From Streptomyces puniciscabiei (GTDB lineage Bacteria; Actinomycetota; Actinomycetes; Streptomycetales; Streptomycetaceae), in the NCBI RefSeq assembly GCF_006715785.1, contig NZ_VFNX01000001.1, positions 5,436,001 through 5,500,000 of the forward strand: a stretch of 64,000 nt of DNA, written 5' to 3'. This document shows positions 1-64,000 of this stretch, piece after piece. A program made the position numbers and the translations under genes. Numbering within the stretch: position 1 is the stretch's first letter; each line of letters opens with the position of its first letter. The notes under the pieces were generated by a model. That model was not told the DNA's origin, did no database searches, and saw only the letters and a list, made by a program, of their open reading frames with translations.

Positions 1-646
1 TGTCCTCGGAGACGGCCGTCTCGGTGTCGCCCTCGATCGAGATGTGGTTGTCGTCCCACAGCAGGATCAGGTTGCCGAGCTTCTGGTGACCGGCCAGCGA
101 GGAGGCCTCGGCGGAGATGCCCTCCTGCAGGCAGCCGTCACCGGCGATGCAGTAGACGAAGTGGTCGAAGGGCGACTCGCCGACCGGGGCCGCCGGGTCG
201 AACAGACCGCGCTCGTAGCGGGCGGCCATCGCCATGCCCACCGCGTTGGCGACACCCTGGCCGAGCGGGCCGGTGGTGGTCTCGACGCCCTTGGTGTGCC
301 CGTACTCCGGGTGACCCGGGGTCTTCGAACCCCAGGTGCGGAAGGACTCCAGGTCCTCGAGCTCCAGGCCGAAACCGGCCAGGTAGAGCTGCGTGTAGAG
401 GGTCAGGGACGAGTGGCCGGCGGACAGCACGAAACGGTCGCGCCCGACCCACTGCGGGTCGGCCGGGTCGTGCCGCATCACCTTCTGGAAGAGGGTGTAG
501 GCGGCCGGGGCCAGGCTCATCGCCGTACCGGGATGGCCGTTGCCGACCTTCTGTACGGCGTCGGCGGCCAGGACACGGGCGGTGTCCACGGCCCGCTGGT
601 CCAGGTCGGTCCACTCAAGGTCTGTGGTGGTCGGCTTGGTGCTCAC
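1..646 (-). CDS. tkt: Transketolase, N-terminal part (3' end outside window)
   Basis: Transketolase moves two-carbon ketol units in the pentose phosphate pathway using thiamine diphosphate. Only the first 215 codons are in the window. The product begins VSTKPTTTDLEWTDLDQRAV and contains the family's N-terminal signatures: GHPGTAMSLAP near residue 38, a GHTKG/GPLGQG block, and the TPP-binding IAGDGCLQEG near residue 168 followed by WDDNHISIEGDT. The GTG start at 646 gives the usual family N-terminus. The gene is divergent from ctaB, an order common in Streptomyces. Identity is secure; completeness cannot be judged. Confidence 0.95.
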   Translation of the reverse strand, partial: MSTKPTTTDLEWTDLDQRAVDTARVLAADAVQKVGNGHPGTAMSLAPAAYTLFQKVMRHDPADPQWVGRDRFVLSAGHSSLTLYTQLYLAGFGLELEDLESFRTWGSKTPGHPEYGHTKGVETTTGPLGQGVANAVGMAMAARYERGLFDPAAPVGESPFDHFVYCIAGDGCLQEGISAEASSLAGHQKLGNLILLWDDNHISIEGDTETAVSED

Positions 647-1033
647 CCTGGGTCAGGGCTCCTCTCCACATGTCGGTCGCCGGTCTTCGGGGCATACGCC
701 CACCCGGCCGCCGGCGTGCTTGTCGCCCGCCGGCCGTTGCCGAGCCTACCCCTGTGAGGACGTGCATTTTTTCGAGTGATTCCAGACTGCCGGGACTCCG
801 CACGATCCGCCTCCCGACTGGCCGAGAGGCCATTTGGCACATGAATACGGAGCCGGTCATCTGAGCGCTCAATCGAGTGCCGTGTCCCCTCTTATGGGGC
901 TCCTCCGGGGCTCCTGTCATGGGGGGCCGCCAACACGACCCACCCCCGCGAAGGCCGGGGTATGGGCAACGTCTAAAGTGGCGTGGTACGCGCGAGCCCT
1001 TTACCCCGACTTCACACGGGGAGGCTCGCTGGG
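647..1033. other. Divergent intergenic region between tkt and ctaB
   Basis: This 387-base stretch separates two divergent genes and must hold both promoters. It has an AT-richer patch at about 763-780 (a run of six T) on the tkt side, a short CCCC/GGGG inverted repeat at 886-899, and a TAAAGT hexamer at 974-979 that could be a -10 element for ctaB, although no good -35 element precedes it. No convincing gene was seen; the open frames here lack codon bias or homology. Confidence 0.5.
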
Positions 1034-2005
1034 ATGTCTCTGTCAGGGGTGTGCGTGACGGCCGTCGAATCACGTCCAGCGGGCGTGCTGGGTGGTGCGA
1101 GCCAGGGCCCGGTTCACCGGCCGTTCGGGGCCCGTGTCAAGGCGTTCGTGGCTCTGACCAAGCCGCGGATCATCGAGCTGCTGCTCATCACCACCGTTCC
1201 GGTGATGTTCCTGGCACAGCAGGGCGTGCCCGACCTCGGGCTGGTCCTCCTGACCTGCGTCGGCGGCTATCTGTCGGCGGGCGGCGCCAACGCGCTGAAC
1301 ATGTACATCGACCGGGACATCGACGCCCTGATGGACCGCACCTCGCAGCGGCCGCTGGTGACCGGCATGGTCAGCCCGCGCGAGTGCCTCGCCTTCGGCA
1401 TCACCCTCGCGGTCGTCTCGACTCTCCTCTTCGGCCTCACCGTCAACTGGCTGTCCGCCTGGCTGTCCCTCGGCGCGCTCCTCTTCTACGTCGTCGTCTA
1501 CACGATGATCCTCAAGCGGCGCACGTCGCAGAACATCGTGTGGGGCGGCATCGCGGGCTGCATGCCGGTGCTCATCGGCTGGTCGGCCGTGACGGACTCG
1601 CTCTCCTGGGCGCCGGTCGTCCTGTTCATGGTGATCTTCTTCTGGACCCCGCCGCACTACTGGCCGCTGTCCATGAAGGTGAAGGACGACTACGCGCGCG
1701 TGGGCGTGCCGATGCTCCCGGTGATCGCCTCCAACAAGGTCGTCGCCCGGCAGATCGTCGTCTACAGCTGGGTGATGGTCGCCGTCTCCCTGCTCCTCAC
1801 CCCGCTCGGCTACACCGGCTGGTTCTACACGGCCGTCGCGCTGGCCGCCGGCGGCTGGTGGCTGTGGGAGGCCCACGGGCTGCAGAACCGGGCCAAGGCC
1901 GAGGTCACGGGCGCGAAGCTGAAGGAGATGCGGCTGTTCCACTGGTCGATCACCTATGTGTCGCTGCTGTTCGTGGCGATCGCGGTGGACCCGTTCCTGC
2001 GCTGA
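1034..2005 (+). CDS. ctaB: Protoheme IX farnesyltransferase (heme O synthase)
   Basis: It transfers a farnesyl group to protoheme IX, giving heme O for cytochrome oxidase assembly at the membrane. The 323-residue product is a UbiA-family protein of about nine membrane segments. The prenyl-diphosphate-binding motif [15 protein letters not shown] lies near residue 89, and [10 protein letters not shown] and [15 protein letters not shown] follow in the middle. The ATG at 1034 is chosen because GGGGAGG lies 9 bases upstream. GTG codons at 1049 and 1055 are alternatives that shorten the non-conserved N-terminus. ctaA, the next enzyme of heme A synthesis, lies nearby at 4373-5383 on the other strand. 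Confidence 0.95.
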
Positions 2006-2024
2006 CACCCCTTTCTTCCCGGTC

Positions 2025-2060
2025 GGGAGGGGTGCGTGGTCAAGGCCACGCACCCCTCCC
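2025..2060 (+). terminator. Perfect hairpin terminator after ctaB
   Basis: A perfect 15-bp stem (2025-2039 pairing with 2046-2060, arm GGGAGGGGTGCGTGG) with a 6-base loop lies 19 bases after the ctaB stop. There is no long T run, as is usual for Streptomyces terminators. It separates ctaB from the gene at 2098. Confidence 0.8.
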
Positions 2061-2097
2061 GTCGCCCTTTGATCTACCCGCGAGTAGCATCCTGGCC

Positions 2098-2418
2098 ATG
2101 GCAGACACGCAGCAGGTTGACCCCAAGGCCGAGCGCAAGGCGGCCAGGCTCGCCCACCGGATCAGCGCCTTCGCCAAGGCCCACGGCGGCGCCGAGGGCC
2201 AGGTGGCCTACATCGGCGAACGCGGCGCCCGCATCGTCCTCGTCGGCGAGGACGGCGGCTGGGGCGACCTGGTGGCCCCCAGCACGGAGATCGCCGAGAA
2301 GGCCGTGGAGAAGTCCGGCATCACCGTCCACGAGTCCTTCGACGGCGAGTTCGCGGCGAAGGTGAAGACGGGCTCGTACGAGTGGAAGCGGATGGCCGGC
2401 ATTCAGGTGGGCGGCTGA
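2098..2418 (+). CDS. Conserved hypothetical protein, 106 residues
   Basis: I do not recognise a named family. The 106-residue soluble protein starts MADTQQVDPKAERKAARLAH with a basic, Ala-rich helix, then shows an alternating pattern (AYIGERGARIVLVGEDGGWGDL) that suggests a small alpha/beta fold, and ends KRMAGIQVGG. It has no signal peptide or membrane segment. It lies alone between two hairpins, downstream of ctaB. Coding bias and a compact, non-repetitive sequence make it a likely real gene. A link to heme or respiration would rest on position only. Confidence 0.75.
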   Translation: MADTQQVDPKAERKAARLAHRISAFAKAHGGAEGQVAYIGERGARIVLVGEDGGWGDLVAPSTEIAEKAVEKSGITVHESFDGEFAAKVKTGSYEWKRMAGIQVGG

Positions 2419-2442
2419 CGGTCGGGCAGCCAACCCCGACCG
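2419..2442 (+). terminator. Short hairpin after the 106-residue gene
   Basis: Directly after the stop codon, CGGTCGGG (2419-2426) pairs with CCCGACCG (2435-2442) around an 8-base loop. It has no T tract, so it is a plausible but weaker terminator. Confidence 0.5.
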
Positions 2443-2505
2443 CGACCTCCGGCCCGTTCACCCGTTAGGACGTGTGAGGCAGCACGCGTCCAACGGGGAG
2501 TCCGG

Positions 2506-3612
2506 ATGATCGAAACGCCGTCCCTCGTGGACCAGTACTGCCACGGAGTGCTCCGCACCGAGCTGGGCCTCGGCACCTTCGAGGCCCAGCTGGCCCGCAC
2601 CGAGGGCCCGCCCGCTGCCGGCACCACCCTCTTCGACACCCAGACGGGGTTCGCCGTACGGCGCTGGTGCCCGCCCCTGCTCGGCCTGGAGCCGCACTGC
2701 CCGCCCGCCCGCTATCTGGCCCGGCGCCGGGAACTGGGCGTCCTGGAAGCGGGCCGCAGGCTGCTGCGCGGCAGCGGCATCACCACCTACCTCGTCGACA
2801 CCGGCCTGCCCGGCGACCTCACCGGCCCCACCGAGCTGGCCTCCGCGGGCGGCGCCGACGCCCATGAGATCGTGCGGCTGGAGCAGCTCGCGGAGCAGGT
2901 CGCCGACACCTCCGGCACCGTCGAGTCCTTCCTCGCCAACCTCGCCGAGTCGGTGCACGCCGCCGCCGCGCACGCGGTCGCCTTCACCTCCGTCGCGGGA
3001 CTGGGACACGGCCTGGCGTTCGCTCCTGAGCCGCCGGAACCGGGGGAGGTGCGCGGCGCGGCGGGCCGCTGGCTGGCCGGGCGGCGCGTCGGCGGGCCGC
3101 TCACCGACCCGGTGCTGATCCGGCACCTGCTGTGGATCGCCGTGGCCTCCGGCCGCCCGCTCCAGCTGCACGCCGGGCTCGGCGAGCCGGGCACCCGCAT
3201 CGACCGTACCGACCCGGTGCTGCTCACCGACTTCGTGCGGGCCACGGCCGGCCTGGGTACCGACCTGATCCTGCTGCACGGCTACCCGTACCACCGCCAC
3301 GCCGCCCATCTGGCCGGTGTCTTCCCGCACGTCTACGCCGACTCCGGCGCGGCGCTCGTCCGTACCGGCGCCCGTGCGGCCACCGTCCTCGCCGAGATCC
3401 TGGAGCTCGCCCCGTTCGGCAAGATCCTCTTCTCCACCGGCGCCCACGCCCTGCCCGAGCTGCACGTCGTGGGCGCCCGGCTGTTCCGCGAGGCCCTGGG
3501 CCGGGTCCTGGGCACCTGGGTCGCCGAGGGCGCCTGGTCCCTGGAGGACGCCCAGCGGGTGGCCCGGATGGTGGCGGCGGACAACGCGCGCCGGGTTTAC
3601 GGACTCGGATGA
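2506..3612 (+). CDS. Amidohydrolase-family protein
   Basis: The 368-residue product looks like an amidohydrolase-type TIM barrel of the kind related to FluG and glutamine-synthetase-linked hydrolases. It begins MIETPSLVDQYCHGV, with DQYCHG in place of the usual DxHxH. A LQLHAGLGEPG strand near residue 222 would supply a metal-binding His, LILLHGYPYHRHAA near 256 gives further His residues, and YADSGAAL near 280 gives a late Asp. GKILFSTGAHALPE matches the usual FGSD region loosely. Because the first HxH is altered, catalysis is uncertain and the substrate cannot be inferred. It is followed after 18 bases by the nucleotidyltransferase gene. Confidence 0.75.
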   Translation: MIETPSLVDQYCHGVLRTELGLGTFEAQLARTEGPPAAGTTLFDTQTGFAVRRWCPPLLGLEPHCPPARYLARRRELGVLEAGRRLLRGSGITTYLVDTGLPGDLTGPTELASAGGADAHEIVRLEQLAEQVADTSGTVESFLANLAESVHAAAAHAVAFTSVAGLGHGLAFAPEPPEPGEVRGAAGRWLAGRRVGGPLTDPVLIRHLLWIAVASGRPLQLHAGLGEPGTRIDRTDPVLLTDFVRATAGLGTDLILLHGYPYHRHAAHLAGVFPHVYADSGAALVRTGARAATVLAEILELAPFGKILFSTGAHALPELHVVGARLFREALGRVLGTWVAEGAWSLEDAQRVARMVAADNARRVYGLG

Positions 3613-3630
3613 GCTGTCCAGACTGGGCGG

Positions 3631-4371
3631 ATGCCGACCGCACCGCTGCTCGACCGGTTCCTGGAGGAAGTGCTGCCCCTGCGACCGCGCGCGTTGTGGG
3701 CGCACGGCTCACTCGCCGGCGGTGACTATCAGGAGGGCCGGAGCGACCTCGACCTGATCGCCGTGCTGCCGGGCCCGGTGCGCCTGGCGACCGTACGACG
3801 GGTGGTGGCCCTGCACCGCAGGCTGCGCGCCCTGCCGCTCGCCGCGAAACTCCACTGCAGCTATCTCGCCCCGGCCGGCCTGGAGGACCCGGACCGCTCG
3901 CACCTCACCTGGGCACACGGACGCGTGCTGCGCCGCCCGGTCACCCCCGTCACCCGGCGCGAGCTGCACGACTTCGGGCGGGTGCTGCACGGCGAGCCGC
4001 CGGCCGGGCTGCTGCCGCCGGTGCCGGAGCGGCAGCTGCGCACCTTCGTCGTACGGGACCAGCGGGACTTCTGGCGGCCCCACGTCGACAGGGCCCGGCT
4101 CTGGACGCAGGACATCTGGGTCGACGCGGGCCTGCTGACCTTCGCCCGGGCCACCGTGACCCTGCGGGACGGGCGGCTGATCTCGAAGCGACAGGCGCTG
4201 GCCGAGCTGCCCTCGCTCGGCGCGCCCGCCGAACTCGTCGCGGACATCACCCGCCGGCGCTACGACGACGATCCCGCCCCGGCCACCGCCGACTGGCTCG
4301 GCCGCCGCGCCGGGCTGACCCGCGCCTACCTCGCCCCGGCGATCGACACCCTGGTCAGCACCTACGGGTGA
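3631..4371 (+). CDS. Nucleotidyltransferase-domain protein
   Basis: The 246-residue protein has a pol-beta-type nucleotidyltransferase core at its N-terminus: GSLAGGDYQEGRSDLDLIAV near residues 26-45, which is the GS-x-DxD metal-binding signature. A helical C-terminal half contains LRTFVVRDQRDFWRP and SKRQALAELPSLGAPA, resembling the C-terminal domain of aminoglycoside adenylyltransferases (AadA-like). This suggests transfer of a nucleotide to a small molecule or protein; antibiotic modification is one possibility, not shown. Its stop lies one base from the ctaA stop on the opposite strand, so the two genes converge. Confidence 0.8.
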   Translation: MPTAPLLDRFLEEVLPLRPRALWAHGSLAGGDYQEGRSDLDLIAVLPGPVRLATVRRVVALHRRLRALPLAAKLHCSYLAPAGLEDPDRSHLTWAHGRVLRRPVTPVTRRELHDFGRVLHGEPPAGLLPPVPERQLRTFVVRDQRDFWRPHVDRARLWTQDIWVDAGLLTFARATVTLRDGRLISKRQALAELPSLGAPAELVADITRRRYDDDPAPATADWLGRRAGLTRAYLAPAIDTLVSTYG

Positions 4372-4372
4372 C

Positions 4373-5383
4373 TCACGCGCGCGTGCCCACCGAAACCTCG
4401 GCCGAGGGGCCGGGCAGGTCGAGGGCGGCCCCGGGGCGTTCGCGGAGCGCCAGCAGGATGCGCAGGACGCCGATCCACACCAGGCAGGAGCCGAACATGT
4501 GGAGGCCCACCAGCAGCCCGGGCAGGTGCGTGAAGTACTGCACGTAACCGATCACGCCCTGGCCGAGCAGGATCAGGAAGAGATCGCGGGTGCGGGCGAG
4601 CGGCCCCTTCGGCGCGTCCACCGCCTTCAGCACGAACCACAGTGCGAACGTCAGCGTCACCACGATCCAGGCGAGCACCGCGTGCAGCTTGGCCACCGTC
4701 TCCCAGTCGACGGGGATCCGCTTGACCTCGCTGGAGTCACCCGCGTGCGGTCCGGCTCCGGTCACCACCGTGCCGGCGACGATGAGCAGCAGGGACGCGG
4801 CCACCAGGAACCACACCAGCTGCTGCACGGCCTTGCCGACCAGCGGCCGGGGCGCTTCGTCGCCCTCGCGGGTGCGCTGCCACATCACCGCGGCGACCGT
4901 GGTCAGGGCCGTGGCCAGCAGGAAGTGGGCCGCGACGGTGTACGGGTTGAGGCCCACGAGCACGACGATGCCGCCGAGGATCGCGTTGCCCATGACCAGC
5001 CAGAACTGCGCCCAGCCCAGCCGGGTCAGGCTGCGCCGGTACGGCTTCTCGGAGCGCGCGGCGATGATCGCCCAGCCGACCGCGGCGCACAGCACGTACG
5101 TCAGCATCCGGTTGCCGAACTCGATCGCGCTGTGGTAGCTCAGCGCGGTCGTCGGCGTCAGCGAGCCGTCGGTGCACTCCGGCCAGGTCGGGCAGCCGAG
5201 GCCGGAGCCGGTCAGCCGGACGGCGCCGCCGGTGACGACGATGACCACCGACATCACGAGCGCGGCGAGGGCCGCCCGCTGGACGGTCCGGGGCTGCGGG
5301 GTCCAGCGGTCGGCGATGAAGGCGAGCGGGTTGCGCACGGCCGCTACGGCGTCGGCGGGGTTCAGCTTGGGCACGCCCACCAT
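4373..5383 (-). CDS. ctaA: Heme A synthase (COX15/CtaA family)
   Basis: It oxidises the heme O methyl group to formyl, completing heme A for aa3-type cytochrome oxidase. The 336-residue product has eight predicted membrane segments in two four-helix halves. TGGAVRLTGSGLGCPTWPEC near residue 51 carries the family's RLTGSGL signature with a nearby Cys pair, and VVTGAGPHAG with conserved His residues lies in the second half. The ATG at 5383 (MVGVPKLNPADAV) puts the first membrane segment at the expected distance; the longer open frame upstream is not needed. It pairs functionally with ctaB at 1034-2005. Confidence 0.93.
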   Translation of the reverse strand: MVGVPKLNPADAVAAVRNPLAFIADRWTPQPRTVQRAALAALVMSVVIVVTGGAVRLTGSGLGCPTWPECTDGSLTPTTALSYHSAIEFGNRMLTYVLCAAVGWAIIAARSEKPYRRSLTRLGWAQFWLVMGNAILGGIVVLVGLNPYTVAAHFLLATALTTVAAVMWQRTREGDEAPRPLVGKAVQQLVWFLVAASLLLIVAGTVVTGAGPHAGDSSEVKRIPVDWETVAKLHAVLAWIVVTLTFALWFVLKAVDAPKGPLARTRDLFLILLGQGVIGYVQYFTHLPGLLVGLHMFGSCLVWIGVLRILLALRERPGAALDLPGPSAEVSVGTRA

Positions 5384-5430
5384 CGTAGGCCGCGGCTTGT
5401 GCACGCTTTCACGAGGGTCGTCGTGGCGGC

Positions 5431-6198
5431 TCACTCCCAGCGGAAGAACTTCCCGGCCGCGGTCAGCCCCACGACCGCCCACACGGCGAGGATCCCCAGG
5501 TCGCCCCACGGCGTCCCGGCGCCGTGCTGGAGCACGTCCCGCAGGCCGTCCGACAGCGCGGAAATGGGCAGCAGGCCGAGGACGTGCTGCCCGGCCGGGC
5601 CGAACCTGTCCAGCGGCACGACGACCCCGCCGCCGACGAGGAGCAGCAGGAAGACCAGGTTGGCGGCGGCCAGGGTCGCCTCCGCCTTCAGCGTGCCCGC
5701 CATCAGCAGTCCCAGACCGGAGAAGGCGGCCGTACCGAGGACGAGGAGGAGCAGCACGGCGGCGGGGTTTCCGTGCGGGGACCAGCCCAGCGCGAACGCG
5801 ATCACCGTCAGCAGGATCACCTGCAGGACCTCCGTGACCAGCACGGACGCCGTCTTGGCGGTCATCAGGCCCCAGCGCGGCAGCGGCGAGGAGGCGAGCC
5901 GCTTGAGCACGCCGTAGCGGCGCTCGAAGCCGGTCGCGATGGCCTGCCCGGTGAACGCCGTCGACATCACGGCGAGCGCCAGGATGCCGGGGGCGAGGAA
6001 GTCCACCGCCCTGCCCTTGCCGGTGTCCACGATGTCCACCGAGCTGAACAGCACCAGCAGCAGGGTCGGGATCACCACGGTCAGCAGCAGCTGCTCGCCG
6101 TTGCGCAGCAGCATCTTCGTCTCCAGGGCCGCCTGGGCCGCGATCATGCGGGGGAGCGGCGCCGCACCCGGCTTCGGGGCGTACGTACCAACAGTCAC
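5431..6198 (-). CDS. ABC-2 type exporter permease
   Basis: The 255-residue product is an ABC-2 permease with six membrane segments. It has PRMIAAQAALETKMLLRNGEQ before the first segment, a GFERRYGVLKRLASSPLPR cytoplasmic stretch typical of DrrB/NodJ-like permeases, and LPISALSDGLRDVLQHG near the end. The GTG start overlaps the stop of the ATPase gene (GTGA), giving translational coupling. Together they form a complete exporter. The substrate (drug, lipid or other) cannot be told. Confidence 0.9.
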   Translation of the reverse strand: MTVGTYAPKPGAAPLPRMIAAQAALETKMLLRNGEQLLLTVVIPTLLLVLFSSVDIVDTGKGRAVDFLAPGILALAVMSTAFTGQAIATGFERRYGVLKRLASSPLPRWGLMTAKTASVLVTEVLQVILLTVIAFALGWSPHGNPAAVLLLLVLGTAAFSGLGLLMAGTLKAEATLAAANLVFLLLLVGGGVVVPLDRFGPAGQHVLGLLPISALSDGLRDVLQHGAGTPWGDLGILAVWAVVGLTAAGKFFRWE

Positions 6199-7118
6199 GA
6201 CCGCAACTCCTTGCCCGTGAGCTCCAGAAAAACGTCCTCCAGCGTGTGCCGCTCCACCGAGATCCGGTCTGGCATCACTCCGTGCTGGGCGCACCAGGAG
6301 GTCACCGTGGCCAGCAGCTGCGGGTCGACCTTGCCGACGACCCGGTAGGCGCCCGGGGTGAGCTCGGCGGCCGTGCAGTCGGCCGGGAGGGCCTTCAGCA
6401 GGGAACCCACGTCGAGACCGGGGCGGCCGGTGAAGCGCAGGGTGTTCTCGGCGCCCCCCTTGCACAGCTCCTCCGGGGAGCCCTGGGCGATGACCCGGCC
6501 GCCGTCGATGATCGCCACGGCGTCGGCGAGCTGCTCCGCCTCTTCCATGTAGTGCGTGGTGAGGATCACCGAGACACCGTCGGCGCGCAGGTCCTTCACC
6601 AGGTCCCAGGTGGCCCGGCGGGCCTGCGGGTCCAGGCCGGCCGTCGGCTCGTCCAGGAACACCAGTTCCGGCCGCCCGACGACGGCCATGGCGAGCGCGA
6701 GCCGCTGCTGCTGGCCGCCGGACAACCGCCGGTAGCTCGTCCGCCCGCAGGAGCCGAGCCCCAGCCGCTCGATCAGCGCGTCCACGTCCAGCGGGTGCGC
6801 GTGCAGCTTCGCGACATGCCGCAGCATCTCGTCCGCCCGGGCGCCGGAGTACACGCCGCCGGACTGGAGCATCACGCCGATGCGGGGGCGCAGCTCGGCG
6901 GACTGCCGCACCGGGTCGAGGCCCAGGACGCGCACCGTGCCGGAATCCGGCTTCCGGTACCCCTCGCAGGTCTCGACCGTGGTCGTCTTCCCCGCCCCGT
7001 TGGGACCGAGGACGGCGGTCACGCCCGCTTCGGCCACCAGGTCGAGGCCGTCCACCGCGGTCTTCGTGCCGTACCGCTTCACCAGGGCCCGGACCTGGAC
7101 GACAGGCTCACTTCGCAT
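6195..7118 (-). CDS. ABC transporter ATP-binding protein
   Basis: This 307-residue ATPase energises the permease encoded immediately downstream. Walker A is GPNGAGKTTT near residue 38, the signature is LSGGQQQRLALAMAV, Walker B is LVFLDEPTAGLDP, and the switch His is in LTTHYMEEAEQLAD. A C-terminal extension with RFTGRPGL and ELTGKELRS is typical of DrrA/CcmA-like exporters. The ATG at 7118 begins at the family N-terminus (MRSEPVVQVRALVKRYG). No clear ribosome-binding site is seen there, so translation may be leaderless or coupled to the upstream acetyltransferase gene 31 bases away. Confidence 0.92.
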   Translation of the reverse strand: MRSEPVVQVRALVKRYGTKTAVDGLDLVAEAGVTAVLGPNGAGKTTTVETCEGYRKPDSGTVRVLGLDPVRQSAELRPRIGVMLQSGGVYSGARADEMLRHVAKLHAHPLDVDALIERLGLGSCGRTSYRRLSGGQQQRLALAMAVVGRPELVFLDEPTAGLDPQARRATWDLVKDLRADGVSVILTTHYMEEAEQLADAVAIIDGGRVIAQGSPEELCKGGAENTLRFTGRPGLDVGSLLKALPADCTAAELTPGAYRVVGKVDPQLLATVTSWCAQHGVMPDRISVERHTLEDVFLELTGKELRS

Positions 7119-7149
7119 GGGTCCAGAGTCTAGGGAGACCGCTTGCCGC

Positions 7150-7965
7150 TCAGGCGCGGGGGTGGTGGAAGTCCTCCTCACGGGGACGGTGGAGCGGCAG
7201 CCACCGCTCGGCGTAGGCCACGGCGTCCGCCACCGGGAACAGCCGTGCGCCGGCCGCGCCCACCGTCCCGCGCACGACGGGCCGGTCCCGTTCGAAGTCG
7301 TGGCCCAGCTCGGCGAACCGGTCGGAGGTGATCGACACCTCCCTCACCGTCTCCCAGCCGCCGCCCGGCGCGGGCCGTCCGACGTCGACCAGGGGCGCGG
7401 GGATCCGGTACTCGGCGAGGTGGAAGGCGGTGCAGGCGTCGTAGCCCGCGCCGAGCAGCAGGACCCGGGCGCCCAGCTTCTCCAGCCGGGCCAGCGGGCT
7501 GCGCTCGCCGAGCCGGCAGTCGGGGGCGTGGCCGTCGGTGATCTCCCGCGCCCGTGGACCGAGCGCCGCGAACGAGGTGTGCGGATGCGCGCTGCGCAGG
7601 GCGCCCGGCCAGGTCCGTACCGTCTCGGGGATGACGCCGACGCCCCGGGTGGGGGTGATCAGCGGATCGTACGGCGGCATGGTGGCCCGGATCCGGTCCC
7701 ACCACTCCCGGGGCACGGGCGGCCTGCTCCACAGCGCGGGGTCCGACAGGTCGGCCGACTGGGCGGGGACGACGAGCGTGCCCGAGGGCCCGAGGGCGTC
7801 GAGGAGTCCCTGGACGACCGCGACCGCGCCGCCGTTGACCCAGCCGAGCGAGCTGAGCGAGGAGTGGACGAGCAGGGTCTCGCCGGTCTCGACACCCAGA
7901 AGGCGGAGCTGTGTGGCAATGGTGTCCCGCGTGACGAGAGGGCCGGTCGGAGGGGGTGTCGGCAT
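7150..7965 (-). CDS. AAC(3)-family aminoglycoside N-acetyltransferase
   Basis: The 271-residue product belongs to the antibiotic N-acetyltransferase family, which uses acetyl-CoA to acetylate the 3-amino group of aminoglycosides. The signature ETLLVHSSLSSLGWVNGG lies near residue 29, PTRGVGVIPE and SAHPHTSFAALG lie in the middle, and LLLGAGYDACTAFHLAEY follows. Length is normal. Streptomycetes often carry such genes as chromosomal, cryptic or weak resistance determinants; a natural substrate other than an aminoglycoside is possible. The gene is divergent from sufR. Confidence 0.88.
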   Translation of the reverse strand: MPTPPPTGPLVTRDTIATQLRLLGVETGETLLVHSSLSSLGWVNGGAVAVVQGLLDALGPSGTLVVPAQSADLSDPALWSRPPVPREWWDRIRATMPPYDPLITPTRGVGVIPETVRTWPGALRSAHPHTSFAALGPRAREITDGHAPDCRLGERSPLARLEKLGARVLLLGAGYDACTAFHLAEYRIPAPLVDVGRPAPGGGWETVREVSITSDRFAELGHDFERDRPVVRGTVGAAGARLFPVADAVAYAERWLPLHRPREEDFHHPRA

Positions 7966-8063
7966 GGTGGGGGAGTCTGCCGGACGGGGTCGCCGCGCGC
8001 CACCGAATTGCCTGCTCAGGGCCGCTCCGAATGATCGATCAAAGATCGTTTCCGCAGGTCGGA

Positions 8064-8077
8064 TTAGGTAGGCCTAA
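8064..8077. promoter_or_regulatory. Iron-box-like palindrome upstream of sufR
   Basis: TTAGG-TAGG-CCTAA is a near-perfect palindrome 60 bases upstream of the SufR operator. It shares the TTAGG and CCTAA arms of actinobacterial IdeR/DmdR1 iron boxes, but the arms are separated by 4 bases instead of 9, so the match to the 19-bp consensus is only partial (about 12 of 19 by hand alignment). Confidence 0.35.
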
Positions 8078-8136
8078 GTGACGCAGGGCACCGCCCGGTG
8101 ATCCGGACGGCGCTTGTCAGGCTCTGAAGAATTACG

Positions 8137-8150
8137 CAACAATGGCGTTG
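8137..8150. promoter_or_regulatory. SufR operator, CAAC-N6-GTTG
   Basis: CAAC-AATGGC-GTTG is an exact match to the 14-bp palindrome reported for SufR in Streptomyces. Its last G is the first base of the sufR GTG start codon, so SufR bound here would block transcription start and autoregulate the whole suf operon. Confidence 0.85.
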
Positions 8151-8893
8151 TGAAAAACGTCGGCGAGGCTCGGGAGGCCCCTCTGGGGGCCCCGCAGGAG
8201 GAACTCGCGACCGGTGAGCGCTCCACGCGCAACCGCGTCGCGCGCTCCATCCTGGACCACGGCCCGTCGACCGTCGCCGAACTCGCCGGCCGGCTGGGGC
8301 TGACCCAGGCGGCCGTCCGGCGCCACCTGGACGCCCTGGTCGCCGAGAACGTGGTGGAGGCCCGCGAGCAGCGCGTGTACGGCGCGCGCACCCGCGGCCG
8401 CCCCGCCAAGGTCTTCGCGCTGACCGACTGCGGCCGGGACGCCTTCGACCAGTCGTACGACAAGCTCGCCGCGGACGCCCTCCGCTGGATCGCCGAGCAG
8501 GGGGGCGGCCCCGAGGCGGTCGCCGCCTTCGCCCGCGCCCGGATCGCCGCCCAGGCGAGCGCGTACCGCAAGGCGATCGAGGCGGTCACGCCGGACAAGC
8601 GGGCCGAAGCGCTGGCCAGGGCCTTGAGCGTGGACGGGTACGCTGCTACGGCGCGCAGCGCACCGGTCGGCGAGCAGCTGTGCCAGCACCACTGCCCGGT
8701 CGCCCATGTCGCGGAACAGTTCCCCCAGCTGTGCGAGGCGGAGACGGAGGTCTTCGCCGAGCTGCTGGGTACCCACGTCCAGCGACTGGCGACCATCGCG
8801 CACGGCGACGGCGTCTGCACGACGTTCATCCCCAAGATTTCCAAGACCAGCGACAACGCACCTGCAAGCACGGCCGGGAGGAACCCCGCATGA
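8150..8893 (+). CDS. sufR: SufR, Fe-S-sensing repressor of the suf operon
   Basis: This 247-residue DeoR/ArsR-like winged-helix regulator represses the suf operon when it carries its Fe-S cluster. The helix-turn-helix is [20 protein letters not shown] near residues 40-60. Three Cys that can ligate a cluster lie at 178, 182 and 195 (CQHHC then PQLCEAE), the known SufR pattern. The GTG at 8150 is preferred over the upstream ATG at 8114: it puts the operator at the transcription start, and the transcript may be leaderless. Its stop overlaps the sufB start (ATGA). Confidence 0.93.
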
Positions 8894-10311
8894 CTCTCCC
8901 CACGGAGACTGCCCACCCTGAGCTCGAGGGCCTGGGCAAGTACGAATACGGCTGGGCCGACTCCGACGTGGCCGGTGCCTCCGCCAGGCGCGGCCTCAGC
9001 GAGGAGGTCGTCCGCGACATCTCCGGCAAGAAGTCGGAGCCGGAGTGGATGACCAAGCTGCGCCTGAAGGGCCTGAAGCTCTTCGAGAAGAAGCCGATGC
9101 CGAACTGGGGCTCCGACCTCTCGGGCATCGACTTCGACAACATCAAGTACTTCGTGCGCTCCACGGAGAAGCAGGCGGAGTCCTGGGAGGACCTGCCCGA
9201 GGACATCAAGAACACCTACGACAAGCTGGGCATCCCGGAGGCCGAGAAGCAGCGCCTGGTCGCCGGTGTCGCCGCGCAGTACGAGTCGGAGGTCGTCTAC
9301 CACCAGATCCGCGAGGACCTGGAGGAGCAGGGCGTCATCTTCCTCGACACCGACACCGCCCTGAAGGAGCACCCGGAGCTCTTCAAGGAGTACTTCGGGA
9401 CCGTCATCCCCGCCGGTGACAACAAGTTCGCCGCGCTGAACACCGCCGTGTGGTCGGGTGGCTCCTTCATCTACGTCCCGAAGGGCGTCCACGTCGAGAT
9501 CCCGCTCCAGGCCTACTTCCGCATCAACACGGAGAACATGGGCCAGTTCGAGCGCACCCTGATCATCGTCGACGAGGGTGCCTACGTGCACTACGTCGAG
9601 GGTTGTACGGCGCCGATCTACAAGTCGGACTCGCTGCACTCCGCGGTCGTCGAGATCATCGTCAAGAAGAACGCCCGCTGCCGCTACACGACCATCCAGA
9701 ACTGGTCGAACAACGTCTACAACCTGGTCACCAAGCGCGCCGTGGCCTACGAGGGCGCGACCATGGAGTGGATCGACGGCAACATCGGCTCCAAGGTGAC
9801 GATGAAGTACCCGGCCGTCTACCTGATGGGCGAGCACGCCAAGGGCGAGACCCTGTCCATCGCCTTCGCGGGCGAGGGGCAGCACCAGGACGCGGGCGCC
9901 AAGATGGTCCACATGGCGCCGAACACCTCGTCCAACATCGTCTCCAAGTCGGTCGCGCGCGGTGGCGGTCGTACGTCCTACCGCGGTCTGATCGAGATCG
10001 GCGAGGGCGCCGCCGGGTCGAAGTCCAACGTGCTGTGCGACGCGCTGCTGGTCGACACGATCTCCCGCTCGGACACGTACCCGTACGTCGACGTCCGCGA
10101 GGACGACGTGTCCATGGGCCACGAGGCCACCGTCTCCAAGGTCTCCGAGGACCAGCTCTTCTACCTGATGAGCCGCGGCCTGTCCGAGGACGAGGCCATG
10201 GCGATGATCGTGCGCGGCTTCGTCGAGCCGATCGCCAAGGAACTGCCCATGGAGTACGCGCTGGAGCTCAACCGGCTGATCGAGCTGCAGATGGAGGGCG
10301 CGGTCGGTTAA
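8890..10311 (+). CDS. sufB: Fe-S cluster assembly scaffold SufB
   Basis: SufB is the scaffold on which the Fe-S cluster is built, as part of the SufBCD complex with the ATPase SufC. The 473-residue length is normal. Recognisable blocks are [14 protein letters not shown] near the start, [20 protein letters not shown] in the middle, the [20 protein letters not shown] segment with the conserved Cys, and [20 protein letters not shown] with a conserved His near the C-terminus. The start overlaps the sufR stop by four bases. Confidence 0.97.
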
Positions 10312-10369
10312 TCACCGGTCCGCACTCCCCGTCAAGCCCACCCGTAAGAAAGCGAGCATTACGACAGCC

Positions 10370-11554
10370 ATGGCTGAGGCCCAGAACATCCCGGTCGGTT
10401 CCACGACCGCCGGCTCGATCGCGGTCGCCGCGGAATCGACCGTCGTCTCGCGCATGAGCGCGCCCCCGTCCTTCGACGTCGCGGACTTCCCCGTCCCGCA
10501 CGGCCGTGAGGAGGAGTGGCGGTTCACCCCGCTGGAGCGCCTGCGCGGGCTGCACGACGGCACCGCCGTAGCGAACGGCGACGGCGTGAAGGTCGACGTC
10601 CAGGCCCCCGAGGGCGTCACCGTCGAGACCGTCGGCCGTGACGACGCGCGCCTCGGCAAGGCGGGCACCCCGGTGGACCGGGTCGCCGCGCAGGCGTACT
10701 CCGCCTTCGAGAAGGCCTCGGTCGTGACCGTCCCGAAGGAGACCGTCCTCGCCGAGCCGATCCGTATCGCCGTGCACGGCCAGGGCGGCACCCGCTTCGG
10801 CCACCAGGTGATCGAGCTGGGCGCCTTCGCCGAGGCCGTCGTGGTCATCGACCACACCGGTGACGCGGTGCTCGCCGCCAACGTCGACTACGTCCTGGGT
10901 GACGGCGCCAAGCTGACCGTCGTCTCCATCCAGGACTGGGACGACAAGGCCGTCCATGTCGCCCAGCACAACGCGCTGGTCGGCCGCGACGCCTCCTTCA
11001 AGTCCGTGGTCGTGACCTTCGGCGGCGACGTGGTCCGCCTGCACCCGCGCGTGCAGTACGCCGGCCCCGGCGGCGAGGCCGAGCTGTTCGGCCTGTACTT
11101 CACCGATGCCGGGCAGCACCAGGAGCACCGCCTGCTGGTCACCCACAACACCCCGCACTGCAAGTCCAACGTCGTCTACAAGGGCGCGCTCCAGGGCGAC
11201 GACGCGCACGCGGTCTGGATCGGCGACGTGCTCATCGAGGCCAAGGCCGAGGGCACCGACACCTACGAGATGAACCGCAACCTGGTCCTCACGGACGGCG
11301 CACGCGTCGACTCGGTGCCGAACCTGGAGATCGAGACCGGCGAGATCGTCGGCGCCGGACACGCCTCCGCGACCGGCCGCTTCGACGACGAGCAGCTCTT
11401 CTACCTGATGGCCCGCGGCATTCCGGAGCACGAGGCCCGCCGCCTGGTGGTCCGCGGCTTCTTCGCCGAGCTGGTCCAGCAGATCGGTGTCGCCGACATC
11501 GAGGAGCGCCTGCTCGCCAAGATCGAGGAGGAGCTGGAGGCTTCGGTCGCATGA
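10370..11554 (+). CDS. sufD: Fe-S cluster assembly protein SufD
   Basis: SufD pairs with SufB in the SufBC2D scaffold and helps iron entry. The 394-residue protein shares the SufB-type beta-helix core: GREEEWRFTPLERLRGL near residue 44, LLVTHNTPHCKSNVVYKGAL in the middle and GHASATGRFDDEQLFYLMARGI near the C-terminus, where the conserved His of the SufBD interface lies. A 58-base gap with a purine-rich AAGAAAGCGAG stretch separates it from sufB. Its stop overlaps the Rieske gene start. Confidence 0.96.
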   Translation: MAEAQNIPVGSTTAGSIAVAAESTVVSRMSAPPSFDVADFPVPHGREEEWRFTPLERLRGLHDGTAVANGDGVKVDVQAPEGVTVETVGRDDARLGKAGTPVDRVAAQAYSAFEKASVVTVPKETVLAEPIRIAVHGQGGTRFGHQVIELGAFAEAVVVIDHTGDAVLAANVDYVLGDGAKLTVVSIQDWDDKAVHVAQHNALVGRDASFKSVVVTFGGDVVRLHPRVQYAGPGGEAELFGLYFTDAGQHQEHRLLVTHNTPHCKSNVVYKGALQGDDAHAVWIGDVLIEAKAEGTDTYEMNRNLVLTDGARVDSVPNLEIETGEIVGAGHASATGRFDDEQLFYLMARGIPEHEARRLVVRGFFAELVQQIGVADIEERLLAKIEEELEASVA

Positions 11555-11868
11555 CCTTCGTACGCGCCTGCGGGCTGAGCGAGCTGGAGGAGGACACCCC
11601 GAAGCGGGTGGAACTCGACGGCACGCCGGTCTCGGTCGTCAAGACCGAGGGCGAGGTGTTCGCGATCTACGACATCTGCTCCCACGCGAACGTCTCGCTC
11701 TCCGAGGGCGAGGTGGAGGACTGCCAGATCGAGTGCTGGCTGCACGGCTCCTCCTTCGACCTCCGCACCGGCAAGCCGTCCGGCCTCCCGGCCACGCGCC
11801 CCGTCCCCGTATACCCCGTAAAGATCGAAGGGGACGACGTTCTCGTCTCCCTCACCCAGGAGTCCTGA
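11551..11868 (+). CDS. Rieske [2Fe-2S] ferredoxin in the suf operon
   Basis: This 105-residue single-domain Rieske protein resembles the ferredoxin subunits of non-heme dioxygenases. The cluster motif is complete: CSHANVSLSEGEVEDCQIECWLHG carries C-x-H and C-x2-H ligands. No oxygenase partner is nearby. Its place between sufD and sufC, with an ATGA overlap to sufD and 7 bases to sufC, is common in actinobacterial suf operons. That suggests an electron-transfer role in cluster assembly, though this is inferred from context. Confidence 0.92.
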   Translation: MTFVRACGLSELEEDTPKRVELDGTPVSVVKTEGEVFAIYDICSHANVSLSEGEVEDCQIECWLHGSSFDLRTGKPSGLPATRPVPVYPVKIEGDDVLVSLTQES

Positions 11869-11875
11869 GGCACCC

Positions 11876-12640
11876 ATGGCAACGCTTGAAATCCGAGACC
11901 TGCACGTCACCGTCGAGGCCGACAACGCCACGAAGGAGATCCTCAAGGGCGTCGACCTCACCGTGAAGCAGGGCGAGACGCACGCCATCATGGGCCCCAA
12001 CGGCTCCGGCAAGTCGACCCTCGCCTACTCCCTCGCGGGTCACCCGAAGTACACGATCACCGAGGGCACCGTGCTGCTCGACGGCGAGGACGTCCTTCAG
12101 ATGTCCGTCGACGAGCGCGCCCGCGCGGGCCTGTTCCTGGCGATGCAGTACCCGGTCGAGGTCCCCGGCGTCTCGGTCTCCAACTTCCTGCGCACCTCCG
12201 CCACCGCCATCCGCGGCGAGGCCCCCAAGCTGCGCACCTGGGTGAAGGAGGTCAAGGAGGCCATGGAGCGCCTCAACATGGACCCCTCCTTCGCCGAGCG
12301 CAACGTCAACGAGGGCTTCTCCGGCGGTGAGAAGAAGCGCCACGAGATCCTCCAGCTCGAGCTGCTCAAGCCGAAGGTCGCGATCCTGGACGAGACCGAC
12401 TCCGGCCTGGACGTCGACGCGCTCCGCATCGTCTCCGAGGGCGTCAACCGCGTCCGCGGGACCGGCGAGGTCGGCACCCTGCTGATCACGCACTACACGC
12501 GCATCCTGCGCTACATCAAGCCCGACTTCGTCCACGTCTTCTCCGGCGGCCGGATCGTCGAGTCCGGTGGCGCCGAGCTCGCCGACAAGCTGGAGGACGA
12601 GGGCTACGAGGCATACACGAAGGGTGGCGCATCCGCGTGA
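11876..12640 (+). CDS. sufC: Fe-S assembly ATPase SufC
   Basis: SufC is the soluble ABC-type ATPase of the SufBCD complex. In 254 residues it has Walker A GPNGSGKST near residue 41, a family-typical FSGGEKKRHEILQLELL signature, Walker B VAILDETDSGLDVDALRIV, and the switch His in LLITHYTRILRYIKPDFVH. It begins MATLEIRDLHVTVEADNATK. The stop overlaps the sufS GTG start. Confidence 0.97.
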   Translation: MATLEIRDLHVTVEADNATKEILKGVDLTVKQGETHAIMGPNGSGKSTLAYSLAGHPKYTITEGTVLLDGEDVLQMSVDERARAGLFLAMQYPVEVPGVSVSNFLRTSATAIRGEAPKLRTWVKEVKEAMERLNMDPSFAERNVNEGFSGGEKKRHEILQLELLKPKVAILDETDSGLDVDALRIVSEGVNRVRGTGEVGTLLITHYTRILRYIKPDFVHVFSGGRIVESGGAELADKLEDEGYEAYTKGGASA

Positions 12641-13893
12641 CACAGCTGCCGGGCCTCCTCGACACCGAGGCGCTGCGCAAGGACTTCCCCATCCTGGACC
12701 GGGTGCTCCACGACGGCAGGAAGTTGGTGTACCTGGACAACGCGGCGACCTCGCAGACGCCGCGCCAGGTGCTCGACGTGCTCTCCGAGTACTACGAGCA
12801 GCACAACGCCAACGTCCACCGCGGTGTGCATGTGCTCGCCGAGGAGGCCACGGCGCTGTACGAGGGCGCGCGCGACAAGGTCGCCGAGTTCATCAACGCC
12901 CCCAGCCGCGACGAGGTGATCTTCACCAAGAACGCCTCCGAGTCGCTGAACCTCGTGGCGAACATGCTGGGCTGGGCCGACGAGCCCTACCGCGTGGACC
13001 ACGAGACCGAGATCGTCATCACGGAGATGGAGCACCACTCCAACATCGTGCCGTGGCAGCTGCTGGCGCAGCGCACGGGCGCGAAGCTGAAGTGGTTCGG
13101 CCTCACCGACGACGGCCGGCTGGACCTCTCCAACATCGACGAGATCATCACGGAGAAGACGAAGATCGTCTCCTTCGTGCTGGTGTCGAACATCCTGGGC
13201 ACGGTCAACCCGGTCGAGGCGATAGTGCGCCGCGCCCAGGAGGTCGGCGCGCTGGTCTGCGTCGACGCCTCCCAGGCCGCCCCGCACATGCCGCTGGACG
13301 TGCAGGCCCTGCAGGCCGACTTCGTGGCCTTCACCGGTCACAAGATGTGCGGCCCGACCGGCATCGGCGTTTTGTGGGGCCGCCAGGAGCTCCTGGAGGA
13401 CCTTCCCCCCTTCCTGGGCGGCGGCGAGATGATCGAGACCGTCTCGATGCACTCGTCCACCTACGCCCCGGCGCCGCACAAGTTCGAGGCGGGCACGCCC
13501 CCGATCGCGCAGGCGGTCGGCCTCGGCGCGGCGATCGACTACCTCCAGTCGATCGGCATGGAGAAGATCCTCGCCCACGAGCACGCGCTGACCGAGTACG
13601 CGGTCCAGCGTCTGCAGAAGGTCCCGGACCTGAGGATCATCGGCCCGACCACGGCCGAGGACCGCGGCGCCGCGATCTCCTTCACCCTGGGCGACATCCA
13701 CCCGCACGACGTGGGCCAGGTCCTCGACGAGCAGGGCATCGCGGTCCGCGTCGGCCACCACTGCGCGCGGCCCGTCTGCCTCCGGTACGGAATTCCTGCG
13801 ACCACGCGAGCGTCGTTCTATCTGTACTCCACGCCGGCCGAGATCGACGCACTGGTCGAGGGGCTGGAGCACGTACGGAACTTCTTCGGCTGA
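12637..13893 (+). CDS. sufS: Cysteine desulfurase SufS
   Basis: SufS is a PLP enzyme that takes sulfur from cysteine and hands it to SufU. The 418-residue protein is a group II (SufS/CsdB) desulfurase. The PLP lysine is K236 in TGHKMCGPTGIG, and the persulfide-forming cysteine is C376 in RVGHHCARPVC. VYLDNAATSQTPRQV near residue 30 is the usual N-terminal signature. The GTG start overlaps sufC by four bases, and sufU follows after 18 bases. Confidence 0.97.
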   Translation: MTQLPGLLDTEALRKDFPILDRVLHDGRKLVYLDNAATSQTPRQVLDVLSEYYEQHNANVHRGVHVLAEEATALYEGARDKVAEFINAPSRDEVIFTKNASESLNLVANMLGWADEPYRVDHETEIVITEMEHHSNIVPWQLLAQRTGAKLKWFGLTDDGRLDLSNIDEIITEKTKIVSFVLVSNILGTVNPVEAIVRRAQEVGALVCVDASQAAPHMPLDVQALQADFVAFTGHKMCGPTGIGVLWGRQELLEDLPPFLGGGEMIETVSMHSSTYAPAPHKFEAGTPPIAQAVGLGAAIDYLQSIGMEKILAHEHALTEYAVQRLQKVPDLRIIGPTTAEDRGAAISFTLGDIHPHDVGQVLDEQGIAVRVGHHCARPVCLRYGIPATTRASFYLYSTPAEIDALVEGLEHVRNFFG

Positions 13894-13911
13894 GAGGCGT
13901 GAGCTGAAACC

Positions 13912-14376
13912 GTGAAGCTGGATTCGATGTACCAGGAAGTCATCCTGGACCACTACAAGAACCCCCACGGGCGTGGTCTGCGGGATGGCGACGCCGAGGT
14001 GCACCACGTGAACCCGACGTGCGGCGACGAGATCACCCTTCGCGTGAAGTACGACGGCACGAAGATCGCGGACGTCAGTTACGAGGGCCAGGGCTGCTCC
14101 ATCAGCCAGGCGAGCGCGTCGGTCCTCAACGAACTGCTGGTCGGCAAGGATCTGACCCAGGCGCAGAAGATCCAGGAGACCTTCCTGGAGCTGATGCAGT
14201 CCAAGGGCCGGATCGAGCCGGACGACGCGATGGAGGACGTCCTGGAGGACGCGGTCGCGTTCGCCGGTGTCTCCAAGTACCCCGCGCGGGTCAAGTGCGC
14301 CCTCCTGAGCTGGATGGCGTGGAAGGACGCGACGGCCCAGGCGCTGGGTGCCGACGCCGAAAGGAAGACCGCATGA
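13912..14376 (+). CDS. sufU: SufU-type sulfur acceptor
   Basis: SufU is the zinc-dependent partner that accepts persulfide sulfur from SufS. The 154-residue product has the SufU pattern: LDSMYQEVILDHYKNPHG at the start, NPTCGDEI (first Cys and Asp ligands), GQGCSISQASAS (second Cys) and ARVKCALLSW (third Cys). The GTG start at 13912 follows a GAGGCGTGAGC stretch. It overlaps the sufT start by four bases. Confidence 0.96.
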   Translation: MKLDSMYQEVILDHYKNPHGRGLRDGDAEVHHVNPTCGDEITLRVKYDGTKIADVSYEGQGCSISQASASVLNELLVGKDLTQAQKIQETFLELMQSKGRIEPDDAMEDVLEDAVAFAGVSKYPARVKCALLSWMAWKDATAQALGADAERKTA

Positions 14377-14705
14377 CCGACACCGCAGAGATGAAGCCGG
14401 TCTCGGAGGAGGAACTCCGCGAGGCCCTGATGGACGTGGTCGACCCCGAGCTGGGCATCGACGTCGTCAACCTCGGCCTGATCTACGGCATCCACATCGA
14501 CGAGTCCAACATCGCGACCGTCGACATGACCCTGACCTCGGCGGCCTGTCCGCTGACGGACGTCATCGAGGACCAGGCCAAGTCCGCCACGGACGGCCTC
14601 GTCAACGAACTCCGCATCAACTGGGTCTGGATGCCCCCGTGGGGCCCCGACAAGATCACGGACGACGGCCGCGAGCAGCTTCGGGCGCTCGGGTTCAACG
14701 TCTGA
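14373..14705 (+). CDS. sufT: SufT / MIP18-family (DUF59) assembly factor
   Basis: This 110-residue DUF59/MIP18-family protein acts in Fe-S cluster maturation or carrier function. It shows DVVDPELGIDVVNLGLIYGI near residue 20, a conserved Cys in TSAACPLTDVIEDQ, and the C-terminal WMPPWGPDKITDDGREQLRALGF. It is the last gene of the suf operon: a strong hairpin follows 17 bases after the stop. Confidence 0.94.
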   Translation: MTDTAEMKPVSEEELREALMDVVDPELGIDVVNLGLIYGIHIDESNIATVDMTLTSAACPLTDVIEDQAKSATDGLVNELRINWVWMPPWGPDKITDDGREQLRALGFNV

Positions 14706-14721
14706 GCACACCGCGTGCGTG

Positions 14722-14756
14722 AAGCGGCGGCACCCACCGGGTGCCGCCGCTTTTTT
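14722..14756 (+). terminator. Rho-independent terminator of the suf operon
   Basis: A perfect 14-bp stem (AAGCGGCGGCACCC at 14722-14735 with 14739-14752) with a 3-base loop is followed by a run of six T. It is the only textbook intrinsic terminator in the window. It also faces the convergent AbfB gene ending at 14762. Confidence 0.92.
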
Positions 14757-14761
14757 CGTTC

Positions 14762-15553
14762 TCAGTCCAGTCCGTCCACCAGCCGGAACGCCGAGTCCGC
14801 GCGGTACAGGTCGGTGTTCTGGTACGGGTCCAGTTTCAGCTGGAAGTTCTGGTGGCGCAGGAAACGGCCGGGGTAGTCGACCGACTCCAGCATGGTCGCC
14901 CCGGTGAAGGACGACCGGCGCGGGCAGAAGGTGGCGTCCTGACGGAACAGGGCGGTGCCGTCGTCGGGTTCGGCGCGGAGCAGGAAGTTCCGGTGCCGGA
15001 GGTAGCCGCCGCCGGCCGTGGCGAAGGAGTAACAGCGGGCGTCGGCAAGGCCCTTGACCAGGGTGAAGGTGGCGGCGCGGCGGGCGTCGGGCGAATTGAC
15101 CGGGTCGAGCTTCACGTAGTCGCCGCTGACGTGCCAATAGCGGTCCGGGTAGTTCACGGAACGCACCGACCGCCGCGTCGTGGTCGGGGCCGGCGAAACC
15201 CCGTGTCCCGGGGCCGACTTGGAGGGACTGGGCGTCGGAGTCGGCTCCGCGGGGCGTGCGGCGGTGGTACGAGACGTCGCCGACGTCATCGCGGTTCCGC
15301 CCGCGGGCGGCGCGGCCGTACTCGCCGACGGTGAGGCGAAGGAGAGCAGTCCGGGGCCGTTGTCCGTGGGGGCTCCGGACGTCCGCGGCGTGGCTGCGGT
15401 CCGCGGGGTCCCGTCCGTCGCCAAGGCGGCGACACAGGCGGTGACGACCGCGAGCGCCAGCGCGCCGGCCAGCCAGAGTCTTCGGGTGCCGGGGGGCCGG
15501 GAGGTGTCGGCGGTCATGCCGGTCTCCCAGGGATGGGGGGTGTGGTCGGGCAT
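14762..15553 (-). CDS. Membrane-anchored AbfB (arabinofuranosidase B-like) domain protein
   Basis: The 263-residue protein has a cytoplasmic N-terminus, one membrane segment (RRLWLAGALALAVVTACVAA near residue 24), a Thr/Pro/Ser-rich linker of about 80 residues, and a C-terminal AbfB beta-trefoil (CBM42-like). The trefoil repeats are RSVNYPDRYWHV, YLRHRNFLLRAE and ESVDYPGRFLRHQNFQLKL. Such domains bind arabinose side chains; no catalytic domain is present, so a sugar-binding surface role is inferred. The ATG at 15553 keeps a conserved-looking HPWETG stretch; the ATG at 15517 has a better ribosome-binding site (GGGAG) and is a fair alternative. Confidence 0.85.
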   Translation of the reverse strand: MPDHTPHPWETGMTADTSRPPGTRRLWLAGALALAVVTACVAALATDGTPRTAATPRTSGAPTDNGPGLLSFASPSASTAAPPAGGTAMTSATSRTTAARPAEPTPTPSPSKSAPGHGVSPAPTTTRRSVRSVNYPDRYWHVSGDYVKLDPVNSPDARRAATFTLVKGLADARCYSFATAGGGYLRHRNFLLRAEPDDGTALFRQDATFCPRRSSFTGATMLESVDYPGRFLRHQNFQLKLDPYQNTDLYRADSAFRLVDGLD

Positions 15554-15600
15554 GAGCCCGCACATTAGTGGCCGGAGGGTGCCCGGTGAGCGGCTTCTGT

Positions 15601-15615
15601 GAAAGTGAAACTTTC
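15601..15615. promoter_or_regulatory. GAAAGT-GAA-ACTTTC inverted repeat
   Basis: A perfect 6-3-6 inverted repeat sits between the divergent AbfB and SMR genes, just upstream of the tandem 18-bp operators. It may be a binding site or part of a promoter; no regulator is assigned. Confidence 0.4.
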
Positions 15616-15629
15616 TTGTGGCCCGGGCG

Positions 15630-15670
15630 TGTGTACGACCGTACGCATCCGTTGTGTACGCTCGTACACA
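15630..15670. promoter_or_regulatory. Two tandem 18-bp operators for the TetR repressor
   Basis: TGTGTACGACCGTACGCA (15630-15647) and TGTGTACGCTCGTACACA (15653-15670) are two copies of the same palindrome, the second perfect and the first with one mismatched pair. They lie 23 bp apart centre to centre. The second ends on the A of the SMR start codon. The layout suits cooperative repression by the adjacent TetR protein (15993-16529). Confidence 0.75.
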
Positions 15671-15993
15671 TGGGATACCTGACGCTCGCCGGCGCCATCG
15701 CCGCCGAGGTCGCCGCGACGACGGCGATGAAGTACAGCGAGGGTTTCAGCCGGCTCTGGCCCTCGCTCGTGACGGCTCTGGGCTACGTCGTCTCCTTCGC
15801 GCTGCTCGCCCAGACGCTGAAGAGCGTGCAGATCGGCACGGCGTATGCGATCTGGTCCGGCGTGGGCACCGCGACCATCGCCGTCCTCGGTCTGCTTCTG
15901 TTCGGCGAGGGGCTGAGCCTGCCCAAGGTCGCCGGAATTCTGCTGATCATCGGCGGAGTGGTGGTGCTGAACCTCGGCGGGGCGAGTCACTGA
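15670..15993 (+). CDS. Small multidrug resistance (SMR) efflux protein
   Basis: The 107-residue protein has four membrane segments and the SMR signature. E13 in AGAIAAEVAATTAMKYSEGF is the proton/drug-coupling Glu, and GTAYAIWSGVGTATIAVLG is the hallmark of helix 3. It matches the QacC/EmrE branch more than the paired SugE or guanidinium type, so export of quaternary ammonium-like cations is the likely role. It overlaps the TetR start by one base (TGATG), and two operator palindromes cover its promoter. Confidence 0.93.
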   Translation: MGYLTLAGAIAAEVAATTAMKYSEGFSRLWPSLVTALGYVVSFALLAQTLKSVQIGTAYAIWSGVGTATIAVLGLLLFGEGLSLPKVAGILLIIGGVVVLNLGGASH

Positions 15994-16529
15994 TGCCCAG
16001 GCGCTATGACCCGGAGCGACGCCAGCGGATCATCGACGCGGCGCTCCGTGTGGCCGGCCGGGACGGCATCGCCGGACTGAGCCACCGTACGGTCGCCGCC
16101 GAGGCGGACGTCCCACTCGGCTCCACGACCTACCACTTCGCCACCCTCGACGACCTGCTGGTGGCCGCCCTCTGCCAGGCCAACGAGGGATTCGCGCAGG
16201 TCCTCGACGCGAGCGGGGTCCTGGCGGACGCCGACGGCGACCTCGCGGCCGGTCTCGCCCGTGTCCTCGGCGAATGGCTGGGACGCGAGCGGCCGGGCGT
16301 GGAGCTGGAGTACGAGCTGTATCTCGCGGCCCTGCGCCGCCCCGCCCTGCGTCCGGTGGCCGCCCAGTGGGCCGAGGAGACGGCCCAGCGGCTGGCCGCA
16401 CGGGTGGACCCGGTGACGGCGCGGGCGCTGGTGGCCCTGCTGGACGGAATCTGTCTCCAGGTACTGCTGACGGGCGGTTCCTACGACGAGGGGTACGCCC
16501 GTGCCGTGCTGGCTCGGGTGATCCCCTGA
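15993..16529 (+). CDS. TetR-family regulator of the SMR pump
   Basis: The 178-residue protein has an N-terminal TetR helix-turn-helix: RRQRIIDAALRVAGRDGIAG then VAAEADVPLGSTTYHFATLDDL. Its ligand-binding domain has the TetR_C form seen in YcdC/QacR-like repressors. It is translationally coupled to the SMR gene and most likely represses it through the tandem palindromes at 15630-15670, with a pump substrate as inducer. Confidence 0.9.
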   Translation: MPRRYDPERRQRIIDAALRVAGRDGIAGLSHRTVAAEADVPLGSTTYHFATLDDLLVAALCQANEGFAQVLDASGVLADADGDLAAGLARVLGEWLGRERPGVELEYELYLAALRRPALRPVAAQWAEETAQRLAARVDPVTARALVALLDGICLQVLLTGGSYDEGYARAVLARVIP

Positions 16530-16593
16530 AGCGGCGCCCGGCACGTGAGACGCGGTTCGCCCTGACCACCCCGCCCACGTTAGGTTTTCTTCC

Positions 16594-17580
16594 ATGACCG
16601 ACTCTGCTTCCCGCACCACCGGCGCCGTCGCCGCCGGCCTCGCCACCATCGCCTCCGACGGCACCGTTCTCGACACCTGGTTCCCGGCCCCCGAGCTGGT
16701 CGAGGCGCCGGGCCCGGCCGGCACCGAGCGGCTCTCCGCCGAGCAGGCGGCCGAGCTGCTGGGCGGCGGCGCCACCGCGGCGACCGGCCCGGACGCCCGC
16801 CGGGGTGTCGAGGTGGTCGCGGTCCGTACGGTCATCGCCTCGCTGGACGAGAAGCCGATCGACGCGCACGACGTCTACCTGCGCCTGCACCTGCTCTCGC
16901 ACCGCCTGGTCAAGCCGCACGGCCAGAGCCTGGACGGCATCTTCGGCCACCTCGCGAACGTCGCCTGGACCTCGCTCGGCCCGGTCGCCGTGGACGACAT
17001 CGAGAAGGTGCGCCTCAACGCCCGCGCGGAGGGCCTGCACCTCCAGGTCACCTCGATCGACAAGTTCCCGCGCATGACGGACTACGTGGCCCCGAAGGGC
17101 GTCCGCATCGCCGACGCCGACCGGGTCCGCCTCGGCGCCCACCTCGCCGAGGGCACCACGGTCATGCACGAGGGCTTCGTCAACTTCAACGCCGGCACGC
17201 TCGGGACCTCCATGGTCGAGGGCCGGATCTCCGCGGGCGTCGTGGTCGGCAACGGCTCCGACATCGGCGGCGGCGCCTCCACCATGGGCACCCTGTCCGG
17301 CGGCGGCAACGTGGTCATCTCCATCGGCGAGCGGTGCCTGATCGGCGCCGAGGCGGGCGTCGGCATCGCCCTCGGCGACGAGTGCGTGGTCGAGGCCGGC
17401 CTCTACATCACCGCGGGCACCCGGATCACCATGCCCGACGGCCAGATCGTCAAGGCCCGCGAGCTGAACGGCGCCTCCAACATCCTCTTCCGCCGCAACT
17501 CGGTCACCGGCACGGTCGAGGCCCGCCCGAACAACGCGGTCTGGGGCGGCCTGAACGACATCCTGCACAGCCACAACTGA
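16594..17580 (+). CDS. dapD: Tetrahydrodipicolinate N-succinyltransferase
   Basis: DapD succinylates tetrahydrodipicolinate in the succinylase branch of lysine and diaminopimelate synthesis. The 328-residue protein has the long actinobacterial N-terminal domain, then a left-handed beta-helix of hexapeptide repeats: [40 protein letters not shown] and [37 protein letters not shown] is characteristic of this subfamily. dapA, an earlier step, lies 0.7 kb away on the other strand, but the two genes are not an operon. Confidence 0.95.
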
Positions 17581-17597
17581 CCCACCGTGGCGCGTCG

Positions 17598-17627
17598 GCG
17601 CCCTCCGCCGTGCCTGGCGGAGGGCGC
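17598..17627. terminator. Bidirectional hairpin terminator after dapD
   Basis: GCGCCCTCCGCC (17598-17609) pairs perfectly with 17616-17627 across a 6-base loop. It sits between the convergent ends of dapD and the HAD gene, so it can serve both strands. Confidence 0.75.
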
Positions 17628-17631
17628 TGTG

Positions 17632-18135
17632 TCATGCGGACCGGGCCCCGGCGAACTCCCGCAGCGCCGCGAAGTCCGGCTCGCGCAGGCCGATCCTCGG
17701 GTTCACGTGCTGGAGCAGGGCCGGGGCGGGATGGCGGGCGGCCACGTACGCGGTGTCCTGCGCGCTCTGCTCGTCGTCCACCCATGCGAACGGGCGGCCC
17801 CCGGCGTAGGCCACGACCGCCTCGGTCTTCCAGTGCACGCCGTCCGGCCGCTCGGCGAACAGGCCGGCGCCGAAGTCGACGTACGGCAGCTCGGGCAACC
17901 CGACGGCCGGGGCGATCCAGACGTTGGCCTCGGCCATCCAGCTCGTCGCCCAGACCAGCTCGTAGCCGAGCCCGAGCAGAACCAGGCCGTGCTCCGGGTT
18001 GAGCCACACCCGCAGCGGACGCCGGGAGAACTCGGGCACCCGGATCGTCGTATAGCCCGCGGGCCGGCGTTCCGGCTGGGCCGCATACGGATTGAGGGGA
18101 CCGTCGACGTCCAGGAACAGCAGGGGGCGGCTCAC
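17632..18135 (-). CDS. HAD-like hydrolase-domain protein
   Basis: The 167-residue protein begins with RPLLFLDVDGPLNPYA, the DxD motif I of the HAD superfamily, and contains LVWATSWMAEANVWIAP (motif II region) and RPFAWVDDEQSAQD (motif IV acidic pair). This pattern fits the small HAD proteins grouped with Swiss Army Knife RNA-repair HADs, with no cap domain. The substrate is unknown. The GTG at 18135 (VSRPLLFLDVDG) is chosen because the sequence upstream is low in conservation and there is no better site. Confidence 0.8.
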   Translation of the reverse strand: MSRPLLFLDVDGPLNPYAAQPERRPAGYTTIRVPEFSRRPLRVWLNPEHGLVLLGLGYELVWATSWMAEANVWIAPAVGLPELPYVDFGAGLFAERPDGVHWKTEAVVAYAGGRPFAWVDDEQSAQDTAYVAARHPAPALLQHVNPRIGLREPDFAALREFAGARSA

Positions 18136-18280
18136 GGGGACACCGTACGGCAGGGGAGGCAGGCCGGTCCTCGGAGTTCTGCTCCGGGTGGGAGCGCCGG
18201 AGGACACCTTGCGGGCGCGAGCCGCCGGCCGCCGAAGTGGCCGCGGCAGCGTGCGTGGCTGACGGGATCACCACGAGTGA

Positions 18281-19201
18281 TCAGGGCGCCATGAGCTCCT
18301 CGTAGCGCGCCAGCAGGCCGTCGGCCGTCTCCCGGGAGGTGGGCAGCAGCGGCGCGCGGACCGGGCCCGCGGGCAGGCCGAGCCGGGCGAGCAGGGCCTT
18401 GGCGGTGACCGTGCCGGGCAGGCCCGCGTCCATCATCGCCTCGATCAACGGCGTGGCCCGCAGCTGGAGTTCGGTCGCCAGAGCGGTGTCGCCGGCGTCG
18501 AAGGCGTCGAGGATCGCGGCGATCGGGCCGGGAGCGGCGTTCGCGACGGTGCTCACACAGCCCGCCGCGCCGACCGCGTACAGCGCCAGTACGTGCTCGT
18601 CGCAGCCCGCGTAGTACGCCAGGTCCGTACGGGCCAGCACCTTCTGGGTGCCGAGGAAGTCGTAGGAGCAGTCCTTGACGGCCACGATCCGCGGGTGTGC
18701 GGCGAGGCGGATCATCGTCTCCGGCCGGATCCTGGTGCCGGTGCGGCCCGGGATGTCGTAGAGCATCACGGGCAGCCCGCTCGCGTCGGCGACCGCGCGG
18801 AAGTGCGCCTCCACGGCCTCCTGCGGGGGCCGGCTGTAGTACGGCGTCACCACCAGCACGCCGTCGGCACCCGCCTTCTCGGCCGCCAGGGCCAGCTCGA
18901 CGGTGTGGCCGGTGTCGGGCGTGCCCACCCCCGCGACCAGGGACACCCGGTCGCCGACCGCCTCCCGTACGGCCGTGACCAGCCGCGCCTTCTCCGTGTC
19001 CGTGGTGGTGGGCGACTCGCCCGTGGTGCCGTTCAGCACCAGGCCGTCGCAGCCCTCGGCCACCAGCCGCGCGGCCAGCTCGCGGGCGCCGTGCAGGTCG
19101 AGGGCGCCCTCCCCGGTGAACGGCGTGATCATCGCGCAGAGGGTGCGGCCGAAGGGGCGGGAGGTGGTGCGGGGGCGGGAGGTGGTGCGTGTGGGCGTCA
19201 T
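18281..19201 (-). CDS. dapA: 4-hydroxy-tetrahydrodipicolinate synthase
   Basis: DapA condenses pyruvate with aspartate semialdehyde, the first committed step to lysine. The 306-residue TIM barrel shows GLVLNGTTGESPTTTDTEK near residue 55, the catalytic Tyr in VMLYDIPGRTG with the substrate-binding Arg, and the Schiff-base Lys in IVAVKDCSYD. YYAGCDEHVLALYAVGAAG follows. The motifs are those of true DapA rather than of the two DHDPS-like sugar-acid enzymes elsewhere in this window. Streptomycetes often carry several dapA copies, so this may be one paralog. Confidence 0.88.
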   Translation of the reverse strand: MTPTRTTSRPRTTSRPFGRTLCAMITPFTGEGALDLHGARELAARLVAEGCDGLVLNGTTGESPTTTDTEKARLVTAVREAVGDRVSLVAGVGTPDTGHTVELALAAEKAGADGVLVVTPYYSRPPQEAVEAHFRAVADASGLPVMLYDIPGRTGTRIRPETMIRLAAHPRIVAVKDCSYDFLGTQKVLARTDLAYYAGCDEHVLALYAVGAAGCVSTVANAAPGPIAAILDAFDAGDTALATELQLRATPLIEAMMDAGLPGTVTAKALLARLGLPAGPVRAPLLPTSRETADGLLARYEELMAP

Positions 19202-19368
19202 ACGAGTAGTCTCGGCAGGCCGGTGGTGAAGCTCTACTTAATTCTCCTAAGTGGCATCGCTAAGCGTTGCTGATGTGTGTGGGTGGCGGCCGCAGGCCCT
19301 GTGTCCAACTCGGCCCCTCATGGGTCACTATGGCCGGAGGGTCACCGACGTCCGTCATGGGAGGCACC

Positions 19369-19524
19369 ATGAAGCTCGGCAAGGCACTGGCTACCGGAGT
19401 CGCCGAGGAGCGGCCGCTCGTCGGCGAAGAGGCCGTCCGCGAGGAGCGGGCCACGGTTCCCGAGGAGACCGCCCGCGTCGAACCGGCCGAGCCGGCCCGC
19501 GAAGAGGTTCCGGCCGCCCGATGA
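19369..19524 (+). CDS. Small acidic hypothetical protein, 51 residues
   Basis: The peptide MKLGKALATGVAEERPLVGE continues as a Glu/Ala/Pro-rich tail ending REEVPAAR. There is no recognisable domain. GGGAGG five bases before the ATG is a strong ribosome-binding site, and its stop overlaps the next start (ATGA). Both features argue that it is translated and coupled to the gene at 19521. Function unknown. Confidence 0.65.
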   Translation: MKLGKALATGVAEERPLVGEEAVREERATVPEETARVEPAEPAREEVPAAR

Positions 19525-20216
19525 GACTGCGGCTCCCGGCGGAACGCCCTGCGGAGCCGCCGACCGGATACAAGATCGCCCACCCGGTGCTGTCCCAGGA
19601 CGGCACCCGGGCGGGGTTCACCGGAGTGTCGCTCGGCGGCGCGCTGCCGTATGCCGTGCTCGACGACGCCGCGTGTGTCTACGGGCGGCGGCACCGGCCG
19701 CCGGCGCGGCTGTGTGACTGCGGGTTCCACTGCGTGCACGAGCGCAGTGCCGCCGAGGCCCTGTTGTGCACCACCGAGCATCGGACCGCCCTGCTGCTGG
19801 AGGTCTCCGTGCTCGGCGCCTACATCAGGTTCGAGCGGGGTTTCCGTTATGCCCGGCAGCGGGTGCGTGCGGCCACCGCCGGGCCGTGTGCCTGCGGCGC
19901 CGCCGCCGTCGCGCTCGCCGACGCCGGCTGGGGCAGGCCGGGCTGGCGGGTTCTCGGCCCCGTCTGCGCCGGCTGTGTGCGCGGCCGTACGTCCGTCTCG
20001 CTCGCCGGCTTCGCCCGGCTGGCCGGGGAGGGGCTGCGGGTCGTGGCGGGGGGTGGTGGTACGGCGGTGCCGTCCGCCGGGTTGGCGCACGACGGGGAGT
20101 TGGGCGTGCCCGAACTCGTTGCCGAGGCGGCGCTGTTGCAGGCGCGCCTCGACTGGTTCCAGAGCCAACTCGCGCGGCTGGGCGAGCGGGGGAGCGGGGG
20201 AGCGCAGCAGGGCTGA
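19521..20216 (+). CDS. Cys-rich hypothetical protein, 231 residues
   Basis: I do not recognise a family. The 231-residue protein has clustered cysteines: RLCDCGFHCVHERSAAEALL near residue 75, a second CxC in AGPCACGAAAV, and PVCAGCVRG. This could be a metal-binding or zinc-ribbon-like arrangement with His nearby. The C-terminal third is a predicted helix ending LDWFQSQLARLGERG. It is translationally coupled to the small acidic protein upstream. Confidence 0.7.
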   Translation: MRLRLPAERPAEPPTGYKIAHPVLSQDGTRAGFTGVSLGGALPYAVLDDAACVYGRRHRPPARLCDCGFHCVHERSAAEALLCTTEHRTALLLEVSVLGAYIRFERGFRYARQRVRAATAGPCACGAAAVALADAGWGRPGWRVLGPVCAGCVRGRTSVSLAGFARLAGEGLRVVAGGGGTAVPSAGLAHDGELGVPELVAEAALLQARLDWFQSQLARLGERGSGGAQQG

Positions 20217-20635
20217 CGGAATGGCCGTCTTCGGGCCGGGTACCCGTGGCTTCGGCGGCCGGCGGGTGGGTCGTGGGCGCGGATGCCCGCGGCGGCCCTC
20301 GCGTGGGTCCGGGTGCACGGGTGCCCGTCGCGGGTCGTGCGCTCCGTGTGGGTGCCTGTGGGTGCCTGTGGGTGCCTGCGACGGGTTCCGCGCGATGCCT
20401 GCGGCAGCCCGTGCGGGTGCGTTGTGGCTGGTGTCGCGCCTACGGTGGTGTGTGAGTCGGTGCCGCGCCGGGTGGTGCCCGTCCTCGGTCCGGCAAGCAC
20501 TGTCTTGTGCGGGGCACTGCGTGTTGTCGCCGGCCGCTGCGGCGGACACCATCCGCCACGCCCCTCGCCGCCGTGCGCGGCCTCCCTTCGGGGCAGGCGC
20601 TCGGTGGTCGACGCGATCAGGGAAAGGGCATATCG
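20217..20635. other. Non-coding stretch with a short direct repeat
   Basis: No gene is supported in this 419-base region. It holds a triplicated 10-mer at 20349-20378 and otherwise GC-rich, low-bias sequence. The open frames that cross it lack homology or ribosome-binding sites. The promoter for the gene at 20636 should lie at its 3' end. Confidence 0.5.
20349..20378. repeat. Three tandem copies of TGGGTGCCTG
   Basis: The 10-base unit TGGGTGCCTG is repeated three times without interruption. It is a microsatellite-like expansion in non-coding sequence with no evident role. Confidence 0.7.
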
Positions 20636-21181
20636 ATGAGGCACAGGATCCCGCACGGTTCGGGCGCCAAGGGGCCCGACGAGCTGCGGCAGCAGATCGA
20701 GCACGCCAGGCACCAACTCGGCGACACGGTCGCCCAGTTGGTCGGCAAGGCGGACGTCAAGGGGCGGGCCCGGGTGCGGGCCGCCGACCTGAGGGACAAG
20801 GCCGGTGCCATGTCCGTACAGCTGCGCGTGAGCGCCGCCCAGGCCGGCCACGGCATGCAGCACCGGGCCGCCAAGGCCGGGCACGTCATGCAGGGCAGGG
20901 CGGCCCAGGCGGGGCACATGGTGCAGGGGAAGGCCGCGCAGGCGGGGCACATGGTGCAGGGCAAGGCCGCGCAGGCGGGGCACGCGGTGCAGGGGCGGGT
21001 CGCGCGGGCCGGCCATATGGCGCAGGGCCGGGCCGGGCGTGCGGGCCACGGCGCTCAGGGCAGTGTTCCGCAGCCTCTGCGCGCTGCGCTGCGCCATCCG
21101 GGGCCGGTCATCGCCGTGGGTCTGCTGGGGGCGGCCGCGGTCGCCGCCGGCATCGCCTGGCGTCGGCAGCATCAGGGCTGA
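20636..21181 (+). CDS. DUF3618-type membrane protein with 11-residue repeats
   Basis: The 181-residue protein starts with a DUF3618-like segment (GPDELRQQIEHARHQLGDTV, then AQLVGKADVKGRARVRAADL). It then carries seven tandem 11-residue repeats of form AAQAGHMVQGK (residues about 67-143), and ends with one membrane segment (AVGLLGAAAVAAGIAW) and a short basic tail. The repeats are predicted amphipathic helix with a His and a Gln in fixed places. ATG 20636 is preceded by GGAAAGGG. It is probably a membrane-tethered stalk or surface-active protein; the role is unknown. Confidence 0.78.
   Translation: MRHRIPHGSGAKGPDELRQQIEHARHQLGDTVAQLVGKADVKGRARVRAADLRDKAGAMSVQLRVSAAQAGHGMQHRAAKAGHVMQGRAAQAGHMVQGKAAQAGHMVQGKAAQAGHAVQGRVARAGHMAQGRAGRAGHGAQGSVPQPLRAALRHPGPVIAVGLLGAAAVAAGIAWRRQHQG
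20834..21064 (+). repeat. Seven 33-bp tandem repeats inside the DUF3618 gene
   Basis: Seven in-frame 33-bp units encode AAQAGHGMQHR, AAKAGHVMQGR, AAQAGHMVQGK (twice), AAQAGHAVQGR, VARAGHMAQGR and AGRAGHGAQGS. Units 3 and 4 are almost identical at the DNA level, so the array can gain or lose units by recombination without breaking the frame. Confidence 0.9.
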
Positions 21182-21222
21182 GCGGCCCGGCAGCATCAGG
21201 GCCGAGCGGCCTGGTGGTCCCG

Positions 21223-21276
21223 CCCTCGCACCGAAAACTATGTCCGTCTGGACAAAAAAAGTTTTCGGTGCGAGGG
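21223..21276. promoter_or_regulatory. Nested palindrome with embedded leaderless promoter
   Basis: A 17-bp arm CCCTCGCACCGAAAACT (21223-21239) is repeated perfectly inverted at 21260-21276. Inside it lies TGTCC-GTCT-GGACA (21241-21254) and an A tract. TGGACA (21249-21254) and GAGGGT (21272-21277) form a -35/-10 pair 17 bp apart that would start transcription at about 21284, the A of the ATG. The palindrome therefore covers the promoter of the ArsR-type gene and is probably its own operator. Confidence 0.65.
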
Positions 21277-21283
21277 TGGACGC

Positions 21284-21895
21284 ATGCTGGACGTGACCGT
21301 GATCGAGGACCCCGAGGCGGCGGCCGTGTCGCTGGACCCCATCCGGGCCCGGCTGCTCGCCGAGCTGGCCGCCGAGCCCGCGTCGGCGGCGATGCTGGCC
21401 GGCAAGGTCGGACTGCCCCGGCAGAAGGTGAACTACCACCTCAAGGCGCTGGAGCGGCACGGCCTGGTCGAGCTGGCCGGAGAGCGCCGCAAGGGCAATG
21501 TCACCGAGCGGCTGATGCGGGCCACGGCGGCGTCGTACGTCATCTCGCCGCTCGCGCTGGCCGCCGTGCAGCCGGACCCGGACCGCTTCCGCGACCAGCT
21601 CTCGGCGCGTTGGCTGCTCGCGCTCGGCGCCCGCCTGGTGCGGGACGTCGGTGCGCTGATCAGCGGTGCCGCGAGGGCAAGGAAACGGCTGGCGACCTAT
21701 GCCCTGGACGGCCAGGTGCGCTTCGCCTCCGCCGCCGATCGCGCGGCCTTCGTGCAGGAGCTGACGGCGGGCGTGAGCGCGCTGATCCGCAAGTACGACG
21801 CCCCCGGCGCCGAGGACGGCCGCGACCACCGGATCGTCGTGGCCCTCCACCCCACGGTCAAGGACCAGCAGCCCACCCCCGCACTGGAACAGTGA
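21284..21895 (+). CDS. ArsR-type winged-helix regulator
   Basis: The 203-residue protein begins with an ArsR-like winged helix: LDPIRARLLAELAAEPASAA, then AGKVGLPRQKVNYHLKALER and the wing LVELAGERRKGNVTERLMRAT. The C-terminal half is helical and may bind a ligand or act as dimer interface; there are no Cys metal ligands. The next gene, 14 bases downstream, encodes a SRPBCC/AHSA1 protein, a pairing common in actinobacteria. Its start coincides with the predicted transcription start, so the message may be leaderless and autoregulated. Confidence 0.88.
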   Translation: MLDVTVIEDPEAAAVSLDPIRARLLAELAAEPASAAMLAGKVGLPRQKVNYHLKALERHGLVELAGERRKGNVTERLMRATAASYVISPLALAAVQPDPDRFRDQLSARWLLALGARLVRDVGALISGAARARKRLATYALDGQVRFASAADRAAFVQELTAGVSALIRKYDAPGAEDGRDHRIVVALHPTVKDQQPTPALEQ

Positions 21896-21909
21896 GCAGG
21901 AGCCCCGCC

Positions 21910-22647
21910 ATGTCCAAGGAATTCGAGATCGTCCGCGAGTTCGAGGTCGACGTCCCGCCCGAGAAGGTGTGGGAGGCGATCACCACGGGTACCGGGGGCT
22001 TTCTGTGGCCGATGGATCCGCCCGAGCCCCGGGAGGGGGGAAAGGGGCCCTTCGGGTCCACCGTCACCGCCTGGGATCCGCCCCACCGCTACACCAACCG
22101 CAGCGAGGACGTCGGCTTCCCGGTGCAGTCGGCCAACCAGCTCGACTACACCATCGAGCCCCGTGACGAGGGCCGCCGCGCCTGGGTGCGGTACGTGCAC
22201 AGCGGCATCTTCACCGACGACTGGAACAACCAGTACGACGGGGCCAGCAAGCACACCAACTTCTATCTGCACACCCTGTGCGAGTACTTGACGCACTTCG
22301 CACCCCGCCCGGTCACCTTCGCCCAGCTGGACGGGCCCGCGGCCTCGCGGACCACGGAGGGGCTCGCCACCGTCGGCCGCGCCCTCGGACTCGCCGACGA
22401 CGCGGCCGCGGGTACCAAGGTCGCCGTGCGGGGCCCCGGCGGGCGGACCCTGGACGCCGTGCTCGACTACCGCAACCCGTACTTCATCGGGCTGCGCACC
22501 GACGACGCCCTCATCCGCTTCTTCGGGCGCGGCCACTGGGGCGCCCCGCTCGGCATCAGCATCCACGACTTCGCGCCGGACGCCGACGCCGAGGCGAACG
22601 AGAGCGCCTGGCAGGACTGGCTGAACGGGGTGTTCAGCCGGTCCTGA
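21910..22647 (+). CDS. SRPBCC / AHSA1-family protein
   Basis: The 245-residue protein has a START-like SRPBCC fold: VREFEVDVPPEKVWEAITTG at the N-terminus, then ESPxG-type strands such as GPFGSTVTAWDPPHRYTNRS and the long helix SKHTNFYLHTLCEYLTHFA. The C-terminal third extends past the usual AHSA1 length. SRPBCC domains bind hydrophobic ligands in a cavity; the ligand is unknown. It is cotranscribed with the ArsR-type regulator, which suggests that a small molecule controls both. Confidence 0.88.
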   Translation: MSKEFEIVREFEVDVPPEKVWEAITTGTGGFLWPMDPPEPREGGKGPFGSTVTAWDPPHRYTNRSEDVGFPVQSANQLDYTIEPRDEGRRAWVRYVHSGIFTDDWNNQYDGASKHTNFYLHTLCEYLTHFAPRPVTFAQLDGPAASRTTEGLATVGRALGLADDAAAGTKVAVRGPGGRTLDAVLDYRNPYFIGLRTDDALIRFFGRGHWGAPLGISIHDFAPDADAEANESAWQDWLNGVFSRS

Positions 22648-22655
22648 GCAGGCGG

Positions 22656-24482
22656 TCACGGGCGGAAGCGCAGCACCTGCGGGTCGTGGTCGCTGATCTG
22701 GTCGTTGAACTCCGCGTTGATGTGCACGCTGTCGTACTCGAAGTCGCAGCCGCGCCGGATCGCCGGGCTGATCAGGATCTGGTCCAGGACCTGCTCGTTG
22801 CCCTGGTAGTCGTAGGTGTAACGCTCGCTCCTCGGCAGCGACTTGATCGCCGACCACAGCTCGCCGTCACCCTCGAGGATCTTCGCGGTGTCGGAGAACT
22901 CGAAGTCGTTCATGTCGCCGAGCGCGATGACGTCCGCGTTCCTCTGGACCTTCAGGATGTCCTTGACGAACGCGTTCACCGCGGTGGCCTGCGCGTGGCG
23001 CTGGATCTCCGAGCTGCGGGTCGGCGGCTGGTACTGCGAGGTCAGGCCCTGGTCGCCGCCCTTGGAGACCAGGTGGTTGGCGATCACGAAGACGGTCTTG
23101 CCGCGGAAGACGAACTGGCCGGCCAGCGGCTTGCGGCTGTCCTTCCAGGCGGCGTTCGCCGGGTCGATCCGGCCGGGGGAGACCGTCAGTTCGGCCTTGC
23201 CGTCCTCCTTGGTGACGCCGACCGCGGTGGTGGAGTCGCCGCCCGCGCGGTCCACGAAGGACACCCGCTCGGGGTTGAACAGGAACACCTGGCGGATGTT
23301 GCCGCCCGGCTCGCCGCCGTCCTGGTCGTTGACCGGGTTGATCGAGCGCCAGTCGTACTTCGGGCCGCCCGCCGCGACGATCGCGTCGATCAGTTTGCCG
23401 ACGGTCTCGCTCGCGTCGACCGTTCCGTCGTCCTTGGCGCCGTTGTTGTCCTGGATCTCCTCCAGGGACACGATGTCCGGCGACTGGAGGTTGTTCACGA
23501 TCGCGGCGGCGTGCTCGTCGAAGGTGGCGTCGGAGGGGTCGAGGTTCTCGACGTTGTACGTCGCCACCGCCAGCTCGCGGCTCGACTGCTTCCGCGTGGT
23601 CTCGCGCTCCAGGCCACCGCCCTGCAGTGTGCCGAGCTTGCTCGCGACGAGGGTGTAGCCGCCGAACTGGTTGAAGTCCAGGGGGCCGGTCGTCGTGCCG
23701 GAGAGGGTGTCGCCGACGTTCGCCTTCGGGAAGTCGGCGGTCGCGCCCAGCGACTGGATCTGCAGCCGGCCGGTGTTCTGCGAGTCGTAGGAGCCGTAGA
23801 CCGTGCCGCCGCGGCGGTTCGCGTGTTCCCACGGCTTCACCGTGACCCACAGTTCGCTGTAGGGGTCGGTGCGGCCGACCACGCGGGTGTCCTCGACCTG
23901 GACGTTCATGCCCTCCAGGGACTCGTAGTAGTCCAGGGCGTACGTCGACGGGTCCAGGGTCAGGCCGTTGATCGAGCCCGCGGCCGCGGTGTCGCCCGCC
24001 GGTGCGTACGCGTCCGGCACCGAGTCCTCGTCGATCACGACCGGCGCCGGGACCGGGTTGCCGGTGGAGACGGAGGTGACCGTCGGTTTGGTGATCTCCG
24101 TGACCGACTGGTTGCCGGAGGAGGCGCCGCCGGGGACGTACTCGGAGACCGTGCCGGTCACCGTCACCGAGTCGCCGACCGCGACCTTCGGGGCGGAGCT
24201 GGTGAAGACGAAGACGCCCTCGCTGGTGGCCGGGTTGTCGTCCGGGTTCGGATCCTGGATCCAGAAGCCTCTGGAGGAGCCGTACGTGCGCGTGGCCGTG
24301 ACGATGCCGGGCACGTCCGTCACCTTCTGGCCCGCGAACGGCGATATTCGGGTGGTGCCCTGAATGTCGTGGATGCGCACCGAGTCGGCGTGCGCGGGAG
24401 AGGTGAGGACGACGGCGGACGCCGCGCTGCAGACGGCGGCGACGGTGAGCGCGGCGAGGCGCGCGGAAGACCTGCTCGGCAA
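22656..24482 (-). CDS. Secreted ExeM/NucH-like endonuclease-exonuclease-phosphatase
   Basis: The 608-residue product has a signal peptide (SARLAALTVAAVCSAASAVV with AHA-D cleavage), an OB/lamin-tail-like N-terminal half (residues about 40-300), and a C-terminal EEP nuclease domain with VATYNVENLDPSD, IVSLEEIQDNNGA, ALGDMNDFEFSDT and NDQISDHDPQVL. This is the ExeM/NucH layout of extracellular DNases. No ATG fits: the TTG at 24482, with GGAGGG five bases upstream, gives a proper signal peptide. It would degrade DNA or phosphodiesters outside the cell and provide phosphate or nucleosides. Confidence 0.87.
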   Translation of the reverse strand: MPSRSSARLAALTVAAVCSAASAVVLTSPAHADSVRIHDIQGTTRISPFAGQKVTDVPGIVTATRTYGSSRGFWIQDPNPDDNPATSEGVFVFTSSAPKVAVGDSVTVTGTVSEYVPGGASSGNQSVTEITKPTVTSVSTGNPVPAPVVIDEDSVPDAYAPAGDTAAAGSINGLTLDPSTYALDYYESLEGMNVQVEDTRVVGRTDPYSELWVTVKPWEHANRRGGTVYGSYDSQNTGRLQIQSLGATADFPKANVGDTLSGTTTGPLDFNQFGGYTLVASKLGTLQGGGLERETTRKQSSRELAVATYNVENLDPSDATFDEHAAAIVNNLQSPDIVSLEEIQDNNGAKDDGTVDASETVGKLIDAIVAAGGPKYDWRSINPVNDQDGGEPGGNIRQVFLFNPERVSFVDRAGGDSTTAVGVTKEDGKAELTVSPGRIDPANAAWKDSRKPLAGQFVFRGKTVFVIANHLVSKGGDQGLTSQYQPPTRSSEIQRHAQATAVNAFVKDILKVQRNADVIALGDMNDFEFSDTAKILEGDGELWSAIKSLPRSERYTYDYQGNEQVLDQILISPAIRRGCDFEYDSVHINAEFNDQISDHDPQVLRFRP

Positions 24483-24747
24483 GGGTTCCCTCCGGGGACG
24501 TGACGATGCGCCGGGACGAGGGTGGTACGGGAGCGTGGAGGACTCGTAGCCCTCTGTGACACGCGTAGAGCCGAGTGAACAGTTGTCCCCCCAACTTCTA
24601 CGCGCGTCAATCTCCTGCCTGACGACGGGAGTTGTCAAGGTTTCGGCCATGTACGGCGGCCGACGGGGAGATGAACCGGGCGGCATGGGTGGAAATCCGT
24701 CTAGGCTGAGCGGTTGAGCCCGTTCACGGTCCGAGGAGAACCAGCCG

Positions 24748-26175
24748 ATGTCAGACAGCTCGCCCCTGCCGCCCGTACGGCTGCGCCCCGAAGCGGAGCT
24801 GGCACACGCCGCGCTGTCCACTCCGCTGCTCTCCCGCGCCGCCCGCCTCGCCCGCTGGGCCGGGCCCGACACCCGCGTGGACGCCGGCGGCGGACTGGTC
24901 GAGGAGCAGCTTCCCGCCGCCGCCGAACTACTCGGACTGAGCGGCGAGGACGCCGCCGCGTACGCGAGCGAGGCCTGGCGGGTCGCCGTGGACGCCGGAC
25001 TGGTCGAGATCGTGGACGAGGAGGCCGGGACGGTCCGGGCCGGCGAGGAGCTGAACCTGCTCACCGGGGGTGCCCCGGCCGATGTGCTGGCCGTGTGGCT
25101 CGCCGCGCTGGAGACCGTCATCGCCGACGCGAGCGTCCCCGACCTGGACGATCTGGTCGACGCCCTGGACGAGGGCGGCGAGATCGATTTCTCGTCACTC
25201 GACTGGGACCCCGAGGCCGAGGCGGAGTTCCTGGACGGCGTCCTCGGCAACCTCTACCTGCTGACGGTGAGTGAGGACGGCCCGGGCGGGGGCCCGGTCC
25301 CGCTGCCCGCCCTCGCCGCCTCGATGATCGTCCCCGACGGCATGGGCGAGCCCACCAACGACGTCCTGGAGCAGGTCTCCGACGCGATGATGCGGCTCGA
25401 CGACCAGTTCCGGGTACTGGAGCCGGTCGGGCTCGTGGAGTACCAGCCGGTCGACGAGGCGTTGATGGCCGACGCCGAGGAGGAGCCCGCGGCGGCGCCG
25501 GACGACACCGACGTCACCCGGTACGGCATGGTCCGGCTCACCCCGCTCGGCGCGTACGGGCTGCGGGCGCGGCTGCTGGAGGCCGGGCTCCAGGCGCCGG
25601 CCGTCGGTGAACTCGCCGACAAGGGCGCGGACGCGCTGCTGGACGGCACGGCCGCGTTCGGGCAGGCGGCGGCGCAGGCCGAGACCGAGCAGTGGCTCGC
25701 CCGACGCGAACCGCTCGCCGCGGCACGGGAGTTGCTCGCGGCGGCCCGGGGCGCGGACGCGGGCGCCCCGCTGCGCCGGCTGCGCTGCCAGCAGGCCCTG
25801 TCCCTGATCGGCGCGGAGGCCGAGCCGGCGCTGCGGGAGGTGCTGGACGATCCGGAACTGGGCGGTCTGGCCCGGGTGTGGCTCAGCGAACGGGGCGCGG
25901 TGGGGGTGCCGGCGCCGTCCGAGGAGCTGGTGTTCTGGCTGACCGTCGACACGGTGGCCGCGCAGCTGGCGGCCGAGGGCAACTCCGAGGAGCTGCAGGC
26001 GCTGGTGGAGGGGCTGGCCGCGCAGCACAGCGGGTTCTTCTCCGCGGCCTGGCGGGTGGAGCATCCGGCCACCGCCGACGTACTGGAGGCGATGGGGCGG
26101 CTGCATCCGGACAAGAAGGTGGCGAAGGAGGCGCGCAAGGCCGCGTTCAAGGCGCGCTCGCAGCACGGGGCCTGA
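24748..26175 (+). CDS. Conserved hypothetical protein, 475 residues
   Basis: I do not recognise a family. The 475-residue protein is soluble, acidic and largely helical. It starts SPLPPVRLRPEAELAHAALS, has a very acidic middle (PDLDDLVDALDEGGEIDFSS near residue 131), a DVTRYGMVRLTPLGAYGLRA segment, and a C-terminal region of HEAT-like helices (LRCQQALSLIGAEAEPALRE, HPDKKVAKEARKAAFKARSQ). The repeat-helix C-terminus suggests a protein-binding scaffold. The gene is divergent from the secreted nuclease with a 265-base gap. Confidence 0.8.
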   Translation: MSDSSPLPPVRLRPEAELAHAALSTPLLSRAARLARWAGPDTRVDAGGGLVEEQLPAAAELLGLSGEDAAAYASEAWRVAVDAGLVEIVDEEAGTVRAGEELNLLTGGAPADVLAVWLAALETVIADASVPDLDDLVDALDEGGEIDFSSLDWDPEAEAEFLDGVLGNLYLLTVSEDGPGGGPVPLPALAASMIVPDGMGEPTNDVLEQVSDAMMRLDDQFRVLEPVGLVEYQPVDEALMADAEEEPAAAPDDTDVTRYGMVRLTPLGAYGLRARLLEAGLQAPAVGELADKGADALLDGTAAFGQAAAQAETEQWLARREPLAAARELLAAARGADAGAPLRRLRCQQALSLIGAEAEPALREVLDDPELGGLARVWLSERGAVGVPAPSEELVFWLTVDTVAAQLAAEGNSEELQALVEGLAAQHSGFFSAAWRVEHPATADVLEAMGRLHPDKKVAKEARKAAFKARSQHGA

Positions 26176-26246
26176 CCCGACTCCTTGAGACGGTCATGGG
26201 CCGGAGCATACGGATTCTTGAACAAGGGCTCCCGAAGTAGCCCGGC

Positions 26247-26268
26247 GTTCAACTCGCGTTCAGGGTGT
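26247..26268 (+). promoter_or_regulatory. PHO box (PhoP-binding direct repeats)
   Basis: Two 11-base direct repeat units, GTTCAACTCGC and GTTCAGGGTGT, lie end to end. This is the spacing of Streptomyces PHO boxes, whose units begin with G(G/T)TCA. It lies 72 bases upstream of a PhoX-type phosphatase, as expected for a gene induced by phosphate starvation. Confidence 0.7.
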
Positions 26269-26339
26269 GGCGGGAGCGTGTGCGCCGAACCGAGGTCCGC
26301 CACCCTCCACGGCACTCCCACCGTCTCAGGAGACACACC

Positions 26340-27785
26340 ATGTCGCTCACTCGCAGGGACTTCGCCGGAAAATCCGCGATCACCGGCGCCGGGGTCGCCC
26401 TGACGGGCAGCGTCGGCGCGCTCGCCACCGCGCCGAACGCTCTGGCCGCGACCGACATCGACAGCGGCGAGGCGGAGCCGGCGCACGGTGGCCACCACGG
26501 CGTGGGCTACGGCCCGTTGGTCCCCGATCCGAACGGCATCCTGGCCCTGCCCGCGGGCTTCAGCTACCGGATCGTCACCCACAGCGGCAGGACCAGGCTG
26601 GAGTCCGGCGAGTTCACCCCGTCCAACCACGACGGCACCGCCGCCTTCGAGGGCCCCCGCGGCGCCACGCTCCTGGTCAACAACCACGAGCTGAAGGGCC
26701 CCCGCGCCAACTGGACGTATCCCGTGCCGCTCACCGAGGGCCTGGTCTACGACCCCGCCGCCTCCGGTGGCTGCACGGTGGTCGAGGTGCGCCGCGACCA
26801 GGTCGCCGAGTGGGTCGGCATCGCCGGCACCTCCACCAACTGCGCGGGCGGCAGCACGCCCTGGGGTACCTGGCTGACCTGCGAGGAGACCGAGGACAAG
26901 GCCGGCCAGAACGGCATGACCAAGGACCACGGCTATGTCTTCGAGGTCGACCCCGAGGACCGTCGGGCCAACCGCGACCCCCGGCCCGTCAAGGCCCTCG
27001 GCCGTTACGCCCACGAGGCCGTCGTCGTCGATCCCGGGCGCGGCCACCTCTACCTGACCGAGGACGCGGCCGGCCCCAACGGCCTGCTCTACCGCTGGAC
27101 CCCGCCGGAGGGCTTCCGCCACGGCCGCGGCCGACTGCGCACCCTCGCCGAGGACGCCGGGGTGCTCCAGGCCTTCAAGTGCTTCGACTCCGGTGGAAGG
27201 TTCGTGGACGACCTGTCCCGCGCCACGAGGATCGGCACGGTCTACGGCGTCGACTGGATCGACGTCCCCGACCGCGACGCCCGGACGGTCCCGGTCCGCA
27301 AGCAGTTCACCGACGGCCAGGTCACCCGCGCCCGCAAGCTGGAGGGCATGTGGTGGGGCGACGGCGGGGCCTACATCGTCTCCTCCTACGCCCGCGAGGA
27401 GAGCCCGGGCCGGCACGACGGCCAGGTCTGGTTCTACGACCCGCGGCGGCGCACGCTGACGCTGAAGGTCGTGCTCGGCGTGAACCCGGACCCGGGCACG
27501 GACGGCGCCTTCGACGGCCCGGACAACATCACCGTCTCCCCGTACGGCGGCCTGGTCATCGCCGAGGACGGCGAGGGCGTCCAGCACCTGTTCGGCGCCA
27601 CCGAGAGCGGCCGCACCTACCCCATCGCCCGCAACGAACTGAACATCGGTACCGAAGCGGAGCCGGGGTACAGCGAGTTCACCGGCGTCACCTTCTCCCC
27701 CGACGGCCGGACCCTGTTCGCCAACATCCAGACGCCCGGCATCATGCTGGCGATCACGGGGCCGTGGAAGCGGCAGCGGCGATAG
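26340..27785 (+). CDS. PhoX-family (DUF839) secreted phosphatase
   Basis: The 481-residue protein has a twin-arginine signal (SLTRRDFAGKSAITGAGVAL, then an NALAAT cleavage region) and a DUF839/PhoX beta-propeller. EFTPSNHDGTAAFEGPRGAT near residue 80, WGTWLTCEETED with the conserved catalytic-loop Glu and Cys, GRYAHEAVVVDP, and DGPDNITVSPYGGLVIAEDG near the C-terminus match PhoX alkaline phosphatases. Those are Tat-exported, Ca/Fe-dependent enzymes. A PHO box lies in the promoter. The ATG at 26340 starts directly before the Tat motif. Confidence 0.88.
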   Translation: MSLTRRDFAGKSAITGAGVALTGSVGALATAPNALAATDIDSGEAEPAHGGHHGVGYGPLVPDPNGILALPAGFSYRIVTHSGRTRLESGEFTPSNHDGTAAFEGPRGATLLVNNHELKGPRANWTYPVPLTEGLVYDPAASGGCTVVEVRRDQVAEWVGIAGTSTNCAGGSTPWGTWLTCEETEDKAGQNGMTKDHGYVFEVDPEDRRANRDPRPVKALGRYAHEAVVVDPGRGHLYLTEDAAGPNGLLYRWTPPEGFRHGRGRLRTLAEDAGVLQAFKCFDSGGRFVDDLSRATRIGTVYGVDWIDVPDRDARTVPVRKQFTDGQVTRARKLEGMWWGDGGAYIVSSYAREESPGRHDGQVWFYDPRRRTLTLKVVLGVNPDPGTDGAFDGPDNITVSPYGGLVIAEDGEGVQHLFGATESGRTYPIARNELNIGTEAEPGYSEFTGVTFSPDGRTLFANIQTPGIMLAITGPWKRQRR

Positions 27786-27848
27786 AAGAAGCTGCGTGCC
27801 CTGCCGGCCCCGGAATTAATTCGCTCGCCCGTCCCGCGGCTCCCCTCC

Positions 27849-27854
27849 TAGAGT
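27849..27854 (+). promoter_or_regulatory. Candidate -10 (TAGAGT) for the Y RNA cluster
   Basis: TAGAGT, a good Streptomyces -10 hexamer, ends 7 bases before the outer stem of the first Y RNA. No clear -35 element is seen at the usual distance, so an alternative sigma factor or an extended -10 is possible. Confidence 0.45.
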
Positions 27855-27861
27855 GATCCTC

Positions 27862-28001
27862 GTCCAGGTGCGACAGGCAGGACCTACTTCCGCTGATAAC
27901 GGGGAGGCCGCGGGTTCGAGTCCCGCCACCGGTACCACAGGCCGGTGTAGCTCAGGGGTGAGAGCACCACACGTCGGTTCCGCCGACCTCGATCTCTGGA
28001 C
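27862..28001 (+). ncRNA. Y RNA 1 with permuted tRNA-like module
   Basis: This is a bacterial Y RNA, the partner of the Ro60 homolog at 28303. The outer stem is GTCCAG (27862-27867) with CTGGAC (27996-28001). The Ro-binding inner stem is GGCAGGACC (27876-27884) with GGTTCCGCC (27976-27984), with one A-C mismatch. The enclosed module is tRNA-like but in permuted order: T arm 27910-27926 (loop TTCGAGT), a closed acceptor-like stem CACCGG/CCGGTG (27927-27932 with 27942-27947), then D arm GCTC/GAGC (27950-27965). The strand GGTGCGACAGGCAGGACC resembles the conserved 5' strand of animal Y RNAs. Confidence 0.82.
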
Positions 28002-28018
28002 ACGTAAGACCTCACGCA

Positions 28019-28094
28019 CCTCCCGGTGCGAAGGCAGCGGCTACTTCCCTTTCATGGAATGAAAAACAGCCGCAGCCGATCTGATCTCGGGAGG
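28019..28094 (+). ncRNA. Y RNA 2, compact form without tRNA module
   Basis: The same Ro-binding architecture is present in 76 bases. The outer stem is CCTCCCG (28019-28025) with CGGGAGG (28088-28094). The inner stem GGCAGCGGCT (28033-28042) pairs with AGCCGCAGCC (28068-28077) except for one A-A mismatch at the position where copies 1 and 3 have A-C. In place of the tRNA-like module is a small hairpin TTTCAT-GGA-ATGAAA (28050-28064). The GGTGCGAAGGCAGCGGCTAC strand is the closest of the three to the vertebrate Y RNA motif. TAAGAC at 28005-28010 could be its own -10 element. Confidence 0.72.
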
Positions 28095-28107
28095 CGCAGC
28101 TCATGGT

Positions 28108-28250
28108 GGGTGTCCGGTGCGCAGGCAGCGGTTACTTCATCGGACCGGACGGGTACGGGTTCGACTCCCGTCATCGACCCCAGGTCGATGTAGCTCAAGC
28201 GGAAGAGCATCTGGCTAAAGTCCGTCGCCGACCCCTGTCCTCGGACACCC
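28108..28250 (+). ncRNA. Y RNA 3 with permuted tRNA-like module
   Basis: The outer stem GGGTGTCCG (28108-28116) pairs perfectly with CGGACACCC (28242-28250). The Ro-binding inner stem GGCAGCGG (28124-28131) pairs with CCGTCGCC (28222-28229) with the same A-C mismatch as copy 1. The module has a T arm ACGGG/CCCGT (28155-28171, loop TTCGACT), an 8-bp acceptor-like stem CATCGACC/GGTCGATG closed by a CCA loop (28172-28190), and a D arm GCTC/GAGC (28193-28208) in TAGCTCAAGCGGAAGAGCA. It ends 52 bases before the Ro gene start. Confidence 0.82.
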
Positions 28251-28302
28251 TCCATTTGCTGCGCCTCCCTCCGAAACCGCAATGAATTCGGGGGAATTCA
28301 CC

Positions 28303-29886
28303 ATGGCGCGATTCAACACGCGTGCCGCCAAGGCACAGCCGGTCTCGCCGGTCACCACCACCGGCCGCACCCTGCTCACCCACGAGGGCGGCCGGGGCCA
28401 CGAGCGGGACGCGCGCTCCGAGCTCTTCCTGCTCGCCGTCTCCAACCTCGTCACGCAGAACACCTTCTACGAGTCCGGCACCGACCGCGACGACCGGTTC
28501 GCCCGGCTCGTGCGCGACCTCGCCGTCAGCGACCCGGAGTGGACGGCCGGCCTGCTCGGCTGGCTGCGCGGTGAGGGACACATGCGGACGGCGTCGCTCG
28601 TGGGCGCCGCGGAGTACGTGCAGGCGCGTCTCACGGCCGGCGCGACCGGCGGCCCGTCGAACCGGCAGGTCGTGGACCGTGTACTCCAGCGCCCGGACGA
28701 GCCGGGCGAGTTGCTGGCGTACTGGACGTCGACGTACGGCCGTGCCCTGCCCAAGCCCGTCAAGCGCGGGGTCGCCGACGCCATACGACGGCTGTACCAC
28801 GTCAAGTCGCTGCTGAAGTACGACACCGCGTCCAAGGGCTACCGCTTCGGCGACATCCTGAACCTGGTGCACGCGGCACCGGACCCGGACAAGCCGTGGC
28901 AGGGCGAGCTGTTCCGGTACGCGCTCGACCGCCGGCACCGCCCGGACACCGCCGTGCCGCCCGCGTCCCTGCCCGTGCTCACCGCGCACCGCGAGCTGAT
29001 GGCACTGCCGGTGCCGGAGCGGCGGGCGGTCGTCGCCTCGCCCGGCGGCGCCGAGCGGCTCGCGGCGGCCGGCCTCACCTGGGAGGCGCTGGCCGGCTGG
29101 CTCCAGGGCCCCATGGACAAGGCGGCCTGGGAGGCCGTGATCCCGTCCATGGGCGCCATGGCGCTGGTGCGCAACCTGCGCAACTTCGACGAGGCCGGGG
29201 TGTCCGACGAGGTCGCGGCCCGGGTGGCGGCGAAGATCAGCGACCCGGAGCAGGTCGCGCGCTCGCGGCAGTTCCCCTTCCGCTACCTCGCCGCCTACCG
29301 GCACGCGCCGTCGCTGCGCTGGTCGTACCCGCTGGAGCAGGCGCTCGGTCACTCGCTGGCCAACGTGCCCGCGCTGCCGGGCCGGACGCTGGTCCTGGTC
29401 GACCGGTCGGGCTCGATGTTCTGGGCGCAGTCCCGGGACCGCTCGGAGCTCACCCGGGCCGACGCGGCGGCGATCTTCGGCACCGCACTCGCGCTGCGGG
29501 CGGCCGACGCCGACCTCGTGGAGTTCGGTACGACCAGCAACAAGATCACGTTCCGCAAGGGCGAGTCGGTGCTGAGGATCCTGGAGCGCTTCGGCAACCT
29601 GGGCGGCACCGACACCACCGACGCGGTGCGCCGGCACTACAGGAAGCACGACCGGGTGCTGATCGTCACCGACGAGCAGTACGCCCCGAACCGGCACGGC
29701 GACCCGACCGCCCAGATCCCGGCCCATGTGCCGGTCTACACCTGGAACCTGGAGGGCTACCGGGCGGGCCACGGCCCGTCGGGAAGCGGGAACCGGCATG
29801 TATTCGCCGGCCTTTCGGATGCCGCCTTTCGCATGGTTCCCCTGCTGGAGAGTGGTCGCGACAGCCGTTGGCCGTGGCTTGCCTGA
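28303..29886 (+). CDS. rsr: TROVE-domain Ro60 homolog (Rsr)
   Basis: This 527-residue protein is a Ro60 ortholog. Such proteins form a ring that binds Y RNAs and misfolded RNA and help RNA quality control and stress survival, often with PNPase. The N-terminal TROVE domain (residues about 10-300) includes [19 protein letters not shown] and [20 protein letters not shown], with [20 protein letters not shown] in its helical repeats. A vWA domain follows with the MIDAS motif DRSGSM at residue 367 and [14 protein letters not shown] 28303 has GGGGGA eight bases upstream and is preferred to ATG 28282. Three Y RNA-like elements lie directly upstream. Confidence 0.93.
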
Positions 29887-29941
29887 GTTGCCGGAGCGGT
29901 GTCGGTACGGCGCTGGGCAATCCCGGCTGGGGCCGGCGCGG

Positions 29942-30401
29942 GCCGGGTTCGGGATCGGCGTCAGGGAGAGCTGGGAGCAGGCGCTGCGAGACGTCGAGGC
30001 GGCGGGCGGCAAGCCGTACGCCATCCCGGCCGGCGCCTCCGACCACTCGCTCGGCGGCCTCGGCTTCGCGCGCCGGGCCCACGAGGTCGCCCAGCGGGAT
30101 GAGGAGTTGGGCGTCTTCGTCGACAAGGTGATCATCTGCTCGGTGACGGGTCCGCGCAGGCGGGCCTGGTCGCCGGATTACGGGCGATCGAGGAGACGGG
30201 CGGACGGCGGCGCCGGGTGATCGGCATCGGCGCGTCGGCCAAGCCCGCCGCCACGGGGACGTACGGCATCCGGACGAGGGAAAGTCGATGGCCGGGCTCA
30301 TCGGTCTTGTCGGGCGCGGTGGGACCGGCGCGGTCTCCACCGTGCTCCACGCCCGCCTGGGCGGCCGGCCGGCGCTGAACGCCCGCCGTGCCTGCTCCGA
30401 C
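29942..30401 (+). pseudogene. ACC deaminase / D-cysteine desulfhydrase remnant
   Basis: Three frames in a row carry pieces of one PLP enzyme. Frame 1 has [20 protein letters not shown], then [20 protein letters not shown] and up to VIICSVTG; frame 2 (after about 30150) has [20 protein letters not shown] and [11 protein letters not shown]; frame 3 (from about 30275) has EGKSMAGLIGLVGRG and VLHARLGGRPALNA. These match the C-terminal half of ACC deaminases in order. The N-terminal half and about 75-80 residues before EGKSM are missing. The gene is dead; it was probably intact in an ancestor. Confidence 0.85.
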
Positions 30402-30522
30402 GGCAACGGCGGTCCGCAGCAGGTGTCCGCGGTGGCTTCCGCGCAGGCCGTGAGAGGCCTGCTCGGTCATGCGCCGGAGTTCCGGGGCGGCGGCCGTCGG
30501 CGGGCGGAGCCATGATGGCGGT

Positions 30523-31221
30523 GTGCCCCGCCCCTCGACGCCCTCGGCCCCGGCGCCCCGCCCCCCGGCGTCCCCCGCCGCGTCCCGCCCGGCCGAGGAA
30601 CCCCGTCCGGCGGCCGCCTCCGGCCGCGCCGAGTCGGCCCCCACCCCCCGGACCGCGGTGGCCTGGCTGCCCCCGGCCGAGCTGTGGCCCGCCATCCAAG
30701 GCATCCGTGCAGAGCACGACCCGCAGATCCGCCGCTGGCCGCCCCATGTGAACCTGATCTTCGGCTTCGTACCGGAGGAGGACTTCCCGGCGGCGCTCCC
30801 GCCGCTGGCCGCCGCGGCCGCCGAGTGCGCGCCCTTCGACATCCGCCTCCACGGCGTCCGTTTCTTCCGCCACCGGTCCTACTCCACCGTGTGGCTCGAC
30901 CCCGCCGCGGCCGGCGCCGCGCCCTGGACGCGGCTCCGGAGCGTGCTGGCGGAGCCCTTCCCGTCCTGCACGGACCGCTTCCCCACCTTCACCCCGCACC
31001 TCTCGCTCGGCCGCACCCGTGCCCCGCGCGTCCTCGCGGCCGAATGCGCCGCCCGGCTCGGCGTGCTGCACGCACGCGTCGCCGAGATCGTGGTGCTCTC
31101 CCGCCGCGGCGACGGCCCCATGCGGACGCGCGCCACGATCGGCCTGGGCACCGGCGCCGTACGCCACCACCTCGGGCCGGATCCGGCTACCGGCGGGTAC
31201 GAGCCACCGGAACGGCACTGA
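30523..31221 (+). CDS. 2'-5' RNA ligase / 2H phosphoesterase-family protein
   Basis: The 232-residue protein has an Ala/Pro-rich N-terminal tail of about 45 residues, then a 2H phosphoesterase domain. Its two catalytic motifs are [10 protein letters not shown] near residue 76 (HxN in place of HxT/S) and TPHLSLGR near residue 162 (HxS). It resembles LigT/AKAP7-like enzymes that open or hydrolyse 2',3'-cyclic phosphates in RNA. The GTG at 30523 is an inferred start. Its closeness to the Ro/Y RNA locus is notable for an RNA-end enzyme, but the two are separated by a pseudogene. Confidence 0.8.
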
Positions 31222-31282
31222 GCGGGCGGGCCGGGTCCCGATAGGATTCGGGGAGAATCCCCGGTTGGCGAGGAGTTCCTGG

Positions 31283-31861
31283 ATGCCGCAGGTCAGGCCC
31301 ATGCGCGCGGACGCTCGCCGCAACTACGAGCGACTGCTGAAGGTCGCGGCGGAGGCCTTCGCCGAGCATGGGGAGAACGCCTCGCTGGACGACATCGCCA
31401 AGCGGGCGGGCGTCGGCTCCGGCACGCTCTACCGCCACTTCCCGACCCGTCAGGCGCTGCTGGAGGCCGCGTACGTGGACCGGATCGAGGCCATGTCGGC
31501 CCGGGCCGGCGAGTTCGCCGCACAACTGCCGCCGGGCGAGGCGCTGATGGAGTGGCTGGGCGCGGTGTGTGCCGGGGCGATCCAGGTGCGCGGCCTGAAG
31601 GCCCTCCTGGGGTCGGCCGTCACCGACGGCGGCTCGGTCGCGGACACGGCCTGCGGCACCCATATGAAGGACGCGGCACGGCGGCTGGTGGAGGCGGCCC
31701 AGCGGGAGGGCAGCCTGCGGGAGGACGTCGAGCCGATCGAGGTCCTGCGCCTCGCCCATGGCGTGGCCTCGGCGTCGGAGCTCGCGGACGGGCAGGGGAG
31801 GCAGATCCGCCGCTATCTGTCGCTGCTGATGGACGGACTGCGGCCGGGCGGGGAGGCCTGA
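31283..31861 (+). CDS. TetR-family regulator
   Basis: The 192-residue protein has a TetR helix-turn-helix at residues about 7-55: MRADARRNYERLLKVAAEAF, then ASLDDIAKRAGVGSGTLYRH and the FPTRQALLEA connection. The C-terminal domain carries CAGAIQVRGLKALLGSAVTD, typical of the SbtR/TetR_C_33-like group. AGGAG seven bases before the ATG supports the start. No efflux or enzyme gene is adjacent on the same strand, so its target is unknown. Confidence 0.88.
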   Translation: MPQVRPMRADARRNYERLLKVAAEAFAEHGENASLDDIAKRAGVGSGTLYRHFPTRQALLEAAYVDRIEAMSARAGEFAAQLPPGEALMEWLGAVCAGAIQVRGLKALLGSAVTDGGSVADTACGTHMKDAARRLVEAAQREGSLREDVEPIEVLRLAHGVASASELADGQGRQIRRYLSLLMDGLRPGGEA

Positions 31862-31867
31862 GAGCCG

Positions 31868-31892
31868 GGCGCCCCTGACGGACGGGGGCGCC
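31868..31892. terminator. Bidirectional hairpin between TetR and TerD genes
   Basis: GGCGCCCC (31868-31875) pairs with GGGGCGCC (31885-31892) and can extend outward with flanking CCG/CGG bases. It lies between two convergent genes. Confidence 0.65.
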
Positions 31893-31912
31893 GCCGGCTG
31901 TCGTACGGCCGT

Positions 31913-33115
31913 CTACAGAGCCCGCGCCCCCGGCTCCACCATGTTGCGCACCGTCCGGGCCTTCACGAAGTCGCCCAGCGCCGTCATGTCCCACTCGCCG
32001 GAGAACTGGCGGATGAGCTTGGCCATCATCACGCCCGTCTGGGGCTCGGCGTGGGTGAGGTCGAAGCGGACCAGTTCCTCGCCGGTGGTGCCGTCCAGCA
32101 GACGGCAGTAGGCCTTGGCGACCTCGGTGAACTTCTGGCCGGAGAAGGAGTTGACCGTGAAGACCAGGCCGGTGACCTCCTGGGGGAGACGGCCGAGGTC
32201 GACCGTGATCACCTCGTCGTCGCCCGCGCCCTCGCCGGTGAGGTTGTCGCCGGAGTGCCTGATCGCGCCGTTCAGGATCGTCAGCTTGCCGAAGTAGCAG
32301 CTGTCGAGGTGGTTGCGCTGCGGGCCGTAGGCGATGACCGAGGCGTCCAGGTCGATGTCCGCACCGCGGAACGCCGGCTCCCAGCCGAGCCCCATCCTGA
32401 CCTGGGAGAGCAGCGGGCGGCCGCCCTTGATCAGGGAGACGGTCTGGTTCTTCTGGAGGCTGACCCGGCCCTTGTCGAGGTTGATCTTCCCGGCGCCCGG
32501 GGCGGGAGCGGGCGGGGCCGGCGGGGTGACCGGTGTCTGCACGGTGGGCCCCGGCGGAGCCACCGGCTGCGGCGGCGCGGCCGGCTGCGGCGGGGCCGCC
32601 GGGGCTGCCGCCGGCTCCTCCACCGTCACCCCGAAGTCCGTGGCGATGCCGGCCAGCCCGTTGGCGTACCCCTGGCCGACCGCGCGGGCCTTCCAGACGC
32701 CGCCCCGGCGGTAGATCTCCACGACGACCAGCGCCGTCTCCGCACCGAGCTGCGGCGGGGTGAACGTGGCCAGCACCGAGCCGCCGTCCGCGTCGCGGAT
32801 CGTGGCCGTCGGCTCGATGCCGTGGAAGGTCTGGCCGGCCGCGTCCGGGCTGGCCGTGACCACGATCTTCTCGATGTCCGGCGGGACGGCGGCGGTGTCG
32901 ACCGTGATCGCGTCGGGGGCCGTACCCCCGCCGGACGCGTGGTTCACACCCGGGCCCGTGGGCTGGTTGTAGAAGATGAAGTCGTCGTCCGAGCGCACCT
33001 TGCCGTCGGCGGTGAGCAGCAGGCCCGACACGTCGAGCCGCACCGGAGCGGCGACGTCCACCGTCACGCGCGCGGCGGAGAGAGGGATGTTCGAGCCAGG
33101 GGTCATAGCTGTCAT
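31913..33115 (-). CDS. Two-domain TerD-family stress protein
   Basis: The 400-residue protein has two TerD domains joined by a Pro/Ala-rich linker (residues about 175-215). Domain 1 carries VRLDVSGLLLTADGKVRSDD and FIFYNQPTGPGVNH; domain 2 carries MGLGWEPAFRGADIDLDASV, GEGAGDDEVITVDLGRLPQE and LRQFSGEWDMTALGDFVKAR, the last like the end of TerD proteins. The acidic loops (SDDDF, GDDE) are calcium-binding in this family, which is linked to tellurite, phage and envelope stress responses. It stands alone here rather than in a ter cluster. The start could be ATG 33115 or 33106. Confidence 0.9.
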   Translation of the reverse strand: MTAMTPGSNIPLSAARVTVDVAAPVRLDVSGLLLTADGKVRSDDDFIFYNQPTGPGVNHASGGGTAPDAITVDTAAVPPDIEKIVVTASPDAAGQTFHGIEPTATIRDADGGSVLATFTPPQLGAETALVVVEIYRRGGVWKARAVGQGYANGLAGIATDFGVTVEEPAAAPAAPPQPAAPPQPVAPPGPTVQTPVTPPAPPAPAPGAGKINLDKGRVSLQKNQTVSLIKGGRPLLSQVRMGLGWEPAFRGADIDLDASVIAYGPQRNHLDSCYFGKLTILNGAIRHSGDNLTGEGAGDDEVITVDLGRLPQEVTGLVFTVNSFSGQKFTEVAKAYCRLLDGTTGEELVRFDLTHAEPQTGVMMAKLIRQFSGEWDMTALGDFVKARTVRNMVEPGARAL

Positions 33116-33193
33116 GCCGGATGAACGAACGACACCGCTTTACCGTTCCCTTACCCGACCCCCATTCGGCTCAGGGTCCCACCCCGAGGCGGC

Positions 33194-34183
33194 TCAGGGT
33201 ACGACCACGATCTTCCGCCCCACGCCCGCCGCGAACTGCTCCAGGGCCTGCGGGTACCGCGCCAGCGGGATCCGGTCGCTGATGAACACCTCTGGGTCCA
33301 GCACCCCGTTCGCGAACAGCTCGGCCGCCCGCTCGAAGCTGTGCAGCACCGCCATGGAGCCGGTGATGGTGATCTCCTGGTTGTAGATGCGGTACGGGTC
33401 GATCGTCACCCGGGTCGCGTAGTCGGCGACCCCGAACTGCAGGAACGTGCCCGCCTTCGCCACCCGGTCCAGGCCGTCCTGGATGGCCGCCGCGTTGCCG
33501 GTCGCGTCCACGACGACGTCCCAGCCCTGCGGCCGGTCCAGCTCGTCCGCGTTCCCCGCCGACGCCGAGACGCCCAGTCGTCGCGCGGTCTCCAGCCGCG
33601 CCGGGTTCACGTCGACCACGTCCACGCTCGCCGCGCCCGTCCGCTTGGCCAGCTCCAGCATCATCAGACCCATGGTGCCGGAGCCGTAGATCAGGACGTG
33701 GGCGCCGAGGCGGGACTGCAGGACGTCGTACCCGCGCACCGCGCAGGACAGCGGCTCCACCAGCGCCGCGTCCTCGGTGCGCACGTGCTCGGGCAGCTTC
33801 ACGCAGTTCGCCACCGGCGCGACGGCGTACTGCGCCGCTCCGCCGGCCGTGGTCACACCGATCGCGGCCCAGCGTTCGCACAGGTTGTTGTGGCCGGTAC
33901 GGCAGTAGCGGCACTCGTAGCAGTACAGGGAGGGGTCCACGGCCACCCGGTCGCCGACCGCGACCTCGGTGACCTGGCCGCCGACGCCGACCACCTCGCC
34001 CGCGAACTCGTGGCCGGGGACGATCGGCAGCTTGGGCGCGAACTCGCCCTGGAGGATGTGCAGATCGGTGCCGCACAGCCCGCAGGCGGCCACTTCCACG
34101 ACGACCTCCCGGGGGCCCGGAGCCGGGTCCGGCACCTCGGTGACCACGGCGCGGCCCACGGACTCGATGACGGCGGCCTTCAT
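33194..34183 (-). CDS. Zinc-dependent alcohol/polyol dehydrogenase
   Basis: The 329-residue protein is a medium-chain dehydrogenase. The catalytic zinc site is ACGLCGTDLHILQGEF (residue about 36) with PGHEFAGEVVGVG, and the structural zinc site is CYECRYCRTGHNNLCERW with four Cys. The NAD-binding loop is LIYGSGTMGLMML. It is the last gene of the importer operon (ATGA overlap with the permease), so it most likely oxidises the imported sugar alcohol; sorbitol or arabitol type substrates would fit but are not proven. Confidence 0.9.
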   Translation of the reverse strand: MKAAVIESVGRAVVTEVPDPAPGPREVVVEVAACGLCGTDLHILQGEFAPKLPIVPGHEFAGEVVGVGGQVTEVAVGDRVAVDPSLYCYECRYCRTGHNNLCERWAAIGVTTAGGAAQYAVAPVANCVKLPEHVRTEDAALVEPLSCAVRGYDVLQSRLGAHVLIYGSGTMGLMMLELAKRTGAASVDVVDVNPARLETARRLGVSASAGNADELDRPQGWDVVVDATGNAAAIQDGLDRVAKAGTFLQFGVADYATRVTIDPYRIYNQEITITGSMAVLHSFERAAELFANGVLDPEVFISDRIPLARYPQALEQFAAGVGRKIVVVP

Positions 34184-35007
34184 TTCACGGCTCCCAACGA
34201 CAGGCCCTGGACCAGCTTGTCCTGGGCGGCGAACCCCGCGGCGAGCACCGGCAGGGAGACGACGAGCGACGCGGCGCACACCTTGGCCAGGAACAGGCCC
34301 TGGCTGGTGATGAAGCCGGTCAGGAAGACGGGGGCGGTCTCGGCGACCACGCCCGTCAGGACTCGGGCGAACAGCAGCTCGTTCCAGCTGAAGATGAAGC
34401 AGATCAGCGCCGTGGCGGCGATGCCGGGCAGGGCGATCGGGGCGACCACGCGCGCGAGGATGGTCGGCAGCCGGGCGCCGTCGATCTGCGCCGCCTCGAT
34501 CACCGCCACTGGGACCTCGGCGAGGAAGGACTGCATCATCCACACCGCGATCGGCAGGTTCATGGAGGTGTAGAGGATGACCAGGAGCCAGATGTTGTCG
34601 AGCATCCCGGTGTTCTTCGCGAAGAGGTAGATCGGCAGCAGGCCGGCCACCACCGGCAGCATCTTCGTGGACAGGAAGAAGAACAGGACGTCCGTCCACT
34701 TGCGGACCCGCCGGACGGACAGCGCGTACGCCGCCGGGAGGGCGAGGAGCAGCACGCAGACCGTCGACACCACCGAGGCCACGGTGGAGTTGACCAGCGC
34801 GGGCCAGGGGCTCGCGCCGCCGCCCGCCCCGAAGAACTCGCGGTAGCCGTCGAGGGTCAGCGAGGCGGCGAAGGACGGCGGGTTGGTCGCCGCGTCCGCC
34901 TCCGAGTGGAAGGACGTCAGCGCCATCCAGGCGATGGGCAGGAAGAACACGATCCCGACCAGCCAGGCCACGAGACCCAGCCCGTTTCTGCGGATCACGG
35001 CGTTCAT
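34180..35007 (-). CDS. Carbohydrate ABC importer permease (MalG type)
   Basis: The 275-residue permease has six membrane segments and the CUT1 EAA loop, EAAQIDGARLPTILARVVAP near residue 165, which docks the ATPase. It starts directly before a first segment GLVAWLVGIVFFLPIAWMAL. The start overlaps the upstream permease stop by four bases. No ATPase gene is present in the operon; in Streptomyces a shared MsiK-type ATPase usually serves such importers. Confidence 0.92.
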   Translation of the reverse strand: MNAVIRRNGLGLVAWLVGIVFFLPIAWMALTSFHSEADAATNPPSFAASLTLDGYREFFGAGGGASPWPALVNSTVASVVSTVCVLLLALPAAYALSVRRVRKWTDVLFFFLSTKMLPVVAGLLPIYLFAKNTGMLDNIWLLVILYTSMNLPIAVWMMQSFLAEVPVAVIEAAQIDGARLPTILARVVAPIALPGIAATALICFIFSWNELLFARVLTGVVAETAPVFLTGFITSQGLFLAKVCAASLVVSLPVLAAGFAAQDKLVQGLSLGAVK

Positions 35008-35939
35008 GCGCGGGACACCTCCTCGCGGAACAGGGACGACACCACGCGCAGGGCGAAGGTCGCGATGACGATCGAGCCGATGACCACCAGGACGCCGGCG
35101 GCCGAGGCGAGGCCGTTCTCGTGGGCCTGGTAGAAGCTCTGGTAGACGGTGTAGGGCAGGTTGGCGGTGCCGAGCCCGCCGGACGTGATCGTGAAGACCG
35201 CGTCGAAGTTCTGGACGATGTAGATCGAGCCCAGCAGGGCGCCGAGTTCGAGATAGCGGCGCAGGTGCGGGAGCGTCAGATGGCGGAAGACCTGCCAGTC
35301 GTTCGCGCCGTCCACCCGGGCGGCCTCGATCTGCTCGGGGTCACGGCTCTGCAGCCCGGCGAGCAGGATCAGCATCATGAACGGCGTCCACTGCCACACC
35401 AGGGAGGCCTCGACCGCGAGCAGCGGGGTGTTGGAGATCCAGTCGGGCTGTGGGCCGCCCACATAGTGCAACAACCCATTGAGCAGTCCGTATTCGGGGT
35501 TGTACAGCACATGCTTCCAGAGCAGGGCCGCGGCCACCGGGACGACGAGGAACGGGGCGATCAGCAGCGTGCGGACGACGCCCCGGCCGCGGAACTTGCG
35601 GTCCAGGAGCAGGGCCAGCGCCAGCCCGAGGACCAGGCTGACCAGCACCACCGTCACCGTGAGCAGCACGGTCGTCCAGACCGAGTGGCGCAGGTCCGCG
35701 TCGGTCAGCACCTGACGGTAGTTGTCCAGCCCGGTGAAGTGGCGGGCCTTGGGGTAGAGGGCGTTCCAGTCGAAGAAGGAGATCACCAGCGTGGCCACGA
35801 ACGGCAGCTGGGTCACGACGATCATGAAGACGAGGGCGGGCAGGAGGGGGGCCCGGGTGGCCCAGGCGCGCAGGCGGGCGGAGGGCTGCCGCGCGGCGCG
35901 TACCGGTGTGGCGGCGAGGGGTGCTGTCGTCGCGGTCAT
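35004..35939 (-). CDS. Carbohydrate ABC importer permease (MalF type)
   Basis: The 311-residue permease has six membrane segments after a basic N-terminus, with the EAA loop EAARVDGANDWQVFRHLTLP near residue 205. VVRTLLIAPFLVVPVAAALLW in the middle is typical of CUT1 permeases. It partners the MalG-type protein to form the membrane channel. Its ATG overlaps the stop of the binding-protein gene. Confidence 0.92.
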   Translation of the reverse strand: MTATTAPLAATPVRAARQPSARLRAWATRAPLLPALVFMIVVTQLPFVATLVISFFDWNALYPKARHFTGLDNYRQVLTDADLRHSVWTTVLLTVTVVLVSLVLGLALALLLDRKFRGRGVVRTLLIAPFLVVPVAAALLWKHVLYNPEYGLLNGLLHYVGGPQPDWISNTPLLAVEASLVWQWTPFMMLILLAGLQSRDPEQIEAARVDGANDWQVFRHLTLPHLRRYLELGALLGSIYIVQNFDAVFTITSGGLGTANLPYTVYQSFYQAHENGLASAAGVLVVIGSIVIATFALRVVSSLFREEVSRA

Positions 35940-37303
35940 CGTCCCTCGTACTCCTTGGATATCTTCTCGGCGAGCGCCTGCGAGTTCTTCAGGGCCGTCT
36001 CGACGGACTGGCGTCCGGCGATGGCCGCGCTGATCTCCTGGGAGACCTTGGTGCCGAGGTCGGTGAACTCGGGGATGTCGACGAACTGGATGCCGGGCGC
36101 GGGGCGCGGCTGTACGCCGGGGTCGTTCGGGCGGGCGCTCTCGATGGCCTGCTTCGTCATGTCCTGGAAGGCGGCGGCCGACCTGCGGTAGTCGGCGTTG
36201 GTGTACGTCGAAGCCCGCTTGCCCGCCGGGACGTTCGGCCAGCCGCTGGTCTCGCCGACCAGCTGCTCGTACTCCTTACTGGACGCCCAGGACACGAACT
36301 TCCAGGCCTTGTCCGGGTTGCGGGAGGCCTGCTGGATGCCCCAGGCCCAGGTGTAGAGCCAGCCGGAGGACGGGGTCTTCTCCACGGGGGCGGGGGCGTA
36401 GCCGAGCTTGCCCTTGACGGGGGAGCCCTTCGCCTCCAGCAGGCCGGCCGCGGAGGTGGCGTCGTACCACATGGCGACCTTGCCCTGGGTCATGTCGTTG
36501 AGGCACTCGGCGAAGCCGGACTGGGCGGCGCCGGACTCGCCGTGCGCGCGGACCAGGTCGACATAGAACTTCGTCGCCTTCTCGAACTCGGGGGAGTCGA
36601 GGTGGGCCTTCCAGTTCCTGTCGAACCAGGTGCCGCCGAAGGTGTTCACCACGGTGGTCAGCGGCGCGATCATCTCGCCCCAGCCGGGCAGGCCGCGCAG
36701 ACAGATGCCCTTCATGCCGGACCGCGCGCCGTCCACCTGTGCGGCGAGGTCGGCGACCTGCGTCCACGTGGGGTGCGCCGGCATGGTCAGGCCCTTCGCC
36801 GCGAACACGTCCTTGCGGTACATCAGGAAGGACGACTCGCCGTAGAAGGGCTGGCCGTAGAGCTTGCCGTCGGAGGCGGTCAGGGACTGGCGCATGGGGC
36901 CCAGGACGTCCTGTTCGTCGTACGACGGGTCCTTGGCGACGTAGGAGTTCATCTCGTGCAGCCAGCCGTTGCGGGCGTAGATGGGTATCTCGTAGTTGCT
37001 CAGGGTCGCCACGTCGTACTGCCCGGCCTGGTTGGCGAAGTCCTGGCTGATCTTGTCGCGGACGTCGTTCTCGGGCAGGACCGTGAAGTTGACCTTGATG
37101 CCGGTCTCCTTGGTGAAGCGGGGGGCGAGCTTCTGGAGTTCGGTCATCTGGGGGTTGTTGACCATCAGCACGTTGATGGAGTCGCCGCCGGAACCGGTCC
37201 CGCCCGCACCGACCCAGCAGCCGGAGAGCAGCGGGGCGAGCAGCGTCCCTGCGGCGGCCATGGCGAGCGTGGCTCGCGGCCTCCGTCGGCTCTGGGTTCG
37301 CAT
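35936..37303 (-). CDS. Sugar-binding lipoprotein of the ABC importer
   Basis: The 455-residue family 1 solute-binding protein starts with a lipoprotein signal: ATLAMAAAGTLLAPLLSGCW gives the lipobox LLSGC near residue 29. Mature features include NVLMVNNPQMTELQKLAPRF, a GYAPAPVEKTPSSGWLYTWA stretch and KFVSWASSKEYEQL. These suit a polyol-type substrate such as sorbitol or mannitol, by general resemblance only. AGGAG six bases before ATG 37303 supports the start. It begins a four-gene operon 92 bases after the DeoR gene. Confidence 0.92.
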   Translation of the reverse strand: MRTQSRRRPRATLAMAAAGTLLAPLLSGCWVGAGGTGSGGDSINVLMVNNPQMTELQKLAPRFTKETGIKVNFTVLPENDVRDKISQDFANQAGQYDVATLSNYEIPIYARNGWLHEMNSYVAKDPSYDEQDVLGPMRQSLTASDGKLYGQPFYGESSFLMYRKDVFAAKGLTMPAHPTWTQVADLAAQVDGARSGMKGICLRGLPGWGEMIAPLTTVVNTFGGTWFDRNWKAHLDSPEFEKATKFYVDLVRAHGESGAAQSGFAECLNDMTQGKVAMWYDATSAAGLLEAKGSPVKGKLGYAPAPVEKTPSSGWLYTWAWGIQQASRNPDKAWKFVSWASSKEYEQLVGETSGWPNVPAGKRASTYTNADYRRSAAAFQDMTKQAIESARPNDPGVQPRPAPGIQFVDIPEFTDLGTKVSQEISAAIAGRQSVETALKNSQALAEKISKEYEGR

Positions 37304-37395
37304 GGATCGCTCCTGGAGATATCTGGATATAAGGGGCACTTGGAGGTGCGGAGCGCCCCCAAGGGGAGTGGGTTGTACTTTCGGACTCGGACTTC

Positions 37396-38166
37396 TCAGA
37401 CCCTGATGACCTGCGGGCCCAGCAGGGAGTAGCGGTGGGCCTCGGCGGCCGGGAGCTGGGTGCTCGTCACGATCGCCTCCAGCGCGCCGATCTCGGCGAA
37501 CCGGCAGAAGCTGACCGCGCCGAACTTGGTGTGCACGCCCGCGAAGACGGTCCGGCGCGCGGCCCGTATCGCCTGCGCCTTGACCTCGCTGACCGCCGGG
37601 TCGGGCGTGGTCAGGCCGTGCTCGCGGGAGATGCCGTTGGCGCCGATGTAGGCGAGGTCGAGGACGAAACCGGCCAGCATCTTCGTCGTCCAGTGGTCGA
37701 CCGTGGCCAGCGTGCCGGCCCGCACCCGGCCACCGAGCAGCAGCACCGAGATCTGCTCGGCCTCCGCCAGGGCGCCCGCGACCGGCAGGGACGCGGTGAC
37801 CACGGTCAGCGGCCGGTCCGCCGGCAGGGCCTCGGCGATGAGCTGCGGGGTGAAGCCCTCGTCGACGAAGACCGTCTCCGCGTCCCCGAGCAGCTCGGCC
37901 GCCGCGGCCGCGATCCGGCGCTTCTCGGGCACGTGGCTGGTGGCGCGGAAGGCGAGCGTCGTCTCGAAGCCGGCGCTCTCCACCGGGTAGGCGCCGCCGT
38001 GCGTACGGCGGACCAGGCCGTGGTCCTCCAGGGCGCGCAGATCGCGCCGGATGGTCTCCTTGGCCACGCCCAGCTCCAAGGCGAGTGCGGTGACGTCGAC
38101 CGAGCCGGTGGCGCGTGCGGCCCGCACGATCTCGCGCTGGCGTTCCTCCGCCGTCCTGATGGTCAT
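37396..38166 (-). CDS. DeoR-family regulator of the sugar importer operon
   Basis: The 256-residue protein has a DeoR helix-turn-helix (EERQREIVRAARATGSVDVT, then LELGVAKETIRRDLRALEDH, then LVRRTHGGAYP). The sugar-phosphate-binding C-terminal domain shows FVDEGFTPQLIAEALP and LAYIGANGISREHGLTTPDP. Its position upstream of and in line with the importer operon makes it the probable repressor, with a sugar phosphate as inducer. ATG 38166 is chosen; the longer frame upstream has no motif. Confidence 0.9.
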   Translation of the reverse strand: MTIRTAEERQREIVRAARATGSVDVTALALELGVAKETIRRDLRALEDHGLVRRTHGGAYPVESAGFETTLAFRATSHVPEKRRIAAAAAELLGDAETVFVDEGFTPQLIAEALPADRPLTVVTASLPVAGALAEAEQISVLLLGGRVRAGTLATVDHWTTKMLAGFVLDLAYIGANGISREHGLTTPDPAVSEVKAQAIRAARRTVFAGVHTKFGAVSFCRFAEIGALEAIVTSTQLPAAEAHRYSLLGPQVIRV

Positions 38167-38192
38167 GTCGTCACCCACTTCCCTGTGGAGCT

Positions 38193-38383
38193 GCCCGTTC
38201 GGGCCCATGGGGGAAGTTCTACCGTCGGTCTCCGGTGCTGACCAGGCCTGTTGCGGGCCCGATACTGCCCGTTCGTGCCCGTTCACCGAGGGCGGTGCCC
38301 GGCTCGGACCTGCGCGGCCGTGCCCCGCGGGGTGGGAGCGGGCGTACCGGATGCCCGAATACGGCGGCGGGCGGGCCCGTTCG
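38193..38383. promoter_or_regulatory. Repeated GCCCGTTCG motifs upstream of the DeoR gene
   Basis: GCCCGTTCG occurs at 38193-38201, 38267-38275 and 38375-38383, and the 38266-38285 segment is a tandem TGCCCGTTCG-TGCCCGTTCA. DeoR-family proteins often bind direct repeats of this size. The stretch lies between the DeoR start and the end of the uronate dehydrogenase gene. Confidence 0.45.
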
Positions 38384-38460
38384 GTGCCCGCCCGCGCGCG
38401 TGAGCGATCGTTTTGCGCCGCCCGGGCGCCTTGGACGGTTGCCCGAGGCGCCCGGGAAGC

Positions 38461-39270
38461 TCAGTACGGCCAGATCGGCGGGTCGTTCACGAAGTGCCCA
38501 CCGAGGTGGCTGTGCGCCGGGTTCTGCGGGTCCAGCTCGCCCTGCTCGGCGATCAGCTTCTCGGCGTACGGCTCGGAGTCGTCCTGCGGCTCGTAACCGA
38601 GGGCCCGCGCGGTGGTCAGGTCCCACCACAGCCGGGTGTTGGCGGAGGAGCCGTAGACGACGGTGTGGCCGACCCCCTCGGCGGTCAGGGCCGCGTGGAA
38701 GAGGCGGGCGCCGTCGGCCGGGCTCATCCACACCGAGAGCATGCGCACGCTGGTCGGCTCCGGGAAGCAGGAGCCGATGCGCACGGAAACGGTCTCCAGG
38801 CCGTGCTTGTCCCAGTACAGCTGGGCGAGGTCCTCGCCGAAGGCCTTGGACAGGCCGTAGAAGGTGTCCGGGCGGCGCGGGGTGTCGATCGGGATCAGGG
38901 GCTCGCCCGCGCGCGGGGCCGGGGTGAAGCCGACGGCGTGGTTGGAGGAGGCGAAGACGATCCGGGGCACGCCCTCCTGGCGGGCGGCCTCGTAGAGGTG
39001 GTAGGTGCCCTCGATGTTGGACTTCAGGATCTTCTCGAAGGGGGCCTCCAGGGAGATGCCCGCGAGGTGCAGGATCGCGTCCACGCCCCGGACGGCCTCG
39101 CGCAGGGCGGCCGTGTCGCTGAGGTCGGCGGTGATCGCGTCCGGCGCGTCCTCGATGGGGCGCACGTCGAACAGGCGCAGCGTGTAGCCGTACTCCGGCA
39201 GCAGGGACCGCATCAGGGTGCCGAGTCCGCCGGCGGCGCCGGTGAGCAGAACGGTGCGGGGAGCGGGCAT
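38461..39270 (-). CDS. udh: Uronate dehydrogenase (short-chain, Udh type)
   Basis: The enzyme oxidises D-galacturonate or D-glucuronate to the aldarolactone with NAD. The 269-residue extended SDR protein matches bacterial Udh in order: LLTGAAGGLGTLMR near residue 8, HLAGISLEAPFEKILKSNIE, IVFASSNHAVGF, the catalytic Y138-x3-K142 in FYGLSKAFGE, VRIGSCFPEPTSVRMLSVW, and NTRLWWDLTTARALGYEPQD. It is divergent from the 5-dehydro-4-deoxyglucarate dehydratase gene, which acts two steps later. A glucarate dehydratase for the step between is not in the window. Confidence 0.88.
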   Translation of the reverse strand: MPAPRTVLLTGAAGGLGTLMRSLLPEYGYTLRLFDVRPIEDAPDAITADLSDTAALREAVRGVDAILHLAGISLEAPFEKILKSNIEGTYHLYEAARQEGVPRIVFASSNHAVGFTPAPRAGEPLIPIDTPRRPDTFYGLSKAFGEDLAQLYWDKHGLETVSVRIGSCFPEPTSVRMLSVWMSPADGARLFHAALTAEGVGHTVVYGSSANTRLWWDLTTARALGYEPQDDSEPYAEKLIAEQGELDPQNPAHSHLGGHFVNDPPIWPY

Positions 39271-39499
39271 CCTCGGTTCTCCTTGCGGCCGGCATTCACA
39301 TACGTGGACACGCTAGAGAGGTTCGCCGTGCACCGTCAAGTCTCGCGTGAGGTCGGTGAATTCGCTTCAGGTGGTGCGGGTTTGCCTGCTTGACCTGCCA
39401 CAGGAAGGCCCCGTAGCGTGGTCGCGTTCAGAAATATGGACGAGGATCAGAGGCATGCACCGACGTGTGCGACGCCGGCGTGTCCCAAGGGAGAGCCCG

Positions 39500-40441
39500 T
39501 TGACGCCAGCCCCTCTCACCGAACGGCTCCGTGCACCGGGCGGGCCGCTCTTCTTCCCTGTCACGGCCTTCGGCCCCGACGGCTCGCTCGACCTCGACGT
39601 CTACCGCACACACGTCCGCCGGGGCGTCGCCGCCGGTGCCGCCGCCGTGTTCGCCTGCTGCGGCACCGGGGAGTTCCACGCCCTGCTGCCGGAGGAGTTC
39701 GAGGCCTGCGTCCGGGTGGCCGTGGAGGCGGCCGAGGGGCGTGTCCCGGTGGTAGCCGGCGCCGGCTACGGCACCGCGCTCGCCGCGCGCTACGCCCGGC
39801 TCGCCGAGCGGGCCGGCGCGGACGGTCTCCTCGCCATGCCGCCGTACCTCGTCCTCGCCGGTCAGGAGGGCCTGCTGCGGCACTACCGGGAGCTCGCCGC
39901 GGCCACCGGCCTGCCGGTCGTCGTCTACCAGCGCGACAACGCCGTCTTCACCCCGCGCACGGTGGTGGAACTCGCCCGCACCGACGGGATCGTCGGCCTC
40001 AAGGACGGCCTCGGCGACCTCGACCTGATGCAGCGGATCATCAGCGCCGTCCGTACCGAGGTCCCCGGCGACTTCCTGTACTTCAACGGCCTGCCCACCG
40101 CCGAGCAGACCCAGCTCGCCTACCACGCCCTCGGCGTCCCCCTGTACTCCTCGGCCGTCTTCTGCTTCGCCCCCGAGATCGCCCTCGCCTACCACCGGGC
40201 CCTGACCGCGGGCCGCACCGCGACCCTGCGGCGCCTCCTGGACGGGTTCTACCGCCCGTTCGTGGAACTGCGCGCCCAGGGCCGCGGCTACGCCGTCTCG
40301 CTCGTCAAGGCGGGCGTACGGCTGCGCGGCCTGGACGTCGGCGAGGTCCGGCCCCCGCTGCACGAGCCGGCGGAGGACCATGTGAAACAACTCGCCCAGC
40401 TGATCGAGCGGGGCTGCGCGCTGCTGGAGGAGGACGCGTGA
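39500..40441 (+). CDS. kdgD: 5-dehydro-4-deoxyglucarate dehydratase
   Basis: KdgD dehydrates and decarboxylates 5-keto-4-deoxyglucarate to 2,5-dioxopentanoate. The 313-residue DHDPS-superfamily barrel has AVFACCGTGEFHALLPEEFE near residue 45, the Tyr of VVVYQRDNAVF, the Schiff-base Lys in IVGLKDGLGDLDL, and FLYFNGLPTAEQTQLAYHAL, which is specific to this subfamily. The TTG at 39500 (LTPAPLTERLRAPGG) has GGGAGAG five bases upstream and gives the family N-terminus; the ATG at 39455 adds an Arg-rich extension and is less likely. It is divergent from udh. Confidence 0.9.
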   Translation: MTPAPLTERLRAPGGPLFFPVTAFGPDGSLDLDVYRTHVRRGVAAGAAAVFACCGTGEFHALLPEEFEACVRVAVEAAEGRVPVVAGAGYGTALAARYARLAERAGADGLLAMPPYLVLAGQEGLLRHYRELAAATGLPVVVYQRDNAVFTPRTVVELARTDGIVGLKDGLGDLDLMQRIISAVRTEVPGDFLYFNGLPTAEQTQLAYHALGVPLYSSAVFCFAPEIALAYHRALTAGRTATLRRLLDGFYRPFVELRAQGRGYAVSLVKAGVRLRGLDVGEVRPPLHEPAEDHVKQLAQLIERGCALLEEDA

Positions 40442-40524
40442 GCGAGCGGGCTGCGGCCGCGAGACGGACGCGTGGGCGAACGGCGACACGGCCCGCAGGA
40501 CGACGCGTGTGCGTGCGTGGGTGT

Positions 40525-40630
40525 GGCTCGGGGGAGGGCGTGGGCGTGCGTCTTCCCGGCTCGGGCGAGGGCGTGGGCGTGCGTCGGCACCGCTCGGGCG
40601 AGTACATGAGCGCGCGTCGGTACCGCTCGG
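40525..40630 (+). repeat. 33-bp tandem repeats between kdgD and the next gene
   Basis: Three full 33-bp units begin at 40525, 40558 and 40591 and a partial fourth at 40624. Units 1 and 2 differ at few positions; unit 3 has diverged. The partial unit runs into the ribosome-binding site (GGAGGAGG) of the gene at 40641. The array lies in the 199-base gap after kdgD. Confidence 0.75.
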
Positions 40631-40640
40631 AGGAGGCTGC

Positions 40641-41804
40641 GTGAAGGCGTCGGCGTTCGTCTACCCCTGGGACGTCAACGGGGACCCGGAGGCGCCCGCG
40701 CGCATCGCCGGGCTCGGCGTGCGGCAGGTCACCCTCGCCGCCGCCTACCACTCCACCCGCGCCCTGACCCCCCGCCACCCCCGCCACCGCGTCGTCACCG
40801 CCGAGTACGCGGCCGTCCTCTACCCGCCGGACCACCGCTGGGCGGGCCGCGGCATCAGGCCGTACCCCGCCGGCCGCTGGGCCCCCGGCGACGCCTACGG
40901 AGAGGCGGCGGCGGCCCTGGCCGCGGCGGGCCTTCAGGTGCACACCTGGGTCGTCCTCGCCCACAACTCCCGCCTGGGCGCCGAGCACCCGGACACCTCG
41001 GTGGTCAACGCCTACGGCGACCGCTACCCCTGGGCGCCCTGCATCGCCCAGCCCGCCACGCGCGCGTACCTGGTCGACCTGGCCGCCGAGGCCGCCGTAC
41101 GCCCCGGCGCGCACGGCACCGAACTGGAGTCCCTCGGCTGGTACGGGCTCCAGCACCTGCACGCCCACGACAAGACCGGCGGTGTCGCCCTCGGGGAGGC
41201 CGGGCAGTACCTGATGTCCCTGTGCTTCTGCCCGTCCTGCCGCGCCGGGTACGCCGGGCAGGGCCTGGATCCCGATGAGCTGGCCGCGTCCGTGCGGGCC
41301 GCGCTGGAGCCGCTGTGGCGGGGCGCGGCGGACGACGAGGGCTGGCCGACGGTCGGGAAGCTGCTCGGCGAGGAGAACGCGGCCCGCACACGCGCGTGGC
41401 GCGAGGAAACCGCAGGCACCCTCCAGGAGGAGGCCGTCGCCGCCGTACGCGCCGCCGCACCGGCCGGCTTCCAGGTCCTGCTGCACGCCGACCCGGTCTC
41501 CTACCACTGCGGCGCCAACGCCGGCGTCGACCCCGCCCGCGTCCTCGCCGTCGCCGACGGCGTGGTGGTGCCCTGCACGGGCGGTACGGCCCTGCTGGCG
41601 CCCTTCGCCGAAGCGGCCGGGGAGCGGACGGTGCTGGCCGCCAACCTCACCGTCGTCTCCGGGATGGGCGGCAGCCCCGGCACCCTCGCGGCGGACGCGG
41701 CACGCGCGCGTGCCCAGGGCGCGACCGAACTGCGGCTCTATCACGCCGGGTTGGCGTCGGACGGCGACCTCACCTCGGTGCGCGAGGCGCTGTCCGCGCG
41801 CTGA
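40641..41804 (+). CDS. Hypothetical TIM-barrel-like protein
   Basis: I do not recognise a named family. The 387-residue protein has barrel-like strands: SAFVYPWDVNGDPEAPARIA near the start, GLQVHTWVVLAHNSRLGAEH near residue 102, LESLGWYGLQHLHAHDKTGG near residue 166, then a CFCPSCRAGY cysteine cluster, and LLHADPVSYHCG. The layout is like glycoside-hydrolase-type barrels with a GWYGLQHLHAHDK active-site-like loop. GTG 40641 has GGAGGAGG nearby. It follows kdgD on the same strand and may be cotranscribed, which hints at a role in uronate or oligosaccharide use. Confidence 0.75.
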   Translation: MKASAFVYPWDVNGDPEAPARIAGLGVRQVTLAAAYHSTRALTPRHPRHRVVTAEYAAVLYPPDHRWAGRGIRPYPAGRWAPGDAYGEAAAALAAAGLQVHTWVVLAHNSRLGAEHPDTSVVNAYGDRYPWAPCIAQPATRAYLVDLAAEAAVRPGAHGTELESLGWYGLQHLHAHDKTGGVALGEAGQYLMSLCFCPSCRAGYAGQGLDPDELAASVRAALEPLWRGAADDEGWPTVGKLLGEENAARTRAWREETAGTLQEEAVAAVRAAAPAGFQVLLHADPVSYHCGANAGVDPARVLAVADGVVVPCTGGTALLAPFAEAAGERTVLAANLTVVSGMGGSPGTLAADAARARAQGATELRLYHAGLASDGDLTSVREALSAR

Positions 41805-42973
41805 GCCAGGGACGCCGCCGTACCGAGCAGCGCGAGGCCGTAGACCGGCAACAGCACTGCGGGCGGGGCGAGTTCGACCAGACCCGCGCCCACGGCGAGC
41901 CCGACGACATTGGGCGTGAAGACCAGGGTGCTCGCGGTGGCCGTCGCCCGGCCGAGCAGGGGGCCGGGCGTCTCCCGCTGGACGGCGGTGAACGTGGCGA
42001 CGAGCACACAGGGCAGCCCGAGACCGCCCGCCGCGGACGACGCGAGGGCCACCGCGTCCGACGGCACGGCGCGCGCGGCCACCGCGAGCGCCGTCAGCGC
42101 GATCCCGGCCGCCGCGAACCGGCGCGCGCCCAGCCGCCGCAGCGCTGCGCCCGAGACGAGCCCCGCCGTCACCGAACCGGCACCCTGGACGGCGTACAGC
42201 ACGCCGGTGTACGCGGGGGAGTGACCGAGACGATCGACGACGGCGTACAGCGTCGTGCTGCACAGGGCGGTCAGGAGCATCGTCGCACCGCCGGCCCGGA
42301 CCAGCGGGCGCAGGCCGGGGTGCCCCCACAGGTGCCGGACCCCTGCCACGGTGTCCTCGCGTCGGCTGCCGCCGGACCGGGCGGGCCGCTCCTCGCGCAC
42401 CCGCAGCAGCGCGTACAGCCCGGCGGCGACCGCGAAGGTGCCCGCGTCCAGGCAGGCGACGGCCGGACCGCCGAAGGCCGTGTACAGGCCCGCCCCGGTC
42501 AGCGGGGCGACGAGCTTCATGCCCTCGGTGACGGCCATGCGCAGCCCGTTGAAGTCGCCGAGGCGCTCCGCGCCGATCGCCGCGGTCACCAGGGCCGACT
42601 CCGCCGCGTCATGGACGACCTCGGCGGCGCCGTAGACCAGCAGGACGGTGAAGAGCAGCCACAGGCCGCCCGGGGAGCCCACGGTGCACAGGGTGGGCAG
42701 CAGGGCCGCCAGGCCCGCGTTCAGGGCAACCAGCAGGGGCTTGCGGCGGACGCGGTCGGCGATCGTGCCCAGTGCCGGGCCCGCCAGGGTGGGCGCCCAC
42801 ATGGCGAGCATGCACAGCGCGGCCGGGCCGTCGGACCCGGTGAGGTCCTTCACCCACACGCCCGACGCCAGGAACAGCGCGGAGTTGCCGAAGCCCGACA
42901 CCACCACCGCCGCCAGATACAGCCCCGCGTCGCGGTCCCGCAGCACGCGGAGCAGGGTCCAGGAAGTCGTCAT
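41741..42973 (-). CDS. MFS transporter (drug-exporter-like)
   Basis: The 410-residue protein has about 12 membrane segments and the motif-A-like loop GTIADRVRRKPLLVALNAGL between segments 2 and 3. It resembles the MFS_3/enterobactin-exporter group used for drug or siderophore export. The last 64 bases overlap, tail to tail, the 3' end of the barrel-like gene at 40641-41804, so the two genes may interfere when both are transcribed. The substrate is unknown. Confidence 0.88.
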   Translation of the reverse strand: MTTSWTLLRVLRDRDAGLYLAAVVVSGFGNSALFLASGVWVKDLTGSDGPAALCMLAMWAPTLAGPALGTIADRVRRKPLLVALNAGLAALLPTLCTVGSPGGLWLLFTVLLVYGAAEVVHDAAESALVTAAIGAERLGDFNGLRMAVTEGMKLVAPLTGAGLYTAFGGPAVACLDAGTFAVAAGLYALLRVREERPARSGGSRREDTVAGVRHLWGHPGLRPLVRAGGATMLLTALCSTTLYAVVDRLGHSPAYTGVLYAVQGAGSVTAGLVSGAALRRLGARRFAAAGIALTALAVAARAVPSDAVALASSAAGGLGLPCVLVATFTAVQRETPGPLLGRATATASTLVFTPNVVGLAVGAGLVELAPPAVLLPVYGLALLGTAASLAQRADSASRTEVRSPSDANPA

Positions 42974-43162
42974 GCCTGCTCATCGTGGGTCTAAGGCGGG
43001 CGGGCGCGGATCGGTCAGGTGCCTTATCCCGGAGGGCCGGCCGGCGGCAGTCCGTGCCTGGGCGGCGGGAACCGTGGCGGCGGCCGCGCGCCACCGATGA
43101 GTTCTCGCGCCCCGGGCGGTCTGCCCTTCGTACGAGGAGTGCGACCGCGAAGGAGTAACGGC

Positions 43163-43744
43163 ATGACCATGATCGACTTCGGCTCCCAGACAAGAATGGT
43201 GGCGGGGCTGGTCGAAACGGTGACCGACGAACAGCTCACGGCCGCCACGCCGTGTCCGGACCTCGCGGTGCGGAATCTGCTCGGCCACATCCACCTGCTC
43301 TCCGTGGCCTTCCGCGACGCCGCCCGCAAGGACCTCGGGCCGACGACCGACACCAGCCCGGCCGCGGCCGTCCCGGACATCGGCCCCGGCTGGCGCGAGG
43401 AACTGCCCAAGGCCCTGGACGAACTCGCCGACGCCTGGCGTGATCCGGCGGCCTGGACCGGTATGACCCGCGCGGGCGGGGTGGACCTGCCGGGCGAGGT
43501 CGCCGGTGCCGTCGTCGCCGACGAACTGGTCATCCACGGCTGGGACCTGGCCCAGGCCGTCGGACGCCTCTACGCCCCCGACCCCGCCGCCCTGGACGCG
43601 GCCCACGGCTTCCTGCTCAGGGCGGCCGAGGACCCGAACCGCGGCGGCGGCCTCTTCGGGCCGGTCGTCCCGGTGGCGGAGGACGCGCCGCTGCTGGAGC
43701 GGGCGGTGGGGCTGAGTGGCCGGGACCCGATGTGGCGTCCATGA
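43163..43744 (+). CDS. Mycothiol-type maleylpyruvate isomerase/TIGR03086-like protein
   Basis: The 193-residue protein is a DinB-like four-helix bundle of the TIGR03086 metal-binding kind. It has TDEQLTAATPCPDLAVRNLL near residue 20, GHIHLLSVAFRDAARKD with a metal-ligand His, and VVADELVIHGWDLAQAVGR, whose His is another ligand. Such proteins often use mycothiol in thiol transfer or are of unknown function. AGGAG seven bases before ATG 43163 supports the start. Confidence 0.85.
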   Translation: MTMIDFGSQTRMVAGLVETVTDEQLTAATPCPDLAVRNLLGHIHLLSVAFRDAARKDLGPTTDTSPAAAVPDIGPGWREELPKALDELADAWRDPAAWTGMTRAGGVDLPGEVAGAVVADELVIHGWDLAQAVGRLYAPDPAALDAAHGFLLRAAEDPNRGGGLFGPVVPVAEDAPLLERAVGLSGRDPMWRP

Positions 43745-43819
43745 CTGAGTAGGAGGGCAGCCACGAGCTGAGTACGTGCACCGGTGCGGCGGCCCCCGGG
43801 ACACCGGTGCACTGATCGC

Positions 43820-44197
43820 ATGACGACACAGCACATCGCACCGCTTCCGGCACCGGCCGACCGGGCCGAGCGGGACCCCCGGGCCTGGGTGGCGCCGGCG
43901 ATCGCGACGGTCCTGCTGGGCGTGCTCGGTCCGGCCGCCGTCCTGTTCGCCGGGTTCTCCGTGATGGCGACGGACAGCTGCGGCCCCGACGACTGCTCGG
44001 CCGCGTTGACCACCTCCCTGTCCTGGATCTTCGGCCTGCTCCACTACGGCGGCCCGCTGTGTGCCGTCGCCCTGCTCACGGCCTGGCTGCTGCCCTGGAA
44101 GCGCCGCTGGTCCGTCATGCGTGCCTGGACGGCGGTCCTCGCCGTGCTGCCGCCCCTGGCGGTGCTGTTCCTGGTGTTCACGCTGCCCGCGCCGTGA
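43820..44197 (+). CDS. Small four-helix membrane protein, unknown
   Basis: The 125-residue protein has an N-terminal cytoplasmic stretch and three to four hydrophobic segments (VAPAIATVLLGVLGPAAVLF, then SLSWIFGLLHYGGPLCAVAL and AVLAVLPPLAVLFLVFTLPA). A CGPDDC pair lies in the first outside loop. No family is recognised. It may be cotranscribed with the gene upstream, 75 bases away. Confidence 0.75.
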   Translation: MTTQHIAPLPAPADRAERDPRAWVAPAIATVLLGVLGPAAVLFAGFSVMATDSCGPDDCSAALTTSLSWIFGLLHYGGPLCAVALLTAWLLPWKRRWSVMRAWTAVLAVLPPLAVLFLVFTLPAP

Positions 44198-44278
44198 CGG
44201 GGGACGATCACCGAAAGCACTGGTTCCGCTTGTCCGGGTGGACCACGGCGGCACCACCGGGGGCCGTACTCTCCCCCC

Positions 44279-45006
44279 ATGCCCCTCAGTGCTGTCCGGC
44301 GGGGGTGCCGAGGTGTGGGTGGACGCGGGACCGGGGACGCTCGCCGCGTTGCAGCGGCACACGGATCCCGCGCGGCTCACCGCGATCTGGATCTCCCATC
44401 TGCACGCCGACCTCCCCCAGTCTCGGCTTCGCTCGACCGGGCGGTGCCCCCACCGCCGATCTGCTGTCGGCCGCGTACGCCTTCGCCTTCGGCGGGATGA
44501 CCCCGGCCGCGCCGATCCCGGTGTACGCCCCGCAGGACTGTGCCCGCCGGCTGGCCGGCTTCCTCGGGCGGGCGGACGTCGGCTTCCTCAAGGGCGTTTT
44601 CGACTTCCGGGCCCTGTACGAGGGCCATGACGTCCGGCACTGGAACCTCCGCCTCACCGCCCGCGCCGTCGCCCACGACACCGAGGCGTACGGGCTGCGC
44701 GCCGAACGCCAGGGCAGCGTGCTCGCCTACTCGGGGGACAGCGGGCCCTGTGCCGCGCTCGGTGAACTCGCCTTGCGCGCCGACCTGTTCCTGTGCGAGG
44801 CGGACATCACCGAACATCGCGACGGCGAACAGGTCCATCTGACGCCGGAGGACGCCGGACGTATCGCCCGCGAGGCCCGCGTACGCGAACTGGCCGTCAC
44901 CCATGTGGGTCCCAGGCTCACCCGCGAGGAAGCCACCGCACGCGCCGCCGCCGTCTTCGGCCGGCCCACGCACACCGCCGTGGAGGGCGCCACCCGCACC
45001 GTCTGA
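44279..45006 (+). pseudogene. Metallo-beta-lactamase-fold hydrolase, broken
   Basis: Three frames together encode one MBL-fold protein. The start MPLS at 44279 is in one frame; LSGGGAEVWVDAGPGTLAAL to TAIWISHLHAD is in a second; TADLLSAAYAFAFGGMTPAA to the end (AYSGDSGPCAALGELALRAD, LAVTHVGPRLTREEATARAA) is in a third. The first break looks like a deletion of the N-terminal strand region. The second is caused by about 40 inserted bases (44412-44451) right inside the HxHxD metal motif, after HLHAD. The zinc site is therefore split and the gene is not expected to work. Confidence 0.8.
44412..44451. repeat. Short palindromic repeat element inserted in the MBL gene
   Basis: The inserted segment starts CTCCCCCAGTCTCGGCTTCG and ends with GGTGCCCCC. 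This matches a short, repeated, partly palindromic sequence often seen between Streptomyces genes (recalled, not searched). Removing it would join HLHAD to TADLL and restore the reading frame of the MBL motif. Confidence 0.6.
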
Positions 45007-45032
45007 GGGCCCCACCTTCTTTGTCAGAAGCA

Positions 45033-45061
45033 TTGACGAAACACGGGCCCCCTCCTACCTT
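45033..45061 (+). promoter_or_regulatory. Promoter of the GntR operon
   Basis: TTGACG (45033-45038) and TACCTT (45056-45061) are 17 bases apart and form a good SigA/HrdB-type promoter. It would start transcription near 45068, just upstream of the operator repeats. Confidence 0.6.
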
Positions 45062-45082
45062 CAACGCGTCATACTTCGTACG

Positions 45083-45108
45083 TCATATATGAGACGCGAT
45101 ATATGAGA
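45083..45108. promoter_or_regulatory. Candidate GntR operators (TCATATATGA and repeat)
   Basis: TCATATATGA (45083-45092) is a perfect palindrome, and ATATATGAGA occurs twice (45085-45094 and 45099-45108). These AT-rich repeats lie between the predicted transcription start and the GntR gene, suited to autoregulation. Confidence 0.55.
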
Positions 45109-45122
45109 TCCGAGAGGGCCGC

Positions 45123-45806
45123 ATGACCTCTGTGCCCACCCCGATCCCGTCCCGCACGCAGTACGTGCTGGACGCGATCAAACACCGCATCCTGACCGGG
45201 CGGCTGACGCCCGGTCAGGCCCTGGTCGAGACGGAGCTGGCCGCGCAGTTCGGGGTGTCCAAGACCCCGGTGCGGGAAGCGCTGAAGACCCTTGCCGGGA
45301 CCGGACTCGTCGTGATGAGCCAGTACAAGGGCGTCACGGTGCGCATGGTGGACGCGGACATGGCACGCGAGGTCTACGACGTGCGGCTGCTGCTGGAACC
45401 GGAGGCACTGAGAAGAGCCGTCGGGCGAGGCGCCTCCCTCGATGCCGCGCGCGACGCGCTGAACCGGGCCGACCACGCCACCGACAGCGCCGAACGGTCG
45501 CTCGCCAACCGCGAGTTCCACCGCGCCCTGTACCTGCCGTGCGGCAACCCGCTGCTCGGCCGGATGCTGGACGAGGTCCGCGACCAGGCCGCGCTGGTCT
45601 CCGCCGTCGCCTGGGCCGCCGACCCCTCCTGGGAGCGGGAGGCCGCCGAGCACCGGGAGATCCTCCGGCTCGCGCTCGACGGCGACGCCGACGGCGCGGC
45701 GAGCGCCCTGCACGCCCACATCGCCTCCTTCGTGCAGCGCGCCTTCCCCTCGGACACCGAGGAGACCGCGGCCGCCGGCCCCCACGCAGAGGAAGGCCAT
45801 TCATGA
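45123..45806 (+). CDS. GntR-family (FadR/FCD) regulator
   Basis: The 227-residue protein has a GntR winged helix at residues about 10-75: SRTQYVLDAIKHRILTGRLT, then ETELAAQFGVSKTPVREALK. The FCD ligand domain carries VRLLLEPEALRRA and the metal-ligand pattern D...H...H in NREFHRALYLPCGN and EHREILRLALDGD. FCD domains bind sugar acids such as aldonates with a metal, which fits the downstream sugar-acid enzymes. Its stop overlaps the next start (ATGA). Confidence 0.92.
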   Translation: MTSVPTPIPSRTQYVLDAIKHRILTGRLTPGQALVETELAAQFGVSKTPVREALKTLAGTGLVVMSQYKGVTVRMVDADMAREVYDVRLLLEPEALRRAVGRGASLDAARDALNRADHATDSAERSLANREFHRALYLPCGNPLLGRMLDEVRDQAALVSAVAWAADPSWEREAAEHREILRLALDGDADGAASALHAHIASFVQRAFPSDTEETAAAGPHAEEGHS

Positions 45807-46714
45807 GCAGCGTGACGTTCGAGACCGGGCGGGCGGCCCTGGCCGACGTGGTGGCCATCCCGGTGACCCCCTTCGCCGCGGACGGCTCCGTAGACCCCGC
45901 CACCCACCGGGCCCTGCTGCGTCGCCTGCTCGACGGCGGGATCCGCACCCTCACCCCGAACGGCAACACCGGCGAGTTCTACGCCCTCACCCCCGAAGAA
46001 CGCCGCCTGGTCACCGAGTTGACCATCGAGGAGGCGGGTGACCGTGCCGCGATCCTCGTCGGCGTCGGCCACGACCTGCCCACCGCCATCGCCTCCGCCC
46101 GGCACGCCCGCGACCTCGGCGCCGGGATGGTCATGGTCCACCAGCCCGTCCACCCGTACGTCTCGGCGGCCGGCTGGGTCGACTACCACCGCGCCATCGC
46201 CGAGTCCGTGCCCGAGCTGGGCGTGGTGCCGTACATCCGCAACGCGCAGCTCACCGGCGCCCGGCTCGCCGAACTCGCCGACCACTGCCCGAACGTCATC
46301 GGCGTGAAGTACGCCGTCCCGGACGCCGCCCGCTTCGCCGCCTTCGCCCGCGACGCCGGCCTCGACCGCTTCGTCTGGGTCGCGGGCCTCGCCGAGCCCT
46401 ACGCCCCCTCCTACTTCTCCGCGGGCGCCACCGGCTTCACCTCCGGGCTCGTGAACGTCGCCCCGGCCGTCTCGCTGAACATGATTGAAGCGCTTCGATC
46501 CGGGGACTACCCGGGCGCCATGAAGGTCTGGGAGCGGATCCGCCGCTTCGAGGAACTCCGCGCCGCCCACGGCTCCGCCAACAACGTCACCGTCGTCAAG
46601 GAAGCCCTCGCCGCCCTCGGCCTGTGCCGCCGGGACGTGCGCCCGCCGGGCAAGCCGCTGCCCGAGGACGAGCGTGCCGAGGTCGCCGCCATCGCCGCCG
46701 GATGGTCCATATGA
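45803..46714 (+). CDS. DHDPS-family sugar-acid dehydratase/aldolase
   Basis: The 303-residue DHDPS-superfamily barrel has NGNTGEFYALTPEERRLVTE near residue 52, the Tyr in VVPYIRNAQLTG and the Schiff-base Lys in VIGVKYAVPDAARF. GEFYALTPEE is like that of 5-keto-4-deoxyglucarate and 2-keto-3-deoxyarabonate dehydratases rather than DapA. Between a GntR gene and an IlvD/Edd dehydratase, the best guess is a dehydratase of 2-keto-3-deoxy-pentonate giving 2,5-dioxovalerate; an aldolase is the alternative. It overlaps both neighbours by four bases. Confidence 0.85.
   Translation: MSSVTFETGRAALADVVAIPVTPFAADGSVDPATHRALLRRLLDGGIRTLTPNGNTGEFYALTPEERRLVTELTIEEAGDRAAILVGVGHDLPTAIASARHARDLGAGMVMVHQPVHPYVSAAGWVDYHRAIAESVPELGVVPYIRNAQLTGARLAELADHCPNVIGVKYAVPDAARFAAFARDAGLDRFVWVAGLAEPYAPSYFSAGATGFTSGLVNVAPAVSLNMIEALRSGDYPGAMKVWERIRRFEELRAAHGSANNVTVVKEALAALGLCRRDVRPPGKPLPEDERAEVAAIAAGWSI
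46484..46499. promoter_or_regulatory. LacI-type palindrome inside the DHDPS-like gene
   Basis: ATTGAAGCGCTTCGAT is a 16-bp palindrome with one mismatched pair, with the GAAGCGCTTC core also found at 48463-48472. It may be an internal operator or chance. Confidence 0.3.
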
Positions 46715-48444
46715 ACGCGCCCCGCAAGAAGCCCCAGGAGCTGAGAAGCCACCAGTGGTACGGCACCGACGGGCTGCGGTCCTTCAGCCACCGGGCCCGG
46801 ACCCGGCAGCTCGGCTACCTCCCCGAGGAGCACCTCGGCAAGCCGGTCATCGCGATCCTCAACACCTGGTCCGACATCAACCCCTGCCACGTCCACCTGC
46901 GCGACCGCGCCCAGGCCGTGAAGCGGGGGGTGTGGCAGGCCGGCGGGTTTCCGCTGGAGTTCCCGGTCTCGACCCTGAGCGAGACCTTCCAGAAGCCGAC
47001 GCCGATGCTCTACCGGAACCTGCTGGCGATGGAGACCGAGGAGCTGCTGCGGTCCTATCCGGTCGACGGGACCGTGCTGATGGGCGGGTGCGACAAGTCC
47101 ACGCCCGCGCTGCTGATGGGCGCGGCCAGCGCCGACCTGCCCGCCGTGTTCGTGCCCGCCGGTCCCATGCTGCCGGGGCACTGGCGGGGCGAGGTGCTCG
47201 GGTCCGGTACGGACATGTGGAAGTACTGGGACGACAGGCGCGCCGGGCTCATCGGCGACTGTGAGATGACCGAGCTGGAGAGCGGCCTCGCGCGCTCCCC
47301 GGGGCACTGCATGACCATGGGCACGGCGTCCACGCTGACCGCCGCCGCCGAGGCCCTCGGTGTGACCGTGCCGGGCGCCTCGAGCATTCCCGCGGTCGAC
47401 TCCGGGCACGACCGGATGGCCGCCAGGGCCGGGATGACGGCCGTGGAGCTGGTGCGCGGCGATCGCAGGCTGTCGCGGATCCTCACCCGTGACGCCTTCG
47501 AGGACGCGGTCACCACGGTCCTCGGCCTCGGCGGCTCCACCAACGCCGTGATCCACCTGATCGCCATGGCCGGCCGCGCCGGGGTGAAGCTCACCCTCGA
47601 CGACTTCGACCGCATCGCGCGGACCGTGCCCGTCCTCGCCAACGTCCGCCCCGGCGGACAGAAGTACCTGATGGAGGACTTCCACTTCGCGGGCGGCCTG
47701 CCCGGCTTCCTGTCCCGGATCACCGACCTGCTCCACCTGGACCGGCCGACGGTGTCGTACGACACCCTGCGGGAGCAGCTGCAGGGCGCCCAGGTGCACG
47801 ACGACGACGTCATCCGCCCGCGCGACAACCCGGTCGCGAGCGGGGGCGGGGTCGCCGTGCTGCGCGGCAACCTCTGCCCGGACGGCGCGGTCGTCAAGCA
47901 CATTGCCGCCGAGCCGCACCTGCTCAAGCACACCGGCCCCGCCGTGGTCTTCGACGACTACAGGACCATGCAGCGCACCATCAACGACCCCGCGCTCGGC
48001 ATCACCGCCGACAGCGTGCTGGTGCTGCGCAACGCCGGTCCCAAGGGCGGCCCGGGCATGCCCGAGTACGGCATGCTCCCCATCCCCGAGCACCTGCTCA
48101 AGCAGGGCGTGCGGGACATGGTCCGCATCTCCGACGCCCGGATGAGCGGCACGAGTTACGGCACCTGCGTGCTGCACGTGGCCCCGGAGTCGTACATCGG
48201 CGGCCCCCTGGCCCTCGTGCGCACCGGGGACCTCATCACCCTCGACGTCGAGGCCCGCAGCCTCCGTCTCCACGTGGACGACGCGGAGCTGGAGCGCCGG
48301 CGCACCGCCTGGACCCCGCCGCCCGCCCGGTTCGAGCGCGGCTACGGCGTCCTCTACAACAGCCAGGTCACGCAGGCCGACACCGGCTGCGACTTCGAGT
48401 TCCTGGCCCGGCCGGGCCACGTGCCGGACCCCTACGCCGGCTGA
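46711..48444 (+). CDS. IlvD/Edd-family sugar-acid dehydratase
   Basis: The 577-residue Fe-S dehydratase matches the sugar-acid branch of IlvD/Edd (L-arabonate, D-xylonate or galactonate dehydratases). Cluster Cys lie in SDINPCHVHLRDRA, VLMGGCDKSTPALLMGAASA and ARSPGHCMTMGTAS; VLGLGGSTNAVIHLIAMAGR and RISDARMSGTSYGTCVLHVA are further signatures. It would make a 2-keto-3-deoxy acid for the enzyme encoded just upstream. The exact aldonate cannot be read from sequence. ATG 46711 overlaps the preceding stop. Confidence 0.9.
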   Translation: MNAPRKKPQELRSHQWYGTDGLRSFSHRARTRQLGYLPEEHLGKPVIAILNTWSDINPCHVHLRDRAQAVKRGVWQAGGFPLEFPVSTLSETFQKPTPMLYRNLLAMETEELLRSYPVDGTVLMGGCDKSTPALLMGAASADLPAVFVPAGPMLPGHWRGEVLGSGTDMWKYWDDRRAGLIGDCEMTELESGLARSPGHCMTMGTASTLTAAAEALGVTVPGASSIPAVDSGHDRMAARAGMTAVELVRGDRRLSRILTRDAFEDAVTTVLGLGGSTNAVIHLIAMAGRAGVKLTLDDFDRIARTVPVLANVRPGGQKYLMEDFHFAGGLPGFLSRITDLLHLDRPTVSYDTLREQLQGAQVHDDDVIRPRDNPVASGGGVAVLRGNLCPDGAVVKHIAAEPHLLKHTGPAVVFDDYRTMQRTINDPALGITADSVLVLRNAGPKGGPGMPEYGMLPIPEHLLKQGVRDMVRISDARMSGTSYGTCVLHVAPESYIGGPLALVRTGDLITLDVEARSLRLHVDDAELERRRTAWTPPPARFERGYGVLYNSQVTQADTGCDFEFLARPGHVPDPYAG

Positions 48445-48460
48445 CCCACGCATCGAGGGA

Positions 48461-48498
48461 GGTGAAGCGCTTCACCCATGTGTATGTAGCAAGCGCTT
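48461..48498. promoter_or_regulatory. Pair of LacI-type operator palindromes
   Basis: GGTGAAGCGCTTCACC (48461-48476) is a perfect 16-bp palindrome and AAGCGCTT recurs at 48491-48498. The cores are 26 bp apart. They lie in the 85-base gap between two convergent gene ends, where no start codon is nearby. The sequence has no loop, so it is not a terminator hairpin. Confidence 0.55.
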
Positions 48499-48529
48499 CC
48501 TGTGCCGACACGACGTTCCACCGAGTGGA

Positions 48530-49018
48530 TCAGCTCCCGCTGCCCCACTCGGCCCGGAGGTCCTGGCACCGGACGGTGATCGAGGCGTCGGTGAGTGCGA
48601 TCTCGTGCACACAGCCGCCGGCCTCGGCACCGTCCTCGGCCGGGAGGGACTCGTCATCCGGGAGGATCTCGTCGAGCAGCACGGTGTCCACGCGCAACCA
48701 GTCGATCGCCCGGTGGTGGTCGATGGAGAAGTGGCGCACGCCCGAGTAGGTGATGCGCAGCCCGGAGTCGTGCTTGAACCGGTTCGGCGCGAACTCCAGC
48801 ACGAGCTGCCCGCTCTTGTCGGTCGCCGGACGGATGTGGGCCAGCTCCAGGTCCTTCACACAGCGGACGGCGCCGGGAATGTCGTAGTGCCCCGGGTCCG
48901 AGGCGAACTCCCAGGCCCCGGGCGGCAGAACACCGTACAGCCGGGGCAGTTCGGCCAGGTAGGCACGGGGGTCGACGTAGAACCCGTGGCCGTGCCAGTG
49001 CGTCTTGACGAACCTCAT
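48530..49018 (-). CDS. Hypothetical protein, 162 residues
   Basis: I do not recognise a family. The 162-residue soluble protein starts MRFVKTHWHGHGFYVDPRAY, has CVKDLELAHIRPATDKSGQL, and RITYSGVRHFSIDHHRAIDW with clustered His, then an acidic stretch (LLDEILPDDESLPAEDGA). The beta-rich pattern suggests a small sandwich or barrel. ATG 49018 is chosen because GGGAGG lies nine bases upstream; GTG 49024 is possible. It converges on the dehydratase gene. Confidence 0.78.
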   Translation of the reverse strand: MRFVKTHWHGHGFYVDPRAYLAELPRLYGVLPPGAWEFASDPGHYDIPGAVRCVKDLELAHIRPATDKSGQLVLEFAPNRFKHDSGLRITYSGVRHFSIDHHRAIDWLRVDTVLLDEILPDDESLPAEDGAEAGGCVHEIALTDASITVRCQDLRAEWGSGS

Positions 49019-49213
49019 GGCCACGATCCTCCCTTTCTCGCCCGCCCGTCACGGCAACCAGCCCGGGTCCTCCTCCCGGTGGCCCTCCTGCTGCTCAGTG
49101 ATCACGGAGAAAAGTGTATCGATCGGATAACAGGCCTCGCAGTGCCCGGTGTTATGCGCGTAGACAGTCCCCGACCTGGTACATCACTCTCATCCACCAG
49201 ATCCGGAGAATCC

Positions 49214-50011
49214 ATGCGGAAGTCCCACAGAGTCGTCGCCGCCGGTGCCGCCTGTGCTCTCGCCGGCGTCGCGCTGTACGGCGCGGGCGCGGCCACCGCC
49301 GGTCAGTCGACGGCGAACTCCACCCACGAGCCCTACAACATAGGGCAGTTGGTGAAGGACATCGACACCTACTACGGCACCCACGCCGACGGCAACGGCG
49401 TCTACCAGGCGTCCCCGGACAGCCCCTACGCCCAGGACCTGGCCGACATCGACGCCGCCGCCGAGCGCTACATCGACAAGGCGGCCCGCAAGGCGCACCG
49501 CCACGGCGAGAAGCCGGCCGTGGTCTTCGACATCGACGACACGCTGCTGCTCAGCCTCGACTACGAGAAGCGCTACAACTACACGTTCAACCCCACCACG
49601 TGGAACGACTACGTGAACAAGGCCGACCGCCCGGCCGTCTTCGGCAGCCCCGAGCTGGTCCAGTACGCCGAGTCCAAGGGCGTCGAGGTCTTCTACAACT
49701 CCGGTCTGAGCGAGGCCCAGCGTGCCGCCGCCGTCGAGAACCTGAAGAAGGTCGGCGCCGATGTGAACCTCGACGCCGACCACATGTTCCTCAAGGACAA
49801 GGCCAACCCGCCGGCCTACCTGAGCGACTGCGCCACCCCGGGCACCTGGACCTGCACGACCGTGCAGTACAAGTCCGGGACCCGCAAGCACATCGAGGAC
49901 GACCTGGGTTACGAGATCATCGCCAACTTCGGCGACCAGTACTCGGACCTGGACGGCGGTTACGCCGACCGCACGTACAAGCTGCCGAACCCGACCTACT
50001 TCGTCAGCTGA
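49214..50011 (+). CDS. Secreted HAD-family acid phosphatase
   Basis: The 265-residue protein has a signal peptide (RKSHRVVAAGAACALAGVAL, then ATAGQS) and a class B-type acid phosphatase fold of the HAD superfamily. Motif I is VVFDIDDTLLLSLDY near residue 110, motif II FYNSGLSEAQRAA near 158, and motif IV FGDQYSDLDGGYAD near the end. It should remove phosphate from organic esters outside the cell. No PHO box was seen in the 195-base region upstream. Confidence 0.9.
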   Translation: MRKSHRVVAAGAACALAGVALYGAGAATAGQSTANSTHEPYNIGQLVKDIDTYYGTHADGNGVYQASPDSPYAQDLADIDAAAERYIDKAARKAHRHGEKPAVVFDIDDTLLLSLDYEKRYNYTFNPTTWNDYVNKADRPAVFGSPELVQYAESKGVEVFYNSGLSEAQRAAAVENLKKVGADVNLDADHMFLKDKANPPAYLSDCATPGTWTCTTVQYKSGTRKHIEDDLGYEIIANFGDQYSDLDGGYADRTYKLPNPTYFVS

Positions 50012-50046
50012 GCCCGTCCCCGCAGGTGGCGAGCAGCCGCTCGCAC

Positions 50047-50089
50047 CCGGCCCCCGTCACCGGCAGCACCGTGCCGTGGCGGGGGCCGG
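50047..50089. terminator. Bidirectional hairpin after the acid phosphatase gene
   Basis: CCGGCCCCCG (50047-50056) pairs perfectly with CGGGGGCCGG (50080-50089), and an inner CGGCA/TGCCG pairs as well. It lies between two convergent genes. Confidence 0.7.
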
Positions 50090-50099
50090 CAACCGCGAC

Positions 50100-50948
50100 T
50101 CAGGAGGTACCGCCCGAGCCCCCGTGCGCGGCGAAGTCACCGGTCACCGTGTAAGCACGCCCCCCGGCGGTAGCGCTGATCCGGTAGCTGTCGTCCTTCG
50201 CGTCGCGCCCGCCCCGCGCATGGTCGTACTGCCCCGCGAACACCCACTGCCCCGCGGGCACCGTACGGCCCTCCTTGAGCCGCCATGTGTAGACGACGAA
50301 CCCGGCCCGCTCCTCGACCGTATGGGTGAAGTCACCCTCCGGCAGCGAACGCCACGCGCCCGTCGAGGACACCCCTCCGGTCTGCGCGACCTTCAACACC
50401 ACCGTGAGCGAGGAGAGTTGCTTCGACGTCTTCAGGGTCAGATCGCTCTGCGCCCAGAATTCGTTGCTGTGCGGGTCCACCGAGCCGTCCGACCACAGGG
50501 GGCCGTCCTGGTCGCCGTGTGCCACGGGCGGCCGCTGGGGGGCTGTCGGTGTCCGGGACGGAGTGGTACCCGGGGTGCGGGACGGGCGCGAGGTGCCGGG
50601 GCCGGGCACCGGATGGGCGGAATGCTCCCGTGGACGCCCGGTCCCCGGCGGCGAGGAGCCGGGCGCAGGGGAGACCGCGACGTCCTGCCGGGCCGGCTGG
50701 TCGCCGCGGACCGCGGAGGCCACCGCGTAGCCGCCGACCGCCAGCACCCCGGCGACCGCCGCCGTGGCGCCGGCCACCCGGAGCCAGCCGAACACCGGCG
50801 GAGGTGTGGCCCGGCGCTCCGAGGGACGGGACGGCACGGCCATGCCGCGCTCCATCCGGGCCAGGATGCGCGCGCGGTCGGGTTCGTGGGCCTCGGCCGC
50901 CTCGTGCAGCCGGGCGCGCAGCTCGTCGTGCACGTCCTGCCGCCTCAT
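50100..50948 (-). CDS. Membrane protein partner of the ECF sigma factor
   Basis: The 282-residue protein has a cytoplasmic N-terminal segment (RRQDVHDELRARLHEAAEAH), one membrane helix (LRVAGATAAVAGVLAVGGYA near residue 58), a Pro/Ser/Thr-rich stalk of about 70 residues, and an outside beta-rich domain (SNEFWAQSDLTLKTSKQLSS, then FVVYTWRLKEGRTVPAGQWV). Overlapping the sigma gene by four bases, it is the likely anti-sigma or sensor, though no zinc-binding HxxxCxxC motif is present. Confidence 0.8.
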   Translation of the reverse strand: MRRQDVHDELRARLHEAAEAHEPDRARILARMERGMAVPSRPSERRATPPPVFGWLRVAGATAAVAGVLAVGGYAVASAVRGDQPARQDVAVSPAPGSSPPGTGRPREHSAHPVPGPGTSRPSRTPGTTPSRTPTAPQRPPVAHGDQDGPLWSDGSVDPHSNEFWAQSDLTLKTSKQLSSLTVVLKVAQTGGVSSTGAWRSLPEGDFTHTVEERAGFVVYTWRLKEGRTVPAGQWVFAGQYDHARGGRDAKDDSYRISATAGGRAYTVTGDFAAHGGSGGTS

Positions 50949-51514
50949 CGGTTCCTTCCTCCGCTCCCGCCGCCCCGGGCCGCCATCGCCGCGTGCACCC
51001 GCCGCGGATCGCCCTGGGGTCCCAGCAGGCGCGCCAGTTCGGCCATGCCCTTGGAGGTCTGGCTCTTCACGGTACCGACCGAGACCCCGAGCGCGAGCGC
51101 GGTGTCCTTCTCCGAGAGGTCGAACGCGTGCCGGAGCACCACACACGCCCGTTTGCGGAACGGCAGTCTGCGCAGCGCCTCCTGCACGTCCACCACCCCG
51201 GGCACGTCCGGGTTCTCGGTCCGCTCCTCGCGGTGCGACCGGAACAGCGCGATCCTGCGGCGTTCGCGCACCGCGCTGCGGATCCGGGTGCGGGCCAGGT
51301 TGGCGACCACGCCCCGCGCGTACGCCACCGGGTGGTCGGCCGCGCGCACCCGGTCCCAGCGGTGCCACAGCGCCAGCAGCGCGTCCGCCGCCAGGTCGTC
51401 GGCGGCGTCCGCCTCACCGGTCAACAGGGCGGCCAGACGGGAGAGCTCGGCGTAGTGCCGTTCGAAGAAGGCATGGAACTCCACGGAGGCGGCGTCGTCT
51501 ACGACTGTGCCCAC
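50945..51514 (-). CDS. SigE-family ECF RNA polymerase sigma factor
   Basis: The 189-residue sigma factor has region 2 (FHAFFERHYAELSRLAALLT, then DDLAADALLALWHRWDRV and HPVAYARGVVANLARTRIRS) and region 4 (RRLPFRKRACVVLRHAFDLS, then ALALGVSVGTVKSQTSKGMA). This is the SigE-family pattern common in Streptomyces. GTG 51514 gives the usual N-terminus, with GGGGG five bases upstream. Its membrane partner is encoded directly downstream. Confidence 0.92.
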   Translation of the reverse strand: MGTVVDDAASVEFHAFFERHYAELSRLAALLTGEADAADDLAADALLALWHRWDRVRAADHPVAYARGVVANLARTRIRSAVRERRRIALFRSHREERTENPDVPGVVDVQEALRRLPFRKRACVVLRHAFDLSEKDTALALGVSVGTVKSQTSKGMAELARLLGPQGDPRRVHAAMAARGGGSGGRNR

Positions 51515-51607
51515 GGGTGCCCCCTTCTCGGTGCGGCTCGGCGAGTGAACTGTACGGGTGGCCGGACAACGTATGGTCCACCGAACCAGATTCCGTAACA
51601 CGGGGAA

Positions 51608-51622
51608 AACCTGAAACAGGTT
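51608..51622. promoter_or_regulatory. AACCTG-AAA-CAGGTT palindrome
   Basis: A perfect 6-3-6 inverted repeat lies 63 bases before the purine-type permease start and 93 bases from the sigma-factor start on the other strand. It could be an operator for either divergent gene. Confidence 0.45.
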
Positions 51623-51685
51623 GAACAGGGGAACAATCCAGCCAGCATCCGCAAGCCGATCATCAGATTGACGAGGAGTGGGACC

Positions 51686-53083
51686 ATGTCAGTGGACCGG
51701 TACTTCAGGATCTCCGAGCGGGGATCCACGTTCGGCCGGGAGATACGCGGCGGCTTCGCCACGTTCTTCACCATGGCCTACATCCTGGTCCTGAATCCGA
51801 TCATCCTGGGCAGCGCCAAGGACAAGTTCGGACACACGCTGGACACCGGCCAACTCGTCACCGCCACCGCGCTGGTGGCGTGCGTGATGACGATCGTGAT
51901 GGGCGTCGGCGGCAACCTCCCGCTCGCCATCGCCGCCGGCCTCGGCCTCAACGCGGTCGTCGCCTTCCAGCTGGCGCCCCTGATGAGCTGGCCCGACGCG
52001 ATGGGCCTGGTGGTCCTGGAGGGCCTGGTCATCTGCCTGCTGGTCCTCACCGGCCTGCGGAAGGCCATCATGAACGCCATCCCGCAGCAGCTGAAGCAGG
52101 CCATCGGCGTCGGTATCGGCCTGTTCATCGCCTTCATCGGCTTCGTGGACGCCGGGTTCGTCAGCCGCATCCCCGATGCCGCGCACACCACCGTGCCGGT
52201 GCAGCTCGGCGCCGTCGGGCGCCTCACCGGCTGGCCCGTGCTCGTCTTCTGTCTCGGCGTGCTGCTGACCGTCGCGCTGCTCGCGCGGAAGGTGAAGGGC
52301 GCGATCCTCATCAGCATCGTGACGATGACCGTCGTCGCGATCGTCATCAACGCCGTCGCCGACATCAAGAGCTGGGGCCTGACCACGCCCAAGGTCCCCG
52401 ACAAGCTCGTGGCCGCACCGGACTTCGGGCTCATCGGTCACTTCAGCCTGTTCGGCGGTTTCGCCAAGGCCGGCGTCCTCACCGCCGTCCTGCTGGTCTT
52501 CACCCTCATCCTGTCCGACTTCTTCGACGCCATGGGCACGATCGTCGGCATCAGCGCCGAGGCCGGACTGCTGGACGACAGGGGGCAGGTGCCCGGCATC
52601 GGACGGGTGCTGTTCATCGACGGCGCCGCGGCCGTCGCCGGCGGTCTCGGCTCGGCCTCCTCCAACACCGCCTACATCGAGTCCGCGGCCGGCGTCGGCG
52701 AGGGCGCCCGCACCGGCCTCGCCAACCTCGTCACCGGCGGCCTGTTCGGCCTCGCCCTCTTCCTCACCCCGCTGCTCACCATCGTCCCGCTCCAGGCCGC
52801 GGCCCCCGCGCTGATCGCGGTGGGCTTCCTGATGATGACCCACGTCAAGCACATCGACTGGGACCGGTACGAGATCGCCATCCCCGCGTTCCTGACCATC
52901 GCGGCGATGCCCTTCACCTACTCCATCACCGACGGGATCGGGGCCGGTTTCCTGTCCTACGTCGTCATCAAGTCGGTGCTGGGCAAGGCGCGGGAGGTCA
53001 ACTGGCTGCTGTGGGGGGTCTCGGCGCTGTTCCTGGTGTACTTCGCGATCGACCCCGTCGAGCAGATCCTCGGGGTGAAGTAA
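51686..53083 (+). CDS. NCS2 (AzgA-like) purine permease
   Basis: The 465-residue protein has about 12-14 membrane segments and the AzgA/GhxP-type NCS2 signatures: EIRGGFATFFTMAYILVLNP at the start, LPLAIAAGLGLNAVVAF in the first half, LSDFFDAMGTIVGISAEAG and GLGSASSNTAYIESAAGVGE in the second. The family takes up adenine, guanine or hypoxanthine with protons. AGGAG eight bases before ATG 51686 supports the start. Confidence 0.92.
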   Translation: MSVDRYFRISERGSTFGREIRGGFATFFTMAYILVLNPIILGSAKDKFGHTLDTGQLVTATALVACVMTIVMGVGGNLPLAIAAGLGLNAVVAFQLAPLMSWPDAMGLVVLEGLVICLLVLTGLRKAIMNAIPQQLKQAIGVGIGLFIAFIGFVDAGFVSRIPDAAHTTVPVQLGAVGRLTGWPVLVFCLGVLLTVALLARKVKGAILISIVTMTVVAIVINAVADIKSWGLTTPKVPDKLVAAPDFGLIGHFSLFGGFAKAGVLTAVLLVFTLILSDFFDAMGTIVGISAEAGLLDDRGQVPGIGRVLFIDGAAAVAGGLGSASSNTAYIESAAGVGEGARTGLANLVTGGLFGLALFLTPLLTIVPLQAAAPALIAVGFLMMTHVKHIDWDRYEIAIPAFLTIAAMPFTYSITDGIGAGFLSYVVIKSVLGKAREVNWLLWGVSALFLVYFAIDPVEQILGVK

Positions 53084-53097
53084 GGCACGCGCCTTAC
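53080..53097. terminator. Hairpin terminator overlapping the permease stop codon
   Basis: GTAAGGC (53080-53086) pairs with GCCTTAC (53091-53097) around a 4-base loop and includes the TAA stop. It serves two convergent genes. Confidence 0.65.
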
Positions 53098-53104
53098 GGG
53101 CGCC

Positions 53105-54559
53105 CTACTTCAGCGCCGCCTGCATCATCGCCTTGGCCACCGGCGCCGCCAGACCGTTGCCGCTGACCTCCGACCGAGCCGCGTCCGACTGCTCGATCAT
53201 CACAGCGACAGCCACCTCCTTGCCGTTGGTGTCGGACTTGGCGAAGGACGTGAACCAGGCGTACGGCGTCTTGCTGTTGTTCTCGCCGTGCTGGGCGGTG
53301 CCGGTCTTGCCGCCGACGGTGGCGCCGTCGATCAGGGCGTTCGTGCCGGTGCCGTCCTTGACCACCGTCTCCATCGCCGACTGCAGCTGGCCGGCGGTGG
53401 AGGAACTGACGATCTCCTTGCTGTCCGCGCTGTCGTCGTAGTTCTGCAACACATCACCGCCGCTGTCGGTGATCTGCGACACCATGTGCGGCGAGACCAG
53501 CTTGCCGCCGTTGGCAATGGCCGCGGACACCATGGCCATCTGCAGCGGGGTCGCGGTGACGTCGAACTGGCCGATGCCGGAATACGCGGTCTGCGGCTGG
53601 TCCATGCCGGAGGGGTACACGCTGGCGTAGGCCCGCACCGGCACGTCCTGCGCGTCGTCGTTGAAACCGAACTTCTCGGCCATGGCCCTCACCTTGTCCT
53701 GGCCGAGCTGGACGGCCATGTGCCCGAAGACGTTGTTGCAGGAGTACTGCAGGGCCTTGCGGATCGAGGCGTTCTTGCACGGCGCCGACTTGTTCTCGTT
53801 CACCAGCACGTGCGTCGTGCCCGGCGGGGTGTAGGGGTCCGGGCTGTCGGTCGGGTCGTCCACGTTCTTGTACAGCCCGTCCTCCAGCGCGGCCGCCGCC
53901 ACGACCAGCTTGAAGGTCGAGCCCGGCGGCAGCGGCTGGCGCAGCGCGCGGTTGGTGAGCGGCTTGTCCTTGTCGGCATTGAGCTGCTTCCAGGCGGACC
54001 CGGCCGTATTGGCATCGGTCAGCGCGGAGGGGTCGTACGACGGTGTGGAAACCACGGCGAGGATCTTGCCGGTCTTCGGGTCGATCGCGACGGCCCCGCC
54101 CTTCTTGCCGCCGAGCGCGCGGTAGGCCGCCTTCTGCACGTCCGGGTCGATGGTGGTGAGCACGTTGCCCGGGTCGGCGCGCTTGCCGGTGAGCGTGTCC
54201 AGCACGGTCTTCAGCCGGTTGTCCGTGCCGTTGAGCACGTCCTTGTAGATGCCCTCGAGCTGGGTGGGGGCGTAGGCCTGCGAGGCGTAGCCCGTCAGCG
54301 CGGCGTAGAGCCTGCCGTCCGTGTACGTCCGCTTGTACGCGAGGTCGCTCCCCTTCGTCCGGGTGGAGCCGGTGATCGCGTTCCCGGCCACGATGATGTT
54401 CCCCAGCGGCCGCGAGTACGTCTGGATCGCGTTGCGCCGGTTGCTGTTGTCGTCCGCGAGGGCCTTGCCGTCGTAGAACTGCACCCACGTCGCCCTGACC
54501 AGCAGAGCGAGCACGAGCAGCAGCGTGAAGACGGACACCCGCCTGATCGTCTTGTTCAT
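53105..54559 (-). CDS. Class B penicillin-binding protein (transpeptidase)
   Basis: The 484-residue protein crosslinks peptidoglycan at the outer membrane face. It has one N-terminal membrane anchor (RVSVFTLLLVLALLVRAT), a dimerisation region, and a transpeptidase domain with SxxK in PPGSTFKLV near residue 208, SxN in YSCNNVFGH, and KTGTAQHGEN near residue 415. It is the short PbpA-like form that is paired with RodA in the dcw-like gene clusters of actinobacteria. Here no RodA gene is adjacent, so it is probably one of several paralogs. Confidence 0.93.
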   Translation of the reverse strand: MNKTIRRVSVFTLLLVLALLVRATWVQFYDGKALADDNSNRRNAIQTYSRPLGNIIVAGNAITGSTRTKGSDLAYKRTYTDGRLYAALTGYASQAYAPTQLEGIYKDVLNGTDNRLKTVLDTLTGKRADPGNVLTTIDPDVQKAAYRALGGKKGGAVAIDPKTGKILAVVSTPSYDPSALTDANTAGSAWKQLNADKDKPLTNRALRQPLPPGSTFKLVVAAAALEDGLYKNVDDPTDSPDPYTPPGTTHVLVNENKSAPCKNASIRKALQYSCNNVFGHMAVQLGQDKVRAMAEKFGFNDDAQDVPVRAYASVYPSGMDQPQTAYSGIGQFDVTATPLQMAMVSAAIANGGKLVSPHMVSQITDSGGDVLQNYDDSADSKEIVSSSTAGQLQSAMETVVKDGTGTNALIDGATVGGKTGTAQHGENNSKTPYAWFTSFAKSDTNGKEVAVAVMIEQSDAARSEVSGNGLAAPVAKAMMQAALK

Positions 54560-54636
54560 CCCGCTCCGAAGACGAGCGGGACGGGGCCGATCGTTCCCGT
54601 ACGCCCCGTTTTCTCATCGTGCGCTCAGCAAACGCC

Positions 54637-55296
54637 TCACCGCGCGCTCAGGAAACCGGCCTCGTAGGCGGCGATCACCGCCTGGGTGCGGTCCCGGGTG
54701 CCCGTCTTGGCCAGCACCGCCGCGACGTGCGACTTCACGGTGGCGGGACCCACGTCCAGCCGCCGGGCGATCTCGGCGTTGGTCAGTCCCTCGGCCATGT
54801 GCCGCAGCACATCGCGCTCGCGTCCGGTGAGTTTGCTCACCCACGGCGCGGACGGGGCGGCCCCGCGCCCGTGTTCGGCCGCGAGGGCGCGGACGGCCGA
54901 CGGGAACAGCAGGCTGTCGGTGCGCGCGACCAGCCGTACCGTCTGTACGAGGGTGTCGGCGTCCGCCCGCTTGAGCAGGAACCCGGAGGCTCCGGCGCGC
55001 AGCGCGTCGTACACGTAGGAGTCGTTCTCGAAGGTGGTCACGACCACGATCCGGGGCGGCTCGTCAAGGCCGGCGAGGATCTGCTCGGTGGCCCGGATGC
55101 CGTCGATCTCCGGCATGCGGACGTCCATGAGGACGACATCGGGCCGCAGCTCCCGCACGACGGACACGGCCTCGGCACCGGTCGCCGCCTCACCGACCAC
55201 CTCCACGTCGGGCTCGACGGAGAGGATGGCACGCAGGGCGGTGCGGACCATGCGTTCGTCCTCGGCGAGGACGGTCCGGATCGCGGGCTGGGGCAT
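54637..55296 (-). CDS. NarL/LuxR-type response regulator
   Basis: The 219-residue response regulator has a receiver domain with acidic pocket AEDERM, phospho-acceptor Asp in VVLMDVRMPEIDG near residue 53, VVTTFEND, and the Lys of GFLLKRADADTL. The LuxR helix-turn-helix is LTGRERDVLRHMAEGLTNAE then RRLDVGPATVKSHVAAVL. It is encoded 30 bases after the kinase gene. ATG 55296 with AAAGGA upstream is a proper start. Confidence 0.93.
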   Translation of the reverse strand: MPQPAIRTVLAEDERMVRTALRAILSVEPDVEVVGEAATGAEAVSVVRELRPDVVLMDVRMPEIDGIRATEQILAGLDEPPRIVVVTTFENDSYVYDALRAGASGFLLKRADADTLVQTVRLVARTDSLLFPSAVRALAAEHGRGAAPSAPWVSKLTGRERDVLRHMAEGLTNAEIARRLDVGPATVKSHVAAVLAKTGTRDRTQAVIAAYEAGFLSAR

Positions 55297-55326
55297 ACGA
55301 GTCCTTTCGGCGGTCACGCTGCGGTG

Positions 55327-56568
55327 TCAGGCAGCCTTCAACGGAAGTCGTACGCACAGGCGCCAGGTGTCTCCCGCCGGCCCCGCCTGTGCCGTGCCGC
55401 CGAGCAGCCGCACCCGGTCGGCGATGCCCCGCAGACCGTGGCCGCCGCCGGGCCGGGGAGCCGGGGCCGCGCCCAGGGGGTTCTCGACGGTGAGCTCCAG
55501 ATGCCCGGCGGCGGAGGCGATGCGGACGGTGACGGGCGTACCGGCATGCTTCAGGGCGTTGCTCAGCCCCTCCTGCACGATCCGGTACGCCTCCCGGGAG
55601 ACCAGCGGCGGCAGCGCGGCGGGGTCGGCGGCGACGGTGGCCGTCACGGGCTGCCCGGCGGCCCGGGTCCGGCGCAGCAGACCCTCCAGGTCGCTCTCCA
55701 GGGTCGGCGCGGGCGCGGTGCCGGGCGCGTCCCCGTCCCGCAACACGCCCAGCACGGAGTCGAGTTCGCCGACCGTGCGCCGGGTGGTCTCCTCGATGGC
55801 GGCGAGCGCCTCGCGCACGAACTCCGGGTCGGTGTCGAGGAGCCGGCGGGCCGCGCCCGCCTGGAGGGTGACGGCGCTCAGCGCGTGGCCGACGGAGTCG
55901 TGCAGCTCGCGGGCGAGCCGGTTGCGCACGGCGAGGTCGGCGGCGCGGGCCTCGGCGGCGGCCAGCCGGTCCTCGCGGGTGGGTCCGAGCAGCGCGGGCG
56001 CCCAGCGGGCCAGCAGCGCCCCGCAGCCGGCGGCGCACGCGGCGAGCGCGAACAGCATGGCCAGGCCCGCGAGCGGGGACAGCGCGGCCGCCCAGCCGTG
56101 GTCGAGGGCATGGGGCAGGGCGAGCGGGGAGCGGCGCAGTCCCGCGAACAGGGGCAGCACGATCAGCACCACCGCGAACGGCGGCACGGCCAGCGACATT
56201 CCGGCGATGATCCCGCCGAGGCCGAGGTGCAGCGTGAACCAGGCCGCCGTACGGGCCCGTTCGGCCCGCGTCCGGGCCGGGCCGTGGGCGAGCAGGTCCG
56301 CGTCGATCCCGCACAGGGCCCGTACCGCCGCCGACTCCAGCGGCCGGGTCAGCGGGAACAGCGCGGTGACGGCGGCGATCGGCAACCCGACCGCGAACGA
56401 ACCCAGTTGGAGCGGCAGCGACTGGAAGACGTCGTCCACACCGGTGAGCGGCCCGACGATCACCGAGCCGACGAGGACGTACGGCATGGCGAGCGCGCCG
56501 CCGAGGATCAGATGGATCCACCGGCGCCGCGCCCGCCCGCCCAGCAGCGTCCCCAACGCCCTTGTCAC
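55327..56568 (-). CDS. Two-component sensor histidine kinase (NarL-type partner)
   Basis: The 413-residue kinase has four to six membrane segments, the HisKA_3 dimer/phosphoacceptor box RLARELHDSVGHALSAVTLQ near residue 218, and a HATPase_c domain with EGLSNALKHAGTPV (N box) and GGGHGLRGIADRVRLLGG (G1 box). Kinases of this type pair with NarL-like regulators, as here. The GTG start overlaps the stop of the membrane protein gene upstream (GTGA). Confidence 0.92.
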   Translation of the reverse strand: MTRALGTLLGGRARRRWIHLILGGALAMPYVLVGSVIVGPLTGVDDVFQSLPLQLGSFAVGLPIAAVTALFPLTRPLESAAVRALCGIDADLLAHGPARTRAERARTAAWFTLHLGLGGIIAGMSLAVPPFAVVLIVLPLFAGLRRSPLALPHALDHGWAAALSPLAGLAMLFALAACAAGCGALLARWAPALLGPTREDRLAAAEARAADLAVRNRLARELHDSVGHALSAVTLQAGAARRLLDTDPEFVREALAAIEETTRRTVGELDSVLGVLRDGDAPGTAPAPTLESDLEGLLRRTRAAGQPVTATVAADPAALPPLVSREAYRIVQEGLSNALKHAGTPVTVRIASAAGHLELTVENPLGAAPAPRPGGGHGLRGIADRVRLLGGTAQAGPAGDTWRLCVRLPLKAA

Positions 56569-57512
56569 TGGGCCACCTTGGCGGGCCGGTCCATGAGGAA
56601 GCGGGCGATGACGCTCGCCACGAGGATGCCGGTGATCACCTGCCCAGCGTAGGCGAGGCCGGTCAGCGGTGCCGGCACGTCGCCCGTCACCAGCACCGCC
56701 AGCGACATCCAGCCGCCCCAGCAGGCCACCGCCCCGGAGCCGGTCCAGGCCAGGGCGAGCGGCACGGCGACCGGCAGCCCGGCGCCCCGGCGGAAGGCGA
56801 GCTGCCAGGCACCGGTGACGGCCCCGGCGAGAAAGAGGACGTAGACGAACTCCATGGACCGGTCCCCGCCGCCGTCGGGCCCGATCGCCCCAGAGCCCCT
56901 CAGCAGCCGCACAGCGCACGGGACCAGCGCGACCAGCGCCGCCGCCACGGCCGTCCGCCGGCGTGCCCTCCCCGCGCTCCCGGTGCCCGGCAGCTCCCGC
57001 ACCCGCCCCCGCCACAGATGCCCCCAGCGCTCGCGGGCGTACCCGGTGAACAACGCGCCGAGCGCCAGCCCCTGCACGATGAACCCGCCGTACACCATCC
57101 CGAAGACCCAGTCGGCCAGGAAGGGCCTGTCACCCGCGCCGCCGCCCCCGCCCTGGCCGGTGTGCAGGAGGAGTTGCAACGGGAAGCCCACCATGATCGG
57201 CGCGAGGAGTCCCGCGGCGAGCCACATCGGCACCGCGAGCAGCCAGGCGGGCGCCCGGCGCCCCCACGGGCGGGTCAGCAGCAGCGCCAGCACCACGACG
57301 GCCGCGTCCATCAGCACGGTGAGGCCGTTGGCGAGCGCCATGGTCAGCCGGTGCTCCAGGAGCGGGCTGCCGTCCGGGATGCCGAGGTGGCTGCCGGCGA
57401 TCCAGGCGAGCTTGAGGGACAGATAGGGCAGGCAGGCGGCGACGGCGACGAGCCGGAGCGAGCGCCGGACGGCGCCGACACCGGCGGGAGCAGGGGCGGT
57501 TGAGTTCGTCAT
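56565..57512 (-). CDS. Polytopic membrane protein of the two-component operon
   Basis: The 315-residue protein has about eight hydrophobic segments, for example LRLVAVAACLPYLSLKLAW and AVVVLALLLTRPWG. A Gly-rich loop (TGQGGGGGAGDRPF) lies between segments. No known family is recognised. Translational coupling to the kinase suggests that it senses or transmits a membrane signal to it. Confidence 0.82.
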   Translation of the reverse strand: MTNSTAPAPAGVGAVRRSLRLVAVAACLPYLSLKLAWIAGSHLGIPDGSPLLEHRLTMALANGLTVLMDAAVVVLALLLTRPWGRRAPAWLLAVPMWLAAGLLAPIMVGFPLQLLLHTGQGGGGGAGDRPFLADWVFGMVYGGFIVQGLALGALFTGYARERWGHLWRGRVRELPGTGSAGRARRRTAVAAALVALVPCAVRLLRGSGAIGPDGGGDRSMEFVYVLFLAGAVTGAWQLAFRRGAGLPVAVPLALAWTGSGAVACWGGWMSLAVLVTGDVPAPLTGLAYAGQVITGILVASVIARFLMDRPAKVAQ

Positions 57513-57590
57513 GGCCCAACGCTCCCGTGTGGGCGAGGGTGTTCACCTCCTGCGGCCCGACGATCCGTCTCCGCCGCACGGGGGAGGAAC

Positions 57591-58061
57591 TCAGGCGTCC
57601 AGGACGAGCACGACCTCCTCGATCTGCCGGCCCCGCCCGCTCGCGTACCCCCGGGCCCTGGCCGTCTCGCGGAACCCGCACTTGTGCAGCACCCGCAGCG
57701 ACGCGGCGTTGTCGGCCGCCGCCCGCGCGTACAGCGGCCGTTCGGGTACCTCGGCCAGCAGGGCCCGCAGCGCCGCCGTGGCGACGCCCCGGCCCCAGTA
57801 GGCGCGGTCGATCCAGTAGGTCACCTCGCGCTCGCCGGCCGCCCCGTAGACCGCCGCGCTGCCCACCACGTGGCCGTCGGCCAGGACCGTGCGCTGTATG
57901 TCGGAGGAGTTGCGCAGCCGCTCCCAGTGGGCCGCGAAGGACTCCCGGTCGTAGGGCTTCTCCGGGCCGAACGCGGCCATCCGGACGGCTTCCGGGTCGG
58001 TCATCTGCCGGAAGAACACCGGCAGGTCACCGTCCTCGACGACACGCAGCGCGATCTCCAT
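57591..58061 (-). CDS. GNAT-family N-acetyltransferase
   Basis: The 156-residue protein has the RimJ/RimL-like GNAT fold: VVEDGDLPVFFRQMTDPEAV at the start, YWIDRAYWGRGVATAALRAL (motif A, acetyl-CoA loop) near residue 81, and AADNAASLRVLHKCGFRETA (motif B). The substrate is unknown, commonly a protein N-terminus or small amine. It follows the IclR gene on the same strand. Confidence 0.9.
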   Translation of the reverse strand: MEIALRVVEDGDLPVFFRQMTDPEAVRMAAFGPEKPYDRESFAAHWERLRNSSDIQRTVLADGHVVGSAAVYGAAGEREVTYWIDRAYWGRGVATAALRALLAEVPERPLYARAAADNAASLRVLHKCGFRETARARGYASGRGRQIEEVVLVLDA

Positions 58062-58110
58062 GGGGATCGACCCTACGACGGCCGGGCGCCGGGCGCACGA
58101 CCGCCCGCGC

Positions 58111-58881
58111 TCAGAGCCTGCGCGTCGCGAGCGTCAGCCGGTCGCGGGCGTCGAACAGCGCGTCCTTGATCATCTGCTCGTGGGCGGGGGTCAGCCGGGC
58201 CACCGGCACCGAGCAGCTGATCGCGTCCCGGGCGGGGGTGCGGTAGGGGATCGCCACGCCGAAGCAGCGCAGGCCGAGGGTGTTCTCCTCGCGGTCGACC
58301 GCGAAGCCCTGCTCCCGCACCTGGTGCAGCTCCTCGATGAGCTTCTCCCGGTCGGTGAGGGTGTTCTCGGTGAGCGCGGGCAGCGTCTCCGGCAGCAGCT
58401 TGCGCACCTGTTCGTCGGTGTAGGTGGCGAGGATCGCCTTGCCGAGGGAGGTGGAGTGGGCCGGGAGCCGGCGCCCGACCCGGGTGAAGGGGCGCAGGTA
58501 GTGCTGGGACTGCCGGGTGGCGAGGTAGACGACGTTGGTGCCGTCGAGCCGGGCCAGGTGGATGGTCTCCGTGGTGTCGTCGGAGAGGCGGTCGAGCGTC
58601 GGCCGGGCGGCGGCCACCACCTCGTCGCCGTCGATGTACGAGGTGCCGACCAGCAGCGCCCGCACCCCGATGCCGTACCGGGTGCCCGTCGCGTCGGTCT
58701 CCACCCAGCCCAGCTCCACGAGCGTGCGCAGCAGCATGTACAGGCTGGACTTGGGGTATCCGACGGCCTCCTGCACGGCCGCGAGGGAGTGCATGCCGGG
58801 CTTGCCGGCGAAGTACTCGAGCAATTCAACGGTCCGTACCGCGGACTTGACCTGCGCCCCGCCTGTCTCGCCAGCCGACAT
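58111..58881 (-). CDS. IclR-family regulator
   Basis: The 256-residue protein has an IclR winged helix (KSAVRTVELLEYFAGKPGMH, then LAAVQEAVGYPKSSLYMLLR and LVELGWVETDATGTRYGIG) and an IclR effector domain (AHSTSLGKAILATY, then FAVDREENTLGLRCFGVAIP and HEQMIKDAL). It is divergent from the aldehyde dehydrogenase gene and probably controls it through the palindrome at 58946-58963. ATG 58881 is chosen over TTG 58899. Confidence 0.92.
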   Translation of the reverse strand: MSAGETGGAQVKSAVRTVELLEYFAGKPGMHSLAAVQEAVGYPKSSLYMLLRTLVELGWVETDATGTRYGIGVRALLVGTSYIDGDEVVAAARPTLDRLSDDTTETIHLARLDGTNVVYLATRQSQHYLRPFTRVGRRLPAHSTSLGKAILATYTDEQVRKLLPETLPALTENTLTDREKLIEELHQVREQGFAVDREENTLGLRCFGVAIPYRTPARDAISCSVPVARLTPAHEQMIKDALFDARDRLTLATRRL

Positions 58882-58945
58882 CGCCCTTGACCCCTTCAAT
58901 CGCCGGGAAATAGTCTCCGAGCAGCATATTCATCATCAGAGACAG

Positions 58946-58963
58946 CGTTCAGTATATCGAACG
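58946..58963. promoter_or_regulatory. Candidate IclR operator, CGTTC-N8-GAACG
   Basis: CGTTCAGTATATCGAACG is an 18-bp near-palindrome in the middle of the divergent IclR/aldehyde dehydrogenase promoter region, with an AT-rich centre. The place and shape suit IclR-type operators. Confidence 0.65.
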
Positions 58964-59012
58964 CGGCTGATCGGTGACCCTACTTCGTGCGGCCTTACTG
59001 GAGGGACCCGCG

Positions 59013-60542
59013 GTGGCAGCAGCACCAGTCTGGAGTGTCGACCCGCGTACCGGGAAGCAGCGTGAGCAGGTTGCGGTGGAGGCTACCGCCCAGGAGGTGG
59101 ACGCGGCGGTCCGGGCGGCCCACGCCGCACGCGGCGCCCTCGCCGACCGTGCGGTGCGCTCCGCCTTCCTGCGCTCGGCCGCCGCGGGCCTGGACGCGGC
59201 CAGGGACGGCCTGGTCGAGACCGCCGACGCCGAGACCGCCCTCGGCCCGGTCCGGCTGACCGGTGAACTCGCCCGCACCAGCTACCAGCTGCGGGCCTTC
59301 GCCGGCATCGTCGACGAGGGCGCCTTCCTCGACGTCGTCATCAACCACCCCGACGACACCGCGACCCCGCCCATCCCGGACCTGCGCCGCTACAAGGTGC
59401 CGCTCGGCGTCGTCGCCGTCTACTCCGCCTCCAACTTCCCCTTCGCCTTCTCCGTCGCCGGCGGCGACACCGCGAGCGCGCTCGCCGCGGGCTGCCCGGT
59501 CGTCGTCAAGGCCCACCCCGACCACCCGGCCCTGTCCGAGCTGGTCGCCAAGGTGCTGCGCCGGGCCGCCGCCGAGCACGGCATCCCGGAGGGCGTCGTC
59601 GGCCTCGTGCACGGCTTCGAGGCGGGCGTCGAGCTGATCAAGCACCCGCTGGTCTCCGCCGCGGGCTTCACCGGTTCCGTACGGGGCGGACGCGCCCTCT
59701 TCGACGCGGCCGCCGCCCGGCCCGTGCCGATCCCGTTCCACGGTGAGCTGGGCTCGCTGAACCCGGTCCTGGTGACCGAGGCCGCCGCCGTCGAGCGGGC
59801 CGAGGAGATCGGCACCGGGCTCGCCGGGTCGATGACGCTGGGGGTCGGGCAGTTCTGCGTGAAGCCCGGTCTGGTGCTGGTGCCGTCCGGCGCGGCGGGC
59901 GACGGCCTGGTCAAGGCCCTGACGGCCGCGGTGAGCGACACCGGGGCGGGGGTGCTGCTCGACCACCGGATGCGGGACAACTTCATCGCCGGGGTGGCCG
60001 AGCGGGCGCAGCTCCCCGAGGTGGACTCCCCGGTCACCCCGGGGGCGGGCGGCGAGCACACGGTCAGCGCCGGGTTCCTCACGGTGCCGGCGAGCAGGCT
60101 GGCCGAGGAGGGGGACCACGACCGGCTCCTGGAGGAGTGCTTCGGACCGGTCACCGTGGTGGTCCGCTACGAGAACGAGAGTGAGGCGGCGGCGGTTCTC
60201 TCCCGTCTGCCGGGCAACCTGACGGCGACGGTGCAGCTGTCCGCCGAGGAGGCGGCCGGCCAGGGGCGCGGCGCGGAGATCCTCGCCGAGCTGACCCCGC
60301 TGGCCGGGCGCGTGGTGGTCAACGCGTGGCCGACGGGGGTCGCGGTGGCGCCGGCCCAGCACCACGGGGGGCCCTACCCGGCTACGACCTCCACGTCCAC
60401 GTCCGTGGGCGGTACGGCCATCGAGCGGTGGCTGAGGCCGGTCGCCTACCAGAACGCGCCGTCGGCCCTGCTGCCGGCCGAGCTGAGGGACGACAACCCG
60501 CTGGGACTTCCCCGGAGGTTCAACGGGGTTCTGGAGCGATAG
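59013..60542 (+). CDS. Aldehyde dehydrogenase, 2,5-dioxovalerate (KGSA) type
   Basis: The 509-residue enzyme matches the 2-oxoglutarate-semialdehyde (2,5-dioxovalerate) dehydrogenase group. Catalytic Cys282 lies in LGVGQFCVKPGLV and the general base Glu245 in FHGELGSLNP. NFPFAFSVAGGDTASALAAG near residue 148 and AAGFTGSVRGGRAL (the nucleotide fold) are typical, as is RVVVNAWPTGVAV late in the chain. It would turn the product of KdgD and of the 2-keto-3-deoxypentonate dehydratase into 2-oxoglutarate. GTG 59013 has GGAGGG seven bases upstream. Confidence 0.9.
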   Translation: MAAAPVWSVDPRTGKQREQVAVEATAQEVDAAVRAAHAARGALADRAVRSAFLRSAAAGLDAARDGLVETADAETALGPVRLTGELARTSYQLRAFAGIVDEGAFLDVVINHPDDTATPPIPDLRRYKVPLGVVAVYSASNFPFAFSVAGGDTASALAAGCPVVVKAHPDHPALSELVAKVLRRAAAEHGIPEGVVGLVHGFEAGVELIKHPLVSAAGFTGSVRGGRALFDAAAARPVPIPFHGELGSLNPVLVTEAAAVERAEEIGTGLAGSMTLGVGQFCVKPGLVLVPSGAAGDGLVKALTAAVSDTGAGVLLDHRMRDNFIAGVAERAQLPEVDSPVTPGAGGEHTVSAGFLTVPASRLAEEGDHDRLLEECFGPVTVVVRYENESEAAAVLSRLPGNLTATVQLSAEEAAGQGRGAEILAELTPLAGRVVVNAWPTGVAVAPAQHHGGPYPATTSTSTSVGGTAIERWLRPVAYQNAPSALLPAELRDDNPLGLPRRFNGVLER

Positions 60543-60587
60543 CCCGGACTCGAACCTTCCGCCGAGACACGCTGGGACAATCGGACC

Positions 60588-61196
60588 ATGGACGTGGAAC
60601 TCCCCGAACTCCCCTTCCCGCTCCGCACCTACGGGCCCGACGGGCACTGGTCGTACGAGGACGGTGTGCTCACCGGGTGGGCCGGCCCCCGGCAGGACCG
60701 GTTCGTCACGCCCACCGGGGAGGCCCTGGACCCCGCCTCCGACGCGCCCCGGCTGCTGGGTGCGCCGGACGGGGACTTCCAGCTGATCGCCCGGGTCACC
60801 GTCGGGTTCAGCGCGTCCTTCGACGCCGGCGTGCTGTACGTCCACGTCGGTGACCGGGCCTGGGCCAAGCTCTGTCTGGAGTACTCCCCGGACGTGCCCA
60901 CCGTCTGCACGGTGGTCACCCGGGGACACTCCGACGACGCCAACTCCTTCACCGTGCAGGGGAGTTCGGTGTGGCTGCGGATCAGCCGGACCGGCCGGGC
61001 CTTCGCCTTCCACGCCTCCCGGGACGGCGAGCGCTGGACCTTCGTCCGGCTGTTCACCCTCGGCGACGAGAAGGAGACCGGGGACGCGCTGGTCGGCTTC
61101 ATGACCCAGTCGCCACTGGGGGAGGGGTGCGTGGTCACGTACGACCACCTCGAGTTCAGGACGTCCTGGCCGAGCGACCTGCGAGACGGAAGCTGA
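60588..61196 (+). CDS. DUF1349 (concanavalin A-like) protein
   Basis: The 202-residue protein has the DUF1349 lectin-like fold: GPDGHWSYEDGVLTGWAGPR near the start, LIARVTVGFSASFDAGVLYV, AKLCLEYSPDVPTVCTVVTR, SVWLRISRTGRAFAFHASRD and VGFMTQSPLGEGCVVTYDHL. Homologs in yeast (Ree1) affect enolase and galactose regulation; in bacteria the role is not known. The start is 45 bases after the aldehyde dehydrogenase stop. Its last 41 bases overlap the MFS gene on the other strand. Confidence 0.88.
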   Translation: MDVELPELPFPLRTYGPDGHWSYEDGVLTGWAGPRQDRFVTPTGEALDPASDAPRLLGAPDGDFQLIARVTVGFSASFDAGVLYVHVGDRAWAKLCLEYSPDVPTVCTVVTRGHSDDANSFTVQGSSVWLRISRTGRAFAFHASRDGERWTFVRLFTLGDEKETGDALVGFMTQSPLGEGCVVTYDHLEFRTSWPSDLRDGS

Positions 61197-62544
61197 GGGC
61201 GAAGGTCACCGTGAGCAGGGCCGCGCCGACGGCCAGGCTCCAGCGCAGGCCGGCCTCGAAGCCATGGCCGAGCAGCGCCCCGAACACCGCGATGCCCAGG
61301 CCGCCGGCCACCTGCCGGGCCGAGTTGAGCACCCCGGCCGCGAGGCCCGCCCGCTCGGCGGGTACGGCCTCCATCATCGCGGCGGTCAGCGGCGGCACCG
61401 TCAGCGCACAGCCCAGGGCCAGCGGCACCAGCAGCACGGACACCAGGGCCGGGGGCGTGCCGGCGTCGACGTACAGCAGCAGGAGCAGGCCGGCGACGGC
61501 GAGCGGCTGGCCCACCAGCATCGGCAGCCGGGGGCCGTGACGCCCCGCGAGCTTGCCCGCCACCACGTTCGTCACCGCGATCAGGCCCGTCATCGGCAGG
61601 AACATCAGCCCGGCGTACAGCGCGGAGTGGCCCTGCACCTGCTGGAAGAACAGCGAGAAGACGAACACCATGCCGAAGAAGGCCACGCTGCACGCGGAGC
61701 CGGCCGCCACCGCCGTGGCCACGGTCCGGTCGCGGAACAGGCCGAGGGGCACCACCGGGTGGGGTTGGCGCGCCTCGATGCGCAGGAACGCCGCGCCCGC
61801 GAGGACCGCCACCGTCAGTGCCGCCCAGCCCGCCGTCCCGCCCTCGATGACCGCGAAGGTCAGGCAGACCAGGGCCACCACCGCCGTCAGCTGGCCCGGC
61901 AGGTCCAGCGGTGCCGGGCGGGGCCGCGAGCGCGGGGCGCGGACCAGCAGGGCCAGGATCGCGGCGCCCACCGGCAGGTTGACGAAGAAGATGCCGCGCC
62001 AGTCCCAGGCGGTGGTCAGCGCACCGCCCGCCACCGGACCGAGCGCCACGGCCAGCGAACCGCCCGCCGCCCAGGTCGCCACCGCGCGGGCCCGCCGCGC
62101 CGGCTCCCGGTACGCCTGCCGCACCAGCGCCAGCGTGGCCGGGAGCACCACGGCCGCCGCGACGCCCTGGACCACCCGCGCGCCGATCAGGGCCGGCAGG
62201 TTCGGCGCCAGTCCGCAGGCCGCCGAGGCGAGCGTGAACACGCTGGTGCCGAGGGCGAACGCCCGGCTCGCCCCGGTCCGGTCGGAGAAGGCCCCGGTGG
62301 ACAGCATCAGCGCGGCGAAGGCCAGCGTGTAGGCGTCCACCACCCACTGCAGGCCGGACATCCCGCCGCCCAGGGAGGAGCCGATCGCGGGCAGCGCCAC
62401 ATTGACCACGGACGCGTCGAGGCAGATCAGCGCGAAGCCGAGCAGGGCGGCGGTGAGGGTGAGCGCGGCGGAGGACCGTGTGGGTCCCAAGTCTCCTTCC
62501 GCAGGGGCGAGTTGTGCGGCCCTGGGCATCTGGTTCGTTGACAT
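61156..62544 (-). CDS. DHA2-type (14-segment) MFS drug exporter
   Basis: The 462-residue protein has 13-14 membrane segments. ICLDASVVNVALPAIGSSLG in segment 1 is the DHA2 motif D1, GAFSDRTGASRAFALGTS the motif A loop, and VVQGVAAAVVLPATLALVRQ motif B/C-like. It resembles EmrB/QacA and actinobacterial antibiotic exporters. The gene is divergent from the AraC-type gene, which may regulate it. ATG 62544 (MSTNQMPRAAQ) is chosen; the longer frame upstream crosses the intergenic region. Confidence 0.9.
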   Translation of the reverse strand: MSTNQMPRAAQLAPAEGDLGPTRSSAALTLTAALLGFALICLDASVVNVALPAIGSSLGGGMSGLQWVVDAYTLAFAALMLSTGAFSDRTGASRAFALGTSVFTLASAACGLAPNLPALIGARVVQGVAAAVVLPATLALVRQAYREPARRARAVATWAAGGSLAVALGPVAGGALTTAWDWRGIFFVNLPVGAAILALLVRAPRSRPRPAPLDLPGQLTAVVALVCLTFAVIEGGTAGWAALTVAVLAGAAFLRIEARQPHPVVPLGLFRDRTVATAVAAGSACSVAFFGMVFVFSLFFQQVQGHSALYAGLMFLPMTGLIAVTNVVAGKLAGRHGPRLPMLVGQPLAVAGLLLLLYVDAGTPPALVSVLLVPLALGCALTVPPLTAAMMEAVPAERAGLAAGVLNSARQVAGGLGIAVFGALLGHGFEAGLRWSLAVGAALLTVTFALSFRLAGRSARTS

Positions 62545-62614
62545 GTCCCCATGGTGCGGAGCTCCGCCGCCGTACAGTAGTGGCCTGAATGCCATACGCC
62601 CGGAGGTTCTGGCC

Positions 62615-63607
62615 ATGCCGCACCGTGTCGCCGTCATCGCACCCTCGCCGGTCTCGATGTTCAACCTCGCGATTCCCGAGATGCTGTTCGGCAAGGTGGA
62701 GGTGGACGGCCGGCCGTGCTACGAGGTGATCGTCTGCACCGCGGACCCGGGCCCGGTCCCCACCACCGGCGGACTCGACCTGTACGTACGCCACGGGCTC
62801 GACGCGGTGCGGGATGCGGACACGGTGGTCGTCGCGGGCACCGGCGCCCCGTTCGAGCCGGAGCCCCGGATCGTGGCCGCCGTCCGTGCGGCCGCCGCCG
62901 ACGGCAAGCGGATCGCCTCCATCTGCACCGGCGCCTTCCAGCTCGCCGAGGCGGGCCTGCTGCACGGCCGCAGGGCCACCACGTACTGGGCGCACGCCGA
63001 CGAACTGCGCAAGCGGTACCCCCAGGTCCAGCTGCAGGGTGACGTCCTCTACGTCCAGGACGGGCCGTACGTCACCTCCTCCGGCTACGCCGCCGGCATC
63101 GACCTGTGCCTGCACCTCATCCGCACCGACTACGGCGCCGCCGTCGCCAACGAGGTCGCCCGCCTCGCCCTGGTCGCCCCGGTCCGCCCCGGCGGCCAGA
63201 CCCAGTTCGCCCACACCCCGCTGCCGCCCGAGCGCGGCACCGCCTGCGCCGACACCCGCGGCTGGGCCATGCGCCACCTCGACAAGCCGCTCACCCTCAC
63301 CGACCTGGCCCGGCACGCCGGGGTCTCGGTGCGCACACTCACCCGCCGCTTCCACGCGGAGAGCGGGGTCAGCCCCCTGCAGTGGCTCCTCCACCAGCGC
63401 ATCGAGCGCGCCAAGGAACTCCTGGAGACCACCACGCTGCCCATGGACCAGGTGGCCACCGCCTGCGGCCTCGGCACGGCCGACTCCCTGCGCGCCCACC
63501 TGGTCCGCCGCACCGGCCTCACCCCGAGTGCGTACCGGGCCCAGTTCAGCCGCCTCGGAACCGGGTCCGGAACCACGTCCGGTGCGGTCACGTCCTCCGT
63601 TGCATGA
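62615..63607 (+). CDS. GlxA-family AraC-type regulator with DJ-1/PfpI domain
   Basis: The 330-residue protein has an N-terminal DJ-1/PfpI (glutaminase-like) domain with SICTGAFQLAEAGLLHGRRA near residue 107, whose Cys is the usual nucleophile-elbow Cys. The C-terminal AraC domain has two helix-turn-helix units: TDLARHAGVSVRTLTRRFHA and MDQVATACGLGTADSLRAHL. Such proteins usually activate nearby genes; the divergent MFS exporter is the most likely target. GGAGG eight bases before ATG 62615 supports the start. Confidence 0.92.
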   Translation: MPHRVAVIAPSPVSMFNLAIPEMLFGKVEVDGRPCYEVIVCTADPGPVPTTGGLDLYVRHGLDAVRDADTVVVAGTGAPFEPEPRIVAAVRAAAADGKRIASICTGAFQLAEAGLLHGRRATTYWAHADELRKRYPQVQLQGDVLYVQDGPYVTSSGYAAGIDLCLHLIRTDYGAAVANEVARLALVAPVRPGGQTQFAHTPLPPERGTACADTRGWAMRHLDKPLTLTDLARHAGVSVRTLTRRFHAESGVSPLQWLLHQRIERAKELLETTTLPMDQVATACGLGTADSLRAHLVRRTGLTPSAYRAQFSRLGTGSGTTSGAVTSSVA

Positions 63608-64000
63608 TCAGTCAACGTGTCACGAGCGGCCCGGTGATCCGTACCGCCCTGCCCGCCGAGGCCGAGGTCATCGCCGAGCTTCACCTCCGGGCCCGTTCGA
63701 CGTACTACCCGGACGGTGTCCCGCAGGCCGATTTCGACTGGACCGAGGCCTGGCGGGCCTCCATCGGGCGTCCCGACGGCCAGGTGCTGTGCGCCGTCGA
63801 GCAGGGCCGGATCGTCGGCATCGCCTCCTTCCGCCCCCCGGAGGGCGCCTGCGCCGACACCGTCAAGCTCTTCCAGTTCCACGTCGACCCCGACCACTGG
63901 CGCTCCGGGATCGGTACGGCCCTGCACGCGGCCTGTGTGGAGGAGTGGCGGGTGGGTGGCAAGCGCACGGCGGTCCTCGACGTCCACGTGGACAACCGAC
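63604..64000 (+). CDS. GNAT-family N-acetyltransferase, truncated by window end
   Basis: The first 132 residues of a GNAT acetyltransferase are present: VIRTALPAEAEVIAELHLRA at the start, a VEQGRIVGIASFRPP strand, and the acetyl-CoA loop VDPDHWRSGIGTALHAACVE, then VLDVHVDN. The start overlaps the preceding stop (ATGA), so it is coupled to the GlxA-type regulator. The C-terminus is outside the window. Confidence 0.88.
   Translation, partial: MISQRVTSGPVIRTALPAEAEVIAELHLRARSTYYPDGVPQADFDWTEAWRASIGRPDGQVLCAVEQGRIVGIASFRPPEGACADTVKLFQFHVDPDHWRSGIGTALHAACVEEWRVGGKRTAVLDVHVDNR

Follow-up and report, generated by a model that had tools for sequence, protein, structure and literature searches.

The window analysed here, a 64,000-nucleotide stretch of the Streptomyces puniciscabiei genome, contains an intact Ro60 (TROVE) gene preceded by three tandem modules that share one Ro-type stem. 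The encoded protein matches Pfam TROVE at 50.4 bits (residues 280-339 of the ORF from 28282) and the solved TROVE-domain proteins 9kop/9l5y at an E-value of about 2e-28, and its gene is the single TROVE match in the source genome at E <= 0.001. All three modules adjoin this gene (ro), which starts at 28303. The locus comprises the following features:

26265-27785: PhoX-type gene, upstream of the array
27816..27854, + strand: promoter-like block consisting of TTAATTCG (27816-27823), 25 nt and TAGAGT (27849-27854), by consensus match
27862..28001, + strand: copy 1, module of Y RNA type whose tRNA-like head is permuted, by fold, conservation and a partial YrlA match
28019..28094, + strand: copy 2, compact Y RNA-type module without a tRNA-like head, in which segment 1 (28019-28025) pairs with segment 2 (28088-28094), by model score and covariation
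28045-28059, + strand: drawable copy 2 hairpin TTCC..GGAA, 15 bases, from the sequence; the MFE fold differs
28108..28250, + strand: copy 3, module of Y RNA type whose permuted tRNA-like head is class I and open at the anticodon loop, by fold, YrlA match and cloverleaf dimensions
28303..29886, + strand: Ro60/Rsr-type protein of 527 aa, by Pfam TROVE and solved-structure matches
30469-31221: 2'-5' RNA ligase/LigT-family gene, downstream of ro

The array is conserved in Streptomyces. We compared 81 loci consisting of the window and the best 80 of 241 candidate relatives, all titled Streptomyces. In this set (best 80 of 241 plus the window), copy 1 is present in 60/81 loci and copy 3 in 78/81, copy 2 is full in 73/81 and collapsed to its outer stem in 8/81, and all three modules are full in 49/81. 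A stricter pattern gives 71 for copy 2 and 47 for all three because it misses the full copies of L011 and L054; a few extra module anchor matches were judged spurious and excluded. Across the 80 Streptomyces relatives (best 80 of 241) the modules keep this order, apart from single modules that are lost, and the triplet, for which the sequence-only reading had proposed a comparison across the genus, is no local oddity. The PhoX-type gene (26265-27785) is found at 73/80 of the relatives' loci (best 80 of 241). The LigT-like 2'-5' RNA ligase was dropped as a candidate conserved Ro partner, being present at just 5/80 loci (best 80 of 241), 69 of which include 4 kb or more past the start of ro.

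The three modules are built around a common stem. The sequence-only reading had placed them upstream of the TROVE gene, and all are present there, with GGTGCG common to the three (27867-27872, 28025-28030 and 28116-28121). Read from the sequence, each inner stem begins with GGC:GCC, followed by a mismatch at the same A (A.C in copies 1 and 3, A.A in copy 2) and then by 4-6 pairs; the MFE fold of copy 3 pairs part of its inner stem otherwise. The mismatch had been described as constant, which holds for the three window copies; between species it is usual and not invariant (a paired C-G in L010). TACTTC, also described as shared, follows the inner 5' strand or overlaps it by one base in all three. 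Shuffled sequences fold as well as copy 2 in 2/200 cases (z -2.56), as copy 3 in 1/200 (z -2.90) and as copy 1 in 24/200 (z -1.33). Rfam yields 0 matches in the window at gathering threshold. Under relaxed limits, the YrlA family (RF02553) matches copy 3 at 32.1 bits (28125-28234) and, partially, the head of copy 1 at 31.1 bits, both below its gathering score of 69 bits, a cut-off that was reached in 0/10 genomes searched. As a genome-wide test for missed tRNA-like Y RNAs this family was rejected, since at E <= 10 it has matches in 13/14 control genomes, which probably come from adjacent tRNA genes. The three modules are very probably Y RNA-type elements and putative Ro-binding RNAs, and the originally proposed combination of two tRNA-mimic modules and one compact module beside Ro60 is supported.

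Copy 1 resembles a complete permuted tRNA and includes a hairpin similar to an anticodon arm, a feature absent from the first reading. As had been recognized, copies 1 and 3 contain a T arm, a closed acceptor (here 7 bp) and a D arm, arranged in permuted order. In copy 1, the head is composed of these parts:

27888..27904, + strand: anticodon-arm-like hairpin TTCCG-CTGATAA-CGGGG, by pairing and loop pattern
27910..27926, + strand: T arm, from the sequence
27927..27947, + strand: closed acceptor stem CACCGGT / GCCGGTG with a short linker, by pairing
27950..27965, + strand: D arm, from the sequence

The anticodon-like hairpin has 5/5 pairs and a 7-nt loop in 57/60 copies, and its loop reads CUNNU(A/C)A in 58/60, with 6-nt loops in 2; the arm shows little covariation, with change at essentially one pair. 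The acceptor has 7/7 pairs in 57/60 copies and 6 in the other 3. A similar anticodon-like hairpin can be seen by eye in modules of L082, L083, L155, L158 and L180. When copy 1 is cut at the closed end of its acceptor and its halves are put back into tRNA order, ARAGORN calls a tRNA in 60/60 sequences, compared with 0/1200 when both halves are shuffled, 200/1200 when the D-arm half is shuffled and 669/1200 when the acceptor 5' strand is shuffled. ARAGORN was discarded as proof of the anticodon arm: because shuffling that arm leaves 1154/1200 calls, the test is uninformative about it. Without rearrangement, the program reports tRNA-Ile(gat) at 27864-27937 of the window and a tRNA in 13/60 copy 1 sequences, as expected if the region were a chance or relic tRNA gene cluster. 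The window call spans just part of the permuted module, however, and the results for the un-permuted halves (60/60 against 0/1200) as well as the linkage to Ro argue the other way. With the permuted order conserved, the tRNA cluster reading is refuted and retains a negligible probability. Y modules of this kind fall under the Rfam YrlA cut-off and can be misannotated as tRNAs.

Copy 3 occurs with two kinds of head. It is class-I-like in 45/78 loci and class-II-like in 33/78, the label class II being our interpretation of the D arm and the variable part. Class-I-like copies (n = 45) have 7/7 acceptor pairs in 43, 5/5 anticodon stem pairs in 38 and a 5-nt variable loop in 42; class-II-like copies (n = 33) have 7/7 acceptor pairs in 33, 5/5 anticodon stem pairs in 32 and a variable part of 6 nt in 10 and of 10-20 nt in 23. 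Slid controls for copy 3 reach at best 4.33 against 4.84 for class I and 4.91 against 4.97 for class II; these GC-rich controls pair fairly well, and lengths and pair variety therefore outweigh pair counts. On the Ro tree, the copy 3 class changes 19 times, whereas 200 shuffles average 25.1 changes and go down to 18 (one quick tree), and two Ro proteins that are 97% identical carry different classes. Head class is almost unlinked to the Ro tree. Given these class changes and the differing heads of near-identical Ro proteins, the tRNA-like heads seem to turn over fast.

Copy 2 is a Y RNA-like element, not a YrlA. The 76-nt span first assigned to it stands, with a 25-nt loop that contains neither T nor D arm; the 15-base hairpin proposed for this loop can be drawn, yet the MFE fold pairs the loop differently and weakly. 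We built a covariance model (R1) from 58 compact copies, chosen from 120 loci matching a sequence pattern. R1 scores window copy 2 at 77.5 bits (E 3.6e-13, the window row itself being in the model) and copy 3 at 19.6 bits, and copy 1 is absent from its matches. In the alignment of the 58 compact copies, the outer helix is almost invariant and the inner helix shows compensatory change: pair 21-68 is CG in 26, GC in 25, AU in 2, UA in 2, GU in 1 and broken in 2, and pair 25-64 is CG in 27, UA in 22, UG in 2 and broken in 7. Compensatory base changes in related genomes, which the sequence-only reading had looked to as a check, were thus found in the inner stem of the compact form. That copy 2 might be a decaying YrlA remnant is suggested by a series of reduced heads leading from a T arm without D arm over a T arm alone, a plain hairpin and a bare loop to the collapsed form. 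This interpretation is very improbable in view of the covarying inner stem, the occurrence of R1 matches in 9/17 genera of Streptomycetaceae and the near-invariance of the outer strands.

The distribution of R1 matches closely follows that of Ro60. Of 394 Streptomycetaceae genomes, 223 have TROVE and 214 have R1, with both in 207, neither in 164, TROVE only in 16 and R1 only in 7 (kinship uncorrected). Three of the seven R1-only genomes have a broken or partial Ro beside the RNA, and the protein search found no Ro in the other four. A compact-type Y module is retained beside the broken or partial Ro in L200, L201 and L202 (G361, G225 and G188). In other genera, the arrays of L091, L102 and L085 have four module anchors, and in L091 an additional promoter may, by eye, precede the second module. 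R1 also matches Ro loci in other families of the class, with compact forms in L128, L142, L145 and L148. Folds of 36 chosen R1 matches, not all from other families, include compact as well as tRNA-like or reduced heads, and L128 and L148 combine compact with tRNA-like or reduced heads within one array. Intermediate heads on the Ro stem were observed in L085, L097, L106, L108, L146 and L173, namely a T arm without D arm, a T arm alone or a plain hairpin.

At loci of a second Ro type, where GATGCG mostly replaces GGTGCG, the sole R1 match (E <= 1) is a compact module. Examples are L086, L087, L089, L092, L093, L094, L095 and L098, and further L100, L101, L104 (with GGTGCG), L110, L123, L182 and L197. 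Three single-TROVE genomes with this Ro type (G329, G263 and G151) have one R1 match genome-wide at E <= 0.1; G151 also has a short Ro-like fragment. Compact-only loci, these three genomes and the compact forms of other families would all suit a free-standing Y RNA that, with no tRNA-tethered partner, gates the Ro ring or competes on it, in line with the gating or competitor role suggested by the sequence-only reading; the alternative helix described below would then be secondary. R1 sees tRNA-like modules weakly, however, and extra modules in compact-only loci may therefore be missed. In addition, the compact copies collapsed in 8/81 Streptomyces loci (best 80 of 241 plus the window) keep the outer stem, an indication that the outer strands are of greater importance than the Y RNA itself. 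We consider a free-standing role possible but unlikely.

The array appears to be served by one promoter-like block. T(A/T)AATTNR, 24-25 nt and TANNNT lie no further than 75 nt 5' of the first module in 65/81 loci (best 80 of 241 plus the window), and most of the 16 misses resemble near-variants by eye. No such block precedes any of 137 later module anchors (about 4 of them spurious), and in loci without copy 1 the block lies directly 5' of copy 2. From this arrangement we infer that one transcript would run from the block through the modules into ro.

Within this putative leader, the 3' outer strand of copy 2 has two potential partners. The elements concerned are:

28015..28030, + strand: local hairpin CGCACC-TCCC-GGTGCG, which would hide the copy 2 5' Ro-site strand, by flank test
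28089..28100, + strand: shared strand GGGAGGCGCAGC, of which GGGAGG pairs with segment 1, or which pairs as a whole with 28258-28269, by folds and covariation
28258..28273, + strand: segment 3, GCTGCGCCTCCCTCCG, which pairs with 28089-28100, or through its 3' part (28268-28273) with the SD region, by folds and covariation
28284..28299, + strand: hairpin GAATTCGGGGGAATTC holding the ro SD, by alignment conservation and SD hairpins in other loci of the family

We refer to the copy 2 outer stem (segment 1 with segment 2) as 1:2, to segment 2 with segment 3 as 2:3 and to segment 3 with the SD region as 3:4. In the full-leader fold of the window, the copy 2 outer stem is not formed; 28089-28100 pairs instead with 28258-28269, which sits beyond copy 3 and immediately before the ribosome-binding site of ro, and the copy 2 5' strand makes a hairpin of its own. 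Among the 75/81 loci that could be scored in full-leader folds, segment 2 is paired downstream in 71 and in 1:2 in 2. With the leader cut before segment 3, 1:2 closes in 48/75 loci and is not formed in 27/75. Forcing 1:2 in the full leader costs a mean of 8.0 kcal/mol (0 to 18.1; 6.6 in the window).

The 2:3 helix is supported by covariation. In a first test on 73 of the 81 Streptomyces loci, it scored -24.7 against -23.7 (sd 0.19) with 0/200 controls reaching the native value. Over the 81 loci, 95.0% of cells are paired against 93.6 (sd 0.2) in shuffled pairings (0/500), and 24 double-change cells compare with 11.7 (0/500), both uncorrected for kinship; further pair types number 15 against 12.8 (13/500). 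Pair 28098:28260 within the helix is A-C in 22/81 loci. A further 39 Streptomycetaceae loci that have a copy 3, including some from Streptomyces, give -32.9 kcal/mol for the native duplex, compared with -26.6 (sd 0.56) for swapped strands (0/300, kinship uncorrected; L194 was dropped for lack of a start match). Where ro lies no more than 130 nt from the compact module (7 loci), there is no 2:3 signal, with 166/300 swaps reaching the native value. In L062, which has lost copy 3, a 2:3 helix of 13 bp persists with an altered sequence (by eye; 6/6 in the fold test). The flank that would hide the Ro site of copy 2 yields -9.4 kcal/mol against -5.1 with a shuffled upstream flank in 108 loci, and -6.7 against -4.8 kcal/mol in 10 compact-only loci. 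The local hairpin is nearly invariant in Streptomyces (99.8% of cells paired), as is 1:2, and neither therefore has covariation of its own. For 3:4, no covariation was detected in Streptomyces (95.4% against 95.3 paired, reached in 74/500 shuffles), which rules out treating it as proven there; SD-region folds in the 39 further loci show a modest difference, -14.0 against -12.8 (sd 0.28) for swapped sequences (0/100, kinship uncorrected). The overlap of 3:4 with 2:3 is 2 nt in Streptomyces and about 3-4 nt in other genera (by eye), so short that the two might coexist. Overall, we think it likely that the mutually exclusive helices are real.

The main rival to a regulatory role holds that the helix 28089-28100 : 28258-28269 is chiefly an RNase III (AbsB) processing site that frees the Y RNAs from the ro mRNA, with no Ro sensing. 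A long double strand, about 25 pairs altogether around copy 3 in the MFE fold, and the covariation of 2:3 agree with such a site, and the title of PMC2936110 reports cleavage of an mRNA by S. coelicolor RNase III/AbsB. Processing alone leaves unexplained why the strand is shared with copy 2 and why copy 2 has a complementary 5' flank that can hide its Ro site, and it gives no reason for collapsed copies to keep segments 1 and 2. As the main function of the helix we judge it rather unlikely, and it could act together with a Ro switch.

Based on the arrangement of the sequence elements, we cautiously favor a co-transcribed ro (rsr) leader in which the compact Y RNA would double as a Ro-sensing switch. 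A single promoter would produce an RNA with three putative Ro-binding Y modules, and the permuted tRNA heads of copies 1 and 3 may, by analogy, tether partners such as PNPase. Segment 2 would first pair with segment 1 to form the Ro site of copy 2. Once segment 3 is transcribed, segment 2 could switch to it, dismantling the Ro site while the 5' strand folds on itself. Plentiful Ro would bind copy 2 and hold 1:2, leaving segment 3 free to pair with the SD region and lowering ro translation; with Ro scarce, 2:3 would form and ro would be translated. The final step, 3:4 pairing, is the weakest, and it is Ro binding of copy 2, the direction of control and PNPase tethering that we infer. Ro autoregulation through mutually exclusive helices is named here as a tentative proposal, somewhat less probable than not, that may be read from these helices. 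More speculative is a joint reading in which the compact Y RNA is a protein-sensing leader domain setting Ro60 levels and the other heads are fast-changing tRNA decoys, which we regard as unlikely. Equally doubtful are its further parts, namely that a variable-anticodon-like copy 1 and a class-I/II copy 3 are swapped almost independently of Ro lineage, and that head turnover resembles an arms race against anticodon nucleases or against tRNA-targeting factors of phages.

The trp attenuator and ribosomal-protein leaders are autoregulatory mRNA leaders with mutually exclusive helices. The putative ro leader resembles attenuator-type leaders in its predicted segments 1:2, 2:3 and 3:4 and in a shared strand before the start codon; it differs in that a Y RNA would do the sensing, with Ro60 as effector, and in that 3:4 is weakly exclusive. 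According to a 2014 abstract by Chen, at least one Y RNA per species reportedly has a tRNA-like domain; Y RNAs without such a domain are therefore not new in principle. YrlA (RF02553), known from Salmonella and Mycobacterium smegmatis, has the Ro stem, permuted D arm, T arm, closed acceptor and Ro60 neighbor seen here, and the topology of copy 3, opened at the anticodon loop, is that of the RF02553 consensus. The array differs from YrlA in the scores of the window copies (32.1 and 31.1 bits, under the gathering score of 69), in the closed anticodon-like hairpin of copy 1, in the lack of any tRNA-like part in copy 2 and in the class-II-like copy 3 of 33/78 loci, 23 with a 10-20 nt variable part. 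Salmonella has two Y RNAs, YrlA and YrlB, in the order rsr-yrlB-yrlA according to the excerpt of PMC9879122, compared with three modules 5' of ro here. More than one Y RNA per Ro gene, as in our array, is likewise reported in the excerpts of PMC9879122 and PMC7790460 for YrlB and Y RNAs of the same operon; the shared-strand leader present here has no counterpart described for Salmonella Y RNAs in these excerpts. The array may also be likened to the Deinococcus radiodurans RYPER, in which a Y RNA sits on the Ro ring as a possible PNPase tether (PMC8394870 and PMC4726728, in part), with the difference that the compact copy lacks the tRNA-like module that would tether PNPase. Such tethering by a tRNA-like head is described for D. 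radiodurans and Salmonella in the review literature. Earlier work (PMC8394870, PMC9879122, PMC7790460 and PMC4726728, as excerpted) already covers Y RNAs, YrlA among them, as well as permuted tRNA mimicry and operons with several Y RNAs. The open-licence literature searched yielded no conserved mixed Y RNA array in a ro leader, no anticodon-bearing or class-II Y RNA heads, no Ro loci with a compact module alone and no Y RNA that has a strand in common with an alternative helix at the start of ro, each a weak negative. The locus makes testable, in non-pathogenic Streptomyces that are easy to grow, how Ro60 levels are set outside sigma-54/RtcR operons and why Y RNA heads differ. The array offers defined heads, natural losses of each module and compact-only Ro loci for comparison, and the alternative helices of the leader predict autoregulation of ro.

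A second Y-like module, unlinked to the array, lies between metK and priA in the source genome (G000:C1:5995477-5995575, corresponding to L210:1501-1599; 48.3 bits, E 9.7e-6). A function as a regulated priA leader was rejected, as what we take to be a promoter-like motif between the Y module and priA speaks against it. G307 and G023 have such a module and no Ro match. By motif, like modules are present between metK and priA in L223, L229, L234 and L236; together with the source genome, this amounts to 5/30 metK loci fetched (61 genomes searched), in 23/30 of which the priA start was recognized. By eye, other arrays also contain a related head, GUGGAG..hairpin..GGUGAA.
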